Virus record (IMG/VR): IMGVR_UViG_3300046010_009975
Span: 1 to 35,141 of that record
Origin: a virus
Length of the DNA stretch: 35,141 bases
Strand: one strand, 5' to 3'
Shown: in pieces, positions 1 to 35,141 of the stretch
How the letters are laid out: every line of letters begins with the position of its first letter
Numbering within the stretch: position 1 is the stretch's first letter
The notes under the pieces: generated by a model
The model's input: the letters and a program-made list of their open reading frames with translations, nothing else
What the model was told of the DNA's origin: nothing
Database searches by the model: none
Made by a program: the position numbers and the translations under genes

Positions 1-9
1 AATGAGATA

Positions 10-264
10 ATGTCTGAAGTATCAAATTTACCGCCAATTAAAGAAATGGTTGGTAATGTAGCTACAACTATTTCAGATTCTTTTAAAGTATTAGTACAGT
101 CTGGTCAGGTATTTGTCGATGAATCAATCGCTAATAAAAGATTAGAAATATGTAAAGCGTGTGAATGTTTAATAGTAGATCAGATGAGATGTTCTAAATG
201 CGGTTGTTTTATGACAACTAAAGTTAAATTAATAGCTGCAGATTGCCCAGCAAGTAAGTGGTAA
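10..264 (+). CDS. Small cysteine-rich probable zinc-binding protein
   Basis: An 84-residue protein with seven cysteines in its C-terminal half (C48, C51, C53, C61, C64, C66, C79), arranged as CxxCxC, then CxxCxC, then a late Cys-Pro. This looks like a small zinc ribbon or knuckle. Short proteins of this pattern, ending in a lone Cys-Pro, are common in T4-like phages, but I know of no assigned function. The N-terminal 40 residues have no recognisable domain. The ATG overlaps a TAA at 8-10, which could be the stop of a gene outside the window; I cannot confirm that. No Shine-Dalgarno is visible. The next gene has its own promoter, so this one probably closes an upstream operon. Confidence 0.75.
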   Translation: MSEVSNLPPIKEMVGNVATTISDSFKVLVQSGQVFVDESIANKRLEICKACECLIVDQMRCSKCGCFMTTKVKLIAADCPASKW

Positions 265-281
265 AAAATAAAGCCTTTGCA

Positions 282-289
282 TATAAATA
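282..289 (+). promoter_or_regulatory. T4-type late promoter TATAAATA
   Basis: An exact match to the T4 late -10 element TATAAATA, ending 6 nt before the ATG at 296. In T4 transcription starts about 6 nt past this box, so the mRNA would begin at or beside the start codon. Confidence 0.75.
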
Positions 290-295
290 ATATAT

Positions 296-910
296 ATGGG
301 CTTTTCTAAGATAATTTTTATTGAGAATCAAACAGGGTCTGGTGCTAATGGTTTAATTACTAATAGACCTAATCCTTTACCAGCACTATCAACTATTTCT
401 GGTTCAGTAGGAGTCGGTTCGTATCCAGCAGTTAGAATCAACCAAACCGCCAATGAAGCTTTAACAGCTGTTGTTACTGGATTCTATTTTGCTCAAACCA
501 CATACAACGGTAGCCCAACATTTGTCACAAATCAAAATGGTATATATGCTGCAACAGATGGTGATAATATATTCCCATACAGACTATATTACGCTAGCTG
601 GGGTTATAATACATTAGATTATACAATTGAAGCTACTGGTCAAGCATGTGCTTCCGGAGCTCAAGTAGGTACAGTCTACTGGTCATTAAGTACAACAGCT
701 TTAACCGGTACATCAGCTGGTACAGTAATGCCAATTGAAGTAGCTAACCAACAGCTATCATTTGACGGTGGTGTTACAACAGTACCATTTATATCAACAG
801 TATCTACAGTATGGTGTATCAATTCACCATTCCCGCCTACAGGTGAACAGCCTTTATCACAACGTTTTTGCTTTGACGAGTTCGCTCGTTTACAGCAATA
901 TCTAGGCTAA
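296..910 (+). CDS. Unassigned probable virion protein, monocistronic
   Basis: A 204-residue protein rich in Gly, Ser, Thr, Ala and aromatic residues, with few charges and no evident signal peptide or membrane helix. The composition suggests an all-beta structural protein. I do not recognise a family. It sits alone between an exact late promoter and a strong intrinsic terminator (935-964), a layout expected for an abundant late product. Like the capsid gene further on, it seems to use more C-ending codons than its neighbours, though I did not count them. A head decoration, collar or fibre-associated protein is possible but unproven. No Shine-Dalgarno precedes the ATG. Confidence 0.7.
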   Translation: MGFSKIIFIENQTGSGANGLITNRPNPLPALSTISGSVGVGSYPAVRINQTANEALTAVVTGFYFAQTTYNGSPTFVTNQNGIYAATDGDNIFPYRLYYASWGYNTLDYTIEATGQACASGAQVGTVYWSLSTTALTGTSAGTVMPIEVANQQLSFDGGVTTVPFISTVSTVWCINSPFPPTGEQPLSQRFCFDEFARLQQYLG

Positions 911-934
911 TAAAACTATATACAAACTAAATAT

Positions 935-964
935 AAAGCCGAGCTTTAAAGCTCGGCTTTTTTT
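935..964 (+). terminator. Intrinsic terminator after the 296-910 gene
   Basis: A perfect 10-bp stem, AAAGCCGAGC (935-944) pairing with GCTCGGCTTT (951-960), with a 6-nt TTTAAA loop, followed by a run of T that continues to 964. It directly abuts the next late promoter. Confidence 0.92.
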
Positions 965-971
965 ATAAATA
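964..971 (+). promoter_or_regulatory. T4-type late promoter TATAAATA
   Basis: An exact TATAAATA whose first T is the last T of the preceding terminator's U-tract. It ends 5 nt before the ATG at 977, predicting a leaderless transcript. Confidence 0.75.
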
Positions 972-976
972 AATTT

Positions 977-1375
977 ATGGAAGATTACAATCAGATATTC
1001 GAAGCATATAAAACTATTAAAGAAGCTGGCTTCTCATACGCCGGTAATTACTCTGATTCAACTTTACAACCTAAAAGACAGTTAGCTAAGTTTAAGAGAC
1101 CGAAAGGTGATTATAAGAACAGTACAGCGATGACTACCGCTTCATTACCAACTGGTGGTCAAAAGGTAAATATGGCTGCCATGGGTACAGGTGGGGGTAT
1201 TGAAAATAACGAAGAGCAAGTAAATATAAAAGGTATAGGAAAATTACCCTCTAATGAAGTGCATAAAATGTATAATAAACTAATGAAAGAAGTACATACT
1301 CTTTATACAAATAAAAAATATTCTCAATTGCAAGGTAAATTGGAATTGATGTCGTCATTAGCAAAGAATCTATAA
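977..1375 (+). CDS. Unassigned small virion-associated candidate with a leader-like N-terminus
   Basis: 132 residues. The N-terminus has hydrophobic-X-Glu sites (I7-F8-E9 and I14-K15-E16) resembling the targeting leaders that gp21 removes from T4 internal head proteins. The middle is Gly/Met/Ala-rich and flexible. The C-terminal 45 residues are predicted helical and Lys-rich. No family is recognised. It begins a late operon: the next gene (gp15-like) starts one base after its stop. The role is inferred only from the promoter, the neighbours and the leader. Confidence 0.7.
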   Translation: MEDYNQIFEAYKTIKEAGFSYAGNYSDSTLQPKRQLAKFKRPKGDYKNSTAMTTASLPTGGQKVNMAAMGTGGGIENNEEQVNIKGIGKLPSNEVHKMYNKLMKEVHTLYTNKKYSQLQGKLELMSSLAKNL

Positions 1376-1376
1376 C

Positions 1377-2090
1377 GTGAAGAAATCCCCATATTACTTT
1401 GAAATAAAGGATTTATTAACTCAGTTCGTAACTGCGTTTGATGATATTGTTATAAAGAGATTCAATGTTAACAGAAAGATAGAAGACAGAATTTCAGTAA
1501 GATATCTCTATTCACCTAAACAAAGAGTATTATATGATATTATCAATACTGCTCAAAATATAACATTACCTGCTGTAGCGGTTACTATATCATCTATAGA
1601 AAGAGATAATAACAGAGTGTTTAATAAATTAGAAGGATTTTACTACAGTGATGGTAGTAATAGTAAATCAGCTCATTTGTTATCTCCAGTACCAATTAAT
1701 ATAAACGTAAGCGTTTCTATTATAACAAGATTTCAAACTGATATGGATCAGATATTAAGTAACTTTGTTCCATATAGCAATCCATATGTTGTAATAAGTT
1801 GGAAAGTACCAGCTGAGTTTCAATTACCTACTATTCAAGAAATACGCAGTGAGGTATTATGGGATGGTAATATAACATTGGACTATCCCGTTGATTTAAA
1901 CGGACAACAAAAACCAAGAGTAGTAGCTGATACTACTTTCACAATTAAAGGATGGCTATTTAAAGAACAAACTGTTGCAGTTAACAATATCTACTATATT
2001 GATACTAATTTCTACATAGATGACTTTGCAGAGGTAGTGCCTCCATTATCTTCAAATCCAATAAATGGCATTAGAATCGAATACATTTGA
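1377..2090 (+). CDS. 15: gp15-like tail sheath stabiliser / tail completion protein
   Basis: 237 residues, against 272 in T4 gp15. The order of conserved blocks follows T4 gp15: an N-terminal segment with a DIVIKR-like stretch, a Y-x-S-P-K-Q-R block where T4 has YASKEH, a strand block LPAVAVTISSIERD, a P-V-P-I-N block, and a long motif around ITRFQTDMDQILSNFVPYSNPY that parallels the T4 motif IFTRYEDDMFQIVEQILPYFQP. T4 gp15 forms a hexamer that caps the tail tube and sheath and binds the neck. The start is GTG at 1377, one base after the previous stop; no Shine-Dalgarno is visible. Its last 26 nt overlap the next gene. Confidence 0.82.
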   Translation: MKKSPYYFEIKDLLTQFVTAFDDIVIKRFNVNRKIEDRISVRYLYSPKQRVLYDIINTAQNITLPAVAVTISSIERDNNRVFNKLEGFYYSDGSNSKSAHLLSPVPININVSVSIITRFQTDMDQILSNFVPYSNPYVVISWKVPAEFQLPTIQEIRSEVLWDGNITLDYPVDLNGQQKPRVVADTTFTIKGWLFKEQTVAVNNIYYIDTNFYIDDFAEVVPPLSSNPINGIRIEYI

Positions 2091-5000
2091 AATTTCTGGA
2101 TCCCCGACCGTAACAAATTTATATTACGCTGGGGTTTTAGCAGATAATAATATCCAGACAATTCCTGGATTTTTACCTACCGTAACAATTTATGGTACGC
2201 GATTTAATTTGCTAGATGGTATTTTACTATCATCAGGTAATTTAGATTTATTTTCTTCTTTAACTGCAATAGATATACAAGGTAAGGAACCGCAAACTAT
2301 AGTTGGTCAACTATTATCTGCGTATGAAGTTATAAACGAAAACATTGTAACATTCACTTTACCTAATCTTACACCTAACTTTAGATACCCAAACGGTCTA
2401 CTTGCATTTGTACCATTTAATAAAGCAGGTATAGCAACTACAGCGTATTCATACAATGAATTAGGTAACAGGACTAATACGTTTTTAATTTATGGTAGTT
2501 TACCTTCTGTAACACCTACACCTACAAGAACACCTACCCCCACACCTACAAGAACACCTACACCTACAGTTACACCTACAAGAACACCTACCCCATCAAT
2601 TACACCTACAGAGACACCTTCAGAGACTGCTACACCTTCTGTAACACCTTCTATAACTGAAACAGTTTCGATTACACCATCTGAAACACCATCTGTTACA
2701 CCGTCATTAACTCCTTCAGAATCTTTAACACCTTCCATTACACCGTCATTAACTCCATCAATAACACCAACACTAACAGAGACACCATCGTTAACACCGT
2801 CAATTTCAGAGACAGTTTCATTATCACCATCCATAACACCTACTGTAACTCCTACTTTAACTCCATCCCATACAACCACACCATCTTTAACCCCATCTCT
2901 TACACCGTCAGTAACCCCATCTTTATCTGAAACACCTTCGTTAACTCCATCTGAGACACCATCTATTACAGTTTCAATATCACCTTCATTTACCCCATCT
3001 GTAACTTCGTCGATATCTGAAACACCATCATTAACCCCAAGTATTACACCAACAGTTTCAATATCGTTAACCCCTTCAATTACACCGTCAGTTACACCTA
3101 CTGAATCTATAACACCTTCTGAATCCCCTACAGTTACCCCTTCAATAACACCATCAATAACATCTTCACCATCTTTAACACCATCTATAACATCTACACC
3201 TTCTGTATCACCGTCATTACTAATTTCACCTTCAGTATCACCATCTTTAACTCCAACTGAAAGCTCTACACCATCAGTAACTCCTTCCTTATCTGAGACA
3301 CCGTCAGTAACTCCGTCAATAACACCTACAGAATCAGTTACCCCTTCTCTAACTCCAAGTGAAACACCTACCACAACACCTTCAGAATCAATAACACCTT
3401 CTATTTCAGTATCAGTCACACCATCAGTTACAGAAACACCATCTCTTACACCTACCATAACCCCATCGGTGACATCTTCAGTAACACCATCAGAGACACC
3501 ATCAGTTACACCTACCCTAACCGAAACACCATCATTAACTCCATCAGTAACATCTTCAATTACTCCTTCAGTTACTCCTACAGAGTCTGAAACCCCTTCC
3601 GTTACACCATCTTTATCACCTTCAGTTACTCCTACATTAACTGAGACACCTTCAGTAACACCATCAGTAACAGAGACACCATCATTAACACCATCCGTAA
3701 CCCCGTCAGAAACACCTACTACCACACCATCCGAATCAGTTACACCTTCTGTAACATCATCATTATCTCCATCAGTAACACCTTCTGTTACCGAAACACC
3801 ATCAGAAACTCCTTCAGTGACACCTTCAGCAACCCCTTCAGTGACACCGTCATTGACACCTTCTGAGTCTATAACACCATCCATCACACCTTCACTTACA
3901 CCCACTCAATCACTAACACCTTCACTTACACCCACTTTAACAACATCTATAACACCTTCTAGAACACCATCTGAAACACCAACACCTTCCGCAACACCTT
4001 CTATCACCCCATCTCAATCTATAACACCGTCAAGAACACCATCTCTCACCCCTACTCCTTCTTCCTCACCAGTAATAAACCAGTTATTCGTGTGGGGACG
4101 TAATGCAAATGGTGAGTTAGGGTTAGATAATATAGCTAATAGATCATCACCGGTACAAGTAGGCGCGTTGACTGATTGGACTACTATAGCTCAAAATAGT
4201 ACAACGACCGGTGAAGGGTTCACGACCGCTATAAGAGTAGGATCGTTATACGGTTGGGGGTATAATTTTTACGGTCAATTAGGTCTCGGTGATAGGGTAA
4301 ACATATCCTCGCCGGTACAGGTTGGTGCATTGACTACATGGTCTAAAATAGCAGGGGGTCAGAGTCATACATTAGCAATCAAGACTGATGGTACATTATG
4401 GGCATGGGGTAGAAATACAACCGGTCAGTTAGGGTTTGCTCCGCAGGTCTCATCACCAGTTCAAGTTGGGGCTTTAACATCGTGGCTAAATATTGCTGGA
4501 GGTAGATCTCACTCTGCTGCAGTAAAAAATGACGGTACGTTATGGACGTTTGGACGTAATAATTTTGGGCAATTAGGTTTAGGTGATAGAACGGATAGAA
4601 ATTCTCCTAATCAAGTTGGAGCTTTAACTGATTGGTTAAACGTAGCATGTGGTGAGTATCACACAGCTGCTATTAAATCTGATGGTACTATATGGGCCTG
4701 GGGAGCTGATGGTTTCGGTCAGCTAGGTCAAAATACTATAGTATATCGATCATCACCTATTCAAGTCGGTGCTTTAGCTACATGGAGCAAAATAACTACA
4801 GGTTCTAGATTTACAGTTGCAACTAAGACTGATGGTACTTTATGGTCATGGGGTAGAAATGAGGCAGGTCAGCTTGGACTCGGTAATAGAGTTAACGTAT
4901 CATCGCCAAATCAAGTCGGGGCCTTAACAACATGGCTTAATATAGCCGCAGGTTATGCGCATATGTTAGCAACATTGACTGATAAATCTTTATATGCTTG

Positions 5001-6234
5001 GGGTAATAACGGTAATGGAAATCTAGGTATAAACAATACAATATATCGATCATCGCCAGTGCAAATAGGCTCAGCTACAGGTTGGACAGTAATAGCTGGT
5101 GGTGGACAATCATCGAAAGCTATCTTTGATCCACCACCACCATCACCGTCACCAACCCCGTCAGCGTCAACGCCAGCACCGGCTTTATATGCTATGGGAC
5201 AGAATTTTTACGGCCAATTAGGCGTTAATTCAAATCTTTCCTCTGATGTTTCCTCACCAACTCAAGTTGGAGCTTTAACCAATTGGAGCTATATTAATGC
5301 AGGAAATAACTCAGCTATATCTATTAAAGCTGATGGTTCCTTATGGACGTGGGGTCTTAATACACAAGGTCAGTTAGGTCTAAATGATAGAACCAGTCGT
5401 TCTTCACCAGTACAAGTCGGTGCTTTAACTAATTGGAGAAACGCTAAAGGAGGATCTTTACATATTATATCCACAAAAACTGATGGAACATTATGGGCTT
5501 GGGGCTATAACGGTGACGGGGCACTTGGTTTAAATGACACTATATATCGTTCATCACCGGTTCAAGTAGGAGCTTTAACTAATTGGTTATTAGCTTCTGC
5601 TGGAGGATATAGTTCAGCTGCAATAAAAAATGATGGTACATTATGGTCCTGGGGTTTTAATAATTTCGGGCAGTTAGGGTTAGGTGATAATGTTAACAGA
5701 TCATCACCAGTACAAGTAGGAGGGCTAACTACATGGAGTAACGTAACTGTAGGAGATAGAACAATGTTAGCAATTAAAACTGATGGTACAATATGGGCCT
5801 GGGGTAGAGGTGCTATAGGTAGTTTAGGTCTAAATAATGGAGTTGATCAATCATCTCCTGTACAAATAGGTGCATTAACAACGTGGTTAAAAATTGCTGC
5901 TGGAGGATATAGTTCAGCTGCAATAAAAAATGATGGTACATTATGGTCCTGGGGTTATAATGATCAAGGACAGTTAGGTTTAGGAAACACAACATGGCGT
6001 TCTTCCCCGGTGCAAGTTGGTGCAGGTACTGATTGGTCTGAGATAGTGTTAGGTAGTAAAGGTATGTTAGCAAAGAAAACTGGTGGTTCTATATGGGCTT
6101 GGGGTAGAAATGCTAATGGCCAATTAGGTCAAAATAATATAATTGGTCGATCATCTCCGGTACAAATAGGCGCACTAACTTCCTGGATAAATATAGCAGC
6201 TGGAAGATATTTTAATATAATGACTCTATCTTAA
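2065..6234 (+). CDS. Giant Ser/Thr/Pro-repeat and RCC1 double-propeller protein, probable receptor-binding or adhesion protein
   Basis: 1389 residues in four parts. Residues 1-146 are a beta-rich N-terminal domain, possibly the virion attachment part. Residues about 147-669 are an extremely biased T-P-S repeat with T-P-S-V/I/L/E variants and almost no charge except Glu and a few Arg. Residues about 673-1018 hold seven RCC1-type repeats (W-G-x-N-x-x-G-Q-L-G-L ... SSPVQVG). A second Pro-rich linker (about 1022-1040) leads to another seven RCC1 repeats ending at the C-terminus. RCC1 repeats form seven-bladed beta-propellers, so the protein should end in two complete propellers held on a long extended stalk. 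The ATG lies inside the end of gp15, a 26-nt overlap that suggests translational coupling. A role in host or particle binding is inferred from architecture and tail-gene context. Confidence 0.85.
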   Translation: MALESNTFEISGSPTVTNLYYAGVLADNNIQTIPGFLPTVTIYGTRFNLLDGILLSSGNLDLFSSLTAIDIQGKEPQTIVGQLLSAYEVINENIVTFTLPNLTPNFRYPNGLLAFVPFNKAGIATTAYSYNELGNRTNTFLIYGSLPSVTPTPTRTPTPTPTRTPTPTVTPTRTPTPSITPTETPSETATPSVTPSITETVSITPSETPSVTPSLTPSESLTPSITPSLTPSITPTLTETPSLTPSISETVSLSPSITPTVTPTLTPSHTTTPSLTPSLTPSVTPSLSETPSLTPSETPSITVSISPSFTPSVTSSISETPSLTPSITPTVSISLTPSITPSVTPTESITPSESPTVTPSITPSITSSPSLTPSITSTPSVSPSLLISPSVSPSLTPTESSTPSVTPSLSETPSVTPSITPTESVTPSLTPSETPTTTPSESITPSISVSVTPSVTETPSLTPTITPSVTSSVTPSETPSVTPTLTETPSLTPSVTSSITPSVTPTESETPSVTPSLSPSVTPTLTETPSVTPSVTETPSLTPSVTPSETPTTTPSESVTPSVTSSLSPSVTPSVTETPSETPSVTPSATPSVTPSLTPSESITPSITPSLTPTQSLTPSLTPTLTTSITPSRTPSETPTPSATPSITPSQSITPSRTPSLTPTPSSSPVINQLFVWGRNANGELGLDNIANRSSPVQVGALTDWTTIAQNSTTTGEGFTTAIRVGSLYGWGYNFYGQLGLGDRVNISSPVQVGALTTWSKIAGGQSHTLAIKTDGTLWAWGRNTTGQLGFAPQVSSPVQVGALTSWLNIAGGRSHSAAVKNDGTLWTFGRNNFGQLGLGDRTDRNSPNQVGALTDWLNVACGEYHTAAIKSDGTIWAWGADGFGQLGQNTIVYRSSPIQVGALATWSKITTGSRFTVATKTDGTLWSWGRNEAGQLGLGNRVNVSSPNQVGALTTWLNIAAGYAHMLATLTDKSLYAWGNNGNGNLGINNTIYRSSPVQIGSATGWTVIAGGGQSSKAIFDPPPPSPSPTPSASTPAPALYAMGQNFYGQLGVNSNLSSDVSSPTQVGALTNWSYINAGNNSAISIKADGSLWTWGLNTQGQLGLNDRTSRSSPVQVGALTNWRNAKGGSLHIISTKTDGTLWAWGYNGDGALGLNDTIYRSSPVQVGALTNWLLASAGGYSSAAIKNDGTLWSWGFNNFGQLGLGDNVNRSSPVQVGGLTTWSNVTVGDRTMLAIKTDGTIWAWGRGAIGSLGLNNGVDQSSPVQIGALTTWLKIAAGGYSSAAIKNDGTLWSWGYNDQGQLGLGNTTWRSSPVQVGAGTDWSEIVLGSKGMLAKKTGGSIWAWGRNANGQLGQNNIIGRSSPVQIGALTSWINIAAGRYFNIMTLS
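2503..4071 (+). repeat. Ser/Thr/Pro low-complexity coding repeat
   Basis: About 1.57 kb of degenerate short DNA repeats coding T-P-S, T-P-T and variants. The codons are mixed (aca/act/acc, cct/cca, tca/tct), so the repeat is conserved at protein level more than at DNA level. The bias also leaves a long stop-free frame on the opposite strand. Confidence 0.95.
5597..5656 (+). repeat. 60-bp direct repeat, copy 1
   Basis: Identical over 60 bases to 5897-5956, exactly 300 bp away. It spans the end of one RCC1 blade and the start of the next. Confidence 0.93.
5897..5956 (+). repeat. 60-bp direct repeat, copy 2
   Basis: The second copy of the 5597-5656 repeat. The 300-bp offset equals two RCC1 blades. 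Confidence 0.93.
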
Positions 6235-6275
6235 TAAGTTAATATAATTAAATTATAGTTTCTTACAGAGCGGTT

Positions 6276-6283
6276 ATTAAATA
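6276..6283 (+). promoter_or_regulatory. Degenerate late promoter (ATTAAATA)
   Basis: A TAAATA core with the first two positions off the T4 consensus, ending 6 nt before the portal ATG. Spacing matches the exact late promoters in this window. Confidence 0.5.
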
Positions 6284-6289
6284 ATTGAA

Positions 6290-8053
6290 ATGGCTTCGGA
6301 TAATAAAAGTATTAATACAACTAGCTTCTTTAAAAATATAACTAATAAACTGCCATATCAATCATTAGATTTAAATGCAGTATTAGGTCAGCTAAATCCT
6401 AAGTATGAGGTATTCCAAGATACTGGTTCAAGAAGAACCGAAGCCTTAGCGAGACAATCTATCTTTTATGATAATGATTATAATAATACACCTTCAGGCT
6501 CTATAGCTAAAGGTGGTATTTATAATGATTTAGTTTACGCTAATATACAAGTTGATAAAGGACCAAGAATTCTAGACTATAGGATTATGGCTTCCTTTGC
6601 TGAAGTTAGTGATTGTTTAGATGAGATTTGCGATGAATGTATCAACAAAAACGATCACGGCGATATAGTTAAGCTACATTTTCGTAATTTAGATCTTAAA
6701 GAAACTGATATGAATGTATTAGAGAATGAATTTAAGAAATACATTCAAAACTTTGAACTTGAAAAGAAAGGGTGGGAATACTTTAGACAATTATTGATCG
6801 AAGGAGAAATATATTTCGAGCATATTATTCATAAGTCATATCCAGAAGAAGGTATATTAGGTGTTGTACAATTACCTACTGAATTAATTGATCCAATCTT
6901 CGATAATATTCAGAATATGATCATTAAAGGTTACATATTAAGAAAGCCTATTTTTGATCCCAACAAACCTAATAAGATTGAAAGATACGAATTTATCCCA
7001 ATGGATAAAAATCAGATCACTTATATCAATTCCGGTATTTGGAATCAAGACAAGACTTTTAGATTACCATTTATTGAGAATTGCAGACGCGCTTATAGAC
7101 AGTTATCATTAATTGAAGACAGTATTGTAATTTATCGTTTAGTTAGAGCTCCAGAACGTCTTGTGTTTAACGTTGATGTAGGTAATATGGCTCCGCCAAA
7201 AGCTGAAGCTTATCTACGTAAACTTATTCAAGAGTATTGGAGTAAGAAAACGTTTGATGTAAATCAAACATCTAACCCAGTACAGAAGTTTAATCCACAA
7301 TCAATGTTAGATAGCTTTTGGTTTGCAAAGAGAGCTGGTAGTGAAGGTACCTCAGTTACTCAATTAGCTGGTGGTGCTAATTTAGGTGAGCTTACTGACT
7401 TAATGTACTTTGTAAATAAGCTTTATAAGTCATTAAAAGTACCAACTAATAGACTTAATACTGAATCTACATTTAAAGACGGTAATGAGATATTAAGAGA
7501 AGAATTAAAGTTTGCTCGATTCATTATTAGAATGCAACAAAATTTTGCATCTGGTTTAAAGAACGGATTCATTACACATTTAAAACTTAAGAAGCTTTTA
7601 GAGAAGTATGACATTAAAGAACAGAATTTACATTTAGAATTTAATGTACCAACTAACTTCTATGAGTTAAGAGAAAATCAAAAGTTAGAACTTAAGGTTA
7701 CCAACTTTAATAATTTAGCTAACAACCCATTCGTATCACCTACATATGCTCAAAAGAAGCTATTAGGTTGGAGTGATATTGATGTAAAAGCAAATAGAGA
7801 ATTCTTACGTAAGGATAAAGAATTAGAGTGGGAATTAAATCAAATTACTAACGGTGGTCCTAACTGGAGAGAACAAATGGCTGTACCAGGTGAACAGCAA
7901 CCAGGAGCAGCACCAGGCGGAGCTCCTGCAGGTCCAGCTGGAGCACCTCCATCATTTGGAGCACCAGCAGCAACTCCTCCAGGAGGCGCGGAAGCAATAC
8001 CACCGCCTGAGGCAGGAGCAGCCCCTGAAGAAACCCCACCACCACCAACTTAA
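6290..8053 (+). CDS. 20: Portal vertex protein, gp20-like
   Basis: 587 residues, slightly longer than T4 gp20 (524). Conserved portal features include the RILDYRIMASFAEVSDCLDEICDE block near residue 95, the stretch on dimension and clamp (GWEYFRQLLIEGEIYFE), RAPERLVFNVDVGNM, the FWFAKRAGSEGTSVTQLAGGANLGELTD block, and KLYKSLKVPTNRL. The protein forms the dodecameric ring through which DNA is packaged and the head is nucleated. The last 65 residues are an unusual Pro/Ala/Gly-rich tail (P-G-G-A-P type) not present in T4 and probably disordered. Its start is fixed by the late-promoter core 6 nt upstream; no Shine-Dalgarno is visible. Confidence 0.96.
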   Translation: MASDNKSINTTSFFKNITNKLPYQSLDLNAVLGQLNPKYEVFQDTGSRRTEALARQSIFYDNDYNNTPSGSIAKGGIYNDLVYANIQVDKGPRILDYRIMASFAEVSDCLDEICDECINKNDHGDIVKLHFRNLDLKETDMNVLENEFKKYIQNFELEKKGWEYFRQLLIEGEIYFEHIIHKSYPEEGILGVVQLPTELIDPIFDNIQNMIIKGYILRKPIFDPNKPNKIERYEFIPMDKNQITYINSGIWNQDKTFRLPFIENCRRAYRQLSLIEDSIVIYRLVRAPERLVFNVDVGNMAPPKAEAYLRKLIQEYWSKKTFDVNQTSNPVQKFNPQSMLDSFWFAKRAGSEGTSVTQLAGGANLGELTDLMYFVNKLYKSLKVPTNRLNTESTFKDGNEILREELKFARFIIRMQQNFASGLKNGFITHLKLKKLLEKYDIKEQNLHLEFNVPTNFYELRENQKLELKVTNFNNLANNPFVSPTYAQKKLLGWSDIDVKANREFLRKDKELEWELNQITNGGPNWREQMAVPGEQQPGAAPGGAPAGPAGAPPSFGAPAATPPGGAEAIPPPEAGAAPEETPPPPT

Positions 8054-8068
8054 ATATAATTAACTAAT

Positions 8069-9259
8069 ATGTCAACACCCGAACGTTGCGTTATAACCCC
8101 TATTTCAGCTTTTCAGAGCTCTAACTTATCCAGTAAGATAACATCGTTTGATAAGTTATCTGAAAGAATACTAAGATCACTTGGTTACCCTTCTATTAAC
8201 GTTGAGCTCCATAGGGATCAATTAAACGATAGTATTAGTATTGCATGTGAACTGTTTACAAAGTTTGCAGGGTATACTAGAGAGTATCTCATATTTGATA
8301 GTAACTTATACATACCAAATTACGGGTTAAAGTTAGATACTTTATTTACAGCAAGATCTAGTGATGCTTATCTAAGACAATTACAATCGAGGTCATTTAA
8401 TAATAATACAGTTGGTTCAACTAACCCAATGTATAACAAGTATATTGATAATAACAATACTGTATACATTGCTAATAGTGCTATACCTTCTCAGTACTTC
8501 ACTACAGTTACTTTCTTATCTGGTACTTTGAGTGCTGGTATATTTCCAAACGAAGTCTTTACTTTATCTGCTTATAAGACAATTACAAACACAGTTTCTG
8601 GGTTAGATCAATATTTTACACGTAGTGCAAGATATGATATTACACAATTAGGTTCTGAAATAGCAAGCCCTAACCCAGTTTACCTTAATAGCTTTGACTA
8701 TGATATAATGGATTATAGAAAAGTTATTGCAATCGTAGATATGGAAGAAGGTTCTACTTCTGGTATTAATACCTTGTTTACTATTGAACAAACTTTAGCA
8801 CAACAAACTTATTTCAGCTATGCAATGGGTAATTACGGATTTGATTTAATCAGCTGGTATGTATTAAAAGATTGGTTAAAGAATCGAGAAAAATTATTAG
8901 CAACTAAACCATCTTGGGACTTTGATGATAGAACTCAAATTATGAGATTGTATCCTCAACCTCAAACCTCTCAAGGACAACGTATTCAATACTATGCTGT
9001 CATACAATGTTACGTGGAAAGACCTTTAAGAGATGTTATTAAAGAGCAATGGGTATATCAATATGCTTTAGCTTTAAGTAAAATTATTCTAGGTAGAATT
9101 AGAGGTAAATTTACTAATACAACTTTATTCGGTGGTGGATTAGTAAACGCTAATATGTTAGAAGAAGGGTTGCAAGAGAAGAAAGACTTAGAACAAAAAC
9201 TATATGAAGGTGCACCTGGACTCGGAGATAATGAACCGCCACAATTCTTTGTCGGTTAA
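8069..9259 (+). CDS. 13: Neck protein, gp13-like
   Basis: 396 residues, larger than T4 gp13 (309). The N-terminal block LRSLGYPSINVELHRDQLNDSISIACELF matches the L-R-R-L-G-x-P-x-I-E-I-N-x-D-x-D-Q-I block of T4-like neck proteins. The C-terminal part (EQWVYQYALALSKIILGRIRGKF, then GGGLVNANMLEEGLQEK) matches their helical C-terminus. gp13 joins the portal to the tail after packaging. A Ser/Thr/Asn-rich central insert (about residues 100-200) accounts for the extra length. It follows the portal gene by 15 nt, while in T4 gene 13 lies elsewhere, so the order is rearranged. Confidence 0.72.
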   Translation: MSTPERCVITPISAFQSSNLSSKITSFDKLSERILRSLGYPSINVELHRDQLNDSISIACELFTKFAGYTREYLIFDSNLYIPNYGLKLDTLFTARSSDAYLRQLQSRSFNNNTVGSTNPMYNKYIDNNNTVYIANSAIPSQYFTTVTFLSGTLSAGIFPNEVFTLSAYKTITNTVSGLDQYFTRSARYDITQLGSEIASPNPVYLNSFDYDIMDYRKVIAIVDMEEGSTSGINTLFTIEQTLAQQTYFSYAMGNYGFDLISWYVLKDWLKNREKLLATKPSWDFDDRTQIMRLYPQPQTSQGQRIQYYAVIQCYVERPLRDVIKEQWVYQYALALSKIILGRIRGKFTNTTLFGGGLVNANMLEEGLQEKKDLEQKLYEGAPGLGDNEPPQFFVG

Positions 9260-9262
9260 TAT

Positions 9263-9697
9263 ATGAAAAAATTCTCACAACATTTCGCTGAAAATAAAAA
9301 GAATATCATTGCTGGGTTAGAGTTAATGTCTAATACATACTTACCTAGAATATATCGAGCTACAGAATATTATAGTAGAGGCTATGATATATCATACGGT
9401 GTTACGGATTCTTACAAAATAAAAGAAACGTATTATTCAGATGAAGATACAATAAAGCATTTTGAAGAATATAATGACCCTTGGTACAGTTTCCCAGAAT
9501 TAATTAATAGATTAAAAACTGGTAATGTTATATTTTTCAGAGCGGATGATGAAACAGCTATATTGTATAGTTTAGATAAAACTAAATTAGCAGAAACATT
9601 GCATGCTAATAGGTTAGAATATTTAGATAGTTTTGATGATGAAGATTTGGATTTATTAAAACAGAACGATATAGAAAAACTATCAAGGTTACCGTAA
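9263..9697 (+). CDS. Unassigned protein with MKKFSQHF leader and KKxIIxGL motif
   Basis: 144 residues, acidic overall with many Tyr and Asp. The first 22 residues are nearly the same as those of the next gene, after which the two sequences diverge. The leader has the T4 capsid-targeting shape: basic start, then F8-A9-E10. A KKNIIAGLELMS motif follows. The body is not recognised. It starts 3 nt after the neck protein's stop, with no Shine-Dalgarno, so it should be co-transcribed with the portal and neck genes. Packaging into the head as an internal protein is an inference from the leader. Confidence 0.75.
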   Translation: MKKFSQHFAENKKNIIAGLELMSNTYLPRIYRATEYYSRGYDISYGVTDSYKIKETYYSDEDTIKHFEEYNDPWYSFPELINRLKTGNVIFFRADDETAILYSLDKTKLAETLHANRLEYLDSFDDEDLDLLKQNDIEKLSRLP

Positions 9698-9698
9698 T

Positions 9699-10085
9699 AT
9701 GAAAAAATTCTCACAACATTTCACTGAAAGCAAAAAAAACATAATAGCTGGTTTAGAGTATATGTCTGACAAAATGAATCCAGAAAGTAAAGTTTATTAT
9801 GGAATAGTTGAAATGGATTTTGGAGGTGAAATTATTGATATTGATTTATTTCAATCCCCTAAACCTTTACCTAAAAATGCTGTGTATGTAACTGACAGTG
9901 CTTTTATGGTGCCAGGTCAAAAACCAGATTATGAAACATATTTCCCGATGATTTTAATAACAGATGAAGAAGTAATGTCTGCAGTTATAAGAGATGATTG
10001 GGAAAACGAGCTAATAAAATCATTTTTAGATAGATTGTACAGTGCATTAAAAGTTAATGGAACAACTGACCCTATTTTACCATGA
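9699..10085 (+). CDS. Unassigned protein, N-terminal paralogue of the preceding gene
   Basis: 128 residues. Residues 1-22 differ from the preceding protein at only a few positions, and the first 24 coding bases are identical, but the remaining body (DFGGEIIDIDLFQSP, then an acidic C-terminal half) is different. This looks like a shared export or targeting module attached to different cargo. The putative leader cut site is F8-T9-E10. It overlaps the next gene by 4 nt (ATGA type), so translation is probably coupled. No domain recognised. Confidence 0.75.
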   Translation: MKKFSQHFTESKKNIIAGLEYMSDKMNPESKVYYGIVEMDFGGEIIDIDLFQSPKPLPKNAVYVTDSAFMVPGQKPDYETYFPMILITDEEVMSAVIRDDWENELIKSFLDRLYSALKVNGTTDPILP

Positions 10086-10432
10086 AAGAAGATCAATTAA
10101 TTAATATCTACGAGTCTATTGTTAATGAAGATGATACGTCTAAAAAAGACATCATTTCTGGTTTATCAAAAATGCATAAACAAATGCAACAACAAATATT
10201 AGATGATAAAAAATTGCAAACTGAAATAGCGCTAGCAGCTGACAATGTTTTTGAAGCTATTAATCAATATAGAGATTTGTTACGTGCAAATCGTAAAGAT
10301 ATAATTCGAATTTTAAGAGATATTGAGAATAAAGGTATAGAAGACGATACACCAGAAGCTGATTTTTATTTCACTATTAAAGGTTTTCACGAAAACGCAA
10401 GTGATTTGCTACACGTAATTAATATTGACTAA
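10082..10432 (+). CDS. Unassigned helical protein with KKxIIxGL motif
   Basis: 116 residues, mostly predicted helix and rich in Asp, Glu, Lys and Gln. The N-terminus contains I9-Y10-E11, then a KKDIISGLSKMHK stretch that lines up with KKNIIAGLELMSN in the two preceding genes, making a three-gene tandem set. The body has no recognised family. The start overlaps the upstream stop by 4 nt. The TAA at its end overlaps the TAG of the convergent 466-aa gene, leaving no room for a terminator between them. Confidence 0.75.
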   Translation: MKEDQLINIYESIVNEDDTSKKDIISGLSKMHKQMQQQILDDKKLQTEIALAADNVFEAINQYRDLLRANRKDIIRILRDIENKGIEDDTPEADFYFTIKGFHENASDLLHVINID

Positions 10433-11829
10433 CCTTGCGTTCGTTCTTTATTTTTTAAAGCAACCATTGCTCTACCTACACCAGTCGCGCAATCTAATAT
10501 AAGTTGTTTATATCGTTTATAAACTTGTGAATCTTTCGATGCCTTAACTGTTGGATTATTAGCTAAAACATCTAACCAGGTATAATCATAAGGGTCTTCT
10601 TCTGTTTGTTTTCCAATTTCACTCGCCTTTTCAATTAAATCCATCATGTCTTTTTTCGTATTACTATCCTGGAATAGTAACATTAATTTTTGCAACATAC
10701 CGAATTGATTTTCGTCTTCTTGATTAGGTGTACGTACATTGATATAAATGTACTGTAAAACTGGATCTAATTTAAGATAGTCTTCTTTATAAATTTTATT
10801 TTTTGGACCTAAACCTATATAAGCTTTTTTAACTTTAAATGAAGTATATGTTTTAAAAGTATCTGCATTCCCTCCACTCACAGCTTGTTGCATTTGCTCT
10901 TCTTCAGTTAACGGTTGATAAACAAAAAGGTGTTTTAAATTTTTAAGCTTAGGTTGAATTTTTAAAATTTCTTCCCAGGTCATCCAATGATCGCCGTGAT
11001 CGTTTGTGGAATCTGTAACCAAATATTTTGCTTCTTTATTACCTGATTTTACTGAAGATTCAGCTACTTGAATTACCATACAGTGCCAATCATCATCTAA
11101 AGGTCTCGTAATGTCATTAACAAAATACATACTTTTTGACACACTACCATAATCCCCAAACCTATATCTGGAGAAATAATTACTAGGTCCAGTAGGGTCT
11201 TGAGATATACACCACTTGTATATATTTTTTCTTTTTGTTTGTGTTTGAATTTTTTTATTAATTATATAACATTGATCTGCGGTAGCTCCAAAAAATATCT
11301 GTAAATCATCTTTATCGTAAATTAAGTTATTCACGCTACTAGTAGTTGAAGTTGCTACTTGTTTTAATCTTTCTTTTTCAGTTGGATCTGGAAATTGATC
11401 TACTATTGCTTCTATATCGTTCCAATTATAATTTCTTATTTCTAAAGGAAAATCATTTAATGCTTTTATTCTTTTTAATTCACTTTCGTATTGTTGTTTT
11501 AATTTTCTTTCTGCAGGGGATAAAGTTTTTTTAGATAAAACTGATTTTAATTTTTCTTGTGATGTTAGACTAGGTAAATAAGGGGCAATTACTACACCCT
11601 CTCTGTCTTTTTCTGGTTTACGACCTTGTGCAATAGCATCTCTTACTTTATCATTTATTTGCTTTGCTTTATTAGGATTTTGTTTTATTAAACCAAATAT
11701 TTTTATTTTATGAGCAATTTGGTCAGGGGTAATGTATGGTCCAGCTTGCGACTTTAAGCGTTTAATTTGTTTTGCATAAAATTCTTTATTGTACAGTTCT
11801 AAAATTAAACTATTATTTGCTTTAATCAT
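10429..11829 (-). CDS. Unassigned 466-aa protein, late-expressed, candidate internal head protein
   Basis: 466 residues, inserted on the opposite strand between plus-strand structural genes. The N-terminus (I9-L10-E11) fits the leader pattern of gp21-processed proteins. Residues 35-160 are Lys-rich and helical. Residues 170-320 contain a compact conserved-looking block: IFFGATADQC (near 178-187), KWCISQ (205-210), NYFSRYRFGD (217-226), YFVNDITRPLDDDWHC (235-250), then H-G-D-H-W-M-T-W. Similar W-C-I-S ... Y-R ... F-V blocks occur, as far as I remember, in uncharacterised proteins of large phages; no activity can be assigned. The Trp/Cys/His pattern would suit an enzyme or binding domain. It has its own exact late promoter. 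Confidence 0.85.
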   Translation of the reverse strand: MIKANNSLILELYNKEFYAKQIKRLKSQAGPYITPDQIAHKIKIFGLIKQNPNKAKQINDKVRDAIAQGRKPEKDREGVVIAPYLPSLTSQEKLKSVLSKKTLSPAERKLKQQYESELKRIKALNDFPLEIRNYNWNDIEAIVDQFPDPTEKERLKQVATSTTSSVNNLIYDKDDLQIFFGATADQCYIINKKIQTQTKRKNIYKWCISQDPTGPSNYFSRYRFGDYGSVSKSMYFVNDITRPLDDDWHCMVIQVAESSVKSGNKEAKYLVTDSTNDHGDHWMTWEEILKIQPKLKNLKHLFVYQPLTEEEQMQQAVSGGNADTFKTYTSFKVKKAYIGLGPKNKIYKEDYLKLDPVLQYIYINVRTPNQEDENQFGMLQKLMLLFQDSNTKKDMMDLIEKASEIGKQTEEDPYDYTWLDVLANNPTVKASKDSQVYKRYKQLILDCATGVGRAMVALKNKERTQG

Positions 11830-11841
11830 ACTCGTTAATTA

Positions 11842-11849
11842 TATTTATA
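11842..11849 (-). promoter_or_regulatory. T4-type late promoter TATAAATA (minus strand)
   Basis: An exact TATAAATA read on the minus strand, 12 nt before the ATG of the 466-aa gene. This is the widest spacing among the late promoters seen here; a leader of about 6-7 nt is predicted. Confidence 0.7.
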
Positions 11850-11891
11850 AGTAATAAAGCATTTTATATGTTTGATAACATTATTGATTTG

Positions 11892-11899
11892 TTTAAATA
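11892..11899 (+). promoter_or_regulatory. Late promoter variant TTTAAATA
   Basis: One mismatch from TATAAATA, ending 5 nt before the ATG of the gp4-like gene. It lies back to back with the minus-strand late promoter at 11842-11849. Confidence 0.55.
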
Positions 11900-11904
11900 C
11901 GTGA

Positions 11905-12351
11905 ATGAAAGTTGGCTTTAAACAAGGTATTTTTAAACCTCAAAACAGTCAGAAGTATCTCGGTTCTTCGTATCCTGTATATAGGTCAGGTTGGGAATTA
12001 AAATTCTTTAGATGGGCTGATTTAAATGAAAATATACTTGCTTGGGGTAGCGAAACAATAATAATACCATACATAAATCCATTAGATAATAAAGTGCATA
12101 GATATTTTGTAGATAACTTTATAGTGTTTAAAGATAAAGACGGTGTTAAGCACAAATATCTAATAGAAATAAAACCAAGCAAGCAGGTAGCTAAACCTAC
12201 ATCATCTAATAGAAAAAAGCATTCTACTATATTACACGAACAAACTACTTGGGTAATTAATCAAGCTAAATGGCAGGCAGCTAAGACGTGGGCAGCTAAA
12301 AAGAACTGCGAGTTTCTTATACTCACAGAAAAAGAGCTAGGGATACGTTGA
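11905..12351 (+). CDS. 4: Head completion protein, gp4-like (TnsA-type nuclease fold)
   Basis: 148 residues, close to T4 gp4 (150). The family pattern is clear: KPQNSQKYLG at the N-terminus, YPVYRSGWELKFFRWADLNENILAWGSETIIIPYINPLDNKVHRYFVDNF, LIEIKPSKQV, then TWVINQAKWQAAKTWAAKKNCEFLILTEKEL. The E(12-13 residues after WEL)...D...EIKP arrangement resembles the D-E-K centre of TnsA/Holliday-type nucleases. In T4 gp4 acts after packaging so that tails can join the filled head. No Shine-Dalgarno is seen, and a late-promoter core lies 5 nt upstream. Confidence 0.9.
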   Translation: MKVGFKQGIFKPQNSQKYLGSSYPVYRSGWELKFFRWADLNENILAWGSETIIIPYINPLDNKVHRYFVDNFIVFKDKDGVKHKYLIEIKPSKQVAKPTSSNRKKHSTILHEQTTWVINQAKWQAAKTWAAKKNCEFLILTEKELGIR

Positions 12352-12366
12352 TATAACATAAATTTA

Positions 12367-12374
12367 TATAAATA
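12367..12374 (+). promoter_or_regulatory. T4-type late promoter TATAAATA
   Basis: An exact TATAAATA ending 7 nt before the prohead protease ATG at 12382. Confidence 0.75.
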
Positions 12375-12381
12375 ATAAAAT

Positions 12382-13044
12382 ATGAGTTTCAGACTTATTG
12401 TAGAAACACCTACCAATAACAACGACTTTGAATATATAGTCGAAGAAAAGAATGCTAGCCAACCAAGGAATTTCTTTATAAAGGGTCCTTACATGATGGC
12501 TGAAGGTGCTAATAGAAATAAGAGAATCTATTCACTTCAAGAAATGAAGAGTGAAGTTGATCGTTATACGAATGAAATGATTAAGTTAGGTAGAGCAATG
12601 GGTGAATTAAATCATCCAACTACTGCTGATGTCGATTTAGGTAGAGCATGTCACTTAGTAACTGAATTAACTCAAGATGGTAATGTTTTCTATGGTAAGA
12701 GTAAAGTATTATCAACCCCTACCGGTTTAATAGTCCGCAGTTTAATTGATGACGGTGTTAAGGTAGGAATGAGTACTAGAGGTTTAGGTCAGTTAGTAGC
12801 AGAGTCTAGTGGTATTAATAGAGTAAAAGATTTTAGATTAGTCGCTATCGATTGCGTAGCCGATCCTAGCTTTCCAAAAGCTTTTGTTAATGGAATTCTA
12901 GAAAGTAAGCAATATGTATTAAATGTAGACGGTTCATTCCAAGAACAGTATGAGTCATTTGAGAAAAACATTTCAAAACTCCCACTTAAAAATAAGGATG
13001 AATTTTTACGCAAAGCAGTGTTAAATTTTATAAATAAATTATAA
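12382..13044 (+). CDS. 21: Prohead core protease, gp21-like
   Basis: 220 residues, like T4 gp21 (212). The catalytic His lies in GELNHPT (H78) and the Ser in VGMSTRG (S131), 53 residues apart, close to the His85/Ser140 pair of T4. The downstream block FRLVAIDCVADPSFPKAFVNG is typical of the herpesvirus-assemblin-like phage proteases. The enzyme cleaves scaffold, capsid and internal head proteins after hydrophobic-X-Glu during maturation, and so would be the processor of the N-terminal leaders noted elsewhere in this window. Its TAA overlaps the next gene's ATG by one base. Confidence 0.95.
   Translation: MSFRLIVETPTNNNDFEYIVEEKNASQPRNFFIKGPYMMAEGANRNKRIYSLQEMKSEVDRYTNEMIKLGRAMGELNHPTTADVDLGRACHLVTELTQDGNVFYGKSKVLSTPTGLIVRSLIDDGVKVGMSTRGLGQLVAESSGINRVKDFRLVAIDCVADPSFPKAFVNGILESKQYVLNVDGSFQEQYESFEKNISKLPLKNKDEFLRKAVLNFINKL
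13029..13036 (+). promoter_or_regulatory. T4-type late promoter TATAAATA inside the 3' end of gene 21
   Basis: An exact TATAAATA within the last codons of the protease gene, ending 7 nt before the ATG at 13044. It can supply extra scaffold and capsid transcripts. Confidence 0.7.
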
Positions 13045-13226
13045 TGAAAAAGCACAAGAAAGATAAATCTAAAATGATGAAGAAGAAATTACACAAAGAG
13101 AGTGTAAAAGATTTTATCGGCGCTATTATTGATGGTAATTATAAAAATGCAAATGATTTATTAAAATCAGTAATTAATCAAAAAATTAAACAAAAGATAA
13201 TAAATAATAATAGCAACATTTTCTAA
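13044..13226 (+). CDS. 67: Small Lys-rich prohead core protein, gp67-like
   Basis: 60 residues. The N-terminal 18 residues are almost all Lys, His and Met. The rest, VKDFIGAIIDGNYKNANDLLKSVINQKIKQKI, resembles the helical T4 gp67 pattern (I-x-A-I-x-x-x-x-x-x-A-x-x-L-F-x-x-x-M-x-x-K), which is a small component of the prohead core. The position between the protease and scaffold genes fits. In T4 gene 67 lies between 20 and 21 instead. Short length and simple composition limit certainty. It starts at the ATG overlapping the protease stop. Confidence 0.55.
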   Translation: MKKHKKDKSKMMKKKLHKESVKDFIGAIIDGNYKNANDLLKSVINQKIKQKIINNNSNIF

Positions 13227-13227
13227 T

Positions 13228-14070
13228 ATGGATATTTTAAACAATTTAACAGAAGAGTCTATGGCTGAGATTCAAAAGGCCATTGAAACAAAAGTTCAAG
13301 AGAAGGTAAAGATTCATGTTGAAAAAGCATTGGCTGAGCAGGATGATCTCTACAGCAATAAGCTTTCACAACTTTTAGAAGCTATTGACAAGGATCATTC
13401 ACAAAAATTAGAAAAGGTTGTTGAAGCAATAGATTCTGATAGAGCTAATAAACTTTTAGCAGTAGTTAAGAAGTATGAAAACGCTCTTAACGAAGATGCA
13501 AGTACTTTCAAATCACAATTGGTTGAATCAATTAGTGATTACTTAGATGCTTACTTAGAAGAAACAGTACCAACAGCAGATGTACAAGAAGCTGTTCGTA
13601 ACAAGAAAGCTAAGTATGTATTAGAAAATCTAAGATCCCATTTAGCTGTCGATGCTGCTCTTGAAAAAGATAGCATTAAAGAAGCGATTCTTGACGGCAA
13701 ATCGCAAATAAATGAAGCTTCAAGTAAGCTTGAGTCTGTTATCGAAGAAAACAGTGTGTTAAAGAACGAATTAAATAAGATTAAAGCTAATCTTTTAATC
13801 GAACAACGCAGTGCTACTCTTAACGAGCAACAAAAGAAATACTTAAAGAAAGTATTCAATGATAAGTCACCAGAATTTATTTCTGAAAACTTTGACTATA
13901 CATTGAAGTTGTTTGATAAGAAAACCGATTCCAGACTCGAGTCCCTTAAAGAAGAAGCTTTAAGTGAAAGCACAAACGTTGATAGAGTAGTTCTTGAACA
14001 AACTCAAGAAACATCTGACGTTGATGCTCAGCTTTCACCTTACTTGCAGGAATTACGTAAGTATTCCTAA
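13228..14070 (+). CDS. 22: Prohead scaffold protein, gp22-like
   Basis: 280 residues, near T4 gp22 (269). Nearly all predicted helix with heptad patterns, strongly charged, no Cys, and directly between the protease and capsid genes. Blocks such as LEAIDKDHSQKLEKVVEAIDSDRANKLLAVVKKYENALNEDASTFKSQLVESISDYLDAYLEETVP follow the gp22 family. Several hydrophobic-X-Glu sites are present, suitable for gp21 digestion once the shell is built. It starts 1 nt after the previous stop with no Shine-Dalgarno. Confidence 0.92.
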   Translation: MDILNNLTEESMAEIQKAIETKVQEKVKIHVEKALAEQDDLYSNKLSQLLEAIDKDHSQKLEKVVEAIDSDRANKLLAVVKKYENALNEDASTFKSQLVESISDYLDAYLEETVPTADVQEAVRNKKAKYVLENLRSHLAVDAALEKDSIKEAILDGKSQINEASSKLESVIEENSVLKNELNKIKANLLIEQRSATLNEQQKKYLKKVFNDKSPEFISENFDYTLKLFDKKTDSRLESLKEEALSESTNVDRVVLEQTQETSDVDAQLSPYLQELRKYS

Positions 14071-14110
14071 GTAAAAAAAGACTTTCAAGAAGGACATTCC
14101 TGAGTTACTT

Positions 14111-14135
14111 GGTAGGTTCTGTAAAGAACTATACC
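14111..14135 (+). other. Hairpin in the capsid-gene 5' region
   Basis: GTTCT (14116-14120) pairs with AGAAC (14125-14129) around a GTAA loop, and GGTA (14111-14114) with TACC (14132-14135). It lies in the 104-nt gap between scaffold and capsid genes, the longest untranslated gap before any virion gene here. Function unknown: processing site, partial terminator or translation control are possible. Confidence 0.4.
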
Positions 14136-14174
14136 TTGAGGTCGATATAAGATTAAAGGAAATTAAACCTAAAC

Positions 14175-15668
14175 ATGAAAACAATTAGACCTACACAGGC
14201 CTATATTGATGAATCAAGAGCACAAGCTCTTTTAGAGAAGTGGGGCCCAGTGCTCGACTATTCTTCAAAGACTGTTGCTCCTATCGAAGACGATCATACA
14301 CGTTTAAATACCGCTATGCTTCTTGAGAACCAAGAGCAGTGGTGCTTACGTGAAGCTGGTCCAAACTATGCTCCTGCTGCCAACGGTATCAACCGTGCTG
14401 GTAACCCAGGTGCATTAGGTAATGCTGCTACAATGTATGCTGGTACGCAAGTAACCGGTACACAAGGTACAGACACTTACGCAACTAGCGACTTCCGTCT
14501 TCCTAAGATCTTGATTCCAATGATTAGACGTACTTTTCCCGAGTTAATCACAAACGAAATCGTTGGTGTTCAACCAATGGCAGGTCCAGTCGGTCTTGCA
14601 TTTGCTCTCCGTTATCGCTACACAGGTCAAACCTTAGGTACGAATGACGGTGCAGGTTCAAGCACTCCAAGCCCAGGTTCCGCAATCGGAACATCTGCTG
14701 GCTTAGAAGCTGGATATCAGTACTTACAAACTGCTTATACCGGTACATCAGCTGCTTACCTTTCCGGTGCTCAAGGCACGCCTTACAGCACATTAACACA
14801 GTGGATCACAACTGGTCAAACAGACCAGGGTGTTGCTGCGTTACTACAAAACTTCGAATTAACGAATGCAATTCCTACATTCGAAGTAACGTTCGAAAAG
14901 ACAGCAGTTGAAGCTGGTACAAGACGTTTAGGTGCTAAGTGGTCGGTTGAACTTGAACAAGACTTGAAGAACATGAATGGTATCGATATCGATACTGAAT
15001 TAACGAATGCAATGTCATACGAAATTCAGGCCGAAATCGACCGTGAAATGTTAATCAGAATGATCCAGATCTCCCTTAACGCAGGTTTTGGTGCTGGTTA
15101 TTCTGTTTGGTCTCCAGCTTCCGCAGACGGTCGCTGGTTAGTAGAACGTAATCGTGACTTCTATCAAAGATTAATTATCGAAGCAAATCGTATTGCCGTA
15201 CGTAACCGTCGTGGTTCTGCAAACTTTGTTGTTGCAACCCCACGCGTTTGCGCTATCTTAGAAATGTTACCTGAATTCCAATGGGTACCAGTTCAAGGTA
15301 ATGTCAATACACAGCCAGTAGGCGTTGCTAAGGTAGGTAATTTAGGTGGTAGATTTAACGTTTATCGTGATACACGTACCGAAGGTAATTACTGGAACAA
15401 TCAGTATTCCGGCTTACAACAGCCAGAGTATGCCCTCTTAGGGTATAAGGGTCCAGAATTCTACGATACAGGTATCATCTACTGTCCATACATTCCTGTC
15501 ATGGTTCAGCGTACCATTGGTCAGAACGATTTTGCTCCAAGAGTTGGTCTCTTAACACGTTATGGTGTTGTAGACAATATCTTCGGTGCAAATCTGTACT
15601 ACCACGTAATTCTCGTAAGTGGTCTCGGTCAAAGCTTTACTCCAGCAACAGCTGCAGTATACTTCTAA
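14175..15668 (+). CDS. 23: Major capsid protein, gp23-like
   Basis: 497 residues, against 521 in T4 gp23. Diagnostic blocks are LLENQEQW near residue 50, ILIPMIRRTFPELITNEIVGVQPMAGPVGLAFALRYRY, the WSVELEQDLKNMNGIDIDTELTNAMSYEIQAEIDREML helix region, ANFVVATPRVCAILEMLPEF, and the C-terminal LTRYGVVDNIFGANLYYHVILVSGL. It has the HK97 fold in known relatives and makes the head shell. Its N-terminus should be removed by gp21. Codons look richer in C-ending forms than in neighbouring genes, as expected for a very highly expressed protein. An AAGGA lies 14 nt upstream of the ATG, too far for a normal Shine-Dalgarno. A strong terminator follows. Confidence 0.98.
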   Translation: MKTIRPTQAYIDESRAQALLEKWGPVLDYSSKTVAPIEDDHTRLNTAMLLENQEQWCLREAGPNYAPAANGINRAGNPGALGNAATMYAGTQVTGTQGTDTYATSDFRLPKILIPMIRRTFPELITNEIVGVQPMAGPVGLAFALRYRYTGQTLGTNDGAGSSTPSPGSAIGTSAGLEAGYQYLQTAYTGTSAAYLSGAQGTPYSTLTQWITTGQTDQGVAALLQNFELTNAIPTFEVTFEKTAVEAGTRRLGAKWSVELEQDLKNMNGIDIDTELTNAMSYEIQAEIDREMLIRMIQISLNAGFGAGYSVWSPASADGRWLVERNRDFYQRLIIEANRIAVRNRRGSANFVVATPRVCAILEMLPEFQWVPVQGNVNTQPVGVAKVGNLGGRFNVYRDTRTEGNYWNNQYSGLQQPEYALLGYKGPEFYDTGIIYCPYIPVMVQRTIGQNDFAPRVGLLTRYGVVDNIFGANLYYHVILVSGLGQSFTPATAAVYF

Positions 15669-15692
15669 TCGGCTACAAAAGATTACAAACGA

Positions 15693-15720
15693 AGAGCGGC
15701 TCGAAAGAGCCGCTCTTTTA
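15693..15720 (+). terminator. Strong intrinsic terminator after the capsid gene
   Basis: A perfect 10-bp stem, AGAGCGGCTC (15693-15702) with GAGCCGCTCT (15707-15716), closed by a GAAA tetraloop of the stable GNRA type and followed by a T-rich stretch. It separates the capsid transcript from the convergent queF gene. Confidence 0.93.
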
Positions 15721-15726
15721 TTTTGT

Positions 15727-16677
15727 TTACTGCTTGCTTGTTTTAACGTGTGGACTATAAACGTCCGACAAGTTCAATGACAAACGATAAAGCAGATCTA
15801 TATTAGATGCTCTAACTGGATTGATATCAATACCACCACGTCTAGCATATAGACACATTACAAACAATGCTTCTGGATTAAACTTATCCTGTAAGCGTTT
15901 ATAAATGCATTCACAGATCTCTTCATGAAAGTGACATTCACCTCTAAAAGATACAATGTACTTAAGTAGAGAGACTTTACTAATATGCTTATTTGTCTTG
16001 ATATAGATAAAAACATCGCCCCAATCTGGCTGACTTGTAACACGACAATTGCTCTTAAGAAGAGATGAATGAAAGTATTGACTAACACTTGCTCCATCAG
16101 ATACCTCAATATGATTATCGTCAAGTAACTTAGGCGTCTCTTCATACGTTTCAAATGTTGTACTGTAGAGAGTTTCTTGCGGTATAACATCCTCTAACGT
16201 TTCAAACTGCGACTTACCATAATAATCATGAGCACTAACCTCCGTCTTATCGTAAATGCTTGAAGGTATAAACCCTACCTTAACACCAGTTTCAAGTAAT
16301 TCAGATAAATCAGCACTTGCAATCTTAGTAAAACGATCAATACCTTCCTTAATGTTATTACCCATCTTATACATGTTAAAGCTATTAAAGTAAAGCTTAA
16401 TAGACTTACTCTCAACAATATACTTACTAGTAGCTGGGTAATTAACTTTAACTACACCAGTTACTGGGCATCCATTATTTAAAAGAAAAGAACATTCATA
16501 AGCATTCCAAGTATCAAAACCTACAAAAGGTAGATTATCATCTGCAATGTTTAGATATGTTCTGTTATTCTGTCTCGGTTCAGCAACCAATAAAGTCTTA
16601 TCATAAGTACTTTTGTACTCAGATGTTTTACCGAGATGCTTACTAATATTTGAATTGTCTAATACGTTATTGGCCAT
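15727..16677 (-). CDS. queF: QueF, NADPH-dependent 7-cyano-7-deazaguanine (preQ0) reductase
   Basis: 316 residues, the long two-domain form (E. coli QueF has 282). The catalytic Cys is C211 in LKSNC and the partner Asp D218 in QPDWGD. The FHE motif is at 250-252 and the family tail ARRGGIDINPVRASN is present. The first half holds the substrate and NADPH motif VESKSIKLYFNSFN (88-101). All key residues are intact, so reduction of the preQ0 nitrile to the preQ1 amine is expected. It is the last gene of a tight operon with a DpdA-like transglycosylase and a P-loop protein, so the product is probably used for phage DNA modification, not tRNA. It starts 2 nt after the kinase-like gene's stop. Confidence 0.93.
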   Translation of the reverse strand: MANNVLDNSNISKHLGKTSEYKSTYDKTLLVAEPRQNNRTYLNIADDNLPFVGFDTWNAYECSFLLNNGCPVTGVVKVNYPATSKYIVESKSIKLYFNSFNMYKMGNNIKEGIDRFTKIASADLSELLETGVKVGFIPSSIYDKTEVSAHDYYGKSQFETLEDVIPQETLYSTTFETYEETPKLLDDNHIEVSDGASVSQYFHSSLLKSNCRVTSQPDWGDVFIYIKTNKHISKVSLLKYIVSFRGECHFHEEICECIYKRLQDKFNPEALFVMCLYARRGGIDINPVRASNIDLLYRLSLNLSDVYSPHVKTSKQ

Positions 16678-16679
16678 AG

Positions 16680-17243
16680 TTAAATTGTATATGTATTTGT
16701 TCGTTTTTCAATCTCGTTTTTGATTGTATTATATCTTTCTTCTACAGAACCAGATAGTCTAACAAGATTAGTAAGCTTATAATGATCGATATAAAACTCA
16801 AAAAGCTCTATAACTTTATTTCTGAAGTTCACATCAATACTTCTCACACCATCATCAACTAACGGAATAGAAGGATCAGTATAAAAAATAATATCATACT
16901 TATCTTTCAATTGATCAAATACGTATTCAGCATAATGACCCAACCTATCATCCTTGTTATTTGAATAACAAATATACGTTGTATAAACAAATGCATCTAA
17001 TGCACATCTATCGAATACACACTTCTTATCTTTATTTCTCAAATAATTATCAACATGACTATTGATAGTAATCATCTGAGTAAAGTCACTACCCTTCTCA
17101 TTAATAGCTAGCCCGTACTTATCTTTTAGACTTCTAGTTATTTCTGGTTCAAAATGCCAATCTTTGAAAGACTCATCATCTTTCATCTTATTCAGTAAAG
17201 TACTTTTACCTGAAGATTGTGCACCTGTAAATGTTATAATCAT
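16680..17243 (-). CDS. P-loop nucleotide/nucleoside kinase-like protein (NadR/AAA_28 type)
   Basis: 187 residues. The Walker A motif GAQSSGKST is at residues 6-14. A DR-containing block (VFDRCALDAFVYT, near 96-107) fits the lid and substrate-binding region of NadR-type ribosylnicotinamide kinases and related ATPases. A Walker B-like IIFYTDPSIP lies further on, and an Arg-rich lid segment follows (GVRSIDVNFRNKV). It lies between dpdA-like and queF with gaps of 1 and 2 nt, so it is co-expressed with them. The substrate is unknown. A role in the deazaguanine pathway or in NAD or dNTP supply would be guesswork beyond the operon context. Confidence 0.8.
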   Translation of the reverse strand: MIITFTGAQSSGKSTLLNKMKDDESFKDWHFEPEITRSLKDKYGLAINEKGSDFTQMITINSHVDNYLRNKDKKCVFDRCALDAFVYTTYICYSNNKDDRLGHYAEYVFDQLKDKYDIIFYTDPSIPLVDDGVRSIDVNFRNKVIELFEFYIDHYKLTNLVRLSGSVEERYNTIKNEIEKRTNTYTI

Positions 17244-17244
17244 A

Positions 17245-18051
17245 TTATACTCTCTTTAAGATTTTCTTAAACATATGAACGTTATGATAGATATTATGAG
17301 TCTGCTGTTCTGATACAGCCGTATCAATAATGTCTGCAAGCTTTGTAGTAGGTTTTGTATTTAGACCAAAGTCATGATTATAAAGTAAGCCTTCTATACC
17401 AGCTACAATTGGATTGGATGTATCAACTGAACGGATGTTGTAGATATTCTTATCTACATAATATCTAAATTCCTTTGCTAAAGAACATCCGAGTAGATGA
17501 TGCGGCTTAGACCAATTCCAAATACCATCTTGAATAAGATCGTTAATAAAGTTTTGACGTCCTGTGCACCAACGCTCTAACTTTGACTTACCTCTACCAG
17601 TTACAATATAGTATGAAAAGTCAAAACTGATAGCTATATAGTCAGCGTATTCACTCATATACTTGTAACAGTCAACAAGTTCATCATATGTCTTACCTTG
17701 AATAGCACCAATTCTCATACCAGGTAAGTCAGCATACTTAGTAGTAAAGTCTGAAAAGTTCTTTACTGTATCATAACCTTGCTCAAGAACATCTGGTACG
17801 ATATAGAAGGTTGGTTTTAGCTTTTTAACATAGTCTGCAAACTTATCATTATCAAAAGCTTTACCTAATTCAAAGATACTATTATCAAGCAACACTTGAC
17901 GACCTGATTCTAAACACTTTACGAAATGATCGTAATACTCAGGCTTTGTATCAAATAAATGAACGAGTGCGTAATCATAATCATTATACGCTACTGATTC
18001 GCTTAACAGGCTAATAGGTGTTTCATGTGAAACTAAAATAGTATGAGACAT
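17245..18051 (-). CDS. dpdA: DpdA-like DNA 7-deazaguanine transglycosylase (TGT paralogue)
   Basis: 268 residues, compact for the TGT superfamily. Visible motifs on a probable TIM barrel are LLDNSIFELG (D56), FYIVPDVLE (D87), RIGAIQGKTYDE (Q118-G119), ADYIAISFDF, KPHHLLGCSL (183-191) and IRSVDTSNP (D210). The Asp-Asp and A-I-Q-G arrangement recalls tRNA-guanine transglycosylase and the phage DpdA proteins that exchange guanine in DNA for a 7-deazaguanine base. The tRNA-binding zinc site of TGT is not visible, which suits a DNA enzyme. Clustering with queF supports the call. A host-like promoter ends 6 nt before the ATG. Confidence 0.78.
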   Translation of the reverse strand: MSHTILVSHETPISLLSESVAYNDYDYALVHLFDTKPEYYDHFVKCLESGRQVLLDNSIFELGKAFDNDKFADYVKKLKPTFYIVPDVLEQGYDTVKNFSDFTTKYADLPGMRIGAIQGKTYDELVDCYKYMSEYADYIAISFDFSYYIVTGRGKSKLERWCTGRQNFINDLIQDGIWNWSKPHHLLGCSLAKEFRYYVDKNIYNIRSVDTSNPIVAGIEGLLYNHDFGLNTKPTTKLADIIDTAVSEQQTHNIYHNVHMFKKILKRV

Positions 18052-18057
18052 ACGGGT

Positions 18058-18085
18058 ATTGTAATTGTTAGTTTGATAAAATCAA
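18058..18085 (-). promoter_or_regulatory. Host-like (early) promoter of the dpdA operon
   Basis: On the minus strand, TTGATT (18080-18085), a 16-bp spacer and TACAAT (18058-18063), ending 6 nt before the ATG. Transcription would start at about the start codon. Confidence 0.6.
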
Positions 18086-18093
18086 TAGTTTGT

Positions 18094-18099
18094 TAAATA
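18094..18099 (+). promoter_or_regulatory. Late promoter core TAAATA
   Basis: A TAAATA core ending 5 nt before the ATG at 18105, divergent from the dpdA promoter. The two flanking positions differ from the T4 consensus. Confidence 0.45.
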
Positions 18100-18104
18100 T
18101 TAAT

Positions 18105-19040
18105 ATGGCGATTATAAAGTTTTTAACTCCGAGAATACAATTACCTAAAATAATTGTACCTCCTCTGAGGCTACCTAAACTGCCTAGTATAAAGTTTACT
18201 ATACCTAAGTTTAACATACCTAACTTAGATTTACCAGGCAAAATTAATTCTGTAAAAAGATTTTTTAATCAAGCTCTTTCACCAATACAAAATACATTTA
18301 AAAAGTTAACATCACTAGGTGCAGTGTCGAACCTAACAGCAGCTGCTACTAAAAACTTTATACGTAACACTTTAGTATCTGCTGCCGGTACTATTTCAAA
18401 TGTAGTGCAAGGTGTTATAGATCAGGCAATAGGCAATGCAGTAGCTTCTGTAAACGCAGCATTAGGTACTATTGCGGCTATAGGTGGTTTATCAAAACAA
18501 GTAGGTCAAAGTGCAGTTAATGCTTATAACTCAGTTAATCAAGCAATAACATCGCAAAATAAAAAAGTAAAAGATATAGTAAACAAAGAGGTAATAACAA
18601 ATGATGAATTAGCTTTAGAAAATTTTGAACTTGCTAGTATAGATGCTGATATAAAAAAGAATGTACAATTTTCTGTAAAAAATTTATCTAATAATGAGAA
18701 AAAAGAGATAGCTGAAAATCCTGTTAAAAGACAAGAAGTCGTAAATCAAATTACTCAAACAACTATTGAAAAGACTACACAATCAGTTGAACAAAGATTA
18801 AACAATGTTAAAGAACCTGTGAAACAAACTATAATTGTCAATGATATAAGTACTTTACAATTTACTCAAACAAATAATAAACTTACAAGATTGGATAGAT
18901 TATCTATACTTAGATATAGAAAGCAGAGTTTAATTTTAGACATTCCTAACAAGTCAAGAAGAGATAAAGTTGAGTTAGCTTTAAATGCTGAAATTGCTAG
19001 ATTGCAGCAAGCTTCTTGGATATATGAACCTTTAACCTAA
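18105..19040 (+). CDS. Unassigned protein upstream of the baseplate hub gene
   Basis: 311 residues. The first 50 residues are built from repeated P-K-L-P / I-P-K-F type motifs. The middle (about 80-150) is a long Ala/Val/Gly-rich amphipathic helical region. The C-terminal half is charged and helical with Gln-rich stretches. No family is recognised. I chose ATG 18105 over the in-frame TTG at 18090 because a late-promoter core ends 5 nt before 18105 and would overlap a start at 18090. It precedes the gp5-like gene by 7 nt, so it is probably a baseplate- or tail-associated protein; this is inferred from position. Confidence 0.75.
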   Translation: MAIIKFLTPRIQLPKIIVPPLRLPKLPSIKFTIPKFNIPNLDLPGKINSVKRFFNQALSPIQNTFKKLTSLGAVSNLTAAATKNFIRNTLVSAAGTISNVVQGVIDQAIGNAVASVNAALGTIAAIGGLSKQVGQSAVNAYNSVNQAITSQNKKVKDIVNKEVITNDELALENFELASIDADIKKNVQFSVKNLSNNEKKEIAENPVKRQEVVNQITQTTIEKTTQSVEQRLNNVKEPVKQTIIVNDISTLQFTQTNNKLTRLDRLSILRYRKQSLILDIPNKSRRDKVELALNAEIARLQQASWIYEPLT

Positions 19041-19047
19041 TTAAAAT

Positions 19048-21408
19048 ATGAAGAAATTTTTCGGTAACTATGTTGGTATTGTAGTACAAAATAATGATCC
19101 AGAAAAAACTGGTAAGATAAAGGTTTTTGTGCCGCATGTTTCTGCTTCAGTTTATAAGAAATGGGTTGAGCAGAAGACAAATAAAAAATTTAAATTTGTA
19201 GGAGCAAATATAGATAATGTAATAGTTCAGTCTTTATCTGGTACACCTAATTCTCAAACCAATAATTTAACAGAGATAATAGAAGAATTAAAAATTGTTC
19301 TACCTTGGGCTCATTGTGCAGCGCCTTTAACAAGTGAAAATGCAAGTGGTAGATTTAACGATTATCATAATTTTGCAAATATTTCAGATTCAAACTACTA
19401 CTCCACATTTACACAATCAACAACATCTGGTCCAGACACTCCTGGTAAACCTGCATTTTTTTATGAAAAAGAAGAAAACAGATTGTATGATGCGTTTATA
19501 AATGCTTCTGAAAATATTAATAGACCTAATCCTTTAGCATATGAATATATACCTACATCATACTCTAACAGAGCTAAAGGCTCATTTGGTATACCTAGTG
19601 TCGGTAGTCATGTTTGGGTATTTTTTAGAGAAGGTAATCCAACATTACCTGTATACTTTGCAGTATCTTATGGTGAGACAGATTGGAAAGGAATATATGA
19701 TGCATACGATAACCCGGGTATAGATTACCCTGGTAAGTTTGAAAACGTAGGTGAATCATTTACTCTTAATGATGTCAATGTAGAGACATATAGAAACAAA
19801 TATGTACTAAATCAAAAAGGTGGTACCTTAGAAATAGTAAATACTGATTTAAAAGAAAAGTTAAAATTAACTCACTACTCTGGTTCTTTTAAAGAATTTA
19901 ACAACCAAGCTAATATAGAATTAGCTACTGGTAATGATCAAAAGTTAGTTTTAAATGATAGTTATAATACTGTAAGAGGATTTAAAAATGATTATACAGA
20001 GAAGAGCCATGATGAAATTGTTAAGAGAGATAAATTTAAAAAGATAGGATCGCTTAATACTGAGTATTTTGAAAAGTGGAAAGATGTATATGGTCCTATT
20101 CAAGATTTAAAACAGCTATTTGAAATTCAAAGAACGAATAATAACAACGTTAAAGACTCTTTTGGTAATGTAGTTATAAACAGAAATAGTTTACAGCAGC
20201 AAAGAGTGGGTACATTTGCACCGCACCCTGCTATCAATCAAGATAATTATACATTAGATGATGACTCATCATCTATAATAAACACTATAACTCAAACACA
20301 AGCGTTTTTATCAAACTCTTTTGTAGACGGGCCTTCATTATTTTCTGTAATATCGCAACCGCCGCAAATTGCTAAATATCCAAGCTTAGATAACTATACT
20401 CAAGAAAGTGGTATACAATGGACTGGTTTACCTGGACAAAGTACATCATCTGAAAATGGTAACTGGGTTGTAGACCCTAAAAAAGATTTAATTAAACAGT
20501 TTACTGAAAAAGCTTTACCAGAGTTAATCGAAATTGAAAAACAATTAGGTATTGGTGGTAGTGAAATAATACAAATCACGAAACATAAAATTGAAACAAT
20601 TGGTATGACCATTAACAATTATGGTAGTATTCGTTTCGATAATGTCGGTAAAATGTTATCGAGTGAATTGCTAATAGACAATTATGGTCCTTATATGAAC
20701 TTCGAACCAAGCCCGTTGGTTGAATACGTTCATGTGCAAGACTTGCCAGGTGGTGATTATACGCTAAATGTTTGCAATAGATATAATGTCATGGTCGGTG
20801 CAGGTGGTATTAATTTTAAAACGTTAGGAAGTTTAAACATTTCTGGAGCTGTAACTAATGTTGTAGGGGAACAAGTAAATGTATCTAGCGAAAATGAGGT
20901 TAATATTAACGCAAAGACTATAAACATATCTGCAGAAATATTACGTTTAAGAAACAAACGTCAAAGACAAGTTTTCATTGAAAGTAGCTTAGGGGTAAAT
21001 AATAATCTTATTATTGGTGGTGGGTTGTCAGTTGAAGGAGAAGTATACTTACAACACGTGACGGCTCCTGCTGAGTATCAAGTTACACAAGGCACTCAGG
21101 TATTCTCAACCTTATTAGAAGGTACCTCGATAGCTGGTAACTTAAATGTACCGTTAATTGGTGCAGGGTTAGTTGCAGTGACACCAACAGGTACATTTCC
21201 AGTTATAGGTAGTATAAATGCATTAGCAACGTTACAAGTAAATGCATCAATTCCTGGATGTGTTGCTTCACAAGAACATTCACATATCTTTAAGAACTTA
21301 CCACTCACATTATTAGATAAGAATACGGAAGTAAGAGAGGCAGCAAAAGAACTGAATAACAACCCTGGAAGAGTGTTACCTAATAGAAGAGTACATGGTC
21401 AAAAGTAA
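19048..21408 (+). CDS. 5: Baseplate hub / central spike protein, gp5-like, without lysozyme domain
   Basis: 786 residues. The N-terminus (FFGNYVGIVVQNNDPEKTGKIKVFVPHV) is the OB-fold opening of T4-like gp5 and related spike proteins. Further on, GIPSVGSHVWVFFREGNPTLPVYFAVSYG is the second typical OB-fold segment. A Ser/Asn-rich middle follows. Residues about 590-680 contain short alternating strand repeats of N-I-S-G and V-N-V-S type consistent with a beta-helix or spike. T4 gp5 carries a lysozyme domain in its centre; none is visible here, and a free lysozyme gene lies at 26402-27043. The C-terminus has an H-S-H that could bind metal at the tip. A terminator follows. Confidence 0.85.
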   Translation: MKKFFGNYVGIVVQNNDPEKTGKIKVFVPHVSASVYKKWVEQKTNKKFKFVGANIDNVIVQSLSGTPNSQTNNLTEIIEELKIVLPWAHCAAPLTSENASGRFNDYHNFANISDSNYYSTFTQSTTSGPDTPGKPAFFYEKEENRLYDAFINASENINRPNPLAYEYIPTSYSNRAKGSFGIPSVGSHVWVFFREGNPTLPVYFAVSYGETDWKGIYDAYDNPGIDYPGKFENVGESFTLNDVNVETYRNKYVLNQKGGTLEIVNTDLKEKLKLTHYSGSFKEFNNQANIELATGNDQKLVLNDSYNTVRGFKNDYTEKSHDEIVKRDKFKKIGSLNTEYFEKWKDVYGPIQDLKQLFEIQRTNNNNVKDSFGNVVINRNSLQQQRVGTFAPHPAINQDNYTLDDDSSSIINTITQTQAFLSNSFVDGPSLFSVISQPPQIAKYPSLDNYTQESGIQWTGLPGQSTSSENGNWVVDPKKDLIKQFTEKALPELIEIEKQLGIGGSEIIQITKHKIETIGMTINNYGSIRFDNVGKMLSSELLIDNYGPYMNFEPSPLVEYVHVQDLPGGDYTLNVCNRYNVMVGAGGINFKTLGSLNISGAVTNVVGEQVNVSSENEVNINAKTINISAEILRLRNKRQRQVFIESSLGVNNNLIIGGGLSVEGEVYLQHVTAPAEYQVTQGTQVFSTLLEGTSIAGNLNVPLIGAGLVAVTPTGTFPVIGSINALATLQVNASIPGCVASQEHSHIFKNLPLTLLDKNTEVREAAKELNNNPGRVLPNRRVHGQK

Positions 21409-21409
21409 G

Positions 21410-21449
21410 GGTTATCTCAGATATAATAAAAGACTGAGATAACCTTTTT
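21410..21449 (+). terminator. Intrinsic terminator between the hub gene and nrdB
   Basis: An 11-bp stem, GGTTATCTCAG (21410-21420) with CTGAGATAACC (21434-21444), a 13-nt loop and TTTTT. It sits between convergent genes; the reverse direction has a weaker T-tract. Confidence 0.88.
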
Positions 21450-21457
21450 ACCTTTGT

Positions 21458-22513
21458 TTACAACGTGAACTCATTGAAATCTTTATCGTTTAGCTTATTA
21501 TCTACACCCTTAACATAGCTAGAGATTTCAGTCTCTTGAGGAGCTACTTGGACCTTCTTACTATCGTAGAAACTATCAAGCCAACCAGCAAGAGGATTAC
21601 TCTTTGCATCATAAAGCTTCTTTAAACCGAGTGATGTTAAGCGATTATTAGCTAACCATTCAACATATTGCTTTAATGATTCGGGAGTTAGTCCAACTAA
21701 GCTACCTTTGCTAAAGAGATAATCAGCCCAATCCTTTTCTGCTTCTACTGCAGTACGGTAAAATTCGTAAATCTTACCTTCTTGCTTTTTGAACGTAGAC
21801 TGGAAACCTTCATCAGGATTATCCTTAAGATACTTGAGAATGTTTTGCGTAATAGCTACATGCAAGTTTTCATCTCTAGAGATCAAATTGATGATCTTAG
21901 AATTACCTTCCATCTTACCCCGGTAACCGAAGTAGAATGAGCAAGCAAATGAAACGTAGAATGTAACACCTTCCATGATCTGAGTTGCAATAATTGCATC
22001 AAGAATTTGCTCTTTGATATCCTTACTACTACTCATTAATGCATCATAACGACTTGTCATGAACTCTGCACGCTTAACTATTTCCTTATCTTCTAAAATA
22101 GAATCAAAGAACTTAGTTGCATCTGGGTAAACGTTCTGCAGTATGTATGTATATGAATTACTATGAATAGTTTCGAAGAAACTCCAAACATTCATACAAA
22201 TCTCCAACTCTGGATTACTTACATGTTCCATCATCTGATGAATAGAACGCGATAGCATCGAATCACCCATTGTTTGAAACTTAAGATTACTGTCGAATAC
22301 AAAACGTTCTTCTTCAGTAAGCTTCTTATAGTCAGATAAATCCTTAGTAAGATTTACCTCTTGTGGACGCCAGAAGAAGTTAAGCTGTTGATCGTACAGT
22401 TCATAGAACTTTGGATACTTAAGACGATCATAACGCTGTATTGCTAAGTCTTTGCCTAAGAACAAAGGCTGCTTGAGAGAGTCTACATTAGTTTTGTTTA
22501 GTACTGTTTTCAT
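21458..22513 (-). CDS. nrdB: Ribonucleotide reductase class Ia, small subunit NrdB
   Basis: 351 residues with the ATG at 22513. Residues for the di-iron site and radical are present: D84 (TMGDSM), E114 and H117 (FFETIHS), tyrosyl-radical Y121 (SNSYTY), the EGVTFYVSFACSF block and the ISRDENLH block. The C-terminal tail FNEFTL should dock NrdA. The product reduces ribonucleotides with NrdA to make dNTPs for phage replication. An in-frame upstream start would lie inside nrdA, encode a non-family extension, and is rejected. Only 1 nt separates it from the nrdA stop. Confidence 0.97.
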   Translation of the reverse strand: MKTVLNKTNVDSLKQPLFLGKDLAIQRYDRLKYPKFYELYDQQLNFFWRPQEVNLTKDLSDYKKLTEEERFVFDSNLKFQTMGDSMLSRSIHQMMEHVSNPELEICMNVWSFFETIHSNSYTYILQNVYPDATKFFDSILEDKEIVKRAEFMTSRYDALMSSSKDIKEQILDAIIATQIMEGVTFYVSFACSFYFGYRGKMEGNSKIINLISRDENLHVAITQNILKYLKDNPDEGFQSTFKKQEGKIYEFYRTAVEAEKDWADYLFSKGSLVGLTPESLKQYVEWLANNRLTSLGLKKLYDAKSNPLAGWLDSFYDSKKVQVAPQETEISSYVKGVDNKLNDKDFNEFTL

Positions 22514-22514
22514 G

Positions 22515-24818
22515 TTATAAGGTACACGCACCGCCAGCACAACCAGAATCATCAACGACTTCTTCTTGTTTTGCTTGTTCAGTAGTGTTTGTTGTTATAT
22601 TTAAAGCCGATTGCGTATCACCGTCGTACGTATTTGTATAGTACAACGTCTTGACCCCGTATTTGTATGCTGTAAGAATATCTTTGATAAGATCATTCTG
22701 CGATACTTTTCTATCAGGGTACTTGCTGACATTATAGTATAGATTTGCTGATATACTCATATCAACAAACTTCTGTAAAGCAGCAACTACCTTAAGATAT
22801 CCTTCATTACCGGGCATTTCGAACGCAAGTGTATAATCTTTCCCATACTTATCTACACCTGGCACGATAGAAGGAACAATACCAGCCTTAGAACGTTTTG
22901 CAGTAATAAGCGATCGCGGTGGTTCGATACCATTTGTTGACGATTGAATAACTGCAGATGATTCACATGGCATTAAAGCTGTAAGAGTACTATTACGCAA
23001 CCCATGTTTACGTATTTTAGCTCTTAATGCTTCCCAATCCTTATGTAGCTTTTCAGTTACAAATGTATCTACCTCTTTCTTATATGTATCAATAGGTAAG
23101 ATACCACGACTGAATTTTGTATAACCAAACTTTTCACACTGTCCTTTCGTAGCAGCTAATTCAGCTGATGCATCTAACAAATAATAACTTACCGATTCCA
23201 TTAACTTAGCTGCAATATTAGGCGCTTTCTTATCCCAATACTTCACCCCATTTTGAGCAAATATAGCTGCTAAATTAGTGATACCAATACCTAAGCTACG
23301 ACGTTTCTTAGCAAAGTTTGCAGCAGCAGGAGCAAAATAGTTTTGATGGTCAATAAGCTCATCTAACATACGAACAATAATATCGCATGTCTGTTCCATA
23401 TCTTCATCATCTTTAATCTCTAATAGATTAACTGCTGCGAGAATACATACACCAATCTCTCCATTAACATCTTCAATATTATAGATAGGCTTTAATGGAT
23501 GTGTGACTTCAACACAAAGGTTAGTTGTATCTACTTGCTCAGTCCACGAACCGTGAGTATTAACATGATCAGCATTGAACACATACATTCTACCAGTTTC
23601 AAAACGCTCCTTAGAAAATAGCATGAATAACTCACGAGCATTCATTGTCTTCTTATACTTTAACTTTGGATTCTTTTCTGCTTTTTCATATAGCTCTTTA
23701 AACCCAGGCATACCGAAGTTATTCCAAAGTTCTGGGGCTTCATGATACGAAAACAAAGTAACGTTTTGATTCTTTAAGAAACGCTCATAGAACAATCCAT
23801 CGAATGCAATGCAATAGTCAAGCTTACGAACTCGATTATCATCTGTACCTGCATTGTTCTTTAAGACTAAAATCTCTTCTATATCTTTATGAAAGTATGC
23901 AACGTTAGCAGTTGCACTACCACCACGAATACCATTCTGATGGCAACTCTTTACTGCTGACTCATACATCTTTAGATACGGAATAGGTCCTGTATGAACT
24001 ATAGTACCATTTTGAACTGGACTATTTGTAGCACGAATTCTACTAAAGTTAATTCCGATACCATAACGACTTGCAGTAGCAAATCCAATAGCATCATTAC
24101 TAGCAAAAATAGAACGTAACGTATCATCGACGGTAATAAGCATGCAAGATGCATAACTCTTTAACGTAGTACGTACCCCTGCCATTAACGGTGTAGGTAG
24201 ATTGATCTTATGCTTACTGAAAGCATTGTATGCTTTTCTGATATAGTCAAGTCTCTTTTCTTTATAATCTTTAAAAAGAGTCATTGCGATGAGAATATAT
24301 GCAAACTGAGGAGTTTCAAAAATAGTCTTTGAAACTCTATCCTGTACAAGATACTTTTCACATAACTGCTTTATGCCAGCATACGCAAAATCGAAATCTC
24401 GATTATGATCGATATAATCATTCAGCTTATCAAAGTCCTTTTTATCATACCAATTTAAGATCTCTGGATCATATACCTTATTCTGTTCGATATTTTGTTT
24501 TACAAAATCATATAGCCTGGGTGCATCTTTACCACCCCAAACTTCTTTACGAAGCTGATAGTTAAGAAGTCTAGATGCGACTTGTTGATATTGAGGAGTC
24601 TGTTCAGATATAAGACCAGCTGCAGCTTCAATTAGCGTATTGTGAATATCTTTCGAAGTTATACCATCAAAAAATTGTAAATGCGCGTTCATAGCTACTT
24701 GCTCGAATGATACGCCTTTTACGTCTTCGCAAGCCCATTGAAGGATTTTATTAATTTTATCTGGTGAGAATTTCTCTTTCTTACCTGAACGTTTTACGAT
24801 TGTAATTTCTTTCGACAT
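22515..24818 (-). CDS. nrdA: Ribonucleotide reductase class Ia, large subunit NrdA
   Basis: 767 residues from the ATG at 24818. In order: an N-terminal ATP-cone (IVKRSGKKEKFSPDKI ...) for allosteric activity control, active-site C225 (YASCML), the N433-x-C435-x-E437 triad (TNLCVEV), the GGSATANVAYFHKDIEEIL region, and a C-terminal CAGGAC pair that passes electrons to the active site, spaced as in E. coli. No intein or split is seen. A second ATG at 24830 is 3 nt after a TATAAT box (24834-24839), which would put the transcription start beyond it; I prefer 24818 for that reason. The two starts differ by four residues. Confidence 0.96.
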   Translation of the reverse strand: MSKEITIVKRSGKKEKFSPDKINKILQWACEDVKGVSFEQVAMNAHLQFFDGITSKDIHNTLIEAAAGLISEQTPQYQQVASRLLNYQLRKEVWGGKDAPRLYDFVKQNIEQNKVYDPEILNWYDKKDFDKLNDYIDHNRDFDFAYAGIKQLCEKYLVQDRVSKTIFETPQFAYILIAMTLFKDYKEKRLDYIRKAYNAFSKHKINLPTPLMAGVRTTLKSYASCMLITVDDTLRSIFASNDAIGFATASRYGIGINFSRIRATNSPVQNGTIVHTGPIPYLKMYESAVKSCHQNGIRGGSATANVAYFHKDIEEILVLKNNAGTDDNRVRKLDYCIAFDGLFYERFLKNQNVTLFSYHEAPELWNNFGMPGFKELYEKAEKNPKLKYKKTMNARELFMLFSKERFETGRMYVFNADHVNTHGSWTEQVDTTNLCVEVTHPLKPIYNIEDVNGEIGVCILAAVNLLEIKDDEDMEQTCDIIVRMLDELIDHQNYFAPAAANFAKKRRSLGIGITNLAAIFAQNGVKYWDKKAPNIAAKLMESVSYYLLDASAELAATKGQCEKFGYTKFSRGILPIDTYKKEVDTFVTEKLHKDWEALRAKIRKHGLRNSTLTALMPCESSAVIQSSTNGIEPPRSLITAKRSKAGIVPSIVPGVDKYGKDYTLAFEMPGNEGYLKVVAALQKFVDMSISANLYYNVSKYPDRKVSQNDLIKDILTAYKYGVKTLYYTNTYDGDTQSALNITTNTTEQAKQEEVVDDSGCAGGACTL

Positions 24819-24833
24819 TTTAGATACCATAAT

Positions 24834-24839
24834 ATTATA
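24834..24839 (-). promoter_or_regulatory. Possible host-like -10 box upstream of nrdA
   Basis: TATAAT on the minus strand, 15 nt before the ATG at 24818. No -35 box lies at normal spacing (a TTGATT is 14 bp upstream), so this is a weak call. Confidence 0.35.
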
Positions 24840-24884
24840 ACCACGAATAAACCAATCAATGATTTATTTGGTAAAATATTTAGT

Positions 24885-25391
24885 TTAGATTGTTAGAATG
24901 AACAGCTTAAGAGAAGAGAATTTTTGAAAATCAAAAACCTTTTCATCCAGACCAAGAATATGTTGAAATATTTTTTTATCGTTATTAAAACTGTCATCGC
25001 AAATACTTTTAAGATTAACAAAATCTATAGGATAAATTCCCTTATCAAAAAAGTTATATGTCTCTTTACAAGAGAAACTAAATTGACTCAAAAGGTTTTG
25101 ATATGTAACAAGAGTTATACCTAACTTTTCTTGATTCTGTATACTCTTAATTAACCCATGCACAGTACTGTTTGGTTTAAGTTTTATACCTCTCAAAGCA
25201 GTTAATGTTTGTCTATCTTTAGAAAGATGAAAAATGTTTTTAGGATTAAAAGCTTTGCTTATTTCAATTCTTTGATTATCATATTCATTTTTAATTAAAA
25301 ATCCTAAAAACAAAATAGGATATTCATCATGGTTAGGTACAACAAATCCATCTGAATTAGGAGGTCTAGAAGTTAGATCTATATCTATCAT
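24885..25391 (-). CDS. Unassigned 168-aa protein
   Basis: 168 residues, mixed alpha/beta composition with many Phe, Ile, Asn and Lys. No recognised motif. The N-terminus contains a VVPNHDEYPILFLGFLIKNEYDNQRIEIS stretch that could be a beta-rich domain. The start overlaps the stop of the upstream 71-aa gene by 4 nt, so it belongs to the same operon, which probably continues into nrdA and nrdB. No Shine-Dalgarno. Confidence 0.7.
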   Translation of the reverse strand: MIDIDLTSRPPNSDGFVVPNHDEYPILFLGFLIKNEYDNQRIEISKAFNPKNIFHLSKDRQTLTALRGIKLKPNSTVHGLIKSIQNQEKLGITLVTYQNLLSQFSFSCKETYNFFDKGIYPIDFVNLKSICDDSFNNDKKIFQHILGLDEKVFDFQKFSSLKLFILTI

Positions 25392-25603
25392 ACGTTGAAA
25401 ATTTTCTTTACTGAGCCATTATTTAAATTCGTAACATAAACTTTATTTGTATTACCTTTTCTTACATTAACTGTACCAATGTCGCTGTTTACCATAGGTG
25501 AACCCGCTATGTTTCCGTCAACTGTGACTGTTCTTACCAATTGACCGTTTTTAGCATTTCTAATTGCTAATGTATTATTGTTTTTAATAGTATAAGTGTA
25601 CAT
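25388..25603 (-). CDS. Small beta-rich unknown protein
   Basis: 71 residues, rich in Asn, Val, Thr and Gly, with repeated short strand-turn patterns (IRNAKNGQLVRTVTVDGNI, VNVRKGNTNKVYVTNLNNGSV). It lacks Cys and Trp. No family is recognised. It lies 3 nt after the 128-aa gene's stop and overlaps the start of the next gene by 4 nt, so it is translated from the same mRNA. Reality is supported by this packing. Confidence 0.68.
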   Translation of the reverse strand: MYTYTIKNNNTLAIRNAKNGQLVRTVTVDGNIAGSPMVNSDIGTVNVRKGNTNKVYVTNLNNGSVKKIFNV

Positions 25604-25606
25604 TTT

Positions 25607-25993
25607 TTATAGTTTTATAATAACGTTGTTTATAAATTCCTCAACTTCTGGATCTGATTTATCGTAAGTTAAACTTGTAATAGTACTAAGTGATTGACTA
25701 GTTGTGTCATTAACTTTAATTTGAGACTTCTGATAGTCCTTTTCTATTTCTTTTATAACATCGTCCGCAGGAAAAGGTACATAGTCAGGAGTATCTAAGA
25801 TTTTACGAACATCAGAAATTTTATAACCTTTCTTAAGAAGGGCTTTTACCTCTTTACAAATATAGAATTTTTCTAGATTCTCTATAGTTGCATACTCTTG
25901 TATCTTCTTTTGCAAGAACTCACCAGCATAGACTGTTGTTTTCCCAGTAACAACGCATGCAATCTTTTTACTAGAAAATTGATTTATAACCAT
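25607..25993 (-). CDS. Conserved-type unknown protein, first gene of the nrd operon
   Basis: 128 residues. The N-terminal half ([58 protein letters not shown]) resembles a conserved protein of unknown function that I recall from other T4-like phages; I cannot name it. The end is Asp/Ser-rich. A strong host-like promoter (-10 at 25999-26004) ends 5 nt before its ATG, so this gene probably leads an early operon that includes the small unknowns and the ribonucleotide reductase genes. Confidence 0.75.
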
Positions 25994-25998
25994 ACGGA

Positions 25999-26026
25999 AT
26001 TATATAAATATAAATATGAATTTCAA
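25999..26026 (-). promoter_or_regulatory. Host-like (early) promoter for the 25993 operon
   Basis: On the minus strand, TTGAAA (26021-26026), a 16-bp spacer and a perfect TATAAT (25999-26004), ending 5 nt before the ATG at 25993. The -10 box overlaps a divergent late promoter by two bases. Confidence 0.65.
26003..26010 (+). promoter_or_regulatory. T4-type late promoter TATAAATA
   Basis: An exact TATAAATA ending 5 nt before the ATG at 26016. A second overlapping copy (26009-26016) reaches into the ATG itself. Confidence 0.72.
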
Positions 26027-26201
26027 TCAATTAGTTTCAAGTATTTTATCAGAAGCAAAAAAGCATCATAAGAAAAAGTTAGATCCTGTTGGTAAGGAAG
26101 ATAGTGATATAAACAATGACGGTAAGGTAAATAAGACTGATAAGTATTTGAAAAATAGACGTAAAGCCATCAGCAAAAATATAAAAAAAAAGAAAAAGTA
26201 A
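26016..26201 (+). CDS. Small Lys-rich protein with EF-hand/dockerin-type loop, possible frameshift upstream half
   Basis: 61 residues to the zero-frame stop. The N-terminus has L11-S12-E13 followed by Ala, the closest match in the window to a T4 capsid-targeting leader and gp21 site. Residues 31-42 ([12 protein letters not shown]) form a complete 12-residue calcium loop with D, N, D, G, V and D at loop positions 1, 3, 5, 6, 8 and 12. The C-terminus is a Lys run encoded by nine A's and then G, which contains A AAA AAG, a classic -1 slippery heptamer in the right frame (26186-26192). Slippage would join it to the open frame ending at 26431, giving 138 residues. A late promoter precedes it. Confidence 0.75.
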
Positions 26202-26431
26202 CTGAGGACTTTAGAGTACCTTTTGATACTAAAAGACGAGTGGTGCCGAATTATAAGAAGAGTTTCGGTTCTCAAACACCAAATATATTTGATACAAAGG
26301 CTAATTCTCCTGCAGCGTATGGTGGTTTTAAAGGAGATAGATTAAACGGTAATATGATTACCGCAATAATGAAACAGCCGAGAATAAAGAAAAAGAAAAA
26401 ATTAGTTCGCGGAAGAAACCATATTGGATAA
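26192..26431 (+). CDS. Downstream -1 frame ORF, probable frameshift extension or separate small gene
   Basis: An open frame continuing from the slippery site of the preceding gene. Its frame is open from 26165, and the peptide after the slip ([21 protein letters not shown]...) looks like real protein well before the first possible start, a GTG at 26240. Starting at 26240 would give 63 residues. The part after it includes [34 protein letters not shown] and a Lys-rich C-terminus. No Shine-Dalgarno or promoter precedes the GTG. It overlaps the 3' end of the convergent lysozyme gene by 30 nt. A sequencing error in the A run would also join the two parts. Confidence 0.55.
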
Positions 26432-27043
26432 GGTAACTGCTCTACCCTTTACTTGTCTAGACCATTTACTATCCATCATTTCTTTACTTGCACGTTTGTA
26501 ATCTTTTTTCTCTAAAGCATCTTTAAACTTTGTAAATTTGCTTAATCTTGGATATCCTAAGTTAAAAGACATATCTATCAAAACTTGTTTAACTGGTAAT
26601 GGCTGACTATCAAATGAAGGTAAGAACTTTCTTGCATCTGATACTGCTCTGTTAAAACTTATTTTATACAGTTCATTAACTTGTCTATCATTTAGTTGTG
26701 TTTTAGTTGATACTTTAGCTGGATCTAATCCTGTAGCTTTATAAAAGGCTTGTCTATTAGACTTTTCGTCTATATTAAATCCAATACCTACAGTTAACTT
26801 TCCTTCTGAGTCATAATATGGTTTTGTTCTATAGCCTTCATGCTTTATCAGCTGATTTTTTAATGAATCTGATGTAACTATTGATATATCCTTTCTTACT
26901 GTTTGAGTCTGTTGCGCAGGTTGTTGAGTTGGCATCTCTTTACCAAACCCCGTTAATGCTAAAGACCCTGCAAGTCCAAGAGCTTTAAGTTTTGAACCTA
27001 AGCCCTCTTCCTGGATATAATAATACGTTTTAAATGACTTCAC
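26402..27043 (-). CDS. T4-type lysozyme (GH24) with an N-terminal leader
   Basis: 213 residues, longer than T4 lysozyme (164). The catalytic triad E69, D78 and T84 lies in KHEGYRTKPYYDSEGKLTVGIGFN, with the same 9- and 6-residue spacing as T4 E11, D20 and T26. The C-terminal lobe (LPVKQVLIDMSFNLG ... KGRAVTLSN) is typical. It hydrolyses peptidoglycan. The 50-residue N-terminal extension has I10-Q11-E12, a possible gp21 cut site, and an Ala/Leu/Gly stretch (19-34), then a Pro/Gln linker. It may be packaged in the virion, or be a lysis enzyme with a signal-anchor. The start is GTG, 5 nt from an exact late promoter. Confidence 0.92.
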   Translation of the reverse strand: MKSFKTYYYIQEEGLGSKLKALGLAGSLALTGFGKEMPTQQPAQQTQTVRKDISIVTSDSLKNQLIKHEGYRTKPYYDSEGKLTVGIGFNIDEKSNRQAFYKATGLDPAKVSTKTQLNDRQVNELYKISFNRAVSDARKFLPSFDSQPLPVKQVLIDMSFNLGYPRLSKFTKFKDALEKKDYKRASKEMMDSKWSRQVKGRAVTLSNMVSSAN

Positions 27044-27048
27044 AATTA

Positions 27049-27056
27049 TATTTATA
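27049..27056 (-). promoter_or_regulatory. T4-type late promoter TATAAATA (minus strand)
   Basis: An exact TATAAATA read on the minus strand, ending 5 nt before the lysozyme GTG and overlapping the stop region of the helicase gene. Confidence 0.72.
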
Positions 27057-28680
27057 CAAATCTATCGATAAAGTATTTCGGTAATTTATCCTTGTTCTGA
27101 ATAATAATATCAAACAATGTACCGTCAAGGATATAAGTAACGCAATAATCTTCTTTACTTCTAATACCTCTACCACAAGCTTGTACAAGATTTATAAGCA
27201 TCTTATTAGTATACCAAACTTTATCTTCATCAAATAAACGTTTGATTCTTACATCACTTAAAGGTAAGAAAGCACCTTTAACAATGATTTGAAACCTTGC
27301 CAAATCATCTCTCAAGTCTACACCAAATGTCATCGACGGGCTAACTATAACGGTTGGTTCAGGACTACGTGTATGCTTTGATAAGATATTTTCATTTTTA
27401 GATTCTACATCACGAAACAAGAATCTATCACTCTTTAAAGTCTTTTGCAAAAATTGAGTAATTTGTAATGTATGGGTATGAATAATACCCTTTTCATTTT
27501 TATGTACTTCACAAATTTGACTTATTTGAGCAGCCATACTAGGTAATACTTTTTGCATATTACTTCTATTAAGCTTATTGGTGGAAGAGATATGGATAGG
27601 GGCTTTTTTACTATCAAAAGTACTATCAACCTCTACATACTTGTATTCAGTAATACCAAGACTCTTTGCATATGACTTATGATCAACGATCGTTGCTGAC
27701 ATTAACAAAATATTTTCACCGTAATCAAAAATATATTTCGCTAAAGCATCTACTTTCAAAGGCATAACGCGTACTGTTTTACCTTCACGTTGACAAAGGT
27801 ATTCACACTTTGACCACGTCTCTTCAATAAGATTTAACGTACGATGTAAATTCTTAAAGTAGTTAAGCTTTACTTTATCGTTTATGTTAAGCTGGGTAAA
27901 CTTATTATTATGTTTATCGTTTAACTTCTCAACATGCTCACCTACTGTAATCATTAAAGTATTCAACCATTTGTATACTTCCTCAATGTTATCAGTATAA
28001 AGATACGGAATGCTAACACCAAGCAATTTAAGTTTATCTGGATCAATAAAAACGGAAAAGTGCTTTACAATTTCATCTTCTAATTCTGATGCTTCATCGC
28101 AGATAATAAAGTTTTTACGTTTAACATGACCAGGCAAAGTCAAAAACATTTTATAGTTTAGTACGCTAAACTGATCAATTAATGCTTTGTTACGAGCATT
28201 ATAATATGGGCAAATATTCTTTGTCCAACATTCTTCTTTCAATTTTGGTGTGAGCAAACACGGTGCATTCTCTACATCAACGTCAGTATTAACTTGACAT
28301 TGATAGTTACTCTTACCTTTAAGAAGCGGGGTTTCGTTAAACAAGCTTTCATACTGATCTTGTAAAGATTTTGTAATCGTTAAAGCAAACGCTCCAGACG
28401 GTGGTTGATCTAAACATTCAACCTCAGATGAGTAATTACCAATGTAATCTTGCTTAAATGCTTTGTAAGAGGTAATAAGTTCTTTAAACTCTTCAGTGCA
28501 CTTGTTAGAGATATTACCTATTGTTTTTGATATGAAGCTCTTACCTGATCCGGTAGGAGCACTACATATAACATACTTATAACCTTTCTTATAAGCATCC
28601 TCAATACGTTTGATCAGATCAATTTGCTGCCTACTAGGAGTATAATTGTCTGGAAATTTAGATAGATATCGACTATACAC
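27052..28680 (-). CDS. DinG/XPD-type SF2 helicase with Fe-S cluster
   Basis: 542 residues. Walker A APTGSGKS is at 41-48 and a DEAS box (DEAH-like) at 195-198. Four Cys (C128, C141, C151, C157) between them match the Fe-S cluster domain of XPD/DinG helicases. The C-terminal domain has LLMSATIVD, VSPSMTFGVDLR and the arginine-finger motif QACGRGIRS. The family unwinds DNA 5' to 3' with ATP. In this phage it could serve replication, recombination or conflict resolution with transcription. It begins with GTG, 6 nt after a perfect TATAAT box. Family membership is firm, the precise role is not. Confidence 0.9.
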   Translation of the reverse strand: MYSRYLSKFPDNYTPSRQQIDLIKRIEDAYKKGYKYVICSAPTGSGKSFISKTIGNISNKCTEEFKELITSYKAFKQDYIGNYSSEVECLDQPPSGAFALTITKSLQDQYESLFNETPLLKGKSNYQCQVNTDVDVENAPCLLTPKLKEECWTKNICPYYNARNKALIDQFSVLNYKMFLTLPGHVKRKNFIICDEASELEDEIVKHFSVFIDPDKLKLLGVSIPYLYTDNIEEVYKWLNTLMITVGEHVEKLNDKHNNKFTQLNINDKVKLNYFKNLHRTLNLIEETWSKCEYLCQREGKTVRVMPLKVDALAKYIFDYGENILLMSATIVDHKSYAKSLGITEYKYVEVDSTFDSKKAPIHISSTNKLNRSNMQKVLPSMAAQISQICEVHKNEKGIIHTHTLQITQFLQKTLKSDRFLFRDVESKNENILSKHTRSPEPTVIVSPSMTFGVDLRDDLARFQIIVKGAFLPLSDVRIKRLFDEDKVWYTNKMLINLVQACGRGIRSKEDYCVTYILDGTLFDIIIQNKDKLPKYFIDRFV

Positions 28681-28686
28681 CTATCG

Positions 28687-28715
28687 ATTATACTAGTTGT
28701 ATGACGATAAAACAA
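28687..28715 (-). promoter_or_regulatory. Host-like (early) promoter of the helicase gene
   Basis: On the minus strand, TTGTTT (28710-28715), a 17-bp spacer and TATAAT (28687-28692), ending 6 nt before the helicase GTG. It overlaps the end of the upstream ORF (stop at 28693-28695). Confidence 0.62.
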
Positions 28716-29031
28716 CTGTGCAGTTGTATAATTTATTTCTTTTTTTAGGAGTCATTAACTTTGCTTTAACAAGCAAGTTAAGATTTTTTTGAGAGAAGTC
28801 TTCTAATGTGTAAGAAAATTTTAAACAATTTTCACCTTTCTCAACTTTAAACGGGTAAGGAATTTCAAACGTTTTTGATGTGGAATTATTTTTAAGTATA
28901 AAATTTAAATAAAAATCCTTAAATCTAAAGATTAAAAATTTACCTGTTCTAATAGGTTTCTCACTATTAATAAAAAAAACAACTTCTTTTTGCAAAAAGT
29001 TGTTGATGTGTTTTTCTAAATTTTCTATCAT
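28693..29031 (-). CDS. Unassigned 112-aa protein
   Basis: 112 residues, Lys/Phe/Asn-rich, with mostly strand-like segments (VVFFINSEKPIRTGKFLIFRFKDFYLNFILKNN ...). No recognised family. The start overlaps the upstream stop by 4 nt, showing translational coupling. It ends just before the helicase promoter. Confidence 0.72.
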   Translation of the reverse strand: MIENLEKHINNFLQKEVVFFINSEKPIRTGKFLIFRFKDFYLNFILKNNSTSKTFEIPYPFKVEKGENCLKFSYTLEDFSQKNLNLLVKAKLMTPKKRNKLYNCTVVLSSYN

Positions 29032-29402
29032 GTGTCCATGTATTGTATTTTTTGTTGAGGAGACATTGGTATTAATTTTTCGTTAAAATATTTCCAAAAA
29101 TCTTCTCTCTTTATAGTTTCTACTAGATCACATTCGTCCATGTTTACCATACGCCAATCCTGCATAAAAATATCCCAAACAGGTAACAAGTTTTTAGCTT
29201 CTGCATTATATGGCATGATTGCTGTTGATGGTCTAAAATTTAAAGACAATCTACCGTTCACACTGTTAAGTAAATTCTCATCCAGTGTACACAACATTCT
29301 TCTAAAAGGTGGTCTGTTAGATCTTGGTCTGCGTCTGACGAAGACTATCTCACAAACGTTTTCTTTTAGAAGTGGTTTTAGACTCGATAACGTTGTCTTC
29401 AT
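29028..29402 (-). CDS. Conserved-type T4-like protein of unknown function
   Basis: 124 residues. The central pattern RRRPRSNRPPFRRMLCTLDENLLNSVNGR, then FRPSTAIMPYNAEAKNLLPVWDIFMQDWRMVNMDECDLVETI resembles a protein I recall as conserved across marine T4-like phages, but I cannot assign a function. Many Arg residues suggest nucleic-acid contact. The start lies 53 nt inside the end of the co-chaperonin gene in another frame, a long overlap for such genes. Confidence 0.78.
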   Translation of the reverse strand: MKTTLSSLKPLLKENVCEIVFVRRRPRSNRPPFRRMLCTLDENLLNSVNGRLSLNFRPSTAIMPYNAEAKNLLPVWDIFMQDWRMVNMDECDLVETIKREDFWKYFNEKLIPMSPQQKIQYMDT

Positions 29403-29841
29403 TTAAAAGTTGAGTGTCAGGAGCAATTGCTTCCTCTGATACTTTTTTACAAACACCGAACAATCTCTGTTCGTTTAAGAACATCCCCTTCTTGAGTTTA
29501 CCATGGCCTGCAACTTCAATATTTGATACAGATACTCCTTTATCATTTGGAAATATTACAATATCGCCTACTTTACATTGTTTAACACTTGGGCCTACTA
29601 AAATTACTTGAGCTTTTCTCCAAGCTTTGATAAGTGTATTGGTTGGTACTAAAATACCACCTCTCATAATAGCATCCCCAGCTCCATCCGCTACTTCATC
29701 TATATATTCCACTAAAACAATATCATCAAAGATATGTGATAGAATAAAATCATCGCCTAATCCGAAATTACCTTTATTATAGCTGTCTAAGTCGATAAGA
29801 CTTTTCTTTGGTGCTAAAACGTCAATTGATACTTGTGCCAT
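29350..29841 (-). CDS. 31: GroES-like co-chaperonin, gp31-like
   Basis: 163 residues, longer than T4 gp31 (111). The GroES fold is indicated by DDIVLVEYIDEV, a mobile-loop segment (about GAGDAIMRGGILVPT), ILVGPSVKQCKVGDIVIFPNDKG, and the return strand RLFGVCKKV. The T4 protein replaces GroES in folding of the capsid protein by host GroEL. About 30 N-terminal residues and a Ser/Thr/Lys-rich C-terminal tail are extra. The coding end overlaps the next gene by 53 nt. A CTAAATA-type late core lies 6 nt before its ATG, sensible for a capsid-folding factor. Confidence 0.78.
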   Translation of the reverse strand: MAQVSIDVLAPKKSLIDLDSYNKGNFGLGDDFILSHIFDDIVLVEYIDEVADGAGDAIMRGGILVPTNTLIKAWRKAQVILVGPSVKQCKVGDIVIFPNDKGVSVSNIEVAGHGKLKKGMFLNEQRLFGVCKKVSEEAIAPDTQLLNEDNVIESKTTSKRKRL

Positions 29842-29846
29842 ATTTG

Positions 29847-30212
29847 TTATTTAGATAATGTATTTACAAACTCAACGTTTTGCTTATACTCTTTTAAACT
29901 CATAAATTCTGGTATTACTTCTTTTACTTCTTTTACTTCTTTATCTTCTTTTTTCGTCTTTTTAATATAGTTTATCTTTTTAAACTTTAAATGCGGCATA
30001 AGATGGTAAAGAAAGATATATTGCTCTTGCTTATCTAAAAATACACTACCATATCTATTTGATGTTTGATTTATGTAGTTAGCAATCTCTTTAGAATAGA
30101 AAGACCCCCATCTATTAACCATAAAAATAGAAAACTGCGATTCATCATCGCAGTTTAGATCTATTTGTTTTTTTGAAAAGAATAAAGAATTTAGGTAATC
30201 GAATATTGTCAT
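29847..30212 (-). CDS. 62: Clamp-loader small subunit, gp62-like
   Basis: 121 residues, shorter than T4 gp62 (187). The N-terminal pattern FDYLNSLFFSKKQID, then FMVNRWGSFY, an I-A-N-Y-I-N segment, L-D-K-Q-E-Q-Y-I-F-L-Y-H-L-M and K-F-K-K-I-N-Y-I-K-K follows the short gp62 forms of marine T4-like phages (N-P-F-M-V-N-R-G ... D-K-x-x-Q-Y-D-F-L). It works with gp44 to load the gp45 sliding clamp. A Lys/Glu tract follows before a short C-terminal helix. The start overlaps the DUF366-like stop by 4 nt. gp44 and gp45 are not in the window. Confidence 0.65.
   Translation of the reverse strand: MTIFDYLNSLFFSKKQIDLNCDDESQFSIFMVNRWGSFYSKEIANYINQTSNRYGSVFLDKQEQYIFLYHLMPHLKFKKINYIKKTKKEDKEVKEVKEVIPEFMSLKEYKQNVEFVNTLSK
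29848..29853 (-). promoter_or_regulatory. Late promoter core TAAATA upstream of gp31-like gene
   Basis: On the minus strand, CTAAATA in the final codons of the gp62-like gene, 6 nt before the gp31-like ATG. CTAAATA is the late motif described for some T4-like cyanophages. Confidence 0.45.
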
Positions 30213-30799
30213 ACAATGACTTTAGACGTTGCAATAAAGATATCATCATTTAATGCATAAAACAGCTCAACTACTTGCGACATAAAGTCTTTAGCTTGCT
30301 GATCTGTAAGTTTAGTACTATATGCAAACGGTGGAGCTTTACTGCCTGCGTTAATATTGATACCGGTATGACCTAACGCAACATTATTAGTTGAATAGGT
30401 AATGCTCACACTACATTTACCTACCTTTTGCAAGGTACCATCACTACCGGTAAATTCATCATGCACCATAAAATCATCACCTTTCATTTCAATGGGCTTT
30501 CTTAGATAGCGAGTTGAAAGAATATTAGCTATCTGAGTATTAAAAAGTCTCTGATACGCAACTGCACCGAACGGATCTAGGTTAGGTATCTCCCAACAGA
30601 AATTAATAGCATCATCGCTGTAGATGTAATCGTTCTGCAAAATATCTTCACTATCAATCATACCATCTGTTTCGACATTCATAGGAGCTCGAAACGCTAC
30701 AATGTTACCGATAGGCAAAGTCGTCTTACGAAAATACTTGTAAGCAAAACGCTTATGAATCAGAAGCCCGTCATATACTTTTTCATTTGTGAGAATCAT
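30209..30799 (-). CDS. DUF366-like protein
   Basis: 196 residues. The N-terminus NEKVYDGLLIHKRFAYKYFRK, the PIGNIVAFRAPMNVETDGMIDSEDILQNDYIYSDDAINFCWEI segment and the MKGDDFMV ... KCSVSITYSTNNVALGHTGINI segment follow the uncharacterised DUF366 family. Enzyme activity is unknown; the fold has been compared to lipoate/biotin protein ligases, but I cannot confirm residues for it. A host-like promoter with a 6-nt gap precedes the ATG, so it may lead the operon through gp62, gp31 and two unknown proteins. Confidence 0.7.
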   Translation of the reverse strand: MILTNEKVYDGLLIHKRFAYKYFRKTTLPIGNIVAFRAPMNVETDGMIDSEDILQNDYIYSDDAINFCWEIPNLDPFGAVAYQRLFNTQIANILSTRYLRKPIEMKGDDFMVHDEFTGSDGTLQKVGKCSVSITYSTNNVALGHTGININAGSKAPPFAYSTKLTDQQAKDFMSQVVELFYALNDDIFIATSKVIV

Positions 30800-30805
30800 A
30801 CTTTA

Positions 30806-30833
30806 ATAGTAAAGTATTATAAGATATAATCAA
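30806..30833 (-). promoter_or_regulatory. Host-like (early) promoter upstream of DUF366-like gene
   Basis: On the minus strand, TTGATT (30828-30833), a 16-bp spacer and TACTAT (30806-30811), ending 6 nt before the ATG. It has the same geometry as the dpdA promoter. A TATAAT in the spacer is an alternative -10. Confidence 0.45.
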
Positions 30834-31236
30834 CACAAACACCACAACAAATGTAATTTTTTTCTTTCCAGTTAACACTGGTATCTACTATTATAGATTT
30901 ATTAGTTACTTGCTCACCAGGGTATGTCCAAATTAAGCCATTACTTGTCAACGTGAATTTATCAACATTATGATAAAAACATTTAATGTCTGGAAGTCTT
31001 ATCATATAATATAATGCATCCAAGTTTTTAGCGTGACACCATAACCTTGTATGCTTTAAAAACTGCTCAGATATTTCATACTGAGGTTCATCGTGACCAA
31101 GGTACAGATTACTACCTTTCATCCAAACATCAACTTCGCAATCATATTTTTGCAGTACTTTTAAAATATGATCCGGACGATTCTCGTTAAGCTTATCAGG
31201 CCCGGTAGTATTACCTCTATGTGATATTATTACCAT
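30817..31236 (-). CDS. GDPD-like phosphodiesterase-family protein
   Basis: 139 residues from the ATG at 31236 (MVIISHRG). The HRG motif, ENRPD, CEVDVWM and LGHDEPQYEIS match the first half of glycerophosphodiester phosphodiesterase-like proteins found in capsule or surface-polysaccharide clusters. H5, E and D residues of the metal centre are present. It is short for a TIM barrel, so activity is uncertain. I prefer 31236 to 31251 because the family begins at the I-I-S-H-R-G strand. It overlaps the upstream gene by 20 nt and ends the sugar operon. Confidence 0.75.
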   Translation of the reverse strand: MVIISHRGNTTGPDKLNENRPDHILKVLQKYDCEVDVWMKGSNLYLGHDEPQYEISEQFLKHTRLWCHAKNLDALYYMIRLPDIKCFYHNVDKFTLTSNGLIWTYPGEQVTNKSIIVDTSVNWKEKNYICCGVCVDYIL

Positions 31237-32596
31237 TGTAGTTCTTAACAAAATATTGTAAATCTTCTGGTGTACCTATTCCCCACATTTTATCTATATG
31301 AAACGTTTTAATCTTTTTGTTATCTAATATAGCTTCATTAAAAACAGGACAAACATAAAACTCATTATTAACTCTTACATTTTTAGATATCATTTGTTTA
31401 GCATACTTTACATAATCAGAACCTTTCTTCCAGTAGTATATACCAACAGTTGCTACATCACTTATTGGTTTCTTTTCAGCTACCTCTGTAACAAACCCAT
31501 TAATATCTAACTTAGCATAACTCCACTTAGGATGTGTAGATTTAAAAGTAAGTATACCACCGTCTACATTACTTGTGGTCATATTATACATAAATTCATC
31601 GCTAAACCATTCCACAAATTGATCAGAGTTAGCCATGAGTAAAGGAGTATCAGTATCAATATACTGTTCAGCAAGTAAGGTAGTACAAGCAGCTCCTTCT
31701 GTAATTCCATCCACAGTTACGATTTTGCATCCTGGGGCTATAAGATTTAAAGTTTGATTGAGGTTATATTTTTCTAAATGCGATTTCTGAACAATAAAAA
31801 TAAACTGTGCGTCTATATTGATGTTATCTACAACTACCTGTATCATTGGCTTACCCTTAACTTCAATTAACGGTTTAGGAAATGTATAACCAGCTTTTTC
31901 AAATCTCGATCCAGCACCTGCCATAGGAATCAAAACATTTAAATTATCTGTCTTCCATTTGTTTGATGATGGTAAATTGTTTTCAACTTTCATAATAAAA
32001 TTGTTTATTCGTTCTAATGTAACGTTTTCAGGACTGTCTATAGGTAAAACAAATGCACCTGATCTACTAGCAGCTCTTCTACCTACTACAGAGTCTTCCA
32101 ATATAATTGTTTCATCTGGATTGATAGAAAAATCCAACATACATTTCATATAGATTTCTGCATGTGGTTTAGGATGCATAACATCTTCATTTGTGTATAT
32201 TTTTTCAAAAAATTCTAAAAAGCCTTTTTTCTTCAACTGTAACGTTGCAGTTTTTCTTATAGAATTTGTGCAGCAAACTAATCGATATTTCTTTGAAAGA
32301 TTATCCAAAACTTTTACTAATCTCTCATCTTTTGTAAATCTATCAATAATATTGATTGCTTCTTCTTGCTTATCATTCCATACTTGGTTATGTAATGATT
32401 CTGGTAATTGTTTACTTTCTGTTAATAGTTGAAGCTTTTTATGTGTGCTTAATCCATCATATTTTCCAATATGCTCTTCGTATGTTATAGTATACTTACT
32501 ATCTACTTTAGCCAAAGCGTAGTTTAACGAATCAAAATGTAATTGTTTCGATGATACTAGTACTCCATCTAAATCAAAAATAATAAGCTTAATCAT
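31217..32596 (-). CDS. HAD phosphatase - sugar nucleotidyltransferase fusion
   Basis: 459 residues. Residues 1-205 are a HAD-superfamily phosphatase/phosphomutase: DLDGVL (D8, D10), CTNS (109-112), K143 in HPKPH and LEDS (167-170). From about 219 a nucleotidyltransferase domain begins (LIPMAGAGSRFEKAGYTFPKPLIEVKGKPM), with the Asp-containing LLMANSDQF block later. Together they could turn a sugar phosphate into a nucleotide sugar in one protein. The sugar and nucleotide cannot be named. It follows the GT gene with an ATGA overlap, so it likely supplies donors to the neighbouring glycosyltransferases. Confidence 0.88.
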   Translation of the reverse strand: MIKLIIFDLDGVLVSSKQLHFDSLNYALAKVDSKYTITYEEHIGKYDGLSTHKKLQLLTESKQLPESLHNQVWNDKQEEAINIIDRFTKDERLVKVLDNLSKKYRLVCCTNSIRKTATLQLKKKGFLEFFEKIYTNEDVMHPKPHAEIYMKCMLDFSINPDETIILEDSVVGRRAASRSGAFVLPIDSPENVTLERINNFIMKVENNLPSSNKWKTDNLNVLIPMAGAGSRFEKAGYTFPKPLIEVKGKPMIQVVVDNINIDAQFIFIVQKSHLEKYNLNQTLNLIAPGCKIVTVDGITEGAACTTLLAEQYIDTDTPLLMANSDQFVEWFSDEFMYNMTTSNVDGGILTFKSTHPKWSYAKLDINGFVTEVAEKKPISDVATVGIYYWKKGSDYVKYAKQMISKNVRVNNEFYVCPVFNEAILDNKKIKTFHIDKMWGIGTPEDLQYFVKNYNGNNIT

Positions 32597-33426
32597 AATA
32601 TTTCTTTAAAGTAATCTTCTAGATAGTAGTTTAATGGTTTAAATAAAAAGCTTTTAATATTATCCATGCTTAATTCAGATGGGTCTACAAAGTTTATACT
32701 ATGATCTAATTCTTTGTAAAGATCTTTCATCTCAGGTGTAATTTGTTGTATAGGAATACAACCAAGTTTCAAAGCTTCGTAAAATCTAATGTTTAAAAAC
32801 ATTCCTGTACCAAAAGGATTTAAAATATACTTATATTCATTTACCTTTTGAATAAATTCATCATACGTTAGTTTTCTATGTGTTATAACCACGTCAAGAG
32901 GGAAACCTCTACTAACTAGATTTTTAATTACTTGCTCTCTAGTCGGGTAATAGTTGTTACATTGACCGATAAAGAGTATTCTATCCTTTTTCTCTACAGT
33001 AGGTGCACTTAATTGCGTATCTTTAGATAGTAATTGCTTATTAATAATTTTACCGTTTAAAGTTTTTAAGTCGTTTATATCAGATACATATTGTTTTAGA
33101 TAGTTAAAAAGATATACATGACGTTGATGTTCTGCATTCCATGGAAATTGCGATGAAAAAATCTTTTCAAAGTTAAAGACTACAACTTTAATCTTCTTTG
33201 AATTGATATGTGTTATAAAGTTTAAATTTCTCCATATATCAACATGAGGACCAAAATGTTCATCAACTATGAACAAAGTATCTATGTCATTTGTATCTTC
33301 AATTGAATTAACTTCCTTGAAGTCACAATTATAGAAATTTTTAAGTGCTAATCTAAAGTTAGCAAATAAACTAGTGCCTGGTAGAGCGTCTTTGCATATT
33401 ATTCCGTACATATAAGTTCTTTCCAA
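32593..33426 (-). CDS. Glycosyltransferase, GT-B/exostosin-like
   Basis: 277 residues (an ATG five codons downstream, at 33411, is also possible). The C-terminal half has YILNPFGTGMFLNIRFYEALKLGCIPIQQ, the donor-binding pattern seen in exostosin- and GT1-type enzymes (N-P-x-G ... F-x-E-A-L-x-x-G-C-I-P). The N-terminal half is a less conserved Rossmann domain. No signal peptide. It overlaps the upstream glycosyltransferase by 28 nt (13 nt with the shorter start) and the downstream gene by 4 nt. The acceptor is unknown. Confidence 0.72.
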   Translation of the reverse strand: MERTYMYGIICKDALPGTSLFANFRLALKNFYNCDFKEVNSIEDTNDIDTLFIVDEHFGPHVDIWRNLNFITHINSKKIKVVVFNFEKIFSSQFPWNAEHQRHVYLFNYLKQYVSDINDLKTLNGKIINKQLLSKDTQLSAPTVEKKDRILFIGQCNNYYPTREQVIKNLVSRGFPLDVVITHRKLTYDEFIQKVNEYKYILNPFGTGMFLNIRFYEALKLGCIPIQQITPEMKDLYKELDHSINFVDPSELSMDNIKSFLFKPLNYYLEDYFKEIL

Positions 33427-34226
33427 TAGTCTAAAGATAATTCTTTGATTGGGTTTACAAATTGTTTAATAATAGATATTCTATCTAAAACGTATTTATT
33501 GTTTACTTCTTCCCATTTATCAATAAACAGTATAGGTAAATGTTCAAACTGATTAAAGCATGTATGTCTTTCTACAATAGGTATTGCGTTCAAACTTAAA
33601 CATTCCCATATTCTATGACAATCTACACCGTTACCAGGTGGTGATATTACAAAAATACTTTGAGCTACTATTTCTAAATATTCATTATACGGTCTATTAT
33701 AATCCATTGGTATACCGTTTAGTTGTGTAATTTGATCGATAGCAGATCTTTTTTGTATATTAGTAGATTTGTCAAAATTTTTATAAATTAAAAATTTCTT
33801 AGGAAGACATTTTGATATAGTATCTTGTATTGTGTTTTGATTACCATGCTTCCATTGACTATTTGCAACTCCTATTGGTAAAGAAAATAACTTCGGATGG
33901 TTAATATATCTGTTTTGACAAAACCATTTTTTAATTTTATTACCTTCTAGATAAGGTAGAAATTCTTCTGTAATTGGGTAATCAGAATTATGAGATAGTA
34001 AAGTTATACCATCTTGCAATTCGTTGTAAAACTTATTAAAAAATTTCTTAAGATCGTGTGAGTAGACAAAAATACGTTTATAGTTTTTAATTTCTGCAAC
34101 AGGAAATGAATCAATTAAATGCACATTCTGTTGCATCATGTTTAATTGATCTTGTATGATACAATTTTTTTCAGAACAAAAACTGATCTCTGCTAATAAC
34201 TGTAACTGTTCACCGGATATAATCAT
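33399..34226 (-). CDS. Glycosyltransferase, exostosin-like (GT47-type)
   Basis: 275 residues. The C-terminal block FVISPPGNGVDCHRIWECLSLNAIPIVERH is characteristic of exostosin-family glycosyltransferases. A conserved-looking P-I-G-V-A-N-S-Q-W block precedes it. It is cytosolic by sequence, with no membrane segment. ATGA overlap with the upstream GT gene shows coupling. The donor and acceptor are unknown. Confidence 0.78.
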   Translation of the reverse strand: MIISGEQLQLLAEISFCSEKNCIIQDQLNMMQQNVHLIDSFPVAEIKNYKRIFVYSHDLKKFFNKFYNELQDGITLLSHNSDYPITEEFLPYLEGNKIKKWFCQNRYINHPKLFSLPIGVANSQWKHGNQNTIQDTISKCLPKKFLIYKNFDKSTNIQKRSAIDQITQLNGIPMDYNRPYNEYLEIVAQSIFVISPPGNGVDCHRIWECLSLNAIPIVERHTCFNQFEHLPILFIDKWEEVNNKYVLDRISIIKQFVNPIKELSLDYWKELICTE

Positions 34227-35074
34227 GCTGTAAATTTATATGTTTGTTTACTGTGAATATGTAGATTATTAAGTTTAATTAATTTGTCATTATATTCTAT
34301 ATAAGGTAATTTGTTTTCAAAAATTATGTTAATTTCTTTACTATGTAAGTATGGGTCTATAGCCCTGTGTAAATTTTTAGGTGCTACCCAACCAGGTGTA
34401 ATATTATCAGGTGTACCACCTATATGTTGACCATATGATGAAGGATCAAAAACTGAATTAAACTTTTCAAAATTGTTAGAGAACTCTCCAAACGGTAACA
34501 CTGGTAACATAGTCATACAATGCTTTTCTTTATTAAGAAGATATAATAATCTCATTTCATTGGGCATGAAGTTAGCACCGGCCAAATTATAGAGCGAATT
34601 CCTATCTAAATTCACAATTCTCAAAAACAAATCTTCTATCGCGTCAATGTTATTTTTGATATACATAAAACCGCAAACATACTCATTTGCTGAATGCGGT
34701 GTTATACTAATATTAGACTTTTCAAAGATATCTACAAACTTTGAAAAGTCTTCATATACCATTATATCATTATCAAAGTGTACGACGTTAGTCAGTTGTT
34801 TGTTTTTAATAAATTCATTTATGAAAAGAAATCTAAACAAAGAATTACGAAACAAAATTCTATCTGGTGATTCATTAAAAAAGCTTGATGTTAAAACTTG
34901 CTTGCTTTTAAAATCATTTAAGTTTAAGACTTCTACGCTATTTTCAAATTTTACATTATGGTTAGTTATAAAGTAAATTTTACTATTTGGATTAAAACGA
35001 ACTATATTTTCTATACAGCTTTTAACATGTACAGGAAAATGCGGTCCGTTATGAAATAGTACAAAATTTATCAT
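34223..35074 (-). CDS. Glycosyltransferase, GT-A type with DxD motif
   Basis: 283 residues. The N-terminus MINFVLFHNGPHFPVHVKSCIENIVRFNP and a VVHFDNDIMVYEDF block (D101-x-D103) resemble GT-A enzymes that bind a nucleotide sugar through a metal ion. A hydrophobic GG-T-P stretch follows at about 220. The start ATG overlaps the stop of the partial upstream gene (ATGA), and its own stop overlaps the next start. The acceptor is unknown; virion protein, DNA base or host glycan are all possible. Confidence 0.75.
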   Translation of the reverse strand: MINFVLFHNGPHFPVHVKSCIENIVRFNPNSKIYFITNHNVKFENSVEVLNLNDFKSKQVLTSSFFNESPDRILFRNSLFRFLFINEFIKNKQLTNVVHFDNDIMVYEDFSKFVDIFEKSNISITPHSANEYVCGFMYIKNNIDAIEDLFLRIVNLDRNSLYNLAGANFMPNEMRLLYLLNKEKHCMTMLPVLPFGEFSNNFEKFNSVFDPSSYGQHIGGTPDNITPGWVAPKNLHRAIDPYLHSKEINIIFENKLPYIEYNDKLIKLNNLHIHSKQTYKFTA

Positions 35075-35141
35075 TGTAACTTTTTAACCCAATAATGTAA
35101 CAAATCATGCATTGTTTGTTCAATTGTATATACTGGCTTTC
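35071..35141 (-). CDS. 3' end of a further gene, possible NAD-dependent epimerase
   Basis: Only the last 22 residues are in the window; the gene continues past the right edge. The frame ends KPVYTIEQTMHDLLHYWVKKLQ and stops with a TGA that overlaps the next ATG. The pattern recalls the C-terminus of SDR-type sugar epimerase/dehydratases (x-x-Y-S-I-E-E-G-x-x-x-T-x-x-Y). The overlap and the frame support a real gene; the family call is weak. Confidence 0.4.
   Translation of the reverse strand, partial: KPVYTIEQTMHDLLHYWVKKLQ

What the first reader, a model, noticed from the sequence alone, without database searches (positions are those of the whole stretch)
15727..18051. Probable 7-deazaguanine DNA modification operon in a T4-like phage
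QueF has its catalytic Cys, Asp and His, and the DpdA-like protein shows the TGT-type Asp and A-I-Q-G motifs without a visible tRNA zinc site. They are packed with gaps of 1 and 2 nt behind a single promoter. QueF makes preQ1 from preQ0, so the phage may insert preQ1 or a derivative in its DNA to escape restriction. No queC, queD, queE or folE is in the window; the precursor may come from the host or from genes elsewhere.
Basis: partly seen in the sequence, partly recalled or inferred. Interest (0 to 1): 0.85.

Follow-up and report, generated by a model that had tools for sequence, protein, structure and literature searches.

The report
Phage guanine-swap operon with dedicated kinase
A T4-like aquatic phage carries a three-gene operon that very probably replaces guanine in its DNA with a modified guanine (preQ1), and the overlooked middle gene, a nucleotide kinase that accompanies this swap enzyme in every relative checked, suggests the swap may happen on free nucleotides before the DNA is copied.

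Summary
In detail: three genes on the minus strand, 1 and 2 nt apart. QueF (15727-16677) is a bimodular nitrile reductase with its catalytic residues. 17245-18051 is a DpdA: its AlphaFold model (pLDDT 92.6) has TGT as its five best PDB matches and DpdA as the sixth, and it is 45-48% identical to proteins of Campylobacter phage CP220 (DNA reported to carry dADG) and Flavobacterium phage immuto. Precursor genes lie elsewhere: all six relative contigs of 98 kb or more carry queC and queD. 16680-17243 is a deoxynucleoside/nucleotide-kinase-fold protein that accompanies this DpdA in 75/75 environmental loci, 18/18 isolated-phage records and 3/3 MAG loci. Distant small DpdAs sit beside P-loop kinases of other families; 0/12 DpdA1/DpdA2 neighbourhoods have one. 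Best explanation: a DpdA3-type module making preQ1-containing DNA, in which the kinase charges the modified deoxynucleotide for polymerisation (about 0.5). Main rival: exchange on finished DNA, with the kinase in a supporting role (about 0.4). It is a new member of a known kind; the kinase link makes the open question of complete guanine replacement directly testable.

The parts
17245..18051 (-). Small DpdA (TGT-fold guanine transglycosylase, DpdA3-type lineage), 268 aa; putative nucleophile D210, base-binding D56, D87, Q118
   Evidence: AF2 pLDDT 92.6; Foldseek PDB ranks 1-5 TGT, rank 6 DpdA 7ui4; 45-48% identity to CP220 and immuto proteins; invariant motifs. Residue roles are assigned by motif analogy to TGT, not by a structural superposition read residue by residue.
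16680..17243 (-). P-loop kinase of the deoxynucleoside / dNMP / NadR-type superfamily (AAA_28), 187 aa; constant partner of this DpdA
   Evidence: Pfam AAA_28 2.7e-14; AF2 pLDDT 89, top PDB folds deoxynucleoside kinases, NadR, TMP kinases; linkage in 75/75 loci; invariant P-loop, E-x-T-R, DR and DGxRS motifs
15727..16677 (-). Bimodular QueF (preQ0 to preQ1 nitrile reductase), 316 aa
   Evidence: Pfam QueF_N and QueF, NCBIfam TIGR03138 7e-71 but below its cut-off; catalytic residues conserved
15691..15718 (.). Bidirectional terminator-like hairpin between convergent capsid gene and the operon end
   Evidence: 12-pair stem, 7 G-C pairs, T-rich tail

Best explanation
The operon is a DpdA3-type 7-deazaguanine module that gives phage DNA in which guanine is replaced by preQ1 or a simple derivative. 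Step 1: QueF reduces preQ0 (made by phage queC/D/E genes elsewhere in the genome, or by the host) to preQ1. Step 2: the small DpdA swaps guanine for preQ1. Step 3: the middle-gene kinase is a dedicated part that phosphorylates the modified deoxynucleoside or deoxynucleotide so that it reaches the triphosphate and is polymerised; the exchange would then act on free (d)G nucleotides before replication, which would explain how related phages replace all their G. Shown here: identity and fold of the three proteins, their constant linkage, precursor genes in relatives. Inferred: the modified base (about 0.9); the substrate of DpdA and of the kinase (about 0.5).
For: DpdA fold and motifs; QueF; QueC/QueD/QueE in large relatives. 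Kinase present with DpdA in 73/75 loci with >=4 kb downstream, the other two about 7 kb away, in 18/18 isolated-phage records with a close DpdA and 3/3 MAG loci. Kinase fold is deoxynucleoside kinase / NadR / TMP kinase. Six large genomes also carry a separate kinase paralogue, so this one is not the only such kinase. Distant small DpdAs adjoin P-loop kinases of other families (phiST, MA9V-3, Youna2, L261), while 0/12 DpdA1/DpdA2 controls do and DpdA1 sits beside clamp and polymerase. Nucleotide-level enzymes recur nearby in relatives.
Against: All TGT/DpdA enzymes whose substrate is known to me act on polymers. From memory, Crippen 2019 found no dADG phosphates in infected cells, and Cui 2023 infers post-replicative insertion. 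No dGTP-removing enzyme is universal in the large genomes (HD, PRA-PH, MazG, dGTP diphosphohydrolase all patchy). The kinase's substrate is unknown and it could be a general dNMP kinase. L262-L264 have only a degenerate P-loop. Linkage alone does not prove a shared pathway.
Confidence: 0.5

Rival explanations
1. Same module and same product, but DpdA swaps the base in finished or nascent DNA, as proposed for DpdA1 and DpdA2. The kinase only supports replication or salvage, for example rephosphorylating (d)GMP or other dNMPs.
For: TGT-family precedent; published inference for DpdA generally (Hutinet 2019, PMC6884629; Cui 2023 from memory). GMP reductase and xanthine/guanine-type phosphoribosyltransferase in relatives would suit recycling of released guanine.
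Against: Does not explain why a kinase is tied to this DpdA lineage only, is replaced by unrelated kinases in distant lineages, and is absent beside DpdA1/2, nor why a second kinase paralogue is also kept.
Confidence: 0.4
2. The operon boosts queuosine precursors for host or phage tRNA, not DNA modification.
For: QueF is a queuosine-pathway enzyme; Hutinet 2019 raises this for phages that have preQ0 genes but no DpdA.
Against: The transglycosylase lacks the tRNA-enzyme zinc site and belongs to the lineage of CP220, whose DNA carries dADG; no tRNA gene in the window; no bacterial TGT relative at sequence level.
Confidence: 0.04
3. The kinase phosphorylates the modified base in DNA, like the 5-hydroxymethyluracil DNA kinases of other phages, as a step to a hypermodified guanine.
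For: DNA-base kinases of P-loop type exist in phages (general knowledge).
Against: CP220 has the kinase but its reported base is plain ADG, which needs no base phosphorylation. Structural hits are nucleoside and nucleotide kinases. Detected kinase homologues in the phage collection are in Campylobacter, Flavobacterium, Streptomyces, Rhizobium and Rhodococcus phages only.
Confidence: 0.03

Closest known systems
Campylobacter firehammerviruses CP220/CPt10 (dADG DNA; the DpdA there is DpdA3 by memory of Cui 2023)
   Same: DpdA 45-47% identical with the same kinase family directly next to it; QueC, QueD, QueE, FolE in the genome.
   Different: CP220 has no QueF homologue found, so its product is ADG rather than preQ1; it has an HD + P-loop protein upstream of DpdA.
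Flavobacterium phage immuto cluster (MW353176)
   Same: DpdA, kinase and QueF in the same order, 48%, 31% and 48% identical.
   Different: immuto has a PurN-like formyltransferase between DpdA and kinase, and queD, queE, folE beside them; the window operon lacks the formyltransferase.
DpdA1 phages (9g, Queuovirinae) and DpdA2 phages (KVP40, nt-1)
   Same: TGT-fold DpdA with preQ0 genes, QueF in KVP40.
   Different: No kinase next to DpdA in 12/12 checked; DpdA1 usually beside clamp and polymerase; no significant profile match to the window DpdA.
Deoxynucleoside kinases, thymidylate kinases, NadR ribosylnicotinamide kinase
   Same: Fold and catalytic motifs of the middle protein.
   Different: Lacks NadR's adenylyltransferase domain; only AAA_28 passes a curated cut-off; substrate unknown.

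Membership tests
DpdA3 (small DpdA of CP220/immuto type) | Full-length sequence homology to the CP220 protein | tested here: met
   45-48% identity over 96-97%. That this subfamily is the published DpdA3 is from memory; the paper is not held.
DpdA3 (small DpdA of CP220/immuto type) | TGT fold with catalytic aspartates and base-recognition motifs | tested here: met
   Foldseek TGT and DpdA on top; D56, D87, D210 invariant down to 24% identity.
DpdA3 (small DpdA of CP220/immuto type) | Complete replacement of dG in the genome | not testable with these tools
   Needs LC-MS of virion DNA.
DpdA3 (small DpdA of CP220/immuto type) | preQ0 pathway in the phage genome | tested here: inconclusive
   Not in the 35 kb fragment; present in all large relatives.
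tRNA-guanine transglycosylase (TGT) | Cys3/His zinc site and C-terminal tRNA-binding part | tested here: not met
   268-aa barrel, a single conserved Cys (C189) and no zinc set.
DpdA1 (9g type) | Sequence homology to 9g DpdA | tested here: not met
   hhalign probability 1.5%.
DpdA2 (KVP40/nt-1 type) | Sequence homology to KVP40.0122 | tested here: not met
   hhalign probability 0.2%.
QueF (bimodular) | QueF_N + QueF domains and catalytic Cys/Asp/His/Glu | tested here: met
QueF (bimodular) | NCBIfam TIGR03138 equivalog score cut-off | tested here: not met
   239 bits against 293.45: a diverged phage QueF.
QueF (bimodular) | Reduces preQ0 to preQ1 with NADPH | not testable with these tools
   Needs an enzyme assay.
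NadR (NMN adenylyltransferase / NR kinase) | Adenylyltransferase domain plus kinase domain | tested here: not met
   187 aa, kinase-like domain only.
Deoxynucleoside / dNMP kinase superfamily | Fold, P-loop, DR motif, lid arginine | tested here: met
Deoxynucleoside / dNMP kinase superfamily | Phosphorylates a (modified) deoxynucleoside or deoxynucleotide | not testable with these tools
   Needs an enzyme assay.

The most novel reading that the evidence does not exclude
The small DpdA lineage is a TGT-fold enzyme that exchanges the base of free deoxyguanine nucleotides, and its obligate kinase charges the product. These phages would then build DNA from dPreQ1TP (or dADG-TP) instead of modifying finished DNA: a pre-replicative route to complete guanine replacement.
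Probability: 0.4. Interest if true: 0.85.

Novelty: new member of a known kind. Interest (0 to 1): 0.58.

Why it matters
How some phages replace all guanines with 7-deazaguanines is unsettled. [quoted passage not shown] The constant kinase partner, replaced by unrelated kinases in distant lineages and absent beside DpdA1/2, is a testable argument for a nucleotide-level step. If true, a TGT-family enzyme would work on free nucleotides, and DpdA plus kinase could make modified dNTPs for DNA synthesis.

Tried and rejected
A sequence-profile search for a solved relative of the DpdA found none; only fold comparison showed TGT/DpdA. Profile comparison of the window DpdA with 9g, KVP40 and phiFN37 DpdAs was not significant. 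A universal dGTP-depleting partner was looked for (HD, PRA-PH, MazG, dGTP diphosphohydrolase) and rejected as patchy. Isoelectric point of the DpdAs (mean 5.6, against a 6.0 median for proteins of the genomes) was judged uninformative. A direct phosphoribosyltransferase + ribonucleotide reductase route was considered and set aside, since it leaves DpdA without a role. The Youna2 DpdA gave no relatives in viral contigs. No Rfam element in the window. Crippen 2019 and Cui 2023 are not held; what is said of their contents rests on memory and on papers that cite them.

Full report
The finding checks out at the sequence level. On the minus strand lie three tightly packed genes: 17245-18051 (268 aa), 16680-17243 (187 aa) and 15727-16677 (316 aa), with gaps of 1 and 2 nt. 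A strong hairpin at 15691-15718 separates the operon end from the convergent gp23 capsid gene. The claimed single promoter is not supported beyond chance by a consensus scan. The window is itself a whole IMG/VR record, a fragment of 35141 bases, with T4-like structural genes.

QueF. The last gene has both halves of a bimodular QueF, with the catalytic Cys, Asp, His and Glu. It scores below the NCBIfam equivalog cut-off, so preQ0 to preQ1 reduction is the best inference rather than proof. Its nearest annotated relatives are phage QueFs.

DpdA. The first gene passes no curated Pfam or NCBIfam cut-off. Its AlphaFold model is confident (pLDDT 92.6), and the best PDB matches are five TGT entries followed by the DpdA structure 7ui4. 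Active-site motifs are invariant in 31 homologues, and the aspartates hold down to about 24% identity in phiST, MA9V-3 and Youna2. There is no zinc site, and no significant profile match to DpdA1 or DpdA2. It is 45-48% identical to the proteins of Campylobacter phages CP220/CPt10, whose DNA is reported to carry dADG, and of Flavobacterium phage immuto. From memory this lineage is the DpdA3 of Cui 2023, associated with complete guanine replacement.

Precursor genes. None is in the window. QueC and QueD are found in all six IMG/VR relatives of 98 kb or more, and in CP220 and immuto. QueE is in all seven large genomes compared (five IMG/VR, CP220, immuto), FolE in five of the seven. A deep relative in a metagenome-assembled genome has QueD, FolE, DpdA, a PurN-like protein, kinase and QueF in a row, with the start of a QueC-like gene about 1.6 kb on (L276; QueD, FolE and QueC there were read by eye from the sequence, not by a family search).

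The overlooked middle gene. 16680-17243 encodes a P-loop protein (Pfam AAA_28) whose model (pLDDT 89) matches deoxynucleoside kinases, NadR and thymidylate kinases. It is as constant as the DpdA itself. Of 97 distinct DpdA loci, 75 have at least 4 kb downstream; 73 of these show both kinase and QueF, and the two exceptions carry the kinase about 7 kb away. Starting from kinases, 74 of 74 loci with enough upstream sequence have the DpdA; these were the best-scoring relatives of a DpdA-linked set, so this number is biased upward. All 18 isolated-phage records with a close DpdA have it, as do 3 of 3 loci in bacterial MAG contigs, probably binned phage sequence. In seven large genomes only 12 orthologue groups (in a filtered reciprocal-best-hit comparison) are shared by all; QueC, QueE, DpdA and this kinase are among them. 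Five IMG/VR genomes and CP220 also hold a second, separate kinase paralogue, and a tree divides the two sets (97/88), with long branches for immuto and CP220 that call for caution.

Independent recruitment. Distant small DpdAs have P-loop kinases of other families next to them: Cellulophaga phiST and Chryseobacterium MA9V-3 (AAA_18), Weizmannia Youna2 (thymidylate-kinase-like, remotely related to the window kinase), and L261, where the kinase is fused to a QueD-like domain. In L262, and by the motif scan L263 and L264, the corresponding P-loop is degenerate. Twelve DpdA1/DpdA2 neighbourhoods used as controls have no P-loop ORF of 110-380 aa within 2.6 kb; there the DpdA1 usually sits next to the sliding clamp and DNA polymerase.

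Other neighbours in relatives point to purine nucleotide handling: a PurN-like formyltransferase in 26 of 75 loci, GMP-reductase-like genes in all five large IMG/VR genomes, two of them in the operon, xanthine/guanine-type phosphoribosyltransferases in six of seven large genomes (the CP220 one weak), and once each beside the DpdA a dATP/dGTP diphosphohydrolase and a LOG-family hydrolase. GMP reductase and the phosphoribosyltransferase would suit disposal of released guanine under either model.

Mechanism. What is shown is the identity and linkage of the parts. That phage DNA carries preQ1 or a derivative is a strong inference (about 0.9). For where the exchange happens I favour the nucleotide level, because a kinase tied to this DpdA lineage, and replaced by unrelated kinases in distant lineages, has no obvious use if the base is swapped in finished DNA. 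I hold this at about 0.5. TGT enzymes are otherwise polymer enzymes, published work (memory) leans to post-replicative insertion and did not detect dADG phosphates, and no dGTP-removing enzyme is universal.

Novelty. The operon is a new member of a known kind, closest to the immuto cluster without its formyltransferase. I found no paper in the held library that discusses the kinase link, but the two most relevant papers are not held, so the novelty of that link is not established.

Noticed in passing
window 2065-6234 (+): 1389-aa protein with at least 14 RCC1 repeats (PF00415, E 7e-142) inside a T4-like structural gene cluster; eukaryote-like repeats, role unknown.
   Followed up: no
window 21458-24830 (-): Class Ia ribonucleotide reductase small and large subunits on the same strand as the operon.
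   Followed up: no
window 10429-11829 (-): 466-aa ORF on the minus strand inside the plus-strand head/tail gene cluster, with no Pfam or PHROG match.
   Followed up: no
L261:4082-4996, L262:2489-3457: QueD-like domain fused to a P-loop kinase domain, near small DpdAs of the phiST type.
   Followed up: partly
L025:12325-12672, L031:11363-11710, L036:11772-12107: Conserved 111-115 aa protein next to the kinase in 20 of 97 DpdA loci, one copy weakly similar to DUF1599 'nucleotide modification associated domain 1'.
   Followed up: partly
G001:21866-22900, G004:1055-2062, G005:49813-50868; L025:11369-12328: GMP-reductase-like genes in all five large relatives; they may dispose of guanine released by the exchange, or lower the G nucleotide pool.
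   Followed up: partly
L046:6868-7899 (CP220 CPT_0055): HD phosphohydrolase domain fused to an AAA_33 P-loop domain, directly upstream of the CP220 DpdA.
   Followed up: no
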